Origin: Apteryx mantelli
Lineage: Eukaryota > Chordata > Aves > Apterygiformes > Apterygidae
Direction of reading: 5' to 3'
Length of the DNA: 64,000 bases
NCBI RefSeq assembly: GCF_036417845.1
Contig: NC_090019.1
Location: forward strand, 181,290-245,289
Below the pieces are notes generated by a model. It was not told where the DNA came from and did no database searches. It saw only the letters and a list, made by a program, of their open reading frames with translations. Position 1 is the first letter of the stretch; each line of letters begins with the position of its first letter. Both the position numbers and the translations under genes were made by a program. Below, in pieces: positions 1 through 64,000 of this stretch.

Positions 1-1
1 G

Positions 2-95
2 ATCAAGCGGCAGCTCTCCATGACGCTGCGGGGCGGCCGGCCCGGCGACCGCGGCCTCGGCGAACCCCGCGACGAGGGGCCTGGCAGCGACACTG
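2..95 (+). CDS. CDK16: CDK16 coding exon a (5' partial), N-terminal regulatory region
   Basis: Reads IKRQLSMTLRGGRPGDRGLG then EPRDEGPGSDT, matching the KRQLSMTLRGG segment near the CDK16 N-terminus. It ends in phase 1 at a CACTG|GTGAG donor. The exon begins before the window, so the initiator Met is not visible; the Met at 20 is internal. Its final G joins the AG at 5225 to give Glu, so exon a can splice directly to the exon at 5225 in frame. Confidence 0.85.
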
Positions 96-2330
96 GTGAG
101 CCCCTGCGCCGCCCCTTTAAGGCGGGGGGGGCGGGGCGTGAGGGAGGCGCCCGCCCCTTTAAGGCGGCGGGGGCGAGGGAGGCGCCCGCCCCTTTAAGGC
201 CGTGGGGGCGAGGGAGGCACCCGCCCCTTTAAGGCTGTGGGGGCGAGGGAGGCGCCTGCCCCTTTAAGGCTGTGGGGGGTGAGGGAGGCGCCTGCCCCTT
301 TAAGGCGGTGGGGGCTGCAGGAGGCGCCCGCCCCTTTAAGGCGGCAGGGGTGAGGGAGGCGCCCGCCCCTTTAAGGCTGCGGGGGTGAGGGAGGCGCCCG
401 CCCCTTTAAGGCGGCGGGGGTGAGGCGCCCGCCCCTTTAAGGCGGCGGGGGCGAGGGAGGCACCCGCCCCTTTAAGGCGGCGGGGGCGAGGGAGGCGCCT
501 GCCCCTTTAAGATGGCTGGAGGTTGAGGGAGGTGCCTGCGCCTTTAAGATGGTGGGGGTGGGGTTTGAGGTGTGCGCCTGCCCCTTTAAGAGACTGCGCC
601 CGTGCTCATCCCTTTAAGGAAATTGTGTGAGAGTTTTCAGATGGGCACCTGCCCCTTTAAGATGCGGGGGTGGGGCTTGAGATGGATGCCTGCCCCTTTA
701 AGAGGAGGGTGCTTGATGTGGGGCCCCTGCCCCTTTAAGGAGGTTAGGGGTGGGGTTTCAGGTGTGCAGTGCCCGCCCCTTTAAGATGGCAGTTCCATGG
801 GGCCCTGCCCCTTTAAGTTGGACCGGGAGCAGGGGGACTGTGGGAGGCGCCCGCCCCTTTAAGGCGGCTGGGGGCTGCGGGAGGCGCCCGCCCCTTTAAG
901 ATGGCAGATGCTAGGGAAGTGCTCACCCCTTTAAGATGGTTGGGGTGGGGGCTTGAGGCTAGTGCCTGCCCCTTTAAGAGATTGTGGTGGTGCCTGCCCC
1001 TTTAAGATAGCGGGGGGCTGCAGGAGGCGCCTGTGCCTTTAAGATGATCGGGGTGGGGTTTGAGGTGTGCATCTGCCCCTTTAAGATGGTTGGGCTGTGG
1101 TTTGACGTGTGTTGCTGCCCCTTTAAGAGGTTGCACTTGTGCTCATCCCTTTAAGGAGATTGTGGTGGAGTTTTTAAATGGGCACCTGCCCCTTTAAGAA
1201 GGTTGGGGGCGGGGTTTCAGGTGTGCGCCTGCCCCTTTAAGATGGTTTTTGGCCAGGTTTGAGGCAGGTGCATGCGAGGCTGCTGCAGTGCCCGCCCCTT
1301 TAAGATGGTCATTCCATGGGGCCCTGCCCCTTTAAGGTGGCTGGAGAGGTGCCTGCACCTTTAAGATCACTGATTGTAGGGATGATGTGTCTGCCCCTTT
1401 AAGAGCTGAAGGTGGTGCCTGTCCCTTTAAGACAGGCATTTGGGGATTTTGAGGCAGGTGCCTGTCCCTTTAAGATGGTTGGCGGGGGCTCAGGGAGGTG
1501 CCTGCCCCTTTAAGGGGGTTTGGAGGGGCTTGCCTGGCCCTTTAAAATGCCAGTGAGGGGCACTGCACCTTTAAGAGAGCCGCACTGGGAGGTTGCGTCA
1601 GTGTCTGCCCCTTTAAGAGCACAACGCTGAGGATAGATGAGGGCGCCTGCCCCTTTAAGGCCCTGCAGTGGCGTTTGTACCTTTAAGGCAGGGACTGAGG
1701 TGGTGCCTGCCCCTTTAAGAGACAGCGATGATTTCTGCTCCTTTAAGATGATTCTTGGTGGAGGCCATCTGCCCCTTTAAGACAGTTGTGGGGGAGCGCC
1801 TGCCCCTTTAAGAGTCTGGGTTGCAGGATGCATCTGCCCCTTTAAGAGTCTGGGCGCTGCCTGCCTCTTTAAGACACCAGGGCTGGGGGGGCAGATGTCT
1901 GTGCCTTTAAAAGCTGGGGGTGGTGTCTGCCCCTTTAAGATGGCCAAGAGGTGCCTGCCCCTTTAAGGAGCTGCAGTAGTGCTTGACAGGAGTTGCCCAC
2001 CCCTTTAAGAAGCTGGTGTGGCACCTGCCCCTTTAAGATGGCCATGCTGGGCACCGAAATGGGTGCCTGCCCCTTTAAGAAGTTAAAGAAAACTATATGC
2101 ATCTTTAAAACTTTGGGGACTGATGCCTTTAAGAGTATTTGTATCTGGCTGTATTTAATCCGCGTCGGACTTTGCCTTTAAGATTTCCTTCCGGCTGACT
2201 CTGTTTTTTGTGCTCTGCCCCTTTAAGAAGCCGCGGTTCACCGTCCCTTTAAGACCTTTTATTTTTTACCAGCCTGTTACCAAAGCCGCCTGCAGCCCTT
2301 TAAAGTGGTGCCTGCTCCTTTAAGGCGTCA
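96..2330 (+). repeat. CDK16 intron array with about 62 CCCCTTTAAG cores
   Basis: I counted about 62 copies of (C)CCCTTTAAG or close variants, one every 36 bases on average. Close to exon a the spacers are also alike (GGGGGCGAGGGAGGCGCCCG). Towards 2330 the spacers become unrelated while the CTTTAAG core persists. No exon is seen in this stretch. Confidence 0.9.
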
Positions 2331-2334
2331 TTAG

Positions 2335-2506
2335 CATAGCCCCGCCCCACCGCGCAGCCCGCGGGCAGGAGGCGCCTTCGCGCCCGGCCCCGCCCCCCCT
2401 CCCCCGGGCCGGCCCCGCCCAATAGCGGGAGGGGCCGTGATTGGTGGGAAGGAGCTGGGCGGGCGGCCAATCAGCGGCGAGCGAGGGGCGGGGCTTCTCC
2501 GGGGCC
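2335..2506 (+). promoter_or_regulatory. CDK16: Likely internal alternative promoter and first exon of CDK16
   Basis: A CpG-rich island breaks the repeats. It holds three CCAAT boxes (2419-2423 plus, 2440-2444 minus, 2467-2471 plus) and several GC boxes, followed by GGGGCC|GTAAGG, a good splice donor at 2507. A transcript starting here could splice to the exon at 5225, whose first Met (5248, MGSDGESD) would give a protein lacking the first N-terminal segment. CDK16 isoforms with alternative 5' ends are known in mammals; use of this site is inferred from sequence only. Confidence 0.55.
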
Positions 2507-2559
2507 GTAAGGGAGGGGCTGAGGAGGGGACCGGAAGGGAGCGGTCGGTTTTGGGGTGA

Positions 2560-5215
2560 TTTGGAGCGATTTTGGGGCAGTTTGGGTTATTTGGGGTCAT
2601 TTTGGGGGGGTTTGGGGGGCGCCGGGTCCATTTTTGGGGTGATTTTGGGCCTTTTTGGGGCTCCCTGACCCCCCCGGCCTCACTCATGGTATTCCCAGGG
2701 GGGTTTTGGGGGTGATTCGGGGCATTTTGGGGCCATTTTGGGGGTTTTGGGGGGCACCGGGTCCATTTTTGGGGTGATTTGGGGCGTTTTTGGGGCACCC
2801 AGCCCCCCCCAGCCCCCCCAGAGCGGGCAGCCGCCAGGGGCCACCCGGCTTCACCCAAGAGGTTCCCGGGGGGGGTTTGGGTCAATTTGGGTCAATTTGG
2901 GTCAATTTTGGGTCAATTTAGGTTTCTTGGGGTAATTTTGGGGGTTTTTGGGGTTGCTGAGTCCATTTTTGGGGTGATTTTGGGTGGTTTTGGGGTCACC
3001 CAGACCCCCCCGGTCCCCCCAGAGCAGGTGGCCACCAAGGGCCACCCGTCCTCACCCAGGAGGTTCCCAGGTGGGTTTTGGGGCGATTTGGGGCCGTTTT
3101 GGGGGATTTTGGGGGGTGCCGGGTGTGTTTTTGGGGTGATTTTGGGTTTTTTGGGGTTGCCGAGTCTGTTTTTGGGGTGATTTTGGGTGTTTTTGGGGTG
3201 TTCTGACCCCCCCAGCCCCCCCAGTGCAGGTGGCCACCAAGGGGCCCCCCATCCTCACCCAGGAGGTTCCCAGGTGGGTTTTGGGGCGATTCGGGGCCGT
3301 TTCGGGGGTTTTTGGGGGCTCCAAGTCCATTTTTGGGGTGATTTGGGTTTTTTTGGGGTCACCGAGTCCATTTTTGGGGTGGTTTTGGGCAGTTTTGGGG
3401 CTCCCTGACACCCCCCCCCGGCCCCTCCAGAGCAGGTGGCCACCAAGGGGCCCCCCATCCTCACCCAGGAGGTTCCCAGGTGGGTTTTGGGTCAATTTGG
3501 GTCAATCTGGGGCAATTTTGGGTCAATTTAGGTTTCTTGGGGTGATTTTGGGGGTTTTTGGGGTTGCTGAGTCCATTTTTGGGGTGATTTTGGGCGGTTT
3601 TGGGTCACCCAGACCCCCCCGGCCCCCCCAGAGCAGGTGGCCACCAAGGGCCACCCGGCCTCACCCAGGGGGTTCCCAGGTGGGTTTTGGGGCGATTTGG
3701 TGCCGTTTTGGGGGTTTTTGGGGGCGCCGGGTGTGTTTTTGGGGTGATTTTGGGGTTTTTGGGGTTGCCGAGTCCATTTTTGGGGTGATTTCGGGTGTTT
3801 TTGGGGTGTCCTGACTCCCTCCAGCCCCCCCAGAGCAGGTGGCCACCAAGGGGCCCCCCATCCTCACCCAGGAGGTTCCCAGGTGGGTTTTGGGTCAATT
3901 TGGGTCAATTTAGGTTTCTTTGGGTCATTTTGGGGGTTTTTGGGGTCACCGGGTCCATTTTTGGGGTGATTTTGGGCGTTTTTGGGGCACCCCAGCCCCC
4001 CCAGCCCCCCCAGAGCAGGCAGCCGCCAGGGGCCACCCGGCCTCACCCAAGAGGTTCCCGGGGGGGTTTGGGTCAATTTGGGGCATTTTGAGTCAATTTT
4101 GGGTCAATTTAGGTTTCTTGGGGTGATTTTGGGGGTTTTTGGGGTCACTGAGTCCATTTTTGGGGTGATTTCGGGTGTTTTGGGGTGTCCTGACTCCCTC
4201 TGGCCCTCCCAGAGTAGGTGGCCACCAAGGGGCCACCCATCCTCACCCAGGAGGTTCCTAGGTGGGTTCTGGGTCAATTTGGGTCAATTTGGGTCAATTT
4301 GGGTCAATTTGGGTCAATTTGGGTCAATTTGGGTCAATTTTGGGGCAATTTAGGTTTCTTGGGGTCATTTTGGGGGTTTTTGGGGTCGCCGAGCCCATTT
4401 TTGGGGTGAGTTTGGGTGTTTTGGGGTGTGCTGACACCCTCTGGCCCCCCCAGAGCAGGTGGCCACCGAGGGGCCCCCCATCCTCACCCAGGAGGTTCCC
4501 AGGTGGGTTTTGGGACGATTTGGGGCAATTTTGGGTTAATTTAGTATTTTTGGGGTGATTTTGGGTTTTTGGGGTTGCTGAGTCCATTTTTGGGGTGATT
4601 TTGGGTGGTTTTGGGGTGTTCTGACCCCCCCAGCCCCCCCAGTGCAGGTGGCCACCAAGGGGCCCCCCATCCTCACCCAGGAGGTTCCTAGGTGGGTTTT
4701 GGGTCAATCTGGGTCAATTTGGGGTCAATTTAGGTTTCTTGGGGTGATTTTGGGGGTTTTTGGGGTTGCTGAGTCCATTTTTGGGGTGATTTGGGGCGTT
4801 TTTGGGGCTCCCTGACCCCCCCCCGGCCACCCCAGAGCAGGTGGCCACCAAGGGGCCACCCATCCTCACCCAGGAGGTTCCCAGCCAGGTGGGTTTTGGG
4901 GCGATTTGGGGCCGTTTGGGGGGTTTTTGGGGGCGCCAGGTGTGTTTTTGGGGTGATTTTGGGGTTTTTGGGGTTGCCGAGTCCATTTTTGGGGTGATTT
5001 CGGGTGTTTTTGGGGTGTCCTGACTCCCTCCTGCCCCCCCAGAGCAGGTGGCCACCAAGGGGCCCCCCATCCTCACCCAGGAGGTTCCCAGGTGGGTTTT
5101 GGGTCAATTTGGGGTCAATTTAGGTTTCTTGGGGTCATTTTGGGGGTTTTTGGGGTCGCCGAGTCCGTTTTTGGGGTGATTTTGGGCGTTTTTGGGGCTC
5201 CCTGACCCCCCCCCG
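2560..5215 (+). repeat. Twelve ~200-bp units, each with an exon-like cassette flanked by splice signals
   Basis: Cassettes start near 2821, 3021, 3221, 3428, 3631, 3831, 4011, 4211, 4451, 4640, 4834 and 5040. A typical unit has a CTGAC and C-rich tract, CCCCAG acceptor, a 48-49-nt body reading EQVATKGPPILTQEVP from phase 1, then a CAG|GTGGGT donor (last copy 5043-5091). The rest of each unit is G-rich (TTTTTGGGGTGATTTTGGG). Copies 1 and 7 have lost the donor. The 49-nt copies shift the frame into the exon at 5225; the 48-nt copies (near 3021 and 3631) would keep it. Whether any copy is a used exon is unknown. Confidence 0.85.
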
Positions 5216-5224
5216 GCCCCGCAG

Positions 5225-5358
5225 AGGGGGCGGCGGACGAGGGCCGCATGGGCTCGGACGGCGAGAGCGACCCGGCGTCGGGGACGTCGTCGGACGAGGT
5301 GGCGTCGCCCGTGCGCGTCCGCCTGCGCCCGCACCCCGCCCGCAAGATCTCCTCCGAG
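5225..5358 (+). CDS. CDK16: CDK16 coding exon b
   Basis: Acceptor CCCCGCAG, donor GAG|GTGGGC. It enters at phase 1 and leaves at phase 0. It reads [19 protein letters not shown], then [15 protein letters not shown] ending ARKISSE, matching the acidic Ser-rich segment before the kinase domain. It contains a possible alternative start Met at 5248-5250. Confidence 0.95.
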
Positions 5359-7545
5359 GTGGGCGCCTATAGGGGTCTATAGGGGTCTATAGGGGTCCTG
5401 GGGGTCTATAGGGGTCCTGGGGGGGCTTATAAGGGTCTTGGGGGTGGATATGGGGGGCTATGGGGGTCCTGGGAGGAGGCTATGGGGGGCTATAGGGATC
5501 CTGGGGGGGTTATGGGGGTCTGTAGGGGTCCCGGGGGAGTCTATAGGGGCCCGGAGGGGTCCTGGGGGAGTTATGGGTGTCTATAGGGGTCCTGGGGGGG
5601 CTTATAAGGGTCTTGGGGGGGATATGGGGGGTTATGGGGGTCCTGGGAGGAGGCTGTGGGGGGCTATAGGAGTCTTGGGGGATGTCTATAGGGGTCTATA
5701 GGGGTCCTGGGGGCATCTATAGGGGTCCTGGGGGGGTCCTGGGGGTCTATAGGGGTCTAGAAAGGTCTTGGGGGGGCTTATAAGGGTCTTGGGGGGGATA
5801 TGGTGGGTTGTGGGGGTCCTGCGAGGAGGTTATGGGAGTCTATAGGGGTCCTGGGGGGGTCTATAGGGGCCCGGAGGGGTCCTGGGGGGGTCTTGGGGGT
5901 CTATAGGTTGTCCTGGGGGGGCCTATAAGGGTTTTGGGGGGGATATGGGGGGCTATGGGGGTCCTGGGAGGAGGCTATGGTGGTCTATAGGGGTCCTTGG
6001 GGGGGCTATAGGGGTCCTGGGGGTGTCCTGGGGGTCTATAGGGGTCTATAAGGGTCTTGGGGGGGATATGGGAGGCTATGGGGGTCCTGGGAGGAGGCTA
6101 TGGGGGGCTATAGGAGTCTTGGGGGGGGCTATAGGGGTCTATAGGGGTCCTGGGGGTCTATAGGGGTCCTGGGGGGGCTTATAAGGGTCTTGGGGGGGTT
6201 ATGGGGGGCTATGGGGGTCCTGGGAAGAAGCTATGGGGGTCTGTAGGGGTCCTGGAGGGGGCTATAGGGGTCTATAGGGGCTCGGAGGGGTCCTGGGGGG
6301 GTCTTGGGGGTCTATAGGGGTCCTGGGGGGGCTTATAAGGGTCTTGGGGGGGATATGGGGGGCTGTGGGGATCCTGGGAGGAGGCTATGGGGGTCTCTAG
6401 GAGTCTTGGGGGGGCTATGGGGGTCTATAGGGGTCCTGGGGGCAGCTATAGGGGTCTATAGGAGCCTATAGGGGTCCTGGGGGGGTTGTGGGGGTCCTGG
6501 GGTGGCTTATAAGGGTCTTGGGGGGGATATGGGGTCTACGGGGGTCCTGGGAGGAGGCTATGGGGGTCTATAGGTGTCCTGGAGGGGGGCTAGGGGGGTC
6601 TATAGGGGTCCTGGGGGTGGCTATAGGGGTCCTGGGGGGTTCTGGGGGTCCTGGGGGGGCCTAGAAGGGTCTTGGGGGTGGATATGGGGGCTATGGGTGT
6701 CCTGGGGGCAGCTATAGGGGTCTATAGGGGTACTGGAGAAAGGCTATGGGGATCTATAGGGGTCCTGGGGGTGGCTATAGGGGCCCGGAGGGGTCCTGGG
6801 GGTCTATAGGGGTCTGGGGGGGCCTATAAGGGTCTTGGGGGTGGATATGGGGGGCTATAGGGGTCCTGGGGGTGGCTATAGGGGCCCAGAGGGGTCCTGG
6901 GGGGCTCCGGGGGGTTAAGGGAGTCTATAGGGGTCCTGGGGGGGGGGCTATGGGGATCCGAGTGGCATCTGGGGGGGATTTAGAGGGGGCTGTGGAGGTT
7001 GTGGGGGGGTCTATAGGGGTCTATAGGAGCCTATAGGGGTCCTGGGGGGGTTATGGGGGCCCTGGGGGGCCTAGAAGGGTCTTGGGGGGGGTCTTGGGGG
7101 GCTATAGGGGTCCTGGGGGGGGTTATGGGAGTCCTGGGGAGGTTTATGGGTGTCTAGGGGGTCGTGGGGGGGCTACGGGGTTCTATAGGGGCCTATAGGG
7201 GTCCTGGGGGGGCCTATGAGGGTCTTGGGGGAGTCCTGGGGGGGCTATGGGGGTCTATAGGGACCTATAGGGGTTCTGTGAGGGGGGCTATGGGTGTCTA
7301 TGGGGGTTCGGGGGGGGGGGTTCTGGGGGCCTATAAGGGTCTTGGGGGAGGTTATGGAGGTCTATAGGGGTCCTGGGGGGGTCTGGGGGGGTTCTGGGGG
7401 TCCATAGGGGTCCTGGGGGGGGTCCTGGGGGGATTTGGGGGGGGTCTATGGAGGCTATGGGGGTCTATAGGGGTTCTGTAGGGGTTTTGTAGGGGTTTGG
7501 GGGGGTCTATAGGGCTCTATAGGGGTTCGGGGGGATTTGGGGTCA
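5359..7545 (+). repeat. CTATAGGGGTCCTGGGGG minisatellite in CDK16 intron
   Basis: Imperfect short units (CTATAGGGGTCCTGGGGG, CTTATAAGGGTCTTGGGGG, GGATATGGGGGGCTATGGGG) fill the stretch, strongly G-rich on the sense strand. No exon is seen. Confidence 0.9.
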
Positions 7546-8880
7546 TTTTGGGGGTGATTGGGGTCATTTGGGGGGTGATTTGGGTCATTTTGAGGGATAT
7601 TTGGGTCATTTTGAGGGATATTGGGGTCATTTTTGGGTGGATTTGGGTCCTTTTGGGGTGATTTCTGGTGATTTTAAGGGATTTTAGATTATTTTAAGGA
7701 GGTTTTGGATTATTTTAAGAGAAATTCAGGTTATTTTACAGGGGTTTGGGGTTATTTTAAGGGGATTTTGGGTTATTTTGAGGGGGATACGGGATTGGGG
7801 GGGAATTTGGGGTCATTTGGGGGGATTTTGGGTTATTTTAAGGGAGTTTTAGGTTATTTTGGGGGGATATGGGATTTTGGAGGAGCATTTTGGGTCGTTT
7901 TGGGGCGATTTTGGGTCGTTTGGGGGCGATTTGGGTCATTCTGAGGGATATTTGGATCGTTCTGGGGTGATTTGGGTCGTTTTAGGTGGATTTGGGTCAT
8001 TTTGGGGCGATTTCTGTTTTTTTTAAGGAAATTTTAGGTTATTTTAAGGGGTTTTAGATTATTTTGAGGAGGTTTTGGATTATTTTAAGAGAAACTTAGA
8101 TTATTTTAAGGGGGTTTTGGGTTATTTTAAGGGGGTTTGGGGTTATTTTGAGGGGGATGTGGGATTTTGGAGGAGCATTTGGGATCGTTTTGGGGCAATT
8201 TTGGGTCGTTTTGGGGCGATTTTGGGTCATTTTGAGGGATATTTGGGTCATTTTTGGGGTGGATTTGGGTCATTTTAGGTAGATTTGGGTCATTTTGGGG
8301 CAATTTCTGGTTATTTTAAGGGGGTTTTGGGTTATTTTACGGGGATTTGGGGTTATTTTAAGGGGGTTTTGGGTTATTTTGAGGGGGATATGGGATTTGG
8401 GGGGAATTTGGGGTCATTTGGGGGGATTTTGGGTTATTTTAAGGGAGTTTGGGTTATTTTGAGGGGGATATGGGATTTTGGAGGAGAGTTTTGGGTCGTT
8501 TTGGGGGGGATTTGGGTCATTTTGGGGTGATTTGGGTCATTTTAGGTGGGTTTGGGTCATTTTGGGGTGGATTTGGGTTGTTCTGAGGGATATTTGGGTC
8601 ATTTTGGGGGCGATTTGGGTCATTTTGGGGGCGATTTGGGTCATTTTGGGGCGATTTCTGGTTGTTTTAAGGGAACTTTAGGTTATTTTAAGGGGTTTTG
8701 GATTATTTTAAGAGAAATTTAGATGGTTTTAAGGTGGTTGTGGGTTATTTTAAGGGGATTTGGGGTTATTTTAAGGGGATTTTGGGTTATTTTAAGGGGA
8801 TTTTTGGGTTCTTTTGAAGGGGATATGGGATTTGGGGGTCGTTTTGGGTCGGAATTCCGGGATTTTTTCCCCTTCCCTTT
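7546..8880 (+). repeat. GGGTTATTTTAAGGGG minisatellite in CDK16 intron
   Basis: Units of about 15-20 bases alternate GGGTTATTTTAAGGGG with TTTGGGTCATTTTGGGG. A longer period of a few hundred bases repeats the block GGATATGGGATTTTGGAGG. G/T-rich on the sense strand; no gene. Confidence 0.88.
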
Positions 8881-8888
8881 TCCGGCAG

Positions 8889-9014
8889 GACCTGAACAAG
8901 CGCCTGTCGCTGCCGGCCGACATCCGCCTGCCCGAGGGCTGCCTGGAGCGGCTGACGCTGCACAGCCCCCTGTTCGAGCGGCCCCTGAGCCGCCGCCTGC
9001 GCCGCGTCTCCCTG
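8889..9014 (+). CDS. CDK16: CDK16 coding exon c
   Basis: Acceptor CCGGCAG, donor CCCTG|GTACAA, 126 nt in phase 0/0. It reads [17 protein letters not shown], then [20 protein letters not shown] and RRVSL. This is the highly conserved segment immediately N-terminal to the kinase domain. The last 49 nt are the source of the tandem copies downstream. Confidence 0.97.
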
Positions 9015-9940
9015 GTACAAACCAGTACAAACCAGTATAAACCAGTACAAACCAGTATAGACCAGTACAAACCAGTATAGACCAGTATAAGCCACTAGGG
9101 ACTCCAGGCAGAGCCAGGCCCCCCCCCGCAGCCCCCTGTTCGAGCGGCCCCTGAGCCGCCGCCTGCGCCGCGTCTCCCTGGTACAAACCAGTATAAACCA
9201 GTATAAACCAGTACAAACCAGTACAAACCAGTACAAACCAGTATAGACCAGTATAAGCCACTAGGGACCCCAGGCAGGGCCAGGCCCCCCCCTGCAGCCC
9301 TCTGTTCGAGCGGCCCCTGAGCCGCCGCCTGCGCCGCGTCTCCCTGGTACAAACCAGTACAAACCAGTATAAACCAGTACAAACAAGTATAAACCAGTAT
9401 AGACCAGTATAGACCAGTATAAGCCACTAGGGACCCCGGGCAGGGCCAGGCCCCCCCCCGCAGCCCCCTGTTCGAGCGGCCCCTGAGCCGCCGCCTGCGC
9501 CGCGTCTCCCTGGTACAAACCAGTACAAACCAGTACAAACCAGTACAAACCAGTATAAACCAGTATAAACCAGTATAGACCAGTATAAGCCACTAGGGAC
9601 CCCAGGCAGAGCCAGGCCCCCCCCCCCGCAGCCCCCTGTTCGAGCGGCCCCTGAGCCGCCGCCTGCGCCGCGTCTCCCTGGTACGAACCAGTATAAACCA
9701 GTATAAACCAGTACAAACCAGTATGGACCAGTACAAACCAGTATAAGCCACTAGGGACCCCGGGCAGAGCCAGGCCCCCCCCTGCAGCCCTCTGTTCGAG
9801 CGGCCCCTGAGCCGCCGCCTGCGCCGCGTCTCCCTGGTACAAACCAGTACAAACCAGTACAAACCAGTATAAACCAGTAAAGACTAGTATGGATTAGTAC
9901 GGACCAGTATAAACCAGTATAGACCAGTATGAAGGGGGGT
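9015..9940 (+). repeat. Tandem array containing five copies of the exon c 3' tail
   Basis: About 167-bp units. Each holds a near-perfect copy of the last 49 nt of exon c (9132-9180, 9298-9346, 9464-9512, 9632-9680, 9788-9836), encoding [17 protein letters not shown]. Each copy is preceded by a C-tract and GCAG and followed by the same GTAC donor. Between copies lie 10-bp repeats ACCAGTATAA/ACCAGTACAA and a conserved CACTAGGGACCCC block. Confidence 0.95.
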
Positions 9941-10920
9941 TGTGTTTGATGTTGTTTGGGGTGTCCCAGTTCCCCCCCCCCAGTCCCCCCAGTCCCTCCC
10001 AGTTCATCCCAGTTCCTCCCAGTTCATCCCAGTTGCCCCTAGATCCCTCCCAGTTCCTCCCAGTTCATCCCAGTCCCCCCAAATCCTTCCCAGTCCCTCC
10101 CAGTTCATCCCAGTTCATCCCAGTTCCCCCCCAAATCCCTCCCAGTCCCCCCAGTCCCTCCCAGTTCATCCCAGTTCCCCCCCAAATCCCTCCCAGTCCC
10201 TCCCAGTTCATCCCAGTCCCCCCCAAATCCCTCCCAGTCCCTCCCAGTCCCTCCCAGTTCATCCCAGTCCCCCCCAAATCCCTCCCAGTCCCTCCCAGTC
10301 CCTCCCAGTTCATCCCAGTTCCCCCCCAAATCCCTCCCAGTCCCCCCAGTCCCTCCCAGTTCATCCCAGTTCCCCCCCAAATCCCTCCCAGTTCCCCCCA
10401 GTCCCTCCCAGTTCATCCCAGTTCCCCCTCAAATCCCTCCCAGTTCCCCCCAGTCCCTCCCAGTTCATCCCAGTCCCCCCCAAATCCCTCCCAGTCCCCC
10501 CAGTCCCTCCCAGTTCATCCCAGTTCCCCCCCAAATCCCTCCCAGTTCCCCCCAGTCCCTCCCAGTTCATCCCAGTCCCCCCCAAATCCCTCCCAGTCCC
10601 TCCCAGTCCCTCCCAGTTCATCCCAGTTCCCCCCCAAATCCCTCCCAGTCCCCCCAGTCCCTCCCAGTTCATCCCAGTTCCCCCTCAAATCCCTCCCAGT
10701 TCCCCCCAGTTCCCCCCAGTTCATCCCAGTTCATCCCAGTTCCCCCCAGTCCCCTCCCAGTTCATCCCAGTCCCCCCCAAATCCCTCCCAGTTCCCCCCA
10801 GTCCCTCCCAGTTCATCCCAGTTCCCCCTCAAATCCCTCCCAGTTCATCCCAGTTCATCCCAGTTCCCCCCAAATCATTCCCAGTTCATCCCAGTTCCTC
10901 CCAGTCCCCCCAGTAACGCC
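9941..10920 (+). repeat. CCCAGT 10-bp-period minisatellite in CDK16 intron
   Basis: Units such as CCCAGTCCCTCCCAGTTCAT and CCCAGTTCCCCCCAAATCCC, C-rich on the sense strand with a basic 10-bp step. Open frames here (Pro/Ser-rich) are composition artefacts. The motif is shared with the SYN1 intron at 61.9-64 kb. Confidence 0.92.
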
Positions 10921-10937
10921 TCTCTCCCCCCTCCCAG

Positions 10938-10994
10938 TCCGAGATCGGCTTCGGCAAACTGGAGACCTACGTCAAACTGGACAAACTGGGCGAG
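10938..10994 (+). CDS. CDK16: CDK16 coding exon d (start of kinase domain)
   Basis: 57 nt, phase 0/0, acceptor CTCCCAG, donor CGAG|GTGGGT. It reads SEIGFGKLETYVKLDKLGE, the beginning of the kinase domain leading into the glycine-rich loop that is completed by the next exon. Confidence 0.96.
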
Positions 10995-13325
10995 GTGGGT
11001 GGGGCCTTCCCAGCATGCACCGGGGCGGGGGGGGGCACCCGGATTTGGGGCGATTCCCCCCCGAATCGGGTTTTTTTCCCAAAATCGGGGTTTTTCCCCC
11101 CAAAATCGTGTTTTTTCCCCCCCCGTTTCCGGCGTTTCCGAAACGCTGTGTGTGGGGGGGGGGGCTGGAATTTGGGGCGTTTTGCCCCGAATCGGAGGGC
11201 GGCGGGTGGGGGGAGGGGCCCCGTTTTGGGGCGGAATCCCTAAATTTGGGGGTTTTCCACATTTTGGGGGGGTCCCTGAATTCACAATTGACCGTTTTGG
11301 GGTTGTTTTGCCCCAAATTGGGGGTCTCCGATTTAGGGGTTTTTCCCCCTTTTTTGGGGTGTTTCTCGCTATGGGGATGTGGCAGGGCCCCGTTTTGGGG
11401 CAGAATCACTAAATTTGGTGATTTTCCGCATTGAGGTTGGTCCCCAAATTCACATTGACCATTTTTGGCTTGTTTTCCCCCAAATTTATGATCCACAAAT
11501 TCAGGGTTTCCCCCCTTTTTAGGGGCGTTTTCCGCTATGGGGATGTGGGAAGGGCCCATTTTGGGGCAGAATCCCCAAATTTGGGGATTTTCCACATTGA
11601 GGAAAGTTTCTAAACTCCCATTGACCAATTTTGCCTTGTTTTCCCCCAAATTTATGATCCACAAATTTGGGGTTTTCCCCCCTTTTGGGGGCTTTTAGCG
11701 CTATGGGGAGGCGGCAAGGCCCCGTTTTGGGGCAGAATCGCTCAATTTGGGGATTTTCCACATTGAGGAGAGTCTCTAAATTCCCATTGACCGATTTTGG
11801 CTTTTTCCCCCCAAATTTAAGATCCACATATTCGGGGCTTTCCCTCCTTTTGGGGGCATTTCCTGCTGTGGGGATGTGGCAAGGCCCCATTTTGGGGCAG
11901 AATCGCTAAATTTGGTGATTTTCCACATTGAGGAAAGTTTCTTAATTCCCATTGACCAATTTTGCCTTTTTTTCCCTCAAATTTTGGCTCCATAAATTAG
12001 GGGCTTTTCTCCATTTTTAAGAGTTTCCTGCTATGGGGCTGCGGCAAGGCCCCGTTTTGGGGCAGAATCCCCAAATTTAGGGATTTTCCACATGGAGGAG
12101 AGTTTCTAAATTCCCATTGACCAATTTTGCTTGTTTCCCCCCAAATTTACGATCCGTAAATTCAGGGTTTTCCGCTCTTTTGGGGGCATTTCCCGCTATG
12201 GGGATGGGGCAAGGCCCCGTTTTGGGGCAGAATCGCTGAATTTGGGGATTTTCCACATTGAGGAGAGTTTCTAAATTCCCATTGACCAATTTTGGCTTGT
12301 TTTCCCCAAATTTACGATCCACAAATTCAGGGTTTTCTCCCCTTTTGGGTCATTTCCCACTATGGGGATGCGGCAAGGCCCCGTTTTGGGGCAGAACCAC
12401 TAAATTGGGGGATTTTCCACATTGAAGAGAGTTTCTAATTCCCATTGACCAATTTTGGCTTGTTTTCCCCCAAATTTTTGGTCCACCATTTAGGGATTTT
12501 CCCCCTTTTTTGGGGCATTTCCCTCTATGGGGATGTGGGAAGGCCCCATTTTGGGGCAGAATCCCTCACTTTGGGGATTTTCCACGTTGAAGGGGAGTCC
12601 CCAAACTCACATTGACCAATTTTGCCTTGTTTCCCCCCAAATTTATGATCCACAAATTCGGGGTTTCCCCCCCTTTTGGGGGCTTTTAGCGCTATGGGGA
12701 TGTGGCAAGGCCCCGTTTTGGGGCAGAATCCCTCAATTTGGGGATTTTCCACGTTGAGGGGGAGTCCCCAAACTCCCATTGACCGTTTTGGGGCTTTTTT
12801 CCCCCAAATTTTTGGTCCACAATTTAGGGATTTTCCCCCTTTTTTGGGGTATTTCCTACTATGGGGATGTGGCAAGGCCCCGTTTTGGGGCAGAATCGCT
12901 AAATTTGGGGATTTTCCACATGGAGGAAAGTTTCTAATCCCCACTGACCAATTTGCCTTGTTTCCCCCCAAATTTATAATCCGCAAATTTGGGGTTTCCC
13001 CCCCCCTTTTGGGGGCTTTTAGCGCTATGGGGATGTGGGAAGGGCCCCGTTTTGGGGCAGAATCCCTCAATTTGGGGATTTTCCACATTGAAGGGAGTTT
13101 CTAAATTCCCATTGACCAATTTTGGCTTGTTTCCCCCCAAATTTGCGGCCCACAATTTAGGGATTTTCCCCCCTCTTTTGGGGTGTTTCCCGCTATGGGG
13201 TTGTGAGAAGGTCCCGTTTTGGGGGGGGATCGCTGAGTTTGGGGGGTTTCCGCGTCGGGGAAGGATTTCTCGATTTGGATTTGCCCGATTTTGGGGTTTT
13301 TTCGCCCCGAATCGGTGTCCCCCCC
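10995..13325 (+). repeat. ~165-bp tandem units in CDK16 intron
   Basis: From about 11360 to 13260 about twelve units carry GCTATGGGGATGTGGCAAGG, CCCCGTTTTGGGGCAGAATC, then ATTTTCCACATTGAGG and TTCCCATTGACCAATTTTG. Spacing is close to 165 bp. The first 350 bases are G-rich and less regular. No exon is seen. Confidence 0.9.
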
Positions 13326-13331
13326 CCGCAG

Positions 13332-13446
13332 GGCACCTACGCCACGGTGTACAAGGGCCGCAGCAAGCTCACGGAGAACCTCGTCGCCCTGAAGGAGATC
13401 CGCCTGGAGCACGAGGAGGGGGCGCCCTGCACCGCCATCCGCGAGG
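13332..13446 (+). CDS. CDK16: CDK16 coding exon e with Gly loop, catalytic Lys and PCTAIRE helix
   Basis: Acceptor CCCGCAG. It reads [20 protein letters not shown], then [18 protein letters not shown]. It contains the end of the Gly loop, the ATP-binding Lys (ALKE) and the cyclin-facing PCTAIRE motif. Phase needs the exon to end GAG G at 13446 so that Val forms with the next exon. The following bases are GGTGGGG, so the GT lies one base late: there is one G too many for a canonical in-frame donor. Confidence 0.95.
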
Positions 13447-14440
13447 GGTGGGGCTTGCGCCCCGGGGGGGCGGGGCTTCGCGCGAGGGGGCGTGGCCTCG
13501 CACCAGGGGGCGGGGATTTGTGCGAGGGGGCGGGGCCTCGCAGGGGGCGAGTAACTATCCCGGGGGGGGGGGAGTTTTGCACCAGGGGGTGGGTTTTTGT
13601 GGCACGAGGGGGCGGGGCCTCGCGCGAGGGGGCGGGGGGCCTCGCACGGGGGGGAACTTTGCGCTGGGGGTGTGGTTTTTTTGTGGCACGAGGGGGCGGG
13701 GCCTTTCACGAGGGGGCGGGGCTTCGCACAGGGGGGCGAGTAACCACCCCGGGGGGGGGATTTTGCACCGGGGGGCGTTTTTTTGTGGCACAAGGGGGCG
13801 GGGCCTTTCACGAGGGGGCGGGGCCTAACACCAGGGGGCGGGTCCTCGCCACAGGGGGGTGAGTAACCACCCCGGGGGGGGAATTTTGTGCCCGGGGGGG
13901 CGTTTTTTTGTGGCACGAGGGGGTGGGGCCTTTCACGAGGGGGTGGGGCCTAACTCCGGGGGCGGGGCCTTGCACGGGGGGGGGGGTGAGTAATGAGCCC
14001 AGTGGGGGGCAATTTCCACGCCACGGGGGGCAATTTCACGCTGGGGGCGGGTTTTTGTCGTGCAAGGGGCGGGGCCTCGCACGAGGGGGCGGGGCCTCGC
14101 ACGAGGGGCGGGGCCTCGCATGGGGGGCGGGGGCCTCGCACGGGGGAGGGGAATTTCACACCGGAGGGAGGCAATTTTGCGCCGGAGGGTGGGTTTTTGC
14201 CGCACGAGGGGGCGGGGCCTTGCACGAGGGGGCGGGGCCTCACACCAGGGGGCGGGGCTTCACACGGGGGGGCAAACAATGACCCCGGTGGGGGGGCAAT
14301 TTCGTGCCGTGGGGGGGCAGTTCCGCCCCAGAGGGGGGCAATGTCACCCCGGGGGGCGGGGTTTTGTCACACGGGGGGCGGGGCCTTGCGCGGGTGGGCG
14401 GGGCCTCACGCGAGGGCTCCGCCCCCCCCTCCCGCTGCCC
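13447..14440 (+). repeat. GGGGCGGGGCCTCGCACGAG minisatellite in CDK16 intron
   Basis: Repeats of GAGGGGGCGGGGCCT with CGCACGAG, plus larger units with GAGTAACCACCCCGGGGGGG and TTTTTTTGTGGCACGAGG. CpG-rich throughout. The CGCACGAGGG element returns in the intron at 18.99-20.24 kb. Confidence 0.88.
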
Positions 14441-14444
14441 GCAG

Positions 14445-14539
14445 TGTCGCTGCTCAAGGACCTGAAACACGCCAACATCGTGACGCTGCACGACATCATC
14501 CACACCGAGACCTCGCTCACCCTCGTCTTCGAGTACCTG
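14445..14539 (+). CDS. CDK16: CDK16 coding exon f
   Basis: Acceptor TGCCCGCAG, donor TACCTG|GTGAGG, in phase 1, out phase 0. It reads [20 protein letters not shown], then [11 protein letters not shown]: the alpha-C to beta-5/hinge part of the N-lobe, including the [10 protein letters not shown] motif. Confidence 0.97.
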
Positions 14540-16085
14540 GTGAGGCCCCCCCCGAAATCTGTCCCCCTCAAATACCCCCCCGGCGCCCCTAAATACCCCC
14601 CCGGGGTCCCTAAATACCCCCGGCGCCCCACAAAACTGCCCCCGGGGCCCCCGAATCTGCCCCCGGGGCCTCAAAATGGCGCCTCAGCGCCTCAAAATGG
14701 CGCCTCAGAGCCTCAAAATGGCGCCTCGGCACCTCAAAATGGCGCCTCGGTGCCCCCAAATTTGCCCCCTGGGGTCCTGAATTTGCCCCCGGTACCCCCA
14801 GATTTGCCCCCGAGGGGTCCCCAGATTTGCCCCCCAGTCCCCAAATACCCCTGGGGCCTTCAAAACTGCCCCCGGTGCCCCCAAATCTGCCCCTGGGGCC
14901 TCGAAATGGTGCCTCGGCGCCTCAAAATGGCGCCTCAGGGCCTCAAAATGGCGCCTCGGCACCTCAAAATGGCGCCTCGGTGCCCCCAAATTTGCCCCTG
15001 GGGTCCTGAATTTGCCCCCGGTACCCCCAGATTTGCCCCCAGGGTCCCCAGATTTGCCCCCCAGTCCCCAAATACCCCTGGGGCCTTCAAAACTGCCCCC
15101 GGTGCCCCCAAATCTGCCCCTGGGGCCTCGAAATGGTGCCTCGGCGCCTCAAAATGGCGCCTCAGGGCCTCAAAATGGCGCCTCGGCGCCTCAAAATGGC
15201 TCCTTGGTGCCCCCAAATTTGCCCCCGGGGTCCTGAATCTGCCCCCGGCGCCTCCAGATTTGCCCCCGGGGTCCCCAAATACCCCCAGGGTCCCAAAATC
15301 TGCCCCTGACGCTCTCAAAACTGCCCCCGGGGCCTCAAAATGGCTCCTCGGTGCCTCAAAATGGCTCCTCGGTGCCCCCAAATTTGCTCCTGGGGTCCTG
15401 AATCTGCCCCTGGCGGCCCCCAGATTTGCCCCCGGTGCTCCCGAATTTGCCCCCCGGTCCCCAAATACCCCGGGGCCTTCAAAACTGCCCCCGGGCCCCC
15501 AAATCTGCCCCTGGGGCCTCGAAATGGCGCCTCGGCACCTCAAAATGGCGCCTCGGTGCCTCAAAATGGCTCCTCGGTGCCCCCAAATTTGCCCCTGGGG
15601 TCCCGAATCTGCCCCTTGGCGGCCCCCAGATTTGCCCCCGGTACCCCCGAATTTGCCCCTGAGGCCCCCAAATACCCCCGGGGTCCCAAAATCTGCCCCC
15701 GACGCTCTCAAAAACTGCCCCCGGGGCCTCAAAATGGCTCCTTGGTGCCTCAAAATGGCGCCTCAGCGCCTCAAAAATGCTCCTCGGTGCCCCCAAATTT
15801 GCTCCTGGGGTCCTGAATCTGCCCCCGGCGGCCCCCAGATTTGCCCCCGGTGCTCCCGAATTTGCCCCCCCGGTCCCCAAATACCCCCGGGGCCTTCAAA
15901 ACTGCCCCCGGGCCCCCAAATCTGCCCCTGGGGCCTCGAAATGGCGCCTCGGCACCTCAAAATGGCGCCTCGGTGCCTCAAAATGGCTCCTCGGTGCCCC
16001 CAAATTTGCCCCCGGGGTCCTGAATCTGCCCCCAGTGCCCCCAGATTTGCCCCCCGGGTCCCAAAATCCCCCCGGGGTCCCCAGA
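14540..16085 (+). repeat. CCTCAAAATGGCGCCTCGG minisatellite in CDK16 intron
   Basis: C-rich sense strand. Short units CCTCAAAATGGCGCCTCGG and CCCCAAATTTGCCCCTGGGG are nested in longer blocks of roughly 230-450 bp that recur several times. No exon is seen. Long minus-strand open frames here are artefacts. Confidence 0.88.
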
Positions 16086-17530
16086 ATCTTCCTTGATGAC
16101 CCCAAATCTGCCACCGACACCCCAAAATCTGCCCCCAGCACCCCGAAATCCCCCCGGCGCCCCAAAATCTTCCTTGATGACCCCAAATCTGCCACCGACA
16201 CCCCAAAATCTGCCCCCAGCACCCCGAAATCCCCCCAGCGCCCCAAAATCTTCCTTGATGACCCCAAATCTGCCCCCAGCACCCCAAAATCTGCCCCCAG
16301 CACCCCGAAATCCCCCGGCACCCCAAAACCTTCCTTGATGACCTGAAAACTGCCCCGACGCCCCAAAATCTGCCCCAGCACCCCGAAATCCCCCCGGCGC
16401 CCCAAAATCTTCCTTGATGACCCCAAATCTGCCACCGACACCCCAAAATCTGCCCCCAGCACCCCGAAAATCCCCCCAGCGCCCCAAAATCTTCCTTGAT
16501 GACCCCAAATCTGCCCCCAGCACCCCAAAATCTGCCCCCAGCACCCCGAAATCCCCCCGGCGCCCCAAAATCTTCCTTGATGACCTGAAAACTGCCCCGA
16601 CGCCCCAAAATCTGCCCCCCAGCACCCCCGAAAATCCCCCCGGCGCCCCAAAATTTTCTTTGATGACCCCAAATCTGCCCCCGGCACCCCAAAATCTGCC
16701 CCCAGCACCCCAAAATTCCCCCGGCGCCCCAAAATCTTCCTTGATGACCCCGAAATCTGCCCCCGGCACCCTGAAATCCCCCCGGCACCCCGAAATCCCC
16801 CCGGTGCCCCAAAACCTTTCTTGATGACCCCAAATCTGCCCCCGGCACCCCAAAATCTGCCCCCAGCACCCCGAAATCTCCCCGGCACCCCAAAACCTTC
16901 GTTGATGACCCCAAATCTGCCCCCGACACCCCAAAATCTGCCACCCCAGCACCCCGAAATCCCCCAGCGCCCCAAAATCTTCCTTGATGACCCAAAATCT
17001 GCCCCCAACGCCCCGAAATCTGCCCCCAGCACCCCAAAATCCTCCTCGGCGCCCCAAAATTTGCCCCTGGCGCCCCAAAATCTGCCCCCGGCGCCCCCAA
17101 ACGACTCCTCAGCACCCAAAATCTGCCCCCCAGCACCTCAAAATCCCCCTGGCGCCCCAAAATCTTCCTTGATGACCCCAAATCTGCCCCCGGCATCCCA
17201 AAATCCTCCTTGGGGCCCCCAAATTTGCCCCCGGCACCCCGAAATCTGCCCCGGCGCCCCAAAATACCCCCAGCGCCCCGAAATCTACCCCAGCACCCCA
17301 AAATCCCCCGCGGGTCCCCCCAAATCCCCCTGGGACCCCAAAATCCCCTCCGGGACCCCCCAAAATCCCCTCCGGGACCCCAAAATCCCCCCCCGGGACC
17401 CCCCAAAATCCCCTCCGCGACCCCCCGAAACCCCTCGCGACCCCCCCCCCAACCCCGGAGCCCCTCGGGGGGTCGCCCAGGACCCCCCCAAACCCGGCTG
17501 TTTTTTGGGGTGTCCCCCCCCCCCCCCGCT
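16086..17530 (+). repeat. CTTGATGACCCCAAATCTGC minisatellite in CDK16 intron
   Basis: Tandem blocks of TTCCTTGATGACCCCAAATC, TGCCCCCAGCACCCC and AAAATC, becoming a CCCCAAAATCCCC tract by 17300-17440. C-rich on the sense strand, without exon signals until the acceptor of the next exon. Confidence 0.88.
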
Positions 17531-17545
17531 TTTTCGGGGGCGCAG

Positions 17546-17608
17546 GACAAGGACCTCAAGCAGTACCTGGACGACTGCGGCAACGTCATCAACATGCACA
17601 ACGTCAAG
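17546..17608 (+). CDS. CDK16: CDK16 coding exon g
   Basis: 63 nt, phase 0/0, acceptor GGGCGCAG, donor GTCAAG|GTGGCG. It reads [20 protein letters not shown] then K, the hinge to alpha-D segment. The next expected residues (alpha-E, HRD catalytic loop, DFG) are not found downstream before the gap. Confidence 0.97.
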
Positions 17609-17619
17609 GTGGCGGGGCG

Positions 17620-18786
17620 GGCAGGGGCGGGGCCAGGGGCGGGGCCAGGGGGGCCAGGGGTCCCACGGGTGCCAGCACCCATGGGTGGGGGAGAAGAGCC
17701 ATTTTGGGAGGCGGGTGAAGGTCTTGCACGTGGGTGACGGGTCTCCAAGCACCCTTGGGTGGCCCTCGTGCGAGGCGTGCGAGGGGCGTGCGAGGGGCGA
17801 GGGGGTCCCAAGGGTGCCAGCACCCATGGGTGCTGCAGAAGAGCCATTTTGGGAGGCGGGTGAAGGTCTTGCACGTGGGTGACGGGTCTCCAAGCACCCT
17901 TGGGTGCCCCTTGTGCGAGGCGTGCGAGGGGCGTGCGAGGGGCGAGGGGGTCCCAAGGGTGCCAACACCCATGGGTGCTGCAGAAGAGCCATTTTGGGAG
18001 GCGAGCGAGGGCCTTGCACGTGGGTGACGGGTCTCCAAGCACCCTTGGGTGCCCCTCGTGCGAGGCGTGCGAGGGGCGTGCGAGGGGCGAAGGGGTCCCA
18101 AGGGTGCCAGCACCCATGGGTGCTGCAGAAGAGCCATTTTGGGAGGCGGGTGAAGGTCTTGCACGTGGGTGACGGGTCTCCAAGCACCCTTGGGTGCCCC
18201 TCGTGCGAGGCGTGCGAGGGGCGTGCGAGGGGCGAAGGGGTCCCAAGGGTGCCAGCACCCATGGGTGCTGCAGAACGGCCATTTTGGGAGGCGAGCGAGG
18301 GCCTTGCACGTGGGTGACGGGTCTCCAAGCACCCTTGGGTGCCCCTCGTGCGAGGCGTGCGAGGGGCGTGCGAGGGGCGAGGGGATCCCACGGGTGCCAG
18401 CACCCATGGGTGCTGCAGAACGGCCATTTTGGGAGGCGGGTGAAGGTCTTGCACGTGGGTGACGGGTCTCCAAGCACCCTTGGGTGCCCCTCGTGCGAGG
18501 CGTGCGAGGGGCGTGCGAGGGGCGAGGGGGTCCCGAGGGTGCCGGCACCCATGGGTGCTGCAGAACGGGCGTTTCGGGAGGTGGGTGACAGTCTTGCACG
18601 TGGGTGGCGGGCGCCCAGCACCCATGGGCGCCCCTCGTGCGAGGCGTGCGAGGCGCCGGAGCGACTCCGACGCCCACGAGCACCCATGGGTGGGGTAAAA
18701 GAGGAGTTTTCGGGGGCGGGCGAGGGTGTTGCACGTGGGTGGCGGGCGCCCAGCACCCATGGGTGCCCCTCGTGCGAGGCGTGCGA
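17620..18786 (+). repeat. 145-bp tandem repeat left of the gap
   Basis: The phrase GACGGGTCTCCAAGCACCC recurs at an almost exact 145-base spacing (near 17737, 17882, 18027, 18172, 18317, 18462). Units contain AGCACCCATGGGTGCTGCAG, GCCATTTTGGGAGGCG and CGTGCGAGGGGCGTGCGAGG. The array runs straight into the N block, which suggests the repeat broke the assembly. Confidence 0.93.
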
Positions 18787-18986
18787 NNNNNNNNNNNNNN
18801 NNNNNNNNNNNNNNNNNNNNNNNNNNNNNNNNNNNNNNNNNNNNNNNNNNNNNNNNNNNNNNNNNNNNNNNNNNNNNNNNNNNNNNNNNNNNNNNNNNNN
18901 NNNNNNNNNNNNNNNNNNNNNNNNNNNNNNNNNNNNNNNNNNNNNNNNNNNNNNNNNNNNNNNNNNNNNNNNNNNNNNNNNNNNNN
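18787..18986. other. Assembly gap (200 N)
   Basis: A run of 200 N, a length often used as a placeholder. Different repeat families flank it (145-bp units left, CGCACGAGGG units right). At least two CDK16 exons are missing in this interval, so the true gap is probably larger than 200 bases. Confidence 0.97.
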
Positions 18987-20280
18987 GAGGGTCTCGCACG
19001 AGGGTCTCGGGGGGGTCGCGGGGGGGGTAAAGGGACACGGGGGGGGTCCCAAAACGCCCGGGGGGGCCCCACGGGCGACCCCGATCCGTCCCCGAGCGCC
19101 CTGAGCTCGGTCCCCGACGCGTCTCGCACGAGGGTCTCGCACGAGGGTCTCGGGGGGGTCCCGGGGGGGGGGAAAGGGACACGGGGGGGGTCCCAAAACG
19201 CCCGGGGGGGCCCCACGGGCGACCCCGATCCGTCCCCGAGCGCCCCGAGCTCGGTCCCCGGCGCGTCTCGCACGAGGGTCTCGCACGAGGGTTTTGGGGG
19301 GGTCCCGGGGGGGTCGTGGGGGGTCGTGGGGACACGGGGGGGGTCCCAAAACGCCCGGGGGGGCCCCACGGGGGACCCCGATCCGTCCCCCAGCGCCCCG
19401 AGCTCGGTCCCCGGCGCGTCTCGCACGAGGGTCTCGCACGAGGGTCTCGCACGAGGGTTTTGGGGGGGTCGCGGGGGGGGGAAAGGGACACGGGGGGGGT
19501 CCCAAAACGCCCGGGGGGGCCCCACGGGCGACCCCGATCCGTCCCCGAGCGCCCCGAGCTCGGTCCCCGGCGCCTCTCGCACGAGGGTCTCGCACGAGGG
19601 TCTCGCACGAGGGTTTCGGGGGGGTCCCAGGGGGGGGAAAGGGACACGGGGGGGGTCCCAAAACCCCCGGGGGGGCCCCACGGGCGACCCCGATCTGTCC
19701 CCGAGCGCCCCGAGCTCGGTCCCCGGCGCCTCTCGCACGAGGGTCTCGCACGAGGGTTTCGGGGGGGTCGCGGGGGGGGGGGAAAGGGACACGGGGGGGG
19801 GTCCCAAAACGCCCGGGGGGGCCCCACGGGCGACCCCGATCTGTCCCCGAGCGCCCCGAGCTCGGTCCCCGGCGCCTCTCGCACGAGGGTCTCGCACGAG
19901 GGTCTCGCACGAGGGTTCCGGGGGGGTCGCGGGGGGGGGAAAGGGACACGGGGGGGGTCCCAAAACGCCCGGGGGGGCCCCACGGGGGGACCCCGATCCG
20001 TCCCCGAGCGCCCCGAGCTCGGTCCCCGATCCGTCTCGCACGAGGGTCTCGCACGAGGGTCTCGCACGAGGGTTTCGGGGGGGGTCGCGGGGGGGGTAAA
20101 GGGACACGGGGGGGTAAAGGGACACGGGGGGGGTCCCAAAACGCCCGGGGGGGCCCCACGGGGGACCCCAAACCCTTCGTTACCCCCCCGAGCTCGGTCC
20201 CCGGCGCCTCTCGCACGAGGGTCTCGCACGAGGGGGTGTTTTTTTTGGGGGGGGGGGTCCCCCGTGGGGGGGGGGACGCG
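18987..20280 (+). repeat. CGCACGAGGGTCT tandem repeat right of the gap
   Basis: About eight units of roughly 150-165 bp: CTCGCACGAGGGTCTCGCAC, G-tract, GGGAAAGGGACACGG, GGTCCCAAAACGCCCGGGGG, GACCCCGATCCGTCCCC, GAGCTCGGTCCCCGGCG. No kinase exon is embedded. Very long open frames on both strands here cross the gap and are artefacts. Confidence 0.92.
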
Positions 20281-20283
20281 CAG

Positions 20284-20381
20284 GGGCGTGGGCTGCATCT
20301 TCTACGAGATGTCCACGGGGCGGCCGCTCTTCCCCGGCTCCACCGTCGAGGAGCAGCTGCACTTCATCTTCCGCCTCCTCG
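20284..20381 (+). CDS. CDK16: CDK16 coding exon h (C-lobe)
   Basis: Acceptor ACGCGCAG; the first G completes a Trp (TG|G) expected from the missing exon, then [20 protein letters not shown] and [12 protein letters not shown], ending G|GTAACG in phase 1. This is the alpha-F to alpha-G region. Its last ~28 nt are the source of the tandem copies downstream. Confidence 0.96.
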
Positions 20382-22440
20382 GTAACGGGGGGGGTTTTGG
20401 GGTGAATTTAGGCGGTTTTGGGCAAATCCGGGCGGTTTTGGGGCGGTTTCAGGGGGGGATTTGGGGGGGTTTTTTGGGGAAAAGAGGGGCGATGGGGGAA
20501 ATCGGGCTGCGCTTCATCTTCTGCCTCTTCGGTACGGGGAGGTTTGGGGGCAAATTTGGGCATTTTTGGGGCAAATTTGGGTGGAAACGGGGTGTTTTGG
20601 GGTGTTTTGGGGCGATTTGGGGCGTTTTGGGGGGGTTTTGGGGGGGGATTCGGGGGGATTTTGGGGGAAAAGAGGGGCGATGGGGGGGGAAATCGGGCTG
20701 TGCTTCATCTTCCGCCTCCTCGGTAACGGGGGGTTTTGGGGCAAATTTGGGCATTTTAGGGGCAAATTTGGGTGGAAACGGGGTGTTTTGGGGTGTTTTG
20801 GGGCGATTTGGGGCCTTTTGGGGTGTTTTGGGGGGGGGATTCAGGGGGATTTTTGGGGGGAAAAGAGGGGCGATGGGGGGGAATCGGGCTGCACTTCATC
20901 TTCCGCCTCCTCGGTACGGAGAGGTTTTGGGGCAAATTTGGGCATTTTGGGGTAAATTTGGGTGGAAATGGGGCATTTTGGGGTGTTTTGGGGCGATTTG
21001 GGGCGTTTTGGGGGGTTTCGGGGGGGATTTGGGGGGATTTTGGGGAAAAGAGGGGCGATGGGGGGGGAATCGGGCTGCGCTTCATCTTCCACCTCGGTAT
21101 GGGGCGTTTTGGGCAAATTTGGGCGATTTTGGGCAAATTTGGGTGTTTTGGGGGCGTTTTGGGGTGTTTTGGGGTGTTGGGGGGGATTTGGGGGGGTCTC
21201 GGGGGTGAATTTGGGGGGATTTTTGGGGAAAAGTGGGTTGATGGAGGGGGGGAATCAGGGCAGCTGCGCTTCATCTTCCACCTTGGTACGGGGTGTTTTG
21301 GGGCAAATTTGGGCGTTTTGGGGCAAATTTGGGCATTTTTGGGGCGATTTGGGGTGTTTTGGGGTGTTTTTGGGGGTGTTTCGGAGGGATTTGGGGGGTC
21401 TCGGGGGTGAATTCGGGGGATTTTTGGGGGGGAAAAGAGGGGCGATGGGGGGGGAATCAGGGCAGCTGCGCTTCATCTTCTGCCTCCACAGTACAGGGCG
21501 TTTTTGGGGCAAATTTGGGCGTTTTTGGGGCAAATTTGGGTGTTTTGGGGGAAAATTTGGGCGTTTTGGGGGCGTTTTGGGGGGGGATTCAGGGGGATTT
21601 TTGGGGGGAAAAGAGGGGCGATGGGGGGGAATCGGGCTGCACTTCATCTTCCGCCTCCTCGGTACAGGGAGGTTTTGGGGCAAATTTGGGCGTTTTGGGG
21701 TAAATTTGGGTGGAAACGGGGCATTTTGGGGCGATTTGGGGCGTTTTGGGGGGGATTCAGGGGGATTTTCGGGGGGAAAAGAGGGGCGATGGGGGGGGAA
21801 TCGGGCTGCACTTCATCTTCCGCCTCCTCGGTACGGAGAGGTTTTGGGGCAAATTTGGGCGTTTTGGGGTAAATTTGGGTGGAAACGGGGCATTTTGGGG
21901 CGATTTGGGGCATTTTGGGGGGGGTTCGGGGGGGATTCGGGGATTTTTGGGGGGAAAAGAGGGGCGATGGGGGGGGAATCGGGCTGCGCTTCATCTTCTG
22001 CTTCCTCAGTATGGGGAGTTTGGGGCAAATTTGGGCGTTTTGGGGCAAATTTGGGTATTTTGGGGCGATTTGGGGTGTTTTGGGGGGGTCTTGGGGGGGA
22101 TTCGGGGGATTTTGGGGGAAAAGAGGGGCGATGTGGGGGGAATCGGGGCAGCTGCGCTTCATCTTCCGCCTCCTCGGTACGGGGTGTTTTGGGGCAAATT
22201 TGGGCATTTTGGGGCAAATTTGGGTGGAAACGGGGTGTTTTGGGGTGTTTTGGGGTGTTTTGAGGTGTTGCGGGGGGGTTGGGGGGGTCTCGGGGGGGAT
22301 TTGGGGGGATTTTGGGGGAAAAGAGGGGCGATGGGAGGGAATCGGGGCAGCTGCGCTTCATCTTCCGCTTGCTTGGTATGGGGAGGTTTTGGGGCAAATT
22401 TGGGTGGTTTGGGGCAAATTTGGGCATTTTGGGGTGTTGC
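20382..22440 (+). repeat. Tandem array with eleven copies of the exon h 3' tail
   Basis: Units of about 170-195 bp, each with a copy of CTGCACTTCATCTTCCGCCT then CCTCG|GTACGG. Copies lie near 20511, 20702, 20893, 21080, 21269, 21471, 21641, 21811, 21990, 22160 and 22356. The remaining unit is intron-like (GGGGCAAATTTGGGCGTTTT, GGAAAAGAGGGGCGATGGGG). Several copies carry substitutions in the tail. Four (near 21269, 21471, 22160, 22356) retain CAGCTGCGCTTC, extending further into the exon. Confidence 0.95.
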
Positions 22441-23750
22441 AGGGGTCTTTTGGGGTGTTTGGGGGTATTTGGGGATGGTTTTGGGCGTGTTTTGGGGTGT
22501 TTCGGGGGTGTTTTGAGGTGTTTTGGGGGTATTTTGGGATGATTCAGGGGTCTTTTGGGGTGTTCAGGGGTGTTTGGGGATGGTTCTAGGGTGTTTTGGG
22601 GTATTTCAGGGGATTTGGGGTATTTTGGGATGATTCGGGGGTTTTTTCGGGTGTCATTTGGGGTGTTCAGGGGCGTTTGGGGATGGTTCTAGGGTGTTTT
22701 GGGGTGTTTCAGGGGGTTTGGGGATGGTTCTAGGGTGTTTTGAGGCGTTTTGAGGTGTTTTGGGGGTATTTTGGGATGATTCGGGGGTGTTTCAGGGGTG
22801 TTTGGGGGTATTTTGGGATGGTTCTGGGGTATTTTGGGATGGTTCCGGGGGTGTTTTGGGGTCTTTGGGGGTGTTTTGGGGTGTTTCAGGATGTTTTGGG
22901 GGTTTTTAGGGATGGTCCCGGGATATTTTGGGATGGTTTCAGGGGTGTTTTGGGGTCTTTGAGGGTGTTTCAAGGGGTTTGGGGGTATTTTGGGATGGTT
23001 CCGGGGTATTTTGGGCTGGTTTCAGGGGTGTTTTGAGGTGTTTTGGGGGTATTTTGGGATGATTCGGGGTGTTTCAGGGGTCTTTTGGGGTGTTCGGGGG
23101 TATTTTGGGATGGTTTTTGGGGTTTTTGGGGGTGTTTCAGGGGATTTGGGAGTCTTTTGGGATGATTTGGGGGTTTTTCAGGGGTCTTTTGGGGTGTTTG
23201 GGGTATTTAGGGATGGTTCCAGGGTATTTTGGGATGGTTTCTGGGGTGTTTTGGGGTCTTTGGGGGTGTTTTAGGGGGGTTGGGGTATTTAGGGATGGTT
23301 TCAGGGGTGTTTTAGGGTGTTTCGGGGGTGTTTTGAGGTGTTTTGGGGGTATTTTGGGATGATTCGGGGGTGTTTCAGGGGTCTTTTGGGGTGTTTGGGG
23401 GTATTTTGGGATGGTTCTGGGGTGTTTCAGGCTGTTCCGGGGGTCTTTTGGGTCTTTTGGGGTATTTACGGGTGGTTCTGGGGTATTTTGGGATGGTTTC
23501 GGGGGTCTTTTGGGGTGTTCGGGGGTATTTAGGGATGGTTCCGGGGTATTTTGGGATGGTTTTGGGGGTGTTTTGGGGTCTTTGGGGTGTTCGGGGGTGT
23601 TCTGGGATGGTTTGGGGGTGTTTGGGGGTATTTCGGGGTGTTTGGGGGGGTATTTTGGCCTGGTTTGGGGGTATTTGGTGGGGGTTTGGGAGGTTCCGGG
23701 GTATTTGGGGATGGTTTGGGGGGTATTTTGGGGCGTCGCCGGGGGTCCTG
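22441..23750 (+). repeat. GGGGTGTTTTGGGGTATTTT minisatellite in CDK16 intron
   Basis: Short degenerate G/T units (TTTTGGGATGGTTC, GGGGTGTTTCAGGGG, GGGGGTATTTTGGGATG) without exon-derived sequence. Sense-strand G-rich. Confidence 0.88.
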
Positions 23751-23809
23751 GTGGGGGGGGGGACATTTTGGGGACCCCCCACCCCACACCCCGCTGACGG
23801 CCCCGGCAG

Positions 23810-23915
23810 GGACGCCCACGGAGGAGACGTGGCCGGGCATCCAGGGCAACGAGGAGTTTCGGGCTCACAAATACCCCCTGTACCGCCCTGAGGGGCTGCT
23901 GCGCCACGCGCCCCG
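23810..23915 (+). CDS. CDK16: CDK16 coding exon i
   Basis: Acceptor CCGGCAG, donor CCCCG|GTGAGC, in phase 1, out phase 2. It reads [20 protein letters not shown], then [14 protein letters not shown], the TPTEETWPG region of the C-lobe that is characteristic of the PCTAIRE kinases. Confidence 0.97.
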
Positions 23916-23939
23916 GTGAGCCCCCCCCCCAAACCCCCC

Positions 23940-25745
23940 CCCAGGGCCGATTTGCCCCCTAGAAAGGTTTATTTCCCCCGAAGAGGGAGGTTGGGGGGGC
24001 TATTTGCCCCATAGAAGGGTTTATTTGCCCCATAAGAGGGTAATTAGGGGGGATATTTGCCCCAAAGAAGGTGGTTGGGGGGCTATTTGCCCATAGAAGG
24101 GTTTATCTGTCCCATAAGAGCATAATTAGGGGTAATGATTGCCCCAAAGAGAGTTTATTTGCCCCAAAGAGGGTGGTTGGGGGTCTATTTGCCCCATAGA
24201 AGAGCTTATCTGCCCCATAAGAGGGTAATTAGGGGGAATAATTGCCCCAAACAGGGAGGTTGGGGGGGTATTTGCCCCATAGAAGAGCTTATCTGCCCCA
24301 TAAGAGAGTAATTAGGGGGGATATTTGCCCCCCAAAGAGTTTATTTGCCCCAAAAAGCTTGGTTGGGGGGGTATTTGCCCCATAGAAGGGTTTATCTGCC
24401 CCATAAGAGGGCAATTAGGGGAAATATTTGCCCCAAAGAGAGTTTATTTGCCCCAAAGAGGATCGTTGGGGGGGTATTTGCCCCATAGAAAGGTTTATCT
24501 GCTCTGTAAGAGGGTAATTAGGGGTAATAATTGCCCCAAAGAAAGTTTATTTGCCCCAAAGAGGGAGATTGGGGGATATTTGCCCCATAGAAGGGTTTAT
24601 CTGCCCCATAAGAGGGTAATTAGGGGGGATATTTGCCCCCAAAAGAGTTTATTTGCCCCAAAGAGGGAGGTTGGGGGGCTATTTGCCCCATAGAAAGGTT
24701 TATCTGCCCCATAAGAGGGTAATTAGGGGTAATGATTGCCCCAAGGAGAGTTTATTTGCCCCAAAGAGGGTGGTTGGGGGGTATTTGCCCCATAGAAGAG
24801 CTTATTTGCCCCGTAAAAGGGTAATTAGGGGGGATATTTGCCCCAAAGAGGGAGGTTGGGGGGGTATTTGCCCCATAGAATGGTTTACTGCTCCAGAAGA
24901 GGGTAATTAGGGGGGATATTTGCCCCAAAGAGGGTGGTTGGGGTGGTAGTTGCCCCATAGAAGAGCTTATCTGCCCCATAAGAGGATAATTAGGAGGGAT
25001 ATTTGCCCCAAAGAGAGTTTATTTGCCCCAAACAGGGTGGTTGGGGGCTATTTGCCCCATAGAAGAGCTTATCTGCCCCATAAGAGAGTAATTAGGGGGA
25101 ATAATTGCCCCAAACAGGGAGGTTGGGGGGGTATTTGCCCCATAGAAAGGCTTATCTGCCCTATAAGAGGGTAATTAGGGGGAATAATTGCCCCAAAGAG
25201 AGTTTATTTGCCCCAAAGAGGGTAGTTGGGGGAGTATTTGCCCCATAGATGGGCTTATCTGCCCCATAAGAGGGTGATTAGGGAGAATAATTGCCCCAAA
25301 GAGAGTTTATTTGCCCCCGAAAGGGTGGTTGGGGGGGTATTTGCCCCATAGAAGGGTTTATTTGCCCCATAAGAGGGTAACTAGGGGGGATATTTGCCCC
25401 AAAGAAGGTGGTTGGGGGGGTATTTGCCCCATAGAAAGGTTTATCTTCCCCATAAGAGGATAATTGGGGGGAATATTTGCCCCAAAGAGAGTTTATTTGC
25501 CCCAAAGAGGGAGGTTGGGGGAGTATTTGCCCCATGGAAGGGTTTATCTGCCCCATAAGAGGGTAATTAGGGGGATATTTGCCCTGGGGGGTGGATATTT
25601 GCCCTGGGGGGTGGATATTTGCCCCATGGGGGGGTTATTTGCCCCATGGGGGGCATTTGAAGGGGGTATTTGCCCTATAGGGGGTTTGTTTGTCCCCTGG
25701 GGGGGGTAGTTGCCCCATGGGGGGGGGTATTTGGGGGGCTTTTGC
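23940..25745 (+). repeat. TTTGCCCCA tandem repeat in CDK16 intron
   Basis: Units alternate ATTTGCCCCATAGAAGGGTT, TATCTGCCCCATAAGAGGGT, AATTAGGGGGGATATTTGCC and CCAAAGAGGGTGGTTGGGGG. A larger period of about 150-170 bp is visible. No exon is seen. Confidence 0.9.
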
Positions 25746-25780
25746 CCCCCCCCACGCTGATTCTCCCCCCCCTCCCCCAG

Positions 25781-25823
25781 GCTGGACAACGACGGCGCCG
25801 ACCTGCTGGGGAAGCTGCTGCAG
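25781..25823 (+). CDS. CDK16: CDK16 coding exon j (43 nt)
   Basis: Acceptor CTCCCCCAG, donor CTGCAG|GTGAGG. The first G completes Arg, then LDNDGADLLGKLLQ, phase 0 out. It is the short exon leading to the last helices of the kinase domain. Confidence 0.95.
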
Positions 25824-26438
25824 GTGAGGGGGGGGCGGGGCCCGGGGGAGCCACGCCCCTCCGGGGGCGGGGCACCCCCCCTGCCAATCAAGGGCTGCTG
25901 CCAGGGACTGACCCCCTCCTGCCTCCCCCCCCCCCCCGCAGGCAGGGCACCTCCCCTCTCTGTGGGTGGAGCCTGCCCGGGCCCCTCCCCCAGGTGGGCG
26001 GAGCCCTGCTAAGCCCATCCCCCCCACCGTGTGGGCGGAGCCTTTCCAGGCCCCTCTCCCTGTGGGTGAAGCCCCATGGGGCCCCACCTCGAGGTGGGCA
26101 GAGCCCTGCTAAGCCCCGCCCCCCACGAGCAGAGCCCCGCCCAGCACCACCTTATAAGGGTGGAGCCCCAGGATGCCCCACCCCAAGTGGGCGGAGCCCC
26201 AACCGAGCCCCACCCAACACCTTCCTACAGGGGCGGAGCCCCGTGAAGCCCCACCCCAGGTGGGCGGAGCCCCACCAAGCCCCACCCCCCACGAACAGAA
26301 CCCCACCCAGCCTCTTCCTATGGGGCGGAACTTCCTGTGGGAGGAGGGGGGGAAGGTGGGAGGGGCGGGGGCAGGGAGGGAGGGGGCGTGGCCATCGGAG
26401 GCCCCGCCCTCACGCCGGCGGGGGTGGGGCGGGGCTAG
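25824..26438 (+). repeat. Short CDK16 intron with GGGCGGAGCCCC repeats
   Basis: From about 25970 to 26330 units such as AGGTGGGCGGAGCCCC and ACCAAGCCCCACCCCC repeat imperfectly. The rest is GC-rich without exon signals until the acceptor GGGGCTAG at 26438, which has an unusually poor pyrimidine tract. Confidence 0.8.
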
Positions 26439-26529
26439 TTCGAGGGGCGGCGGCGCATCTCGGCGGCGGAGGCCATGCGCCACCCCTTCTTCGCCAGCCT
26501 GGGCCCCCGCGTCGCCTCCCTGCCCGACA
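26439..26529 (+). CDS. CDK16: CDK16 coding exon k
   Basis: It reads [18 protein letters not shown], then [12 protein letters not shown], in phase 0, out phase 1 at GACA|GTGAGT. It includes the [13 protein letters not shown] motif that ends CDK catalytic domains. The acceptor (GGGGCGGGGCTAG) lacks a clear polypyrimidine tract, but frame and homology fix it. Confidence 0.95.
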
Positions 26530-27330
26530 GTGAGTGGGCGGGGCTTCCCGCGGGGGGGAGGGGCCTCCTCGGGAGGGCGGGGCTTACCCAGGGTGGGCGG
26601 GGTTTGCCCGGGAGGGGTGGGGGTTCCCCTGCAGAAGGGCCCCATTGGGGGTGTTGGGGGGCTCGGGGGCGGGGCTAAAGCCTTGGGGCGTGGTCTAGGA
26701 GGGGCGGGGTCATGGGGGCGGGGCTGCTTGGGGGTGGGGCCATTCCCCGGGGAGGGGCTCATTGGAGCAGGGAGAGAGTAGGGCTGGAGGGGGTGGGGCT
26801 AGGGATGGGGCGGGGGCTGGTGGTGCACAGAGGGGCGGGGCTTCCCCCGGGGGGGCGGGGCCGCGGGGAGGGCGGGGCTTCCCCAGGGGTGGGGCAGGGC
26901 TTGCTGAAAGTGCTGGGGCTGCTTTTGGGTGGGGGGGGCGGCTCTAAGCGGGGGGCGGAGCTAAGGCTCGGGCGGGGCCTGCGGGAGGGGGCGGGGTCAC
27001 ACGCGGAGGGGCGGGGGCTTACCTATGGGCGGGGCTTCCAGGAGGGGGCGGGGCCTCCAAGACAGAGGGGAACCAAGGTGGGAACTGGGGCTGCTCTTTG
27101 CTTGGGGGGTGGGGGGTGGAGCTAAGACCTGGGGGCGGGGCCAAGGTGGGGGCGTGGCTCACCAAAGGGGCGGGGCCTATGGGGGCGGGGCCTCTTGGCA
27201 GAGCTGCCTTTAGGGAAGCAGGGTGGGGTTGGGGGTGGGTTGAAGGGTGTGTGTGTGTGGGGGGGTGGGGCTGGCACAGGCCCCGCCCCCCGCCAGGCCC
27301 CGCCCCCCTGACGGCCTGGCCCCGCCCCCC
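26530..27330 (+). repeat. GGGGCGGGGCTT repeats in CDK16 intron
   Basis: Dense GGGCGGGGC boxes with degenerate spacers, ending in a GTGTGTGTG run near 27250. No exon is seen; many Sp1-like GC boxes arise from the repeat. Confidence 0.8.
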
Positions 27331-27339
27331 CTCCGCCAG

Positions 27340-27417
27340 CCACCTCCATCTTTGCCCTTAAGGAGATCCAGCTGCAGAAGGAGACGGGGCTGCGCTCGGC
27401 CTCGCTGCCCGACCCCG
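27340..27417 (+). CDS. CDK16: CDK16 coding exon l
   Basis: Acceptor CTCCGCCAG, donor CCCG|GTGAGC. It reads T then [18 protein letters not shown] and SASLPDP, in phase 1 and out phase 1. This is the conserved C-terminal extension after the kinase domain. Confidence 0.97.
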
Positions 27418-27429
27418 GTGAGCCCCCCC

Positions 27430-28205
27430 CCCCAAAAAAAAGGGGGGTCCCGGGGGGGTCCCCAAAATGACGTCACCCCCCTCGGGGCACCCCCAAACCC
27501 GGGGACCCCCCCCAAACCCGGGGACCCCCCCAAAACCTGGGGAACCCACCCAAAACCTGAGGAAACGCCCCCAAAATGGGGTGACCCCGAAGTCGGGGAC
27601 CCCCCGGGACACCCCAAAACCCGGGGACACCCCCAAAACCCAGAACCCCCCCAAAATCTGGAAAAATGCCCCAAAATGGGGTCACCCCGAAGTTGGGGAC
27701 CCCCCGGGACACCCCAAAACCCGGGGAGACCCCCCCAAACCCACAGACACCCCCAAAACCTGAGGAAACGCCCCCAAAATGGGGTCACCCCGAAGTTGGG
27801 GACCCCCCGGGACACCCCAAAACCTTGTGACCCCCCAAAACCCAGAGACACCCCCAAAACCTGGGGAAACGCCCCCAAAATGGGGTGACCCCAAAGTCGA
27901 GGACCCCCCCGGGACACCCCAAAACCTGGGGACCCCCCAAAACCCAGAGACACGCCCAAAACCTGGAAAAAATGCCCCAAAATGGGGTGACCCCAAAGTC
28001 GGGGACCCCCCGGGACACCCCAAAACCTGGGGACCCCCCAAAACCCAGAGACACCCCCAAAACCTGAGGAAACGCCCCCAAAATGGGGTGACCCCGAAGT
28101 TGAGGACCCCCTGGGACCCCCCAAAACCGGGGTCCCCCCCAGGAGACCCCTAAAGTGACCCCAAAGCCGGGGACCCCCCCCAGGAACCCCCAAATTTTGG
28201 GGGAC
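27430..28205 (+). repeat. CCCCAAAACC minisatellite in CDK16 intron
   Basis: Units of about 110 bp: GGACCCCCCGGGACACCCCA, AAACCTGGGGACCCCCC, AAAATGGGGTGACCCCGAAG. C-rich on the sense strand. Confidence 0.88.
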
Positions 28206-28236
28206 CCCCCTTGACCCCCCCTTTTTTTCCCTGCAG

Positions 28237-28285
28237 GCGCCGCCGCATTTCGGGTGCTCGACACCGAATTTTAGCTCCGGGCCAG
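28237..28285 (+). CDS. CDK16: CDK16 last coding exon (stop codon) with a donor just after the stop
   Basis: Acceptor CCCTGCAG. It reads GAAAFRVLDTEF and stop (TAG at 28272-28274), the typical CDK16 C-terminus. Only 11 nt after the stop comes GGCCAG|GTAGGG, a good donor, so the 3' UTR is probably spliced. With under 50 nt between stop and junction, nonsense-mediated decay is not expected. Confidence 0.93.
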
Positions 28286-28289
28286 GTAG

Positions 28290-29600
28290 GGACCCCCCAA
28301 AAAGGGGGTTTTTCACCCCAAAAATAGGGATTTTCACCCCAAAATGGGTTTTTTTCCCCCCAAAAAATGGGGATTTTCACCCCAAAATGGGGATTCCCAC
28401 CCCAAACCGGGCATTTTTAGCACCAAAAATGGGGAATCTATTCCCAAAAACGGTGATTCTACCCCCAAAAAAGACGATTCCCACCCCAAAATGGGGATTC
28501 TACCCTAAAAAAGGGATTTCTACCCCCAAAACGGGGATTTCCGCTGCCAAAAATGGGGATTCTCACCCGAAAATGGCGATTTCTACCCTAAAACGGGGAT
28601 TTCCACCCCAAAAATGGGCATTTTACCCTCAAAAATTGGGATTTCCATTCCCAGAAATAGGGATTCTACCCCAAAAATGGGGATTTCTACCACAAAAACC
28701 AGGGATTTCTACCGCCAAAAAGGAGGATTCCCACCCCAAAATTGGGATTTCCACTCCCAAAAATGGGGATTCTGCCCCCCAAAAGGGGTTTCGAATCACC
28801 AAAAATGGGGATTCTACCCCCAAAATGGGGATCAACCCCCAAAAATGGGTTTTCTACCCCCAAAATGGGGATTTGTACCACCCAAAATGGGGGGGTTCCA
28901 CCCCAAAAATGGAGATTCCCACCCAAAAATTAGAATTTTACCCTAAAAACAGGGATTTCTACTCCCCAAAATAGGGATTCCCACCCAAAAATGGGGATTC
29001 CTGCCCCCAAAATGGGGAGTCCTGCCCCAAAAACGGGGATTCTACCCCCAAAATTGAGTTTCCCACCCAAAAATGGCGATTTCCCCCTCCCAAAAATTGT
29101 AATTCCTATGGAAAAAAAGAGGAATTCCTACCCAAAAAATGGAGATTTCCCCCCCCAAAATACAACCCCCCCCCAAAACACCGGGAAAATAGAGAATTCT
29201 TTAGAAAAGACCCCAAAAATGGGGGGTTTTCCCCCAAAAAAGGGGCTACGCCACAAAATGGGGGGACCCCCAAAATGGGTGATTTTGGGGTGTCATTTCG
29301 GGGGGGTAATTTGGGGGTTCGGGATTTTGGGGGGGTGATTTTGGGGTGTCATTTCGGGGGGGTTATTTTGGGGGGGTGATTTGGGGGTGTCATTTTGGGG
29401 GGCTCATTTTGGGGGGGCCGTTTCAGGGGTGCGATTTCGGGGGGCTCGTTCGGGCAGGGTGAATCTGGGGCGCCTTATTTGGGGGGGGCTGTTTCGGGGG
29501 GGTCATTTTGGGGGGGCTCCTTATGGGGGGGTATTTAGGGGTGCGATTTGGGGGGGCTCTTTTAGGGGGGCTGTTTGGGGGGGGTCGATTTCGGGGTCCC
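28290..29600 (+). repeat. CAAAAATGGGGATTCTACCC repeats, then GGGGTGTCATTT repeats
   Basis: 28290-29270 holds 25-30-bp units (CCCCAAAAATGGGGATTC, TACCCCCAAAATGGGG). From 29270 to about 29600 it changes to G-rich ATTTTGGGGGGGTGATTTG units. This is probably the CDK16 3' UTR intron. Confidence 0.85.
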
Positions 29601-29636
29601 CCCCCCCCTTAACCCCCCCCCTTCCTCTCCCCGCAG

Positions 29637-29775
29637 CCCTCGGAGCGTCCCTGAGGCCCGGCCTGCTGCTGCGCCCCCCCCCCCACACCGCCGCCGCCCC
29701 CCCAAAATTTTGGGGGGGGGGGGTCCCCAAACTGTAACCGCCCCCTTCCATAAACGACCCCCCCCCCCCGGAAGA
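29637..29775 (+). other. CDK16: Probable CDK16 3' UTR exon
   Basis: The acceptor CTTCCTCTCCCCGCAG at 29636 opens a non-repetitive GC-rich segment (GGAGCGTCCCTGAGGCCCGG). A CATAAA hexamer at 29749-29754 is a weak, variant polyadenylation signal. This is the only plausible partner seen for the donor at 28286, but the transcript end is uncertain. Confidence 0.45.
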
Positions 29776-30060
29776 GCCACGGACGGATTTGGGGGGGGGG
29801 GACAGGAAAAACCACCCTCGTTCCGGGCCGCTTGGGGACCGAACCCCCCCTAATTTTTAGGGGAGACTCGTTTTGGGGGGGGGTGAGACCCCCCCAAATT
29901 CGGGGCGCCCCCCCCGCCCCCCCCCATGTAACCCCCCCCCCAATTCAACTCTTCGAGTTCTATTTTTTCAAGGCGATAGTCTAAAGAAGAGCATCTATGC
30001 TGGGGGAGGGGGGGCGGGGCTTAGCGGGGAGGGGGGCGGGGCCTGGCGGCGGGGGGGAAG
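29776..30060. other. Unassigned unique GC-rich sequence
   Basis: A mostly non-tandem stretch with poly-C and poly-G runs and one AT-richer segment (near 29940-30000). I see no exon, RNA gene or clear polyadenylation signal. Confidence 0.5.
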
Positions 30061-32200
30061 GCGGGGCTCTGGGCTTAACTCCGAGGTTACTCGCTCCTTG
30101 CTCCGGGGTTACTCGGGCCTTAATCCGCCCCCTCCATTGCACCGGGGGGCAGTTGTGGGGTGTTACTCCACCCCCCACGCCGTAGTTGCTCCTCCCCCTT
30201 ACTCCGACGTTACTCGCTCCTTACTCCGGGGTTACTCGGGGCCTTAATCGGGGGTGATTGGGCCTCCCCCCTGCACCGTGGGTCAGTCCTGGGGTGGTAC
30301 TCACCATCCCTACTCCGTAGGTACTCCACTCCGTTACTCCAGTGTTACTTGCTCCTTACTCCAGGCTTGCTCCAGGGTTACTCGGGCCTTAATCCGGGTG
30401 GTTTGGCCTCCCCTCTGCACCGTGGGTCAGTCCTGGGGTGTTACTCCGCATTCCTACTCTGTAGTTACTCCTCCCTCTTACTCCAACGTTACTTACCCCT
30501 TACTCCAGGCTTACTCTGGGGTTACTCGGGCCTTAATCCGGGGTGATTTGGCCTCCCCTCTGCACTGTGGGTCAGTCCTGGGGGTGTTACTCCGCATTCC
30601 TACTCTGTAGTTACTCCTCTCTCTTACTCCAGTATTACTTGCTCTTTACTCCAGGCTTACTCTGGGGTTACTCGGGCCTTAATCCGGGTGGTTTGGCCTC
30701 CCCCTTGCACCGTGGGTCAGTCCTGGGGTGTTACTCCGCATTCCTACTCTGTAGTTACTCCTCTCTCTTACTCCAGTATTACTTGCTCTTTACTCCAGGC
30801 TTACTCTGGGGTTACTCGGGCCTTAATCCGGGTGGTTTGGCCTCCCCCTTGCACCGTGGGTCAGTCCTGTGGGTGTTACTCCGCATTCCTACTCTGTAGT
30901 TACTCCTCTCTCTTACTCCAGTATTACTCACTCTTTACTCCAGGCTTACTCTGGGGTTACTCGGGCCTTAATCCGGGTGGTTTGGCCTCCCCCTTGCACC
31001 GTGGGTCAGTCCTGGGGGTGTTACTCCGCATTCCTACTCTGTAGTTACTCCTCCCTCTTACTCCAACGTTACTTACCCCTTACTCCAGGCTTACCCCGGG
31101 GTTACTCAGGCCTTAATCCAGGGTGATTTGGCCTCCCCCCTGCACTGTGGGTCAGTCCTGGGGTGTTACCCTACATCCCTACTCCATAGATACTCCTCTC
31201 CCTTACTCTGTTACTCGCTCCTTATTCCAGGTTTGCTCCAGGGTTACTCAGGCCTTACCCTGGCTTTAGCCCAAGGTTACTCAGGCCTTAATTCGGGGTG
31301 ATTTGGTCTCCCCCCTGCACCATGGGTCAGTCCTGGGGTGTTACTTCACACCCCCCCTCTGTAGATACTCTTCCTCCTTACTCCAATGTTACTCGTTCCT
31401 TACCCCAGGCTTACTCCGGGGTTGCTCGGGCCTTACTCTGGATTTAGTCCGAGGTTACTCAGGCCTTGCTCTGGGGCGATTTGGCCTCCCCCCTGCACTG
31501 TGGGTCCTGGGGTGATACTCCGCACCCCCACTCGTAGGTACTCATTTCCCTTATGTTACTCGCTCCTTACTCCGAGTTTACTCCAGGGTTACTCAGGCCT
31601 TACCCTGGGTTTAGTTTGAGGTTACTCAGACTTAATCCAGGGTGATTTGGCCGCCCCCCTGCACCGTGGGTCAGTCCTGGGGTGTTACTCCGCACCCCCC
31701 CCTGTAGTTACTCCTCCCCCTTACTCCAGCATTACTTGCTCTTTACTCCGGGTTTACTCCAGGGTTATTCAGGCCTTACTCTAGGCTTACTCTGGGGTTA
31801 CTCAGGCCTTTGTTCAGGGTGATTGGGCCTCCCCCTTGCACCGTGGGTCAGTCCTGGGGTGTCACTCTGCACCCCTACTCCGTAGGTACTCCTCCTTACT
31901 CCCAGGTTATTCACTTGTTATTCCAGGTTTACTCCAGGGTTACTCGGACGTTGCTCTGGGGCCTCCCTTGGAGTCCTGAGGCCGGGGGGGTTGTTACTCT
32001 GCATCCCTGCTCTGTACTCAATCACCCCCTTACTCTGAGGTTACTCAGACCTTGCTCCAGGGTTGCTCGGGCCTTACTCCAGGGTGATTTGCCCCCCTTG
32101 CACCGTGGGTCCGTCCTGGGTGTTACTCCACACCCACATCCCATAGTTACTCACCCCTTACTCTGAGGTTACTCAGATGTTACTCCAGGGTTGCTCCATG
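30061..32200. repeat. ~145-bp GTTACTC tandem repeat, intergenic
   Basis: About fourteen units of roughly 145 bp contain GGGGTTACTCGGGCCTTAAT, TTGGCCTCCCCCTTGCACCG, TGGGTCAGTCCTGGGGTGTT and TTACTCCAGTATTACTTGCT. Units between 30380 and 31080 are almost identical; later units vary. Confidence 0.92.
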
Positions 32201-35060
32201 CTTGCTCAGGGGCATTTAACAGGTATTATTGCCCCAGAGTCGGTTACTCCGGGGATACTCGCTCCTTTTTCTGTTTGCCTCTTCCTCCCACATTACTCCT
32301 CGCTTTACGCCTTACTCCTCCTCTTCCTCACCCTCCTCTTGCCCCTCTCCAGGCTTACTCTGAGGTTACTCAGCCGTTACTACCTGCTTTCCTCTGGCTT
32401 TTGTGGCTGTTACTCTGAGGTTGCTCAGCCCTTGCTCCGGGGTCCCTCGCCTTACTCCGGGGTCTCCATTACTCCAGGCTCCCCCCTTATTCCAAGGTTA
32501 CTCGGCCGCTACTCTGAGCTCAGACCTCCCACCCCCGTTACTGCCCCCCCAGGCCCCAGAGGTTACTCACGCCTTACCCCGACGTTACTCTCTACCCTGA
32601 GGTTGCTCCTGGTTTACTCCAGGCTTACTTCGGGCTTATGCCCAGGTTACTCCTGGTTTGCCCCAAGTTACTCACACTTTACCCCGACGTCCCTCCCCGT
32701 TTACTCTGAGGATACTCACACTTCACCCCAAGGTCAGTCACACGATGTCTCCTGGTTTGCTCCGGGGTTACTCCCGGGTTACCCACACTTTACTCTGAGG
32801 TCACTCTGGGTTTACTGTGAGGTCACTGGCACTTTGCTCCAAAATTACTCACATTTTACTCCAAGATTACTCAGACTCCAAGATCACTTAGATTTTACCC
32901 CAAGATTATTCACACTTCACTTTGAGGCTGCTCTTGGTTTACTCCAAGGCTACTCACACTTCACCCTAAGGTTACTCCTGATTTATGCTGAGCTTACTCC
33001 CACTTTCCTCAAAGGTTACTCGCACTTTATTCCGGGGTTACTCCTGGTTTACGCTGAGGTCACTCATGCATTACTCTGAAGTTACTCCTGGTTTATGCCA
33101 GAGTCAGTTTTGGTTTACTCTGAAGTTATTTTACTCTGAGGTTACTCCAGCCTCACTCCAAGGTCACCCACACGTTGAGGTTACTCACACATTACTCTGA
33201 GGTTACTCGCACCTTACCCCGAGGCTACTCGCACTTTAGTCCAGGGTTACTCCTGGTTTACCCCAAGGTTAGACCCATTTTACACTGAGGTTACTCCTGC
33301 TCCAAGGTTACTCTAGGTTTACTCTGAGGTTACTCACGCTTTACTCCAAGGTGGCTCTTGGTTGACCCTGAGGTTACCCGGACCTTAGCCCAGGGTTACT
33401 CCTGGTTTAGCCCGAGGTTACTCACAGTTTACTCCAAGCGTGTTCATTTACTCCAAGGTTACTCCCACTTTTTTGCTACTCCAGGCTCACCCGAAGGTAA
33501 TTCACACTCCGTGGTCACTCACGTTACTCGATCAGTCCTGGATTACTCCAAGGTTACTTTAGGCTTACTCCAGGCTTACCCTGAGGTTACTCCTGGTTTA
33601 CTCCCCGTCCTGGTTTACTTCAGGGTTATCCCAAGGTTACTCTTGGTTTACTCCAGGGTTACTCCGGGCTCACTCCGAGGTCATTCATACTCTGAGATCA
33701 CTTGTGATTTACTCCACAGTTACTCCAGGTTTACTCTGGTATTGCTCCTGGTTTGCTCCAGGGTTGCTCCTGGTTTAACCCGGGTTTGCTTCCACTCCGA
33801 GGTTACTCCAGGCTCCCTCCAAGGCCATTCACACTTCGAGGTTACTCACACATTACTCCAGGGTTACTCCAGGTCTGCTCCAGTATTAGTCCCACTCCGA
33901 GGTTAGTCCAGGCTCACGCCAAGGTCAGTCACACTCTAAGGTTACTCCAGGTTTACTCCAAGGTTGCTCCCAGTTTGCTCCGTGGTTACTCCAAGTTTAT
34001 GCCAAGGTTACTCCCAGTTTGCTCCAGGGTTACTCCTGGTTTATTCTGAGGTTACTCCCACTCTGAGGTTACTCCAAGCTCACTCCAGGCTCATTCACAC
34101 TTTGAGATTACTCTCACGTTACTCCAAGGTTCCTCCTGGTTTACTCCGAGGTCACTCCCACTCCGAGGTTACTCCGGGCTCACTGCAAGGCCACACCCTG
34201 AGGTTACTCCTGGTTTACTCCAGGGTCATTCACACCATGAGGTTACTCACATATTACTCCATGGTTACTACTGGATTACTCTGAGGTTACTCCAGCTCAC
34301 TCCGAGCTTCCTCCTGGTTTACTCCAGGCTCACTCCAAGGTCCGTCACACTCTGAGGTTACTCCAAGCTCACTCCAGTGCTATTCACACTCTGAGGCTAC
34401 TCACATGTTACTCCGAGGTTACTCCAGGTTTACTCTGAGGTCACTCCCACTCTGAGGTTACTCTGGGCTCGCTCCAAGGTCACTCCCACCCTGAGGTTAC
34501 TCCTGGTTTGCTCCGAAGTTATTCCAGGCTCACTCCAGGGCCATTCGCACCATAAGGTTACTCTCACATTACTCCAGGGTTACTCCTGGTTTACCCTGAG
34601 ATTACTCCAGCTCACTCCAAGGTTACTCCTGGTTTACCCCAGGGTTACTCTCACTCCGAGGTTACTCCAGGCTCGCTCCAAGGTCATTCACACCTTGAGG
34701 TTACTCCTGCTTTACTCCGGGGTCATTCACACCATGAGGTTACTCACATATTACTCCAGGGCTACTCCTGGCTTACTGTGAGGTTACTCCAGGCTCACTC
34801 CAAGGTCATTCACACTCTGAGATTACTCCTGGTTTACTCCAAGGTTATTCCAGGCTCACTCCAGGCTCATTCACACTTTGAGGTTACTCACACGTTACTC
34901 CGAGGTTCCTCCTGGTTTACTCCGAGGTCACTCCCACTCCGAGGTTACTCCGGGCTCGCTCCAAGGTCACTCCCACGCTGAGGTTACTCCTGGTTTGCCC
35001 CAAAGTTACTCCTAGTTTACTCCGAGGTTACTCCTAGTTTACTCCGAGGTTACTCCCGCT
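32201..35060. repeat. Degenerate GTTACTC field, intergenic
   Basis: The GTTACTC/GGTTTACTCC core continues every 15-30 bases for nearly 3 kb, but the spacers lose register (GAGGTTACTCCAGGCTCACT, CCAAGGTCATTCACACT). No coding exon is seen; the Tyr/Ser/Leu-rich open frames are shadows. Confidence 0.88.
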
Positions 35061-35104
35061 TTCCTTGCCCCCCTCCCCGCCTCCCCGTGTCCGGCATCGC
35101 TCAG

Positions 35105-35240
35105 GATCGGCCCCTCCGCCCCCTTCCGGCGCCCTTATAGATCCCCTACGCGGGTGTGTACATATGTATATAGGCAGCAAGGGGGGGAGGGGCTTCTTTT
35201 TTTACATATGCAGCATGAGACGCTTATAGGCACGGCCCCT
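35105..35240 (+). other. Possible spliced 3' UTR exon with a Pumilio-type site
   Basis: A long pyrimidine tract ends in CATCGCTCAG at 35104, followed by unique sequence with TGTACATATGTATATAGG (35156 onward). TGTACATA fits the Pumilio consensus TGTANATA and is the sort of AU-rich motif found in 3' UTRs. It could be a distal CDK16 3' UTR exon. No AATAAA is nearby. Confidence 0.25.
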
Positions 35241-36240
35241 ATAGCGCCCCGGGGGGCCCCTACCGCCTCTATAGGGTCCGGGCGTGGGGGTGGGGGGGGT
35301 CCGTATGGCCCCTACGGCCCTGCCCGGCTCAGGGGCCGTATGGATTTTATAACACCCCGGGTTGGGGGGGGGGCCCGTGGGAGCCCGCGTGGGCGCCCGT
35401 ATGGCCGGCGCGGGGGGGACCGTATAGCCCCCATAGGGTGCGGGGAGGGGGGGGGGAAGGGGGCCGCCGTAATGCCTGGCGGTGTGTGTGTGTGGGGGGG
35501 ATCTATAGACTGTAATGCCTCCATAGGGGACCTTATGGCATCTATAATGGCTCGGTAGGGCTGCTCCCATAGAGGCCCTTATAGCACCTATAGTGACCCC
35601 ATAAGGCCCCTTATGGCATCTATAATGCCTGAGTAAGGGCCCCAATTGCACATATATGCTGTTTTTATACGATTGATGTGGGCATAGGTGACCCTATAGC
35701 GTCTATAGTGGCTCTATAGGGAATCTTCTAGCATTTATAATGCCCAAATAGGGATTTCTATAGTATTTATAATCAATAAGTATAGATAAAACATATAGAA
35801 AACCTTATGGTGTCTATAAGGGCTCAATACGGCATCTGGGACAGCCTAATAGGGGCGCCTATAGCATCTATAATGCTTTGGGGACACCTGCAGCATCCAA
35901 ACAGGGGCCCCTATGGCATCCATAGCGCCTCAGAAGGGGGTGAGGAGCAGAGAGGGACCCTTATAGCGGCTATAACGGGTCAAGAGCAGCTCGTGCAGCA
36001 TATATAAGGTGCCTATAGGGGCCTGTATGGCATCTATAGTGTTTAAGTGGAGGTTTCTATGGTGCTTATAGCATCCATATGGGGTCTATAGGGGCCAAAT
36101 GAGGCGTCCTGCGGTAGTCGTAATGCTTCTATAAGAGCCACTATGAGATTTTAAGGTCCCCTATGGCATCTATAATGTCCCCGCGGCGTCTTTACGGCTC
36201 AGGCCGGGCCCCTCCGGCCCCGCCGAGGCCTCTATAGGGC
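35241..36240. repeat. CTATAGCATCTATAATG repeats, intergenic
   Basis: Degenerate units around CTATAG and GCATCTATAATGCC, more AT-rich than the surroundings (35640-36180). They resemble the CTATAGGGG family in the CDK16 intron at 5.4-7.5 kb. No gene is seen. Confidence 0.75.
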
Positions 36241-36479
36241 CCCGCTGGCTCTGGGGGGGGCCCCGGCGGCACCTATAGGCGCCGGGGAGGTGGGGGGAGA
36301 TCTATAGGGGGTGTGTGGGGGGGAGAGACCCCCCCCACGGCGCCTATAGAGACCCCCCCAAACCCAAGGTGGGGGGGGGGAAAAACGCGTCGTTTCGGCT
36401 GTACGGGACCCATTAAAGGCTCCGAGGAACCGAGGCGTCCGGCGTCTGCTGGGGGGGGGGGAGGGGAAGAAGGGGGGGG

Positions 36480-36830
36480 GCCCAGGCGTCCTGGTGCCCC
36501 TCCCCCACCCTCCAAGGGGCCCAGGCGTCCGGGACCCCCCCCCCAAAAAGGGGCCCAGGCGTCCGGGTTCCCCTCCCCCACCCCCAAAGGGGCCCGAGTT
36601 CCCCTCCCCCACCGTCAAAGGGGCCCAGGCGTCCGGGTCCCCCCCCCCCTCCCAGTAAGGACCCAGGCGTCCGGGTGTTTTCCCCCCCCCACTTCCCCAC
36701 CCAAAGGACCCAGGCGTCCGGGAGCCCCTCCCCCACCCCTGAAGGGCCCAGGCATCCGGGGCACCTCCCTCCCCTCCCCCCCCCCCCGGAAGGGACCCAG
36801 GCGTCCGGGCGGCCCCACGTGCTCGCTCGC
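36480..36830. repeat. CCCAGGCGTCCGGG minisatellite upstream of RBM3
   Basis: About eight copies of GGGCCCAGGCGTCCGGG, spaced 30-60 bases, with C-tracts between. The same core recurs in SYN1 introns at 58.4-59.0 kb and around 55.34-55.53 kb. Confidence 0.85.
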
Positions 36831-36899
36831 TTCCCCCCCCCGCCGCCATCCCCGAATGGTCTCGTCCGCGCTGGGGGCGTGGCCTTCCCGCTCTTCCCT

Positions 36900-37021
36900 C
36901 CCCCCCCCTCCCCGCGCATGCGCGGCCCCGCGGCGGGCCAATGGGGAGGCGGGCGGCGCGTCACGTGGGGCGCGCCGAGGGGCGGGGCCGCTATATAAGG
37001 CCCGGGCGGGCGGCGCCGCGG
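36900..37021 (+). promoter_or_regulatory. RBM3: RBM3 core promoter
   Basis: In order: NRF1 palindrome GCGCATGCGC (36914-36923), CCAAT box (36938-36942), CACGTG E-box (36962-36967), GC box (36979-36988) and TATATAAGG (36992-37000). A TSS about 25-30 bases after the TATA box would be near 37022. The element order is a textbook strong promoter and lies directly upstream of the RBM3 leader. Confidence 0.85.
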
Positions 37022-37065
37022 CCGCAGTCTCCGCAGCTCCGGCCTTTTTCTCTCGTTGCCGCCGG
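37022..37065 (+). other. RBM3: RBM3 non-coding exon 1
   Basis: CCGCAGTCTCCGCAGCTCC and a pyrimidine run lead to GCCGCCGG|GTGAGT. No ATG is present. The start coordinate is estimated from the TATA box. Confidence 0.65.
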
Positions 37066-37227
37066 GTGAGTTGCCTGTGGGCTTCCCCCCTCCCTCCCCC
37101 CTCCCTTTTCCCCCTCCTCCCTAGCGCCTATCGGGCTCCCTCCCCCCGACTCCACGATTCTCCCCTTTTCCCGTTTTTTCCGTTTCTCTTGTCGCGATAG
37201 TCGCCGTTTCACGCCGCGCGGCCGCCT

Positions 37228-37700
37228 TTGCGCATGCGCCGGGCCCGGCGGCGCCCGCCGCTGCTTCCGCGCATGCGCCGCCGCGACCCCGCGCGGTCTC
37301 CTTTAGAGAGGGGGGCGCTCCGCTGTGTGCGCATGCGCGGCAGCAAGGAGGAGGGGGGGGATGGGGGGGAGGGGGCGCCGTGCGCATGCGCGCCGCGGCG
37401 GCGCGGGCTGCGTGCGCATGCGCGCCGCGTCCCCTCCCCTGAGCGCGGGCGCGGCGGGAAAGGCGGCGCGCGGCGCCCCCACGTGCGCGGCCGTTGTGAC
37501 GTGCGGGCGCGATTGTGACGTACGTGCGTGCGGTGGTGGTGGGGGGATTCCCCTCCCCTTTCCCGGCGGGGAGGGGGCGCTGTGACGTCACGGCGTCCCC
37601 GGGGTGCGCGGCGGCGCGGGGGGGGATTCCTGGGGGGGGGTGTGTGACGTCAGGGCGACCACGTGGGGGGGTTCCCTCTTGGGGCGATGACGTCACAGGG
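37228..37700 (+). promoter_or_regulatory. RBM3: Cluster of NRF1 palindromes and CREs in RBM3 intron 1
   Basis: Five perfect GCGCATGCGC palindromes (37230-37239, 37269-37278, 37329-37338, 37382-37391, 37414-37423) are followed by three full cAMP-response elements TGACGTCA (37583-37590, 37645-37652, 37688-37695) and two partial ones (TGACGTG at 37497, TGACGTAC at 37516). This is a CpG island extending the promoter and likely a strong enhancer for NRF1 and CREB/ATF factors. Confidence 0.75.
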
Positions 37701-37719
37701 CGCCTTGTTTGGGGGGGGG

Positions 37720-38100
37720 TCCCTCATCCTGGGGGGGGGGATCCCGTGGGAGGGGGGGAAAGGGGGTGACCCGGGGGGGGGTCCCCAGTTTGGGGGGGTC
37801 CCTGGTTTTGGGGGGGCCCCAAGGTGGGTCCCACAGGGCTTTTGGGGGGGGTCCCAGATTTGGGGGCGGCCCCAAGGTGGGTCCCACAGGGCTTTTGGGG
37901 GGGTCTCAGATTTGGGGGGGGCCCCAAGGTGGGTCCCACAGGGCTTTTGGGGGGGTCCCAGATTTGGGGGCCCCCCCCGGGTGTCCTGAGGCCACCATGG
38001 GTGGGATGGTGACGCCCTAGGTGGGTCCCACAAGGCTTTTGGGGGAGGGGTTTTCTCCGCTTTTGGGTGCCATGGGGGGGGATCCCCAACTTTTGGGGTC
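37720..38100 (+). repeat. G-rich repeats in RBM3 intron 1
   Basis: Units of about 60 bp: GGGGTCCCAGATTTGGGGG, CCCCAAGGTGGGTCCCACAG, GGCTTTTGGGGG. Four or five copies. Confidence 0.8.
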
Positions 38101-38163
38101 CCCCCCCAATTTTGGGGTCCCCCCCCCACCCCAGCTGACCGGCTTCTCCCGCAGCCCCCCGCC

Positions 38164-38266
38164 ATGTCGTCGGAAGAGGGGAAGCTCTTCGTGGGGGGGC
38201 TCAACTTCGACACGGACGAGCAGGGCCTGGAGCAGCACTTCAGCTCCTTCGGGCCCATTTCGGAGG
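38164..38266 (+). CDS. RBM3: RBM3 coding exon 2 (start codon, RNP2)
   Basis: Exon 38155-38266 with acceptor TCTCCCGCAG; ATG at 38164 in good context (CCGCCATGT). It reads [20 protein letters not shown], then [14 protein letters not shown], and ends in phase 1 at GAGG|GTGAGC. It contains the RNP2 motif LFVGGL. Confidence 0.97.
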
Positions 38267-41200
38267 GTGAGCACCCATGGGTGGGGGGGGTCCTGGTGGA
38301 GGTCCCCGTCTGCCCCCGCACCCCATATGTGGAGGTAGCACCCATGGGTGGTGCTCCTGGGGGTTCTTGTCTTCTCCCAGACCCCGTATTTGGAGGTAGC
38401 ACCCATGGGTGGTGCTCCTGGTGGTTCTCATCTCCTTCAGAACCTATATTTTGGTGGGACACCCATGGGTGGTGGTTCTGGTAGAGATCCTGGAGGTCCT
38501 TATCTGCTTCTGGACCCCATATTTGGAGGTGGCACCCATGGGTGGTGGACCTGGGAGTTCCCATGTCTTCTTAGAGCTTATATTTTGGTGGGACTCCCAT
38601 GGGTGGGGGTCCTGGTAGAGGTCCCGGGGGTCCTTATCTGCTCCTGGACCCCATATTTGGAGGTAGCACCCATGGGTGGGGGTCCTGGGGGTTCCCATCT
38701 TCTCCCAGAACCTATATTTTGGTGGGACACCCATGGGTGGGGGTCCTGGTGGAGGTCCTGGAGATGCCTATCTGCCCCCAGACCCCATATTTGGAGGTAG
38801 CACCCATGGGTGGTGGTCCTGGGGGGTTCCCATCTTTCTCCAGAACCTATATTTTGGTGGGACACCCGTGGGTGGGGGTCCTGGTGGAGGTCCTGGAAGT
38901 CCCCATCTGCCCCTGCACCCCATATTTGGAGGTAGCACCCATGGGTGGTGCTCCCATTTACTCTTAGAACTTATATTTGGAGGTAGCACCCATGGATGGA
39001 GATTCTAAAAGCTTCCATTTTCTTCCAGAACCTATATTTTAGGGGGACACCCATGGGTGGGGGTCCTGGTAGAGGTCCTGGAGATCCCTATCTGCTTCTG
39101 AACCCCATATTTGGAGATAGCACCCATAGATAGCACCCATAGGTGATGGTCCTAGGAATTCCCATCTTCTCCCAGAACCTATATTTTGGTGGGACACCCA
39201 TGGGTGGGGGTCCTGGTAGAGGTCCTGGAGATCCCTATCTGCTTCTGGACCCCATATTTGGAGGTAGCACCCATGGGTGGTGCTCCTGGGGGTTCTCATC
39301 TCTCCCCAGAACCTCTGTTTTGGTGGGACACCCATGGGTGGGGGTCCTGGTGGAGGTCCTGGGGGTCCCCATCTGCCACCACACCCCGTATGTGGAGGTA
39401 GCACCCATGGGTGGTGCTCCTGGGGGTTCCCATCTCCTCTTAGAGCTTGTATTTTGGTGGGACACCCATGGGTGGGGGTCCTGGTAGAGGTCCCGGGGGT
39501 CCCCAACTGCCCCCACACCCTGTATTTGGAGGTAGCACCCATGGGTGGGGGTCCTGGGGGTTCCCATCTTCTCCCAGAACCTATATTTTGGTGGGACATC
39601 CATGGGTGGGGGGATCTGGTAGAGGTCCTGGGGGTCCCTATCTGCTTCTGGACCCCATATTTGGAGGTAGCACCCATGGGTGGTGGTCCCCATCTGCCCC
39701 CAGACCCCATATTTGGAGATAGCACCCATAGATAGCACCCATAGGTGATGGTCCTAGGAATTCCCATCTTCTCCAGAACCTATATTTTGGTGGGACACCC
39801 AAGGGTGGTGGTCCTGGTGGAGGTCCTGGAGGTCCCTATCTGCTTCTGGACCCCATATTTGGAGGTAGCACCCATGGGTGGTGCTCCTCGGGGTTCTCAT
39901 CTACTCCCAGAACCTGTATTTGGAGGTAGCACCCATGGGTGAGTGTCCTGGTAGAGGTCTTGAGGGTCTCTATGTGTTCCTGGACCCTATATTTGGAGGT
40001 AGCACCCATGGGTGGAGGTCCTGGGGGTTCCCATCTTTTCCCAGAACCTATATTTTGGTGGGACACCCATGGGTGGGGGTCTTGGTAGAGGTCCTGAGGA
40101 TCTCTATCTTCCCAAGGACCCCATATTTGGAGGTAGCACCCATGGGTGGGGGTCCTAGCGATGTCCCTGGTGATCTTCATCTTCTCCAGGACCCCATGTT
40201 TCGGAGGAGCACCCACGGCTTGGGGTCCTGGGGGTCCTTATCTCCCCTTAGATCCCATATTTTTGAGGGACGCCCATGGGTGGAGCTGTCGGGAGTGATC
40301 CTGGAAATGTCTGTGGTCTTGCTAATCCTGTGTTTTTGGGATGCACCCATGGGTGAGAGTCCTGGTGGTCTCCATCTTGCCCCAGACCCAATATTTTTGA
40401 GGAACACCCCTAGATGAAGCCCCCAAAAGCATCCTTGGACGTCTTTATGGTGTCCCTACCCCCATATCTTGAGGAGCACCCATGGGTGGGAGTCCTGGTG
40501 GTCTCTATCTTGCCCCAGACCCCATATTTTTGAGGAACATCTATAGATAGAGATTCTAAAAGCATCTTTGAACGTCTCTATGGGGTCTCTACTCTTATAT
40601 TTTGAAGAAACACCCATGGGTGAGAACGTTGGTGGTCTCCACCTTGCCCCAGACCCCCTATTTTTGAGGAACACCCATAGATGAAGCCCCCAAAGGCATC
40701 TTTGAACGTCTTTACGGTGTCTCTACTCCCCTATCTTGAGAAGCACCCATGGGTGGGGGCTCTGGGGAGTCTCCATCTTGCTCCAGACCCCATATTTTTG
40801 AGGAACACCCATAGATGAAGTCCCCAAAAGCATCTTTGAACATCTTTATGGTGTCCCTACCCCCATATTTTGAGGAGCGCCCATGGGTGGGAGTCCTGGT
40901 GGTCTCCATGTTGCCCCAGACCCCATATTTTTGAGGAACATCCCTAGATGAAGCCCCTAAAAGCATCCTTGAATGTCTTTATGGTGTTCCTATTCCCGTA
41001 TCTTGAGGAGCACCCATGGGTGAGGGTCCTAGCGGTGTCCCTGGGTCTCCCCATTTTCTCTGGGACCCCATATCTTGAAGGAGCACCCATGGGTGGTAGT
41101 CTTGGTGGTCTCCATCTTGCCCCAGACCCCATATTTTTGAGGAACATCTATAGATAGAGATTCCAGAAGCATCCTTAAACGTCTTTATGGTGTCTCTACA

Positions 41201-41890
41201 CCTATATCTTGAAGGAGCACCCCTGGGTGGGAACTTTGGTGGTCTCCATGTTGCCCCAGACCCCACATTTTTGAGGGACACTCCTAGATGAAGCCTCCAA
41301 AAGCAGTCTTGAACGTCTTTATGGTGTCTTTATACCTGTATCTTGAAGGAGCACCCATGGGTGGTAGTGTTGGTGGTCTCTATCTTGCCCTAGACGCCAT
41401 ATTTTTGAGGGATACCTATGGCTGGACCTCCCTAAAGCATCTTTGAACGTCTCTGTGGTGTCTCTACGCCCATATTTTGAGGAGCACCCATGGGTGGTAG
41501 TCTTGGTGGTCTCCATCTTGCTCCAGACTCAATATATTTGAGGAACATTTATAGATAGAGATTCCAGAAGCGTCTTTAAATGTCTTTATGGTGTCTTTAC
41601 ACCTATATCTTGAAGGAGCATCCATGGGTGGGAACTTTGGTGGTCTCCATGTTGCCCTAGACCCCATATTTTTGAGGAACGCCCCTAAATGAAGCCCCCC
41701 AAAGCATCCTTGGACATCTTTATGGTGTCTTTATGTCTGTATCTTGAAGGAGCACCCATGGGTGGGATTCTTGGTGGTCTCCATGTTGCCCTAGATGTCA
41801 TATTTTTGAGGGACACCCATGGTTGGAGCTCCCCAAAGCGTCTTTGAACGTCTTTACGGTGTCCCTACCCCCGTATCTTCAAGAGCACCC
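38267..41890 (+). repeat. CACCCATGGGTGG minisatellite in RBM3 intron
   Basis: Units of 60-70 bp with the palindromic core GCACCCATGGGTGG, plus GTCCTGGGGGTTCCCATCTT, CCAGAACCTATATTTTGG and CCCCATATTTGGAGGTAG. From about 40200 units are longer and more divergent (ATATTTTTGAGGAACACCC, GTCTTTATGGTGTC). No exon is seen in 3.6 kb. Confidence 0.92.
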
Positions 41891-41942
41891 ATGGGTGGGG
41901 GGGTCCCGGCCCCCCATTTGACCCCCTTCTCCCACCCCACAG

Positions 41943-42049
41943 TGGTGGTGGTCAAGGACCGGGAGACCCAACGCTCGCGCGGCTTCGGCTTCATCACCTT
42001 CGCCAACCCCGAGCACGCCAGCGACGCCATGCGGGCCATGAACGGAGAG
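41943..42049 (+). CDS. RBM3: RBM3 coding exon 3 (RNP1)
   Basis: Acceptor CACCCCACAG, donor GAGAG|GTGGGG, in phase 1, out phase 0. It reads [20 protein letters not shown], then [15 protein letters not shown]. It contains RNP1 (RGFGFITF) and the second half of the RRM. Confidence 0.98.
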
Positions 42050-42720
42050 GTGGGGTGGGGGGGGTCCCGGGGGGGGGTCCCCAAAGCGGGGTGGGGGGTC
42101 CCCAAGGGGGTTTGGGGGTCCCTGGGGGGGTTTGGGGGCCCCCAAGGGGTTTTAGGGGCATCTGGGGGGGGTTTTGGGGGTCACCAAGGGGGATTAAGGG
42201 CATTTGGGGGTCCCCAAGGGTGATTAGGGGTCCCTGGGGGGGTTTGGGGGTGTCTGGGGGGGTTTTAGGGGTCCCTGGGGGGTCCCCAAGGGGGATTAAG
42301 GGCATTTTGGGGGTCCCCAAGGGGTTTTTGGGGGTCCCAAAGGAGGTTGGGGTCCCTGGGGGGGATTGGGGGTCCCTGACGGGTCCCTGGGGGGGTTTGG
42401 GGGTGTCTGGGGGGGTTTGGTGGTCCCGGGGGTCCCCAAGGGGGATTAAGGGCGTTTTGGGGGTCCCTGGGGGGCTTTGGGGGGCCCCGGGGGGGATTGG
42501 GGGTCCCTGGGGGGGGTTGGGGGTCCCGGGGGGGTTTTTGGGGGTCCCCAAGGGGGATTGGGGGTCCCTGGGGGGGGTTGGGGGTCCCGGGGGGGTTTTG
42601 GGGGGTCCCCAAGGGGTTTTGGGGTTCCCTGGGGGGGTTTGGGGGGTCCCGGGGGGGTCCCCAAGGGGAATCAAGGGCCTTTGGGGGGTCCCCAGGGGGG
42701 ATTTGGGGTCACCCCCCTAA
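42050..42720 (+). repeat. GGGGTCCCTGGGGGGG minisatellite in RBM3 intron
   Basis: Units GGTCCCCAAGGGGGATTAAG, GGTTTTGGGGGTCCCTGG repeat imperfectly. Near 42910-42980 there is a triple GGTCCCCGAGATTTTGGG. G-rich on the sense strand. Confidence 0.88.
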
Positions 42721-43021
42721 ATTTGGGGGGGGTCTCCCATCAATTGGGGGTCCCGGAAGATTTAGGGGGGTCCCCAAAACATCGGGGGGGGCCCCAAAAA
42801 CGTTTTGGGGGGGTTCCCCGAAAACTAGGATATTTTGGGGCGCCCGAAAGCTGAATCCCGGCGGGATTTCGGGGGCGAAAAAGGGGGTGACGGAGGTGCT
42901 CGGCGCCACCCCCGGGGGGGTCCCCGAGATTTTGGGGGGGTCCCCGAGATTTTGGGGGGGTCCCCGAGATTTTGGGGGGGCCCCTGACACCCCCCCCTCT
43001 TTTTTTTGGGGGATCGGACAG

Positions 43022-43127
43022 TCGGTGGACGGGCGGCAGATCCGGGTGGATCACGCCGGCAAATCCACCCGCGGCTCCCGCGGCGGCTTTTTGGGGGGCC
43101 GCGGCCGGGGCCGGGGTTACGCTCGAG
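43022..43127 (+). CDS. RBM3: RBM3 coding exon 4 (end of RRM, start of RG tail)
   Basis: Acceptor ATCGGACAG after a T-rich tract; donor CTCGAG|GTACCC in phase 1. It reads SVDGRQIRVDHAGKSTRGSR, then GGFLGGRGRGRGYAR: the last RRM strand and the first RGG-type segment, where methylation of arginines is expected in this family. Confidence 0.96.
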
Positions 43128-43129
43128 GT

Positions 43130-44760
43130 ACCCCCACTTTTTGTTACCCCCCCCCAAGGGGTTTTTGGGGTGAAAACGGGGGGTTTTGGGGTCCGGGGGG
43201 GGGTTTTGGGGTGAAAACGGGGGGTTTTGGGGGTCCGGGGGGGGTTTTGGGGGGCAGCGGGGGGGTTTGTGGAGGGGATTTGGGGGGTTTTAGGGGGGAA
43301 TTTGGGTTTTGGGGGGTCTCGGTGGATTTTGGGGGGCGCTGGTAGTTTTGGGGTGAAAACGGGGGGTTTTGGGGTCTGGGGGGGTTTTGGGGGCAGCGGG
43401 GGGGTTTTGGGGGGGGATTTGGGGGGTTTTAGGGGTGGAATTGGGGGATTTTGGGGGGTCTCGGGGGGTTTTGGGGGGTCTCAGGGGGTTTTGGGGGGTC
43501 TCGGGGTGGATTTTGGGGGGTGTTTGGGGGGTTTTGGGGTGAAAACGGGGGATTTTGGGGTCCGGGGGGGTTTGGGGGGCAGCGGGGGGGGATTTGGGGG
43601 GTTTTAGGGGGGTTTTTGGGGGGTTTTGGGGGGCGCTGGGAGGTTTTGGGCGGCGCTGGGAGGTTTTGGGGGGTCTCGGGGTGGATTTTGGGGGTATTTG
43701 GGGATTTTGGGGTGAAAACGGGGGGTTTTGGGGTCTGGGGGGGTTTTGGGGGGCAGCGGGGGGGTTTTGGAGGGATTTGGGGGGTTTTAGGGGGGTTTTG
43801 GGGGCGCTGGGAGGTTTTGGGGGGTCTCGGTGGATTTTGGGGGTATTTGGGGATTTTGGGGTGAAAATTGGGGGTTTTGGGGTTGGGGGGTTTGGGGGGC
43901 AGCAGGGGGGGTTTTGGGGAGGGGATTTGGGGGTTTTAGGGGGGTTTGGGGGGGTTTTGGGGGGTGCTGGGAGGTTTTGGGGGGCCGGGGATGGATTCTG
44001 GGAGGTTTTGGGGTGAAAACGGGGGGTTTTGGGGTCCGGGGGGATTTGGGGGGGGCAGCGGGGGGGGTTTTAGGGGGAATATGGGGGGTTTTGGGGGGCA
44101 CTGGGGGGTTTTGGGGGGTCTCGGGGCGGATATTGGGGGCGCTGGGGGTTTTGGGGTGAAAACGGGGGGTTTTGGGGTCTGGGGGGTTTGGGGGGCAGCA
44201 GGGGGGTTTGGGGAGGGAATTTGGGGGGTTCTAGGGGGGGTTTTGGGGTGGAAATGGGGGGTTTTGGGGCGCTGGGGGGTTTTGGGGTGGAATCGGGGAG
44301 TTTTGGGGGGTCTCGGGGCAGATTTTGGGGGGCTTTGGGGTGTTTTGGGGGGAATGGGGGTGTTTTGGGGAGCGTTGGTTTGGGGGGGTCTCGGGGTGGA
44401 TTTTGGGGGTGTTTGGGGGGTTTTGGGGTGGAAGTGGGGGGTTTTGGGGGCTCTTGGGATGTTTTGGGGAGGAATCGGGGTTTGGGGGGGTCCTGGGGTG
44501 GATTTTGGGTTTTTTTGGGGGGTTTTGGGGTGGAATCGGGTTTTGGGGAGCACTGGGAAGTTTTGGGGGGTCTTGGGGCGGATTTTGGGGGGCGCTGAGG
44601 GGTTTTGGGGAGATTTGGGAGGTTTTGGGGGCTTGGGGTGGGTTTGGGGGTTTTGGGGGGTTTTGGGGTGGAATCGGGGGGTTTTGGGGAGCCTTGGGGG
44701 GTTTTGGGGGGTCTCGGGGCGGATTTTGGGGGCGCTGGGGGGTTTTGGGGTGGAATTGGG
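43130..44760 (+). repeat. GGGGTTTTGGGG field in RBM3 intron
   Basis: Units such as GGGGTGAAAACGGGGGGTTT, GGGGGGCAGCGGGGGGGTTT and GGTCTCGGGGTGGATTTTGG repeat with a period of roughly 100-180 bp. Runs of four or more G occur every few bases on the sense strand. Confidence 0.9.
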
Positions 44761-46165
44761 AGGTTTAGGGGGTCTTGGGATGGTTTTTTGGGGTGCTGGG
44801 TGGTTTTTTGGGGTGCTGTTGAGATTTTGGGGTGCTCTGGGGGGTTTTGGGGTTCCTGGAGAAGGATTTTGGGGTGCTGGGGAGGGGATTTGGGTGCCCC
44901 AGGAGCCTCTTGGGCGCCCCGGGTGGATTTTGGGGTGCTCTGGGTGTCTTTTGGGGTGCTGGGTGGTTTTTTGGGGTGCTGTTAAGATTTTGGGGTGCTC
45001 TGGGGGGGTTTGGGGGTTCCTGGGGAAGGATTTTGGGGTGCTGGGGCGGATTTGGGTGCCCCAGGAGCCTCTTGGGTGCCCTGGGTGGCATTGAGGCACC
45101 CAGGAGCTTCTTGGGGTGCCCCGGGTGGATTTTGGGTGCCCTGGGTGGTCTTTTGGGGTGCTGGGTGGGTTTTAGGGGTGCTGTTGAGATTTTGGGTGCT
45201 CTGGGGAGGTTTGGGGTTCCTGGGGATGGATTTTGGGGTGCTGGGGGGGCATTTGGGTGCCCTGGGTGGCGTTGGGGTGCCCAGGAGGCTCTTGGGTGCC
45301 CCGGGTGGATTTTGGGGTGCTCTGGGTGGTCTTTTAGGGTGCTGGGTGGTTTTTTGGGTGCTGTTAAGATTTTGGGGTGCTCTGGGGGGTTTTGGGGTTC
45401 CTGGGGAAGGATTTTGGGGTGCTGGGGGGGGATTTGGGTGCCCCAGGAGCCTCTTGGGTGCCCTGGGTGGCATTGAGGCACCCAGGAGCTTCTTGGGGTG
45501 CCCCGGGTGGATTTTGGGGTGCCCTGGGTGGTCTTTTAGGGTGCTGGGTGGGTTTTTGGGGTGCTGTTGAGATTTTGGGTGCTCTGGGGGGTCTTGGGTT
45601 CCTGGGGATGGATTTTGGGGTGCTGGGGGGGATTTGGGTGCCCCAGGAGCCTCTTGGGTGCTTTGGGTGGCATTGAGGCACCTAGGAGCTTCTTGGGGTG
45701 CCCCGGGTGGATTTTGGGGTGCCCTGGGTGGTCTTTTGGGTGCTGGTTGGGTTTTTGGGGTGCTGTTGAGATTTTGGGGTGCTCTGGGGAGGTTTGGGGG
45801 TTCCTGGAGAAGGATTTGGGGTGCTGGGGGGGCATTTGGGTGCTCTGGGTGGCATTGGGGTGCCCAGGAGGCTCTTGGGGCACCCTGGGTGGATTTTGGG
45901 GTGCTCTGGGTGGTCTTTTAGGGTGCTGGGTGGTTTTTTGGGGTGCTGTCGAGATTTTGGGGTGCCCTGGGGGGGGTTTGGGGTACCTGGGGAAGGATTT
46001 TGGGGTGCTGGGGGGGGATTTGGGTGCCCCAGGAGCCTCTTGGGTGCCCCAGGAGCCTCTTGGGCATCCTGGGTGGATTTTGGGGTGCCCTGGGTGGTCT
46101 TTTGGGGTGCTGGGTGGGGTTTTGGGGTGCTGTCGAGATTTTCGGGGTGCCCTGGGGGGGGGTCC
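44761..46165 (+). repeat. ~190-bp TTTTGGGGTGCTGGG units in RBM3 intron
   Basis: GTGCTGTTGAGATTTTGGGG recurs near 44815, 44980, 45180, 45362, 45563, 45765, 45948 and 46130. Units also contain GGTGCCCCAGGAGCCTCTTG and GGTGCCCTGGGTGG. No exon is embedded. Confidence 0.92.
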
Positions 46166-46197
46166 CCGTCTCTCACCCCACCCCACCCCGTTGGCAG

Positions 46198-46276
46198 GCG
46201 GAGGCGACCGGGGCTACGGGGGCCGCTACGAGGGTCGCAGCGGGGGCTACGGGGGCTCCCGCGACTACGGCGGCAG
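46198..46276 (+). CDS. RBM3: RBM3 coding exon 5 (Gly/Tyr/Arg-rich)
   Basis: Acceptor CCGTTGGCAG, donor GGCAG|GTGGGT, in phase 1, out phase 2. It reads GGDRGYGGRYEGRSGGYGGS then RDYGG. It matches the RGG/YGG low-complexity tail of RBM3. Confidence 0.95.
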
Positions 46277-47335
46277 GTGGGTGCTGGTGGGGGGCACCCA
46301 TGGGTGCTGGGGGGCCTCTATGGGTGCTGGTGGGGCGTCTATGGGTGCTGGGGGGCATCTATGGGTCACCATGGGTGGTGGGAATCAAGACAAACCGATG
46401 GGTGCTGGAGAAGACCTATAGATGGTGGTTGGTATAGGAGCACCTATGGGTGCTAGGTGACACCCTTGGGTGCTAGGGGGGTCCGTGGGGCGCCATGGGT
46501 GCTTGGGGGGTGCTGGAGGGACCCATGGGGGCCAAGGGGACCCATAGGTGTCAGGAGAGCCCCATGGGTGTTGGGGGAGGTAGGGTGGACCCGTAGGTGC
46601 TAGGGAGCCCTAGGAGAACCTATGGGTGCTGGGGGGACCCACGGGTGTCAGGAGGTTCTTATGGGTGTTGCAGAAGGTCAGAAGAACCTATGGGTGCTGG
46701 GGGGACCCACGGGTGTCAGGAGGTTCTTATGGGTGTTGCAGAAGGTCAGAAGAACCTATGGGTGCTGGGGGGACCCACGGGTGTCAGGAGGTTCTCATGG
46801 GTGTTGCAGAAGGTCAGAAGAACCTATGGGTGCTGGGGGGACCCATGGGTGTCAGGAGGTTCTCATGGGGGTTGGAGGAGATCAGGGGATCTATGGGTGC
46901 TGGGGGGACCCATGGGTGTCAGGAGGTTCTTATGGGAGTTGGAGAAGATCAGGGGGACCTATGGGTGCTGGGGGGACCCACGGGTGTGAGGAGGTTTTCC
47001 TGGGTGTTGGAGGAGATCAGAAGAACCTATGGGTGTTGGGGGGACCCACGGGTGTCAGGAGGTTCTTATGGGTGTTGCAGAAGGTCAGAAGAACCTATGG
47101 GTGCTGGGGGGACCCATGGGTGTCAGGAGGTTCTTATGGGTGTTGCAGAAGGTCAGAAGAATCTATGGGTGTTGGGGGGACCCACGGGTGTCAGGAGGTT
47201 CTTATGGGTGTTGCAGAAGGTCAGAAGAACCTATGGGTGCTGGGGGGACCCGTGGGTGTCAGGAGGTCCTTATGGGTGTTGGAAGAGATCAGGGAGACCT
47301 ATGGGTACTGGGGGGGGAGTGGGGGTCTCTGGGGG
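46277..47335 (+). repeat. 68-bp CTATGGGTGCTGGGGGGACC units in RBM3 intron
   Basis: From 46617 the phrase AACCTATGGGTGCTGGGGGG recurs every 68 bases with CACGGGTGTCAGGAGGTTCT and GGTGTTGCAGAAGGTCAGAA. Many units are identical. Confidence 0.93.
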
Positions 47336-49445
47336 CTTCCACAGACCCTAGCGAGACCTGTGGGTCCAGGTGGGCACCCATGGGTGGTGGTGGGGCCTAT
47401 GGGTGCCCTAGAGGTCCCATGGGTGCTGGGGGGTGGTTGTGAGACCCATAGCTACCAAGAAGTCCCAAGGGTGCTGGGGGTCTTGGGGGGCAACCAGAGA
47501 TCTCTTGGGGGTCTATGGGTCCAGGTGGGCACCCATGGGTGGTGGTGGGACCTATGGGTGCTCAAGAGGTCCCATGGGTGCTGGGGGGTGGTTGAGAGAC
47601 CCATAGCTACCAAGAGGTCCCAAGGGTGCTGTGGGTCTTGGGGGGCAACCAGAGATCTCTGGGGAGGTCTATGGGTCCAGGGGGGCACCCATGGGTGGTG
47701 GTGGGACCTATGGGTGCCCAAGAGGTCCCATGGGTGGTGGTGGGGCCTATGGGTGCCCTAGAGGTCCCGTGGGTGCTGGGGGGTGGTCGTGAGACCCATA
47801 GCTACCAAGAGGTCCCAAGGGTGCTGGGGGTCTTGGGGGGCAACCAGAGATCTCTGGGGAGGTCTATGGGTCCAGGGGGGCACCCATGGGTGGTGGTGGG
47901 ACCTATGGGTGCCCAAGAGGTCCCATGGGTGGTGGTGGGGCCTATGGGTGCCCTAGAGGTCCCGTGGGTGCTGGGGGGTGGTCGTGAGACCCATAGCTAC
48001 CAAGAGGTCCCAAGGATGCTGGGGGTCTTGGGGGGCAACCAGAGATCTCTGGGGAGGTCTGTGGGTCCAGGGGGGCACCCATGGGTGGTGGTGGTACCTA
48101 TGGGTGCTCAAGAGGTCCCATGGGTGCTGGGGGGTGGTCGTGAGACCCATAGCTACCAAGAAGTCCCAAGGGTGCTGGGGGTCTTGGGGGGCAACCAGAG
48201 ATCTCAGGGGGGGTCTATGGGTCCAGGTGGGCACCCATGGGTGGTGGTGGGACCTATGGGTGCCCAAGAGGTCCCATGGGTGCTGGGGGGTGGTTGTGAG
48301 ACCCATAGCTACCAAGAGGTCCCAAGGGTGCTGTGGGTCTTGGGTGGGCAACCAGAGATCTCTGGGGGGGTCTATGGGTCCAGGGGGGCACCCATGGGTG
48401 GTGGTGGGACCTATGGGTGCCCAAGAGGTCCCATGGGTGGTGGTGGGGCCTATGGGTGCCCTAGAGGTCCCGTGGGTGCTGGGGGGTGGTCGTGAGACCC
48501 ATAGGTACCAAGAGGTCCCAAGGGTGCTGGGGGTCTTGAGGAGCAACCAGAGATCTCAGGGGGGGTCTATGGGTCCAGGTGGGCACCCATGGGTGATGGT
48601 GGGACCTATGGGTGCCCAAGAGGTCCCATGGGTGGTGGTGGGACCTATGGGTGCCCTAGAGGTCCCATGGGTGCTGGGGGGTGGTCGTGAGACCTATAGC
48701 TACCAAGAGGTCCCAAGGGTGCTGGGGGTCTTGGGGGCAACCAGAGATCTCTTGGGGGGGTCTATGGGTCCAGGTGGGCACCCATGGGTGGTGGTGGGGC
48801 CTATGGGTGCCCAAGAGGTCCCATGGGTGGTGGTGGGGCCTATGGGTGCCCTAGAGGTCCCATGGGTGCTGGGGGGTGGTCGTGAGACCCATAGGTACCA
48901 AGAGGTCCCAAGGGTGCTGGGGGTCTTGGGGGGCAACCAGAGACCTCAGGGGGGGTCTATAGGTCCAGGTGGGCACCCATGGGTGCTAGGAGGACCTATG
49001 GGTGCCCAAGAGGTCCCATGGGTGGTGGTGGGACCTATGGGTGCCCAAGAGGTCCCATGGGTGGTGGTGGGACCTATGGGTGCTCAAGAGGTCCCATGGG
49101 TGGTGGTGGGGCCTATGGGTGCCCAAGAGGTCCCATGGGTGCTTGGGGGTGGTCGTGAGACCCATAGCTACCAAGAGGTCCCAAGGGTGCTGTGGGTCTT
49201 GGGGGGCAACCAGAGATCTCTTGGGGGTCTATGGGTCCAGGTGGGCACCCATGGGTGGTGGTGGGACCTATGGGTGCCCAAGAGGTCCCATGGGTGCTGG
49301 GGGGTGGTCGTGAGACCCATAGCTACCAAGAGGTCCCAAGGGTGCTGGGGGTCTTGGGGGGCAACCAGAGACCTCGGGGGGGGTCTATGGGTCCAGGGGG
49401 GCACCCATGGGTGGTGGGGGCACCCATGGGTGCCAGGGGATCCCC
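47336..49445 (+). repeat. ~170-bp CACCCATGGGTGGTGGTGGG units in RBM3 intron
   Basis: Units contain GGGCACCCATGGGTGGTGGT, GCCCAAGAGGTCCCATGGGT, GGTGGTCGTGAGACCCATAG and GGGCAACCAGAGATCTC. Sub-blocks are duplicated in some units, giving variable length. Confidence 0.93.
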
Positions 49446-49482
49446 TAAATCCCATTTTTTTCCCCCAAAAAACCCCCACCAG

Positions 49483-49547
49483 GAACCAGGGGGGCTACGG
49501 GGAACGTTTCCAATCGGGTTCCTACCGGGACAACTACGACAACTGAG
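49483..49547 (+). CDS. RBM3: RBM3 last coding exon
   Basis: Acceptor CCCCCACCAG. It reads R/NQGGYGERFQSGSYRDNYDN and TGA at 49544-49546. The exon ends one base after the stop (TGAG|GTAGGG), so the 3' UTR is on a separate exon. Confidence 0.96.
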
Positions 49548-49739
49548 GTAGGGGCGCACGGGGGGGGGGGGGGACGGGGGGACGGGGACCCCGGGACCCC
49601 CCCAAAAACGGGGACCCCCCCCGGGACCCCCCCCAAAGCCCCGGGGCACCCCAGGGACCCCCAAAACCCCCCTATTTTTGGGGAAAAGCCCCCAAAATCG
49701 CTCAAAAATCCCATTTCAGGGGGAGCTTGGGGCACCTAA

Positions 49740-51300
49740 ATTGGTGTTTTTGGGTGTCGGGACCCCTCAAAAATCACATTTTTGGAGAAATTTGGGTGTC
49801 GGGACCCCTCAAAAATCACGTTTTTGGGGGTTTTTGTGTGTCGCGACCCCTCAAAATTCACGTTTTTGGAGAAATTTGGGTGTCGGGACCCCTCAAAAAT
49901 CACGTTTTGGGGGGTTTTGGGTGTCGGGACCCTCAAAATTCATGTTTTTGGGGGTTTGGGTGTTGGGACCCCTCAAAATTCATGTTTTTGGGGGTTTTGG
50001 GTGTCGGGACCTCTCAAAATTCACGTTTTTGGGGGGATTTGGGTGTCAGGTTTCTCAAACTTCTCATTTTTGGGGGGTTTTGGGTGTCAGGACCCCTTAA
50101 AATTCCTATTTTTTGAGAGGTTTTAGGGTCAGGAGCCTTCAAAAATCACATTTTTGGGGGTTTTGGGTGTTGGGACCCCTCAAAATTCACATTTTTGGGG
50201 GGTTTTGGGGTGTCAGGACCCCTCAAAATTCACGTTTTTGGGGGCATTTGGGTGTCAGGTTTCTCAAACTTCACATTTTTGGGAGTCAGGATTTCTCAAA
50301 GTTCACGTTTTTGGGGGGTTTTGGGTGTCGCGACCCTCAAAATTCCCATTTTTGGGGAGGTTTTAGGGTCAGGAGCCTCAAAAATCACATTTTTGGGGGT
50401 TTTGGGTGTTGGGACCCCTCAAAAGTCACATTTTGGGGGGTTTTGGGTGTCGGGACCCCTCAAAATTCATGTTTTTGGGGTGATTTGGGTGTCAGGTTTC
50501 TCAAACTTCACATTTTTGGGAGTCAGGATTTCTCAAAATTCACATTTTTGGGGGGATTGGGGTGTCGGGACCCCTCAACCTCAAAATTCACGTTTTTGGG
50601 GGGTTTGGGGTGTCAGGATCCCTCAAAATTCATATTTTTGGGAGTCAGAATTTCTCAAAGTTCACATTTTTGGGGGGTTTTGGGTGTCCGGACCTCTCAA
50701 AATTCCCATTTTTGGGGAGGTTTTAGGGTCAGGAGCCTTCAAAAATCGCATTTTTGGGGGGTTTTGGGCGTTGGGATCCCTCAAAATTCACGTTTTCAGG
50801 TTTTTAGGTATCAGGTTTCTCAAAATTCATGTTTTTGGGGGGTTTGGGGAGTCAGAACTTCCCAGAATTCACGTTTTTGGGGGGATTTGGGTGTCAGGTT
50901 TCTCAAACTTCACATTTTTGGGAGTCGGGATTTCTCAAAATTCACATTTTTGGGGGGTTTTGGGTGTCAGGACCCCTTAAAATTCCTATTTTTTGAGAGG
51001 TTTTAGGGTCAGGAGCCTTCAAAAATCACATTTTTGGGGGGTTTTAGGGTCAGAATCCTTCAAAATTCACATTTTTGGGGAATTTGGGGTGTTGGGACTC
51101 CTCAAAATTCGCTTTTTTGGAGATCATGATTTCTCCAAATCACATTTTGGGGGGTTTTTAGGGTTAGAAGCCTTCAAAATTCCATTTTGGGGGGTTTTGG
51201 GTTTGGGACCCCTCAAAATTCATTTTTTGGGGAGTTTGGAAGGTTTTGAGCTTCTAAAATTCCCATTTTTGGGTCTTTTCGTGTACTTGGTGCCCACAAA
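49740..51300 (+). repeat. ~60-bp CCCCTCAAAATTCACGTTTT units in RBM3 3' UTR intron
   Basis: Units GGGTGTCGGGACCCCTCAAA, ATTCACGTTTTTGGGGGG, with variants CAGGTTTCTCAAACTTCACA. Homogeneous near 49740 and drifting with distance. Confidence 0.9.
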
Positions 51301-53110
51301 TTTTTCTTAACTAGACATTTTGGGGCAATAACCACAGAATTTGCCGTTTTGGCAAGTTTGGTGGTTTTGAGCGCTGCAAATTTGTGTTTTTATCATTTTG
51401 GGGAGTTTTGGTTATTCAGAATTACCAATTTTTGGAATTCTGGATGCTCAAAAACTCCTTTTTTTGGGGTAGTTTTGGGCGTTTTGACTCCTCCTAACCT
51501 GTTTTGGGGGGTTTTGATTTTTCCAAATTTTCTATTTTGGGGAATTTTGGGTTTTAGTCCTTCAAAAATTATTTTTTCAGGGAGTTTTGGGGTCTCTTGA
51601 GTCTTTAAATTTCTTATTTGGGGTTTTTTTATGGTCCCTGATTGCCAAAAACCTTCATTTTTGTCATTTTTGGGGTCCGGGACTTATCAAAATTCTTTTT
51701 TTTAACAGATTTTGGAGTTTTATGGTTGCTCAAATCCCAAATTTCAGGAATTTTGGAATTTTTGATCCTCTTCTTTTTTTGGGGCTGTTTTGGGGGTTTC
51801 TGATTTTCTATCCATTTTGGGGGTTTCTGGGCCTCAAATTTCCTTATTTTGGGGGGTTTGGGGGTTGCTGGGCCCCCAAAATTCCCCATTTTGGAGGATT
51901 TTGGGGTTTCTGCTCTTCCAAATGTCTCATTTTTGGTGTTGATCTGTGGGGGTAGATTTGGGGCACAAAATGCCTTTATTTGCCCCATTTCTGGGTTTTG
52001 GGGGTCTGTGATCCTCGTAAACACCTGATTTGGGGGTTTTGGGGTTTTTATAACTTCTAAAATTACCCATTTTGGGGGGATTTTGGGGTCCTGAACCCTC
52101 CTGGATTCCCTTTTTGGGGGATTTTGGGGGGTTGCGACACTCCAAAAAATGTGAATTTTGGCAATTTTGGGTTCTTAACTACCAAATTCCCTGTTTTGGG
52201 GGATTTTGAGAGTTTGCGATGCTCCAAAAAACTTGAATTTTGGCGATTTTGGGTCTTTAAGTACCGAAATTCCCCTTTTTGGGGTTTTGGGGGGTTGCGA
52301 CGCTCCAAAGAACATCAATTTTGGCTATTTTGGGTCCTTAACTACCTCAGTTTCCAGTTTTGGGGATTTTAAGGGTTCGTGATGCTCCAAAAATGCTGAA
52401 TTTTGGCCATTTTGAGTTCTTAACTGCCGAAATTCCCCATTTGAGAGATTTTGAAGGTTTGTGACGCTCCAAAAAACCTGAATTTTGGTGATTTGGGGGT
52501 CTTTAAGTACCTAAACTCCCATTTGGGCTTTTGGGAGGGTTGCGACACTCTGAGAAACATAAATTTTGGCTATTTTGGTCTTTAACTACCTTAATTCCCT
52601 ATTTTGGGGTATTTTGAGGGTTTATGATGCTCCAAAAATGCTGAATTTTGGTGATTTTGGGTCCTTAATTACCAAAATTCCTCATTTGATAGATTTTGAG
52701 AGTTTGCAATGCTCCCAAAAACCTGATTTTGGAGATTTTGGGTCTTTAAGTACCAAAATTCCCCATTTGAGGGATTTTGGGGGGTTGCAACACTCCAAAA
52801 AATGTAAATTTGGGTGTATTTGGGTCTTCAACTATCTAAATTCCCCATTTTGGAGGGTTTTGAGGGTTTGCGACACTCCAAAAAATGGGAACTCTGGCAA
52901 TTTTGGGTCCTTAACTGCCAAAATTCTCCATTTGGGGGGGTTCTGGGGGTTTGCAACGCTCAAAAAACCTGAGTTTTGGCGATTTTGGGTCCTTAATTAC
53001 CCAAACTCCAATTTGGAAGATTTTGATGGTTTGTGACGCTCCAAAAAACTGAATTTTGGCAATTTTGGGTCCTTAACTACCAAAATTTTCCATTGGGGGG
53101 GGGGTTTGGG
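51301..53110 (+). repeat. Degenerate AT-richer repeats in RBM3 3' UTR intron
   Basis: Continuing degenerate units, after 52100 mostly GCGACACTCCAAAAAA, TTTTGGCGATTTTGGGTC and TTAACTACCAAAATTCCCC, about 85 bp apart. This is the least GC-rich part of the window. No exon is seen. Confidence 0.8.
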
Positions 53111-53328
53111 GGGTTGTGCCCCCAAATCCCCCTTTTTGGGGGTGTTTTGTGCCTTTTCCGTATCATCCCATTGGGGGGGGGGGTGTCACGGTCCCCGAAT
53201 TCCCCATTTTAGCCCGTTTGGGACACGACGTCGCCCCAGTTTTCCCATTTTTGCGGCAGTTTTGCCCCAAATTCGCCCTTTTTCACCCCAAATCTCCCCC
53301 CCCCCGCTGATCTCCTTCTCGTCCCCAG

Positions 53329-53465
53329 CTCGGAGCCCGCGGGTGCCGGATTTCGGGGGACCCCGGGCTGTGTTTTTTGGGGGGGGGGAGTCGGGGGCGC
53401 GCCGGGACCCCCCCCCCTTGTACTGGCCCCCCCCCCCCCGATTAAAGGACGGATCCAGGCGGCTG
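53329..53465 (+). other. RBM3: RBM3 terminal 3' UTR exon
   Basis: Acceptor TCTCGTCCCCAG at 53328, then unique sequence (CTCGGAGCCCGCGGGTGCCG) and ATTAAA at 53441-53446. It is the expected partner of the donor at 49548. The cleavage site is inferred about 15-20 bases after the signal. Confidence 0.7.
53441..53446 (+). terminator. RBM3: RBM3 polyadenylation signal ATTAAA
   Basis: ATTAAA is the commonest variant of AATAAA and lies near the end of the only non-repeat segment after the RBM3 coding region. Confidence 0.7.
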
Positions 53466-53489
53466 CTGGTGCCCTGGGGGGGGGAAATG

Positions 53490-54290
53490 GGGGTTTGGGG
53501 GCAAAAAATGGGATTTGGGGGAGGCAAGGGGTGGTTTTGGGGGGGCCAAAAAATGGGGCTTTGGGGCAAAAAATGGGGGTTTTGGCAGGAAAAATGGGGC
53601 TTTGGGGGGCAGAAAATGGGGGTTGTGGGGGGCGAGAAGTGGTTTGGGGGGCAAAAAATGGGTTTTGGGGAGGGAGAGGGGGTTTTGGGGGGCAAAAATG
53701 GGATTTTGGGGGTGAAAAATGGGGTTTGGGGGAGGGAAATGGGGTTTGGGGGGGCAAAAAATGGGGTTAGGGAGGAAAAGGGGGTTTGGGGGGGCAAGAA
53801 GGGTTTTTTTTTGGGGGGGAAAGGGATTTGGGGGGGCAAAAATGGGTTTGGGGGCAGTAAAAGGCTTCCAGGGGGGTAAAAAAGGGGCGGGGGGTAAAAA
53901 TATTGGGGGGGCAGAAGGATTTTGGGGGTTAAAAAAGGGTTTTAAGGGCAAAAAGGGGTTTGGGGGGGCAAAAATGGGGTTTGGAGGAGGCAGAAAAGGG
54001 TTTGGGGGTGTAAAAACAGGGCTGGGGGGGCAAAAAAGGGGGCTGTGGGGCAAAAGGGGGTTTGAGGGGGCAAAATGGGGTTGTTTGGGGGGGGGCAGAA
54101 GATTTTGGGGGGGGTGAAAAGGGGTCTGGGGGCAAAAAATGGGCCTGAGGGGGCAAAAGGGGGGTTTGGGGGGGGTCAAAAAGGGGATTTTGGGGGCAAA
54201 ACGGTGTTTTGAGGGGCAAAAACGGGGTGTGGGGGGGTAAAAACGGGTTTGGGGGGGTAAGAGAAGGATGGGAGGGGCGGTGGGGCAGGA
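53490..54290. repeat. GGCAAAAAATGGGGTTTGGG minisatellite, intergenic
   Basis: 20-25-bp units of G-tract plus CAAAAAATGGGG between the convergent RBM3 and SYN1 ends. Purine-rich on the plus strand for 800 bases. Confidence 0.9.
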
Positions 54291-54499
54291 GGGGGGGGAA
54301 GATGGGGCTGGGGGCGTGGCTTTCTCGCGGGGCGTGGCTGTCCCGAAGGGAGGCGGGGTTTAGCCGGCCCGGCTCTGCGAGGGAGGGGGGCGTGGCTTTG
54401 GGGAGAAGGGGCGTGGCCCCACGCGAGGGTGCTGCGGGGGAGGGGGCGTGGCTTGCCTGGAGGGGGCGTGGCGCGGCGTGCCAGGGGCGGGGCGGCAGC

Positions 54500-54710
54500 G
54501 GTCGCCAATGGGAACGCGGCGGGGGGTGGTGTATTGCGCATGCGCGCGGCGCCGGCAGAGACAAGATGGCGGCCCGCTGCGGCCCTTCCCGCGAACTCCA
54601 AGCCCCACAATGCACCGCGAACCAACATGGCCGCTCCCCGCACGGTGCCCGGGGTGGTGGTGAGGGGGCGGCGCTGGAACTACAACTCCCACGATGCACC
54701 GCGACAAAGG
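54500..54710 (+). promoter_or_regulatory. Orphan housekeeping-type promoter
   Basis: A CCAAT box (near 54504), an NRF1 palindrome (54536-54545), a YY1 site AAGATGGCGGC (54563-54573), a second ATGGCCGC site (54627 onward) and two copies of CCCACRATGCACCGCG (54604-54619, 54688-54703). The second copy sits in ACTACAACTCCCACGATGC, which fits the ZNF143/THAP11 (SBS) motif. YY1 orientation suggests plus-strand transcription from about 54555. CCCGGGGTGGTG|GTGAGG (near 54660) may be a donor. No coding gene was matched. Confidence 0.6.
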
Positions 54711-54781
54711 CACGGCAGGGTGGAGGGGGCACAGCGCAAGGGCTGCTGGGAATTGAAGTCATGTTGATAGGAGCCTCCCCC

Positions 54782-54990
54782 CAAAAGCTATAGGCGCCAT
54801 AGGGACCCCACCCCCAGGTCTATGGGGACCCCCAGGAGCTATAGGGACACCCAGAGGCTATAGAAAGCAGAAGGGATCACATCTATAGGGAACATGGGGG
54901 CACCCTGGAGCTATAGGGCCCCCCGTGGCGCTATAGGGGCTGTTGGGACCCCGCCCAGGTCTATAGGGGCCGTAAGGAAGCAGCAGCAGG
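54782..54990. other. Unassigned spacer with CTATAGG motifs
   Basis: About 200 bases with scattered AGCTATAGGG motifs after the SYN1 transcript end. Nothing else is seen. Confidence 0.5.
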
Positions 54991-55002
54991 GTGCGGCAGA
55001 CC

Positions 55003-55008
55003 TTTATT
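55003..55008 (-). terminator. SYN1: SYN1 polyadenylation signal AATAAA
   Basis: TTTATT on the plus strand reads AATAAA on the minus strand, about 365 bases after the SYN1 stop codon. The 3' UTR would be 55373 down to about 54985, mostly GC-rich with several TGACATCA-like elements. Confidence 0.75.
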
Positions 55009-55373
55009 TTACCCCCCCGGCTCCTCGTGCGATATGTTGGAGGAAGAGGGGACACGCATGTGACATCATATGGGGGTGTGACATCACGGGGGGGGTGCTC
55101 ACGTGCAGGCCTGTGACATCACTCGGGGGGGTGTGACATCACGGGGGGGGGGGCTCGCACCGATGACATCACACAGCGACGGATGAGCAGACCAGACACC
55201 CCCCCCCCCTCCGAAGGGCAACCGGGGGGGGGGGGCTGGAACGACACGGGAAGGGGGGGTGGGGCTTGCATATATTTGAATAACGAAGGGGCGGGGCTTG
55301 GCCAGAGGGGAGGCGGGTCCTCGTGTGTGTGGGGGGGGCACCCGGACGCCTGGGCCCCTCGTGGGGGAGGGGC

Positions 55374-55443
55374 TCAGGGGGCGAAGAGCCCGGCCAGGCT
55401 CTGGCGCAGCGAGCGGCCGCTGTCACCTTCGGGTGCCGGTGAC
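55374..55443 (-). CDS. SYN1: SYN1 last coding exon
   Basis: It reads SPAPEGDSGRSLRQSLAGLF then AP and stop (minus strand 55376-55374). It matches the synapsin C-terminal motif RSLRKSFASLF. Acceptor AACAG after a long pyrimidine tract gives exon start 55443; a second AG gives 55426. The two choices differ by 17 nt and therefore in phase, so the junction with the D-domain exon is unresolved. Confidence 0.8.
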
Positions 55444-55551
55444 CTGTTGGGGGGGGGGGGGGAGAAGAGGCGTCACCTGGGGGGCCCAGGCATCCGGGAA
55501 CCCCCCCCCCCCCAAGGGGCCCAGGCGTCCGGGCCCCTCCCCTCAACTCAC

Positions 55552-56131
55552 CCTTGCGGTGGGGGCGGGGGCCCCAGCAGGCTTCGGCGCTGGCACCGGC
55601 TTGGGGCCTGGGGGCGGGCCCGGGGGGCGGGGCTGCGGCCCCGGGGGGCGGGGCTGGGCGCCGGCAGGGCGGGGCTGGGGGGAGGCAGGGCGGGGCTGGG
55701 GGGAGGTGGGGCGAGGCTGGGCGCCTGGTGGGCGGGGTTGTGGCTCCTGGGGGCGGGGCTGGGGGGAGGCCGGGCGGGGCTGGGGCTCCTGGGGGCGGGG
55801 CTGGGGGGAGGTGGGGCGGGGCTGGGCTGCGGCAGCAGGTGGGGTCTGGGGGCGGGGCTGAGCCGCGAGGGGCGGGGCTGCGGGGCGGGGCTGTGCCCCG
55901 GGGGGCGGGGCTGGGTGGTAGAAGCAGGTGGGGCTGGGGGGGCGGGGCTGTGGCTCCTGGGGGCGGGGCTGCGGCCCCGGGGGGCGGGGCTGGGCGGCAC
56001 GGGGGCTGCGCGGTGAGGCCCCGCCCCCCGCGGCGGCCCCGCCCCTGCCGGCCGGTGTGCCGGGGGCGGAGCTGCCGCCGGGGGGCGGGGCGAGGCGGGG
56101 CGGGGGGCGGGGCCAGTCGGCAGCGGTGCTC
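55552..56131 (-). CDS. SYN1: SYN1 D-domain exon (proline-rich, frame uncertain)
   Basis: Acceptor CTCCCTGCAG, donor CAAGG|GTGAGT on the minus strand, 580 nt without a stop in any minus-strand frame. One frame gives a tandem QPRPPGPQPRPQEPQPRPPS repeat ending PKPVPAPKPAGAPAPTAR, the most synapsin-like reading (compare the QPRPSGP-type D domain). That frame does not fit the phase of either neighbouring exon by simple splicing, so a microexon, unusual splicing or a sequence error is involved. The 18-24-nt coding repeat is itself a VNTR. Confidence 0.7.
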
Positions 56132-56219
56132 CTGCAGGGAGGGGGGGAGAAACGTCAGAAAGGGGCGGGGCTTGCAGAAGGGGCGGGGCTTGGGAGCCAG
56201 ATAGGGGCATCAGGGGAGG

Positions 56220-56880
56220 CACCAAGGTGGTTTTGGCGGGAAGGTGCCTATTTTGGGGAAAATTCCCAGGTTTTGGGGCAATTCCTGTTTTTCGGAGCGG
56301 GGGGGGGTTGAGCCTATATTTTGGGGCAATTTCTGGCAGTTTAGGGGTGAAAAAAATCCCCGTTTTGAGGGAGGGTCCCCGATTTTGGGGCAAAATCCTC
56401 TATTTTGGTGTTTTTCTCTGCATTTTTAGCAGCAGGAGCCCCATTTTGGGGTGTGCCACCCCATTTTGGGGGAATAACCCCATTTTGGGGTGCTTCACCC
56501 CATTTTGGGTCAATATCCCAAATTTGGGGTGTATCCCCCCATTTCGGGGGTCGGGATCCCCCATTTTGGGGGGGAAAAACCCTATTTTGGGGTGCTTCAC
56601 CCCATTTTGGGGGAACAACCCCGATTTTGGGCTGTTTCCCCCCATTTTGGGGGGTCGGGATCCCCATTTCGGGGGAAAACCCCCCATTTTGGGGTGCTTC
56701 ACCCCATTTTGGGGAATAACCCCCATTTTGGGGGCTGATACCCCCCATTTTGGGTGTTTCCCCCATTTTAGGCTTCAGGATCCCCATTTTTGGGGGAAAA
56801 AAACCCTATTTTGGGGTGTTTCACCCCATTTTGGGTCAATGCCCCCCATTTTTGGGGCGCTTCCCCCCCATTTCGGGGTC
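56220..56880 (-). repeat. CCCCATTTTGGGG repeats in SYN1 intron
   Basis: The palindrome-like CCCCATTTTGGGG recurs every 25-30 bases (GGTGCTTCACCCCATTTTGG, GGGGAATAACCCCATTTTGG), so each unit can pair with itself. Confidence 0.9.
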
Positions 56881-56886
56881 GCTCAC

Positions 56887-56949
56887 CTGGGGCGGGGGCC
56901 GCTGCTGCAGGGGGGGCCCCGGCCGGGGGGTCCCCGTCGCCGCCGGCAC
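56887..56949 (-). CDS. SYN1: SYN1 exon, start of the proline-rich tail
   Basis: 63 nt, acceptor GCCCCGCAG, donor CCCCAG|GTGAGC (minus strand), phase 0/0. It reads VPAATGTPRPGPPLQQRPPP then Q. The GPPLQQRPPPQ element is the same as in mammalian synapsin I, which supports the SYN1 assignment. Confidence 0.85.
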
Positions 56950-57029
56950 CTGCGGGGCAGAAAAAAGGGAGGATTTAGCCCCAAAAACACCACCACGGGA
57001 TCCACCACTCCCAGGGGGCGATTTTGGGG

Positions 57030-58310
57030 GGGCTCCTGGAGGACCTGGGGGGGTCCTGGAGGAACCGGGGGGCCTTGGAGATCTTGGGGGGCTCCTGGAG
57101 GACCTGGGGGAGTCCTTGGAGGAGTTGGGGAGACCCTGGAGGACTTGGGGGGGCTCCTGGAGGACTTGGGGAGACCCTGGAGGACTTGGGGGGCTCCTGG
57201 AGGACTTAGAAATGTTCTTCAAGGTCTTAGGGGGCCCTTGGAGGTCTTGGGGAGACCCTGGAGGACTTGGGTGGACCTCGGAGGACTTGGGGGGCTCCTG
57301 GAGGACCTGGGGAGACCCTTGGAGGTCTTGGGTGGACCTTGGAGGACGTGGGGGGGGGGGGGCTCCTGGAAGACTTAGAGATGTTCTTCAAGGACTTAGG
57401 GGGCCCTTGGAGGTCTTGGGGAGACCCTGGAGGACCTTGGAGGACTTGGGGGGGGCTCCTGGAGGACTTGGGGGGCCCTTGGAGGACTTGAGCTCCTGGA
57501 GGACTTGGGGAGACCTTGGAGGACTTAGAGATGTTCTTCAAGGTCTTAGGGGGCCCTTGGAGGTCTTGGGGAGACCCTGGAGGACTTGGAGATGTTGTTC
57601 AAGGACTTGGGGGTTCCATGGAGGACTTAGGGGGCACTTGGACGACTCGGGGGGGCTCCTGGAGGACTTGGGGAGCTCCTGGAGGACTTAGAGATGTTCT
57701 TCAAGGACTTGGGGGTTCCTTGGAGGACTTAGGGGGTCTCTTGGAGTACTTGGGGGGCTCCTGGAGGACTTAGAGATGTTCTTCAAGGACTTAGGGGGCC
57801 CTTGGAGGTCTTGGGGAGACCCTGGAGGACTTAGGTGGACCTTGGAGAACTTGGGGGGTCTCCTGGAGGACTTAGGAGGTCTCTTGGAGGACTTGGGGAG
57901 ACCCTGGAGGACCTGGGGGGTTCCTGGAGGACTTGGGGGTCTCCTGGAGGACTTAGAGATGTTCTTCAAGGACTTAGGGGGCCCTTGGAGGTCTTGGGGA
58001 GACCCTGGAGGACTTAGGTGGACCTTGGAGGACTTGGGGGGCTCCTGGAGGACTTAGGAGGTCTCTTGGAGGACTTGGGGAGACCCTGGAGGACCTGGGG
58101 GGTTCCTGGAGGACTTGGGGGGGGCCCTTGGAGGACTTGGGGGTCTCCTGGAGGACTTAGAGATGTTCTTCAAGGACTTAGGGGGCCCTTGGAGGTCTTG
58201 GGGAGACCCTGGAGGACTTGGGGGGCTCCTGGAGGACTTGGGGAGACCCTGGAGGACCTGGGGAGACCTTGGAGGACTTGGGGGGGGCCCCGGGGGACTT
58301 TGGGGGGGGC
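57030..58310 (-). repeat. GGAGGACTTGGGGGGCTCCT minisatellite in SYN1 intron
   Basis: Unit GGAGGACTTGGGGGGCTCCT of about 25-30 bp, in higher-order blocks that also contain AGAGATGTTCTTCAAGGACT and GGGGCCCTTGGAGGTCTTGG. C-rich on the sense (minus) strand. Confidence 0.92.
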
Positions 58311-58312
58311 AC

Positions 58313-58426
58313 CTGGGGGCGCCGGGGGGGCAGCGCCTGCCCCATGCGGCTCAGCACCAGCTCCACGATGTCCTGCCTGTCCTCGGCCTCCTGCGGCCCC
58401 AGCAGCGGCAGCGACGAGCCCAGCAC
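58313..58426 (-). CDS. SYN1: SYN1 exon, end of C domain and linker
   Basis: 114 nt, phase 0/0, acceptor TGCCCGCAG, donor CCCCAG|GTGCCC on the minus strand. It reads VLGSSLPLLGPQEAEDRQDI, then VELVLSRMGQALPPRRPQ. This matches the synapsin GSSMPLIG / LIVELVVNKMAQALP region. Confidence 0.92.
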
Positions 58427-58439
58427 CTGCGGGCAGAGG

Positions 58440-59000
58440 CCTCAGCGCGGGGCCCAGGCGTCCGGGGAAGGGGCCAAGGTGTCCGGGGACCTCCCAGGCC
58501 TCCCAGGGACCCAGATGTCCGGGAAAGGGGCCCAGGTGTCCAGGGAAGGGCCCAGGTGTCCGGGGAAGGGGCCCAGGTGTCTAGGAAAGGGCCCAGGTGT
58601 CTGGGAAAGGGGCCCAGGCATCCGGGAAAGGACCCAGGTGTCCGGGAAAGGGCCCAGGTGTTCAGGGAAAGGGGCCCAGGCGTCCGGGGAAGGGGCCCAG
58701 GCGTCCGGGGAAGGGGCCCAGGCATCCAGGAAAGGGGCCCAGGTGTCCGGGGAAGGGGCCCAGGCGTCCGGGGAAGGGGTCCAGATGTCCGGGGAAGGGG
58801 CCAGGCGTCCGGGGAAGGGGCCCAGGTGTCTAGGGAAGGGCCCAGGCGTCCGGGGAAAGGGCCCAGGTGTCCGGGGAAGGGGCCCAGGCGTCCAGGGAAG
58901 GGGCCCAGGTGTCCAGGGAAGGGGCCCAGACGTCCGAGAAAGGGCCCAGGTGTCCGGGGAAAGGGGCCCAGGTGTCCGGGAAAGGGGCCCAGGCGTCCGG
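58440..59000 (-). repeat. GGGCCCAGGCGTCCGGGGAA minisatellite in SYN1 intron
   Basis: About 25 units of 20-24 bp with core CCCAGGYGTCCGGG, shared with the array upstream of RBM3 at 36.5-36.8 kb. Confidence 0.93.
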
Positions 59001-59008
59001 GGCGGCAC

Positions 59009-59111
59009 CTCCACAATATGCTCCTTCCCGTCGGGACCCTGCAGCGCTTCCACCCCGCAGATGTCGAGGCCTCCGAAAAGCTCGGCGCAGGCGTCCACCC
59101 ACTGCCGGTAC
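59009..59111 (-). CDS. SYN1: SYN1 exon, conserved C-domain core
   Basis: 103 nt, acceptor CTCTCCCAG, donor GTGGAG|GTGCCG, in phase 2, out phase 0. It reads [20 protein letters not shown], then [14 protein letters not shown]. This is the best-conserved synapsin block ([21 protein letters not shown] in mammals), part of the ATP-grasp-like fold. Confidence 0.95.
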
Positions 59112-59485
59112 CTGGGAGAGGGGGGGCGGAGCCAAGGGGGAGAAGGGGGCGGAGCCTCAGAGGTGGCCACGCCCCCTAGGCCACGCCCCCACCCCCTGCC
59201 CAAGTTGTGGCACCTCCCACCCGGCTCTGCCCCTGCCTCCCTGCCTGCGTTGGGGTGTAGCCCCGTACCTGAGGGAAGGGGCGGAGCCAAGGGGGGAAGG
59301 GGGTGGGGCCTCAGAGGTGACCACGCCCCCTAGGCCACGCCCCCTCCCTCTGCCCAAGTTGTGGCACCTCCCACCTGGCTCTGCCCCTGCCTCCCTGCCT
59401 GCGTTGGGGTGTAGCCCCGCCCCGTGGTTCTTGGCCCCGCCCCCGGGGTTGGCCCCGCCCCCAGGGTCTTGGCCCCGCCCCCTCC
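59112..59485 (-). repeat. Duplicated ~170-bp block in SYN1 intron
   Basis: Two near-identical blocks (starting near 59118 and 59275) share GGGGGCGGAGCCAAGGGGGA, CCACGCCCCCTAGGCCACGC and CTGCCTGCGTTGGGGTGTAG. Confidence 0.85.
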
Positions 59486-59491
59486 ACTCAC

Positions 59492-59560
59492 CGCGGCGTC
59501 ACCTCGAGGGTCTCCAGCGGCTCCGAGGGTCCCAAGGGGCGGCCCGGCCCCAGCGGGCCC
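59492..59560 (-). CDS. SYN1: SYN1 exon, diverged C-domain segment
   Basis: 69 nt, acceptor GTGTCCAG, donor CCGCG|GTGAGT, phase 2 in and 2 out, in register with both neighbours. It reads GPLGPGRPLGPSEPLETLEV then TPR. It takes the place of the mammalian segment around NTGSAMLEQIAMSDR; only the LE...R pattern is similar, so homology rests on position and phase. Confidence 0.65.
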
Positions 59561-59564
59561 CTGG

Positions 59565-60830
59565 ACACGGGTGGACACGGGACATGGGTGGACACAGATG
59601 GACATGGGGACGGATGGACACGGGGACAGATGGACACGGGACACGGCCATGGGGACATGGACACGGATGGACGTGGGGATGGACATGAGACATGGACATG
59701 CAGCAGGACATGGACATGGGGACATGGAGATGGACATGGGGATGGACGCGGACATGGATGGACATGCGGAAGGACATGGGACAGGGACATGGGGACACGG
59801 ACATGGGGACAGACATGGGCATGGGACATGGACATGGGGACATGGAGATGGATACGGGACATGGACACAGATGGACATGGGACATGGGGACATGGACATG
59901 GGGACATAGACACGGATAGAGATGGGGATGGACACGGGACATGGGGACATGGACATGGATGGATGTGGGGATGGACATGGGACATGGGGACATGGACATG
60001 GATGGATGTGGGACGGACACGCACCCCCGTCACATCCGTGTCCCCCCCATGCGTGTCCCCCCCCGTGACCCCCATCCGTGTCCCCCCCATCCGTGTCCCC
60101 CCATCCATGTCCCCCCCCGTGACCCCCATCCGTGTCCCCCCCATCCGTGTCCCCCCATCCATGTCCCCCCCCGTGACCCCCATCCGTGTCCCCCCCCACA
60201 TCCATGTCCCCCTCGTGTCCCCCATCTGTGTCCCCCCCACCTCCATGTCCCCCCTATCCGTGTCCCCCCCACATCCATGTCCCCCTCGTGTCCCCCCCAT
60301 CTGTGTCCCCCCCACCTCCATGTCCCCCCTATCCGTGTCCCCCCCACATCCATGTCCCCCCTCGTGTCCCCCCCATCTGTGTCCCCCCCACCTCCATGTC
60401 CCCCCTATCCGTGTCCCCCCCACCTCCATGTCCCCCCATCCGTGTCCCCCCCCACATCCATGTCCCCCCCCACCTCCACGCCCCCCCCTCATGTCCCCCC
60501 TCCCCGGACCCTCATCCGTGTCCCCCCCCCACCTCCATGTCCCCCCCGTGTCCCCGTCCGTGTCCCCCCCCCCCGTCCGTGTCTCCCCCCTCACATCCGT
60601 GTCCCCCTCACAGGGGTCCCCGCCCCTTCCCCCCCGTGCGCGCCCCTCACCTCCATGTCCCCCCCCATGTCCCCCCCCCATGTCCCCCCCATCCGTGTCC
60701 CCCCCCCACGTCCGTGTCCCCCCCCATGTCCCCCCCCCATGTCCCCCCATCCGCGTCCCCCCCCCACGTCCGTGTCCCCCCCCCCCACGTCCCGCCCCCC
60801 CCTCACAGGGCTCCCCGCCCCTCCCCCCTC
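59565..60830 (-). repeat. GGACATGG array with an orientation switch at about 60015
   Basis: From 59565 to 60015 the plus strand reads GGACATGGGGACATGGACAC. From 60020 to about 60790 it reads CCCCCCATCCGTGTCCCCCC, the reverse complement type (GGACACGGATGGGGGG). The two halves form a large imperfect inverted repeat. Confidence 0.9.
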
Positions 60831-60832
60831 AC

Positions 60833-60963
60833 CTCATGGCGCGGTAACGGCCGCCGACGCGCTGCACGCGCAGGCGCCGCGCGGGGGCGGGGCCGGCGCG
60901 CGCCGCCAGGGCGCAGGGGCCGCCGCGCGCCAGCGCCGCCGCCGCCCCCGGCCCCGCCCCCAC
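60833..60963 (-). CDS. SYN1: SYN1 exon, strongly diverged C-domain segment
   Basis: 131 nt, acceptor CCCGGCAG, donor CATGAG|GTGAGG, in phase 0, out phase 2. It reads VGAGPGAAAALARGGPCALA, then ARAGPAPARRLRVQRVGGRY and RAM. The end LRVQRVGGRYRAM matches mammalian VRVQKIGQNYKAYM. The preceding 30 residues, usually rich in Asp, Asn, Phe and Thr, are almost all Ala, Gly, Arg and Pro here. Confidence 0.85.
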
Positions 60964-61824
60964 CTGCCGGGACACGCCCCTCGCTGCACTGCCCGCCGCC
61001 GCCCCCCCCCGCAAGCCACGCCCCCCCGCACCACCCACCGCGCGCCAGCCGCACTGCCCGGCGGCCACGCCCCCCACTGCTAGCCACACCCCCCCGCGCT
61101 GCTAGCCACGCCCACCCACCCCAGGGAATCCCCCCCCTCCCCTCCCAGGCAGGCAGTCGCAGGCCAGGCCACGCCCACCACCGCCGGCCACGCCCCTGCG
61201 CCGCCAGCCACGCCCACCCACCCCCGGGGGATTCCCCCTCCCCTCCCAGGCAGGCGGTCACAAGCCAGGCCACGCCCCCCATTGTGAAGCCACGCCCCCC
61301 TCGGCCACCAGCCACCCTCACAATGACTCCTGCTCAACACCCCGGGGCAGGCAGGGGGGAGGCCACGCCCCACCTCGGGCCACGCCCACCCCTACACTAG
61401 CCACACCCACCCAGTTAGCCACGCCCACCCGGCTCACCCCCCTCCACCCCCATGTGTGTCCTGTCTTGCAGCTCCCCCTCCCAGCAGGCAGGGACAGCCC
61501 AGGCCACGCCCCCCACCGCGAGGCCACGCCCCTCAAGAGGATAGGCCCAATCAAGCCACGCCCCCCACAAAAGCCACACCCCCAGCCAAGCTCAGGCCCC
61601 TCCCATTGGGCCCAGCCCTGCTCCCCTCCCCCACCTCCAAAACTGCCTTGTGCTCAGGGAGGGGAAGGGCCCGCCCAGGCCACGCCCCCGCCCAGGCCAC
61701 GCCCCCACGATGGACACACCCCCCTACACCCCCCCTCGGGGCTTCCTCCCCCCCCGGAGCCCAGGGAGGGGGTGGGGGAGGAAGGAGGGGGCGGGGCTTG
61801 GCCAGGCAGGGGGCGGGGCCTCAC
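60964..61824 (-). repeat. GCCACGCCCCC repeats in SYN1 intron
   Basis: Degenerate GCCACGCCCCC/GCCACGCCCACC motifs with two larger similar blocks (CCCCTCCCAGGCAGGC near 61138 and 61232). No exon is seen. Confidence 0.8.
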
Positions 61825-61884
61825 CTCACCCAGCCCCGGGGGGGCGTGGCCAAGCGTCACCATGGGGAAGGCGGGGACTGACAC
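61825..61884 (-). CDS. SYN1: SYN1 exon with the FPMVTLGHA motif
   Basis: 60 nt, phase 0/0, acceptor CCCCCCAG, donor GGTGAG|GTGAGG. It reads VSVPAFPMVTLGHAPPGLGE, matching mammalian YPVVVKMGHAHSGMGKVK. The Lys of VVVK is Thr here; in ATP-grasp synapsins this region contacts ATP, so the change is notable. Confidence 0.88.
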
Positions 61885-63080
61885 CTGGGGGGGGAGGGGG
61901 GAGAGACCAGTTACCTCCCAGTGCTCCAGTTACCCCCAGTCCCTCCCAGTTGCCTCCAGTTGCCCTCCAGTGCCTCCCAGTCCCTCCCAGTGCCTCCCAG
62001 TTGCCCTCCCAGTCCTCCCTTTCCCTCCAGTCCCTCCCAGTGCCTCCCAGTTGCCCTCCCAGTGCTCCCAGTCCCTCCCAGTGCCTCCCAGTTGCCCTCC
62101 CATCCTTCCCAGTCCTCCCAGTGCTCCCAGTTGCCCTCCCAGTGCCTCCAGTCAGTGCCCTCCCAATCCTTCCCAGTCCCTCCCAGTGCTCCCAGTTGCC
62201 CTTCCATGCCCTCCCAGTGCCTCCCAGTGCTCCCAGTTGCCTTCCCAGTGCTTCTCAGTCCCCTCCCAGTCCCTCCCAGTGCCTCCCAGTTGCCCTCCCA
62301 GTGCCTCCCAGTGCTCCCAGTTGCCCTTCCATGCCCTCCCAGTGCCTCCCAGTGCTCCCAGTTGCCTTCCCAGTGCCTCTCACTCCCCTCCCAGTCCTCC
62401 AGTGCTCCCAGTCCCTCCCAGTTATCCTTCCAGTGCCTCCCAGTGCTCCCATTCCCCTTCCAGTCCCTCCCAGTGCCTCCCAGTGCTCCAGTTGCCCTCC
62501 CAGTCCCTCCCAGTGCCTCCCAATGCCCCAGTTGCCCTCCAGTCGCCTCCCAGTGCTCCCAGTGCCCCCAGTTGCCCTCCCAATCCCTTCCAGTCCCTCC
62601 CAGTGCTTCCCAGTTGCCCTCCCAGTGCTCCCAGTGCCTCCCAGTTGCCCTCCCAATCCTTCCAGTCCCTCCAGTGCTTCCCAGTTGCCTCCAGTGCCTC
62701 CAATCCCTCCAGTTGCCCTCCCAATCCTCCCAGTCCTCCAGTGCCTCCCAGTCCCTCCCAGTGCCTCCCAGTGCCTCCCAGTGCTCCCATTCCCCTCCCA
62801 GTGCCTCCCAGTCCCCTCCCAGTGCCTCCCAGTGCCTCCCAGTGCTCCCATTCCCCTCCCAGTGCCTCCCAGTGCCTCCCAGTTGCCCTCCCAGTGCTCC
62901 CAGTGCCTCCCAGTTGCCCTCCCAATCCCTCCCAGTCCCTCCCAGTGCCTCCCAATGCCCCCAGTTGCCCTCCCACTCCCTCCCAGTGCCCCCCAGTGCC
63001 TCCCAGTTGCCCTCCCACTCCCTCCCAGTGCCTCCCAGTGCTCCCAGTTGCCCTCCCAGTGGCTCCCAGTGCCCCCCAGT
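61885..63080 (-). repeat. CCCAGTGCCTCCCAGTTGCC array in SYN1 intron (left part)
   Basis: 10-bp-step units (CCTCCCAGTG, CTCCCAGTTG). G-rich on the sense strand. The motif is the same class as the CDK16 intron array at 9.94-10.92 kb. Confidence 0.93.
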
Positions 63081-63086
63081 GCTCAC

Positions 63087-63176
63087 CAGTTGCCGGGGGT
63101 GGGGGAGGAAGCGCTGCTCGACGAGGGGGAAGCGCTCGGGCCCCAGTTCCCGCCGCAGCCGCGCCAACTGGGCAAA
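63087..63176 (-). CDS. SYN1: SYN1 exon with FAQLARLRREL
   Basis: 90 nt in phase 0/0 with acceptor GCTCCCAG and donor AACTG|GTGAGC. It reads FAQLARLRRELGPERFPLVE, then QRFLPHPRQL, matching mammalian [21 protein letters not shown]. An AG nine bases upstream (start 63185) would add CSQ and stay in frame. Earlier SYN1 exons lie beyond the window. Confidence 0.92.
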
Positions 63177-63189
63177 CTGGGAGCACTGG

Positions 63190-64000
63190 GAGGCTCGGGG
63201 GGGGGGCTGGGCGCTGCCCTCCCAGTGCTCCCAGTGCTCCCAGTGCCTCCCAGTTCCCTCCCAGGGCCTCCCCAGTTCAGGCCAGTCCCTCCCAGTTGCC
63301 TCCCAGTCCCGCCCAGTTCCCTCCCAGTTCAATCCAGTTCCTCCCAGTTGCCTCCCAGTCCCTCCCAGTTCCCAATCCCTTCCCAGTCCCTCCCAGTTCT
63401 CTCCCAGTCCCTCCTGCTCCCTTCCCAGTCCCTCCCAGTCGCATCCCAGTCCCTCCCAGTCCCTCCCAGTGCCTCCCAGTTCCCCCCAATCCCTTCCCAG
63501 TCCCTTCCAGTCCCATCCCAGTCCCTCCCAGTTCCCCCATCCCTTCCAGTCCCATCCCAGTACCTCCCAGTATCTCCCAGTTCCCTCCCAGTCTCTCCCA
63601 GTCCCTCCCAGTTCCTCCCAATCCCTTCCCAGTCCCTCCCAGTGGCCCCCCACTCCCATCCCAGTGGCCTCCCAGTGCCCCCAGTCCCTCCCAATCTGTT
63701 CCCAGTCCCTCCCAGTTCCCTCCCAGTGCCCCCCAGTGCCCCCCAGCCCCCCCAATCCCTTCCCAGTCCCTCCCAGTTCCCTCCCAGTGCCCCCCAGTCC
63801 CTCCCAATCCCTTCCCAGTCCCTCCCAGTGGCCTTCCACTCCCATCCCAGTCCCTCCCAGTGCCTCCCAGTGCCTCCCAGTGCCCCCCAATCCCTTCCCA
63901 GTCCCTCCCAGTTCCCTCCCAGTGCCCCCCAGTCCCTCCCAATCCCTTCCAAGTCTCTCCCAGTTCCCTCCCAGTCCTCCCAATCCCTCCCAGTGCCCCA
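63190..64000 (-). repeat. CCCAGTCCCTCCCAGTTCCC array in SYN1 intron (right part)
   Basis: Continuation of the 10-bp-step CCCAGT family on the other side of the exon, running to the window edge. No exon is seen in these last 800 bases. Confidence 0.92.

What the first reader, a model, noticed from the sequence alone, without database searches (positions are those of the whole stretch)
20382..22440. A second array in CDK16 built from an exon end: eleven copies of the exon h tail
About 28 nt of the exon 3' end (LHFIFRLLG) with the following GTACGG donor is repeated eleven times in units of 170-195 bp. Two separate exons of one gene have nucleated minisatellites at their 5' splice sites. This suggests a shared mechanism, such as slippage or recombination starting at exon-intron borders (for instance at a G-rich intron start or an R-loop edge).
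Basis: partly seen in the sequence, partly recalled or inferred. Interest (0 to 1): 0.85.

Follow-up and report, generated by a model that had tools for sequence, protein, structure and literature searches.

The report
Exon end copied through neighbouring intron
The end of one coding piece of a cell-cycle kinase gene is repeated eleven more times in the following intron; it is a clear new example of 'exon stuttering', a form of DNA instability described in 2026 on the tiniest chromosomes of birds, and it is not special to splice donor sites.

Summary
The last ~28 nt of a CDK16 exon (window 20284-20381) plus its splice donor recur 11 more times in the next intron (donor-to-donor spacing 150-205 bp), far above controls; exon 3 of the same gene has 5 further copies of its last 52 nt. 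Across 34 donor and 32 acceptor junctions of five genes on the same 245-kb contig, edge copies occur at both exon ends (4/34 and 3/32; at a published threshold 3/34 and 1/32). CXXC1 has 28 copies of an exon end. About 90% of intron positions in CDK16 are repeated nearby, and this fades over the first tens of bases of exons on both sides; captured introns do not share a G-rich start; the CDK16 paralogue on a larger contig has none (0 of 430 30-mers). This is 'exon stuttering' on avian dot chromosomes (Hron et al. 2026, PMC12954441). Best reading: local tandem duplications fill the introns, sometimes bite into an exon edge, and are tolerated because exon definition picks the exon-proximal donor. 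A new member of a known kind; the decoy-donor arrays make useful natural splicing tests.

The parts
20284..20381 (+).
   Evidence: tblastn with recalled human CDK16 and PDB match; boundaries
20354..20381 (+). exon-derived part of the repeat unit (CAGCTGCACTTCATCTTCCGCCTCCTCG); homology begins here or a few bases to either side, by copy
20382..22440 (+). higher-order array: exon tail + donor + G-rich short-period intron repeat, donor-to-donor spacing 150-205 bp
20504..20531 (+). decoy copy 1; its donor would add 150 nt in frame without a stop
20695..20722 (+). decoy copy 2, donor GTAACG as in the exon
20886..20913 (+). decoy copy 3
21072..21096 (+). decoy copy 4, 3-nt gap
21261..21285 (+). decoy copy 5, 3-nt gap
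21463..21490 (+). decoy copy 6
21634..21661 (+). decoy copy 7
21803..21830 (+). decoy copy 8
21981..22008 (+). decoy copy 9
22149..22176 (+). decoy copy 10
22348..22375 (+). decoy copy 11, last; short-period repeats without exon sequence follow to about 23750
23810..23915 (+). next CDK16 exon, acceptor CGGCAG|GGACGC
8889..9014 (+). CDK16 exon 3, source of the other array (last 52 nt)
9015..9879 (+). array with five copies of the exon-3 end plus donor, spacing 156-168 bp, intron part (GTAYAAACCA)n
38155..38266 (+). RBM3 exon 1; weak, marginal capture of its 3' edge by the intron-1 array
   Evidence: score 24 against swapped maximum 22 and shuffle maximum 23; junction-crossing hits at 74-91% identity; below the published threshold

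Best explanation
This is exon stuttering on a dot-like chromosome. Shown: the introns of five genes on this contig are mostly local tandem repeats, and in some the repeated block reaches tens of bases (26-55 nt in the strong donor cases) into an exon and copies that edge with its splice site. Inferred: local tandem duplications (by replication slippage or repair, and by unequal exchange between existing repeats) arise at random in and around introns; those confined to introns, or that only copy an exon edge outwards, survive, and those that break an exon are removed. In the three strong donor arrays the unit is 137-207 bp; repeats elsewhere on the contig have many other periods. Copies spread and shrink by further unequal exchange and drift like intron sequence. 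They are tolerated because the flanking introns are long, splicing works by exon definition, and the donor nearest the upstream acceptor wins, so the decoys are normally spliced out with the intron. No function of the array is needed.
For: Copying above all controls at 7 of 66 exon edges, both ends (about 0.5 expected if edges were exchangeable with their 131-133 controls, my arithmetic), and 4 of 34 introns at the published threshold of 42.1 bits. Gradient: 30-mers with a second copy 100-1500 bp away on the intron side are 27/31 at +300 into the intron, 17/33 for the first 30 intron bases, 3/33 for the last 30 exon bases and 0/16 at -120; acceptor side 26/29, 5/31, 3/31, 0/11. CDK16 as a whole: introns 2422 of 2690, exons 8 of 100; paralogue on an 11.9-Mb contig: 0 of 330 and 0 of 100. 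Decoy tails drift as the intron parts do, mean identity 0.857 against 0.846. TRF covers 81% of intron and 2% of exon bases. Hron et al. describe the same: edge of the exon with donor or acceptor, exon part 20-187 bp, median 36, 1-44 copies, 190 of 236 introns on dot chromosomes. Tolerance: with identical competing donors and flanking introns of 365 nt the upstream donor was used exclusively in minigenes (PMC9225289, passages).
Against: No RNA, no second individual and no second species was available, so splicing and instability are untested here. That this contig is a dot chromosome, and the species a bird, is inferred (245 kb, GC-rich, repeat-filled introns, likeness to the published pattern). 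The three strong donor cases carry 5, 11 and 28 copies and the acceptor cases 1 to 4, an asymmetry that random duplication alone does not predict, though numbers are small. Periods are not uniform: of 189 TRF arrays with period of 50 or more and three or more copies, 94 are at 50-99 bp. Eight of 11 decoy donors of exon h score at least as high as the real one by a recalled matrix, so some use is possible; and in the same minigenes two weakened donors in large exons led to exon skipping. The exon copy itself is closer to the decoys in its tail (0.877) than in its intron part (0.796), which could hint at exchange or constraint on the tail.
Confidence: 0.83

Rival explanations
1. Arrays start specifically at exon-intron borders or 5' splice sites, through slippage, R-loop edges or G-rich intron starts.
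For: Three strong cases are at donors, with the highest copy numbers; the exon-h intron is strongly G-rich at its start (G 0.50, skew 0.72).
Against: Exon starts are captured too; coverage falls, not rises, towards borders; G fraction of the other two strong cases is 0.18 and 0.30, below the median of 0.45; unit starts lie at differing places inside exons.
Confidence: 0.07
2. The copies are kept by selection, as alternative donors or regulatory elements of CDK16 splicing.
For: All 11 decoys keep GT; 8 of 11 score at least as high as the authentic donor by a recalled matrix, and the first would add 50 codons in frame without a stop.
Against: 14 of 28 tail columns are also invariant among the decoys, so GT is not exceptional; tail and intron parts drift alike; stop-free 50-codon reads are the rule in this G-rich array, 1473 of 1843 starts; only 2 of 11 decoys are in frame, and one of these two has stops on the way.
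Confidence: 0.06
3. Assembly artefact in a GC-rich, hard-to-sequence region.
For: A 200-N gap lies 1.3 kb upstream of exon h; CXXC1-e shows a repeating series of spacings (157, 156, 137, 167, 146, 167) that could reflect mis-assembly.
Against: Exon-h copies differ from each other (mean identity 0.857, gaps, unequal spacing), which a duplicated read would not give; the same kind of pattern was verified with raw nanopore data for chicken PHF8 (PMC12954441).
Confidence: 0.04

Closest known systems
Exon stuttering / sequence stuttering on avian dot chromosomes (Hron et al. 2026, PMC12954441; abstract, sections 7, 8 part 1, 9 and 16 and search passages seen)
   Same: Edge of a coding exon with its splice site copied in tandem through the adjacent repeat-filled intron; exon part tens of bp; several to tens of copies; absent from the paralogue on a larger chromosome
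   Different: The genome here is 1.50 Gb and unnamed; CDK16 is not named in the paper's main text, its supplementary gene list was not readable here; donor and acceptor sides apart, the decline across the border and decoy donor strength are measured here and I did not see them in the parts read
Ordinary intronic minisatellites
   Same: Tandem units of 10 to about 200 bp, diverged copies
   Different: They fill most of the introns of neighbouring genes, are nested, and take in exon ends
Competing 5' splice sites under exon definition (Carranza et al. 2022, PMC9225289; abstract and passages seen)
   Same: Several equal donors downstream of one acceptor
   Different: Minigenes with two donors 52 nt apart, against natural arrays of 5 to 28 copies over up to about 4.5 kb

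Membership tests
[quoted passage not shown]
   exon h 4 of its 11 copies at 50-52 bits, exon 3 5 copies at 96-103 bits, CXXC1-e 28 copies, CXXC1-d (acceptor) 1 copy; maximum of five shuffled-intron runs 24.3 (plus strand only)
Exon stuttering | copied exon part reaches the exon border and includes the splice site | tested here: met
   exon ranges 70-98 of 98 and 75-126 of 126; copies cross the junction
Exon stuttering | intron largely covered by tandem repeats | tested here: met
   TRF 81% of intron bases of the five genes; 2422 of 2690 intron 30-mers of CDK16 repeated nearby
Exon stuttering | absent from the paralogue on a non-dot chromosome | tested here: met
   CDK16 paralogue on C25 (11.9 Mb): 0 of 430 30-mers
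Exon stuttering | located on a dot chromosome of a bird | tested here: inconclusive
   contig of 245,289 bp, GC 0.71 in exons and 0.61 in introns; chromosome identity and species not known
Exon stuttering | intron length varies between individuals | not testable with these tools
   one assembly only

The most novel reading that the evidence does not exclude
The decoy donors are sometimes used: exon-end arrays on dot chromosomes would then make length-variable, partly in-frame isoforms (for CDK16 a 50-residue insertion after LHFIFRLLG from decoy 1), so that intron instability varies kinase isoforms between individuals, and selection against decoy use would shape which arrays persist.
Probability: 0.08. 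Interest if true: 0.7.

Novelty: new member of a known kind. Interest (0 to 1): 0.4.

Why it matters
It extends a phenomenon published mainly for chicken in 2026 to named genes (CDK16, CXXC1, and more weakly IMP4 and RBM3) of another, larger genome, and separates two ideas that one gene cannot: repeats do not start at splice donors, they fill introns and lap onto exon edges from both sides. Arrays such as the one after CXXC1 exon e, with 28 copies of a 55-nt exon end and an intact CAA|GTGAGT donor in 27 of them, are ready-made natural tests of how the spliceosome picks the first of many equal donors.

Tried and rejected
Rejected: R-loop or G-rich start; nucleation at 5' splice sites; selection on decoys; clustering in CDK16 beyond chance (2 of 12 donors against 1 of 22, Fisher P 0.28); similarity falling with distance along the exon-h array (Spearman -0.08, P 0.56). 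Tried without use: a survey of kinase exons genome-wide, because loci could not be cut; UBA1 (144 kb) and WDR13 (window only) as neighbours gave no credible match; two literature searches with no hit and one with three papers, of which one was used. One search was a script that printed nothing (an option that tblastn does not take). Not decided: whether capture at CXXC1-f, IMP4-b and RBM3-1 is old duplication or chance similarity; they fail the published threshold.

Limits: exon borders come from tblastn plus GT/AG and are incomplete (RBM10 partial; CXXC1 residues about 216-338 and one RBM3 exon not found; CDK16 exons for human residues 266-346 not found), so some 'introns' tested span unplaced exons. 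Of 39 placed exons, the first placed exon of each of five genes has no acceptor in the count, nor have CXXC1-e and RBM3-4, whose starts are unknown (32 left); the last placed exon of each gene has no donor in the count (34 left). In one search exon IMP4-d was left out on both sides: its next intron is 249 bp, below my limit of 250, and the script then skipped its acceptor as well. Introns were cut at 5 kb. My version of the published screen searched the plus strand only and shuffled single bases. The splice-site matrix is recalled.

Full report
What is there. The window is positions 181290-245289 of contig C43 (245,289 bp) of an unnamed 1.50-Gb genome in 408 contigs. It holds most of CDK16 on the + strand and, from 38155, RBM3. 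The exon in question is window 20284-20381. Its last 28 nt with the donor recur eleven times up to 22375. Nine copies align without gaps and two carry a 3-nt gap. Spacing is 150-205 bp with a median of 183. Each unit is the exon tail, the donor, a G-rich intron stretch that is itself a short-period repeat, and a largely conserved unit end (GGGGAAAAGAGGGGCGATGGGGG). After the last copy the intron continues to about 23750 as short repeats without exon sequence.

More than chance. The exon's last 30 nt score 53 against its own intron. Thirty-three other exon tails reach at most 21 in the same intron and 100 dinucleotide shuffles at most 28. With the published chicken screen's program and threshold (blastn-short, at least 20 nt, 42.1 bits; plus strand only here), exon h gives 4 hits of 50-52 bits and exon 3 gives 5 hits of 96-103 bits; five runs on shuffled introns reached at most 24.3. 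Seven of the eleven exon-h copies do not reach that threshold.

Is it about donors? I fetched 80 kb upstream on the same contig and placed exons of IMP4, CXXC1 and RBM10 besides CDK16 and RBM3, 39 exons in all. Of 34 donor edges 4 exceed every swapped tail and every shuffle (CDK16-3, CDK16-h, CXXC1-e, and RBM3-1 marginally); of 32 acceptor edges 3 do (IMP4-b, CXXC1-d, CXXC1-f). At the published threshold it is 3 donors and 1 acceptor. Neither difference is significant (Fisher P 1.0 and 0.61). Two CDK16 donors out of 12 against 1 of 22 elsewhere is not significant either (P 0.28). Copy numbers do differ: 5, 11 and 28 at the strong donors, and 1 to 4 at the acceptors; the sample is too small to say more.

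The decline across the border. For 33 donors and 31 acceptors I asked whether a 30-mer has a second copy 100-1500 bp away on the intron side. At +300 in the intron 27/31 and 26/29 do, for the 30 intron bases next to the border 17/33 and 5/31, for the 30 exon bases next to it 3/33 and 3/31, and from 120 nt inside the exon 0/16 and 0/11; in between single hits occur (1/26 at 90 nt in on the donor side, 1/23 at 75 nt in on the acceptor side). The acceptor side falls off some tens of bases earlier within the intron, as expected from the branch point and pyrimidine tract (inference). Exon edges are thus the rim of an intron-wide process. In CDK16 as a whole 2422 of 2690 intron 30-mers and 8 of 100 exon 30-mers have a nearby second copy; in its paralogue on C25 (11.9 Mb) 0 of 330 and 0 of 100.

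Testing the proposed cause. The first 100 intron bases of the three strong donor cases have G fractions of 0.18 (CDK16-3), 0.30 (CXXC1-e) and 0.50 (CDK16-h); the other 31 donors have a median of 0.45. CDK16-3 and CXXC1-e share a (GTAYAAACCA)n intron repeat instead. Unit starts lie 52, 26-33 and 55 nt inside the exons, with no obvious common sequence before them. The units of the three strong arrays are 156-168, 150-205 and 137-207 bp; other arrays on the contig have many periods (189 arrays of period 50 or more, 94 of them at 50-99 bp), so the unit length is not a general rule.

Fate of the copies. Among the eleven decoys the exon-derived part is 0.857 identical on average and the intron part 0.846, so the exon-derived part is not specially preserved. 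The exon copy itself is 0.877 identical to the decoys in the tail and 0.796 in the intron part, which may hint at exchange with, or constraint on, the tail. GT is kept in all eleven, but 14 of the 28 tail columns are invariant among them too. By a matrix from memory 8 of 11 decoy donors score at least as high as the real one. Decoy 1 would extend the exon by 150 nt in frame without a stop; stop-free 50-codon reads are common in this array (1473 of 1843 starts). In CXXC1 28 copies of the last 55 nt of an exon follow over about 4.5 kb, and 27 carry the same CAA|GTGAGT as the exon.

How it is probably tolerated. In minigenes with two identical donors and flanking introns of 365 nt the donor nearer the upstream acceptor was used exclusively, and genome-wide the sites closest across the exon are preferred under exon definition; when both donors were weak, large exons were skipped (PMC9225289; abstract and passages). 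Exon h has 3.4 kb of intron after it. The intron before it is not fully known, because exons are missing upstream, but at least 1.3 kb lies between the N gap and the exon. So the first, real donor should win. This step is inferred; no RNA was available.

What is known. Hron et al. 2026 (PMC12954441; abstract, sections 7, 8 part 1, 9 and 16 and search passages seen) describe 'sequence stuttering' on chicken dot chromosomes and 'exon stuttering' where the exon edge with the donor or acceptor is copied: 115 genes, 236 introns, 190 on dot chromosomes (3.4% of 5,572 dot introns), exon part 20-187 bp with a median of 36, 1-44 copies, not seen in corresponding paralogues elsewhere; 183 of 192 such introns vary in length among chickens. 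They note cases in other birds and leave the mechanism open (replication stress or quadruplexes, or meiotic gene conversion). The case here meets each of those features that I could test. Four of 34 introns at their threshold is more than 190 of 5,572 (P 0.029), but my genes were taken because they adjoin a known case, so this is not an independent rate. One search for the two stuttering terms and 'dot chromosome' found only that paper. 'cdk16' does not occur in its main text; the supplementary gene list could not be read here.

Verdict. A true observation; a wrong emphasis on donor borders; a known phenomenon. Its main use is as a set of clean natural constructs for splice-site choice and as evidence that the repeats come from the intron side.

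Noticed in passing
C43:136255-140808 (outside the window; L012:4966-9519): CXXC1 exon e is followed by 28 tandem copies of its last 55 nt, 27 with an intact CAA|GTGAGT donor; spacings repeat in a series of about 930 bp, a third level of repetition.
   Followed up: partly
window 17609-20283: The CDK16 exons for human residues about 266-346 (catalytic loop and activation segment) were not found; a 200-N gap at 18787-18986 probably hides them. A genome search with that piece lists 110 matches (lower bound), none on C43.
   Followed up: partly
window 13440-13452: The donor after CDK16 exon 5 reads GAGG|GGTGGGG, one G too many for a GT start in the right phase; a homopolymer error or a real change.
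   Followed up: no
window 9015-9930 and L012 (CXXC1 intron e): Two unrelated genes share the same 10-bp intron repeat (GTAYAAACCA)n right after a captured exon end.
   Followed up: partly
C43:130571-130666 (L011, CXXC1 intron c): The start of the CXXC-domain exon (first 38 nt) has one extra copy about 168 bp upstream: acceptor-side capture.
   Followed up: partly
window 38267-41942: RBM3 intron 1 is filled with units containing GGTAGCACCCATGGGTGG, which resembles the exon-1 end and donor; capture of the exon edge is only marginal.
   Followed up: partly
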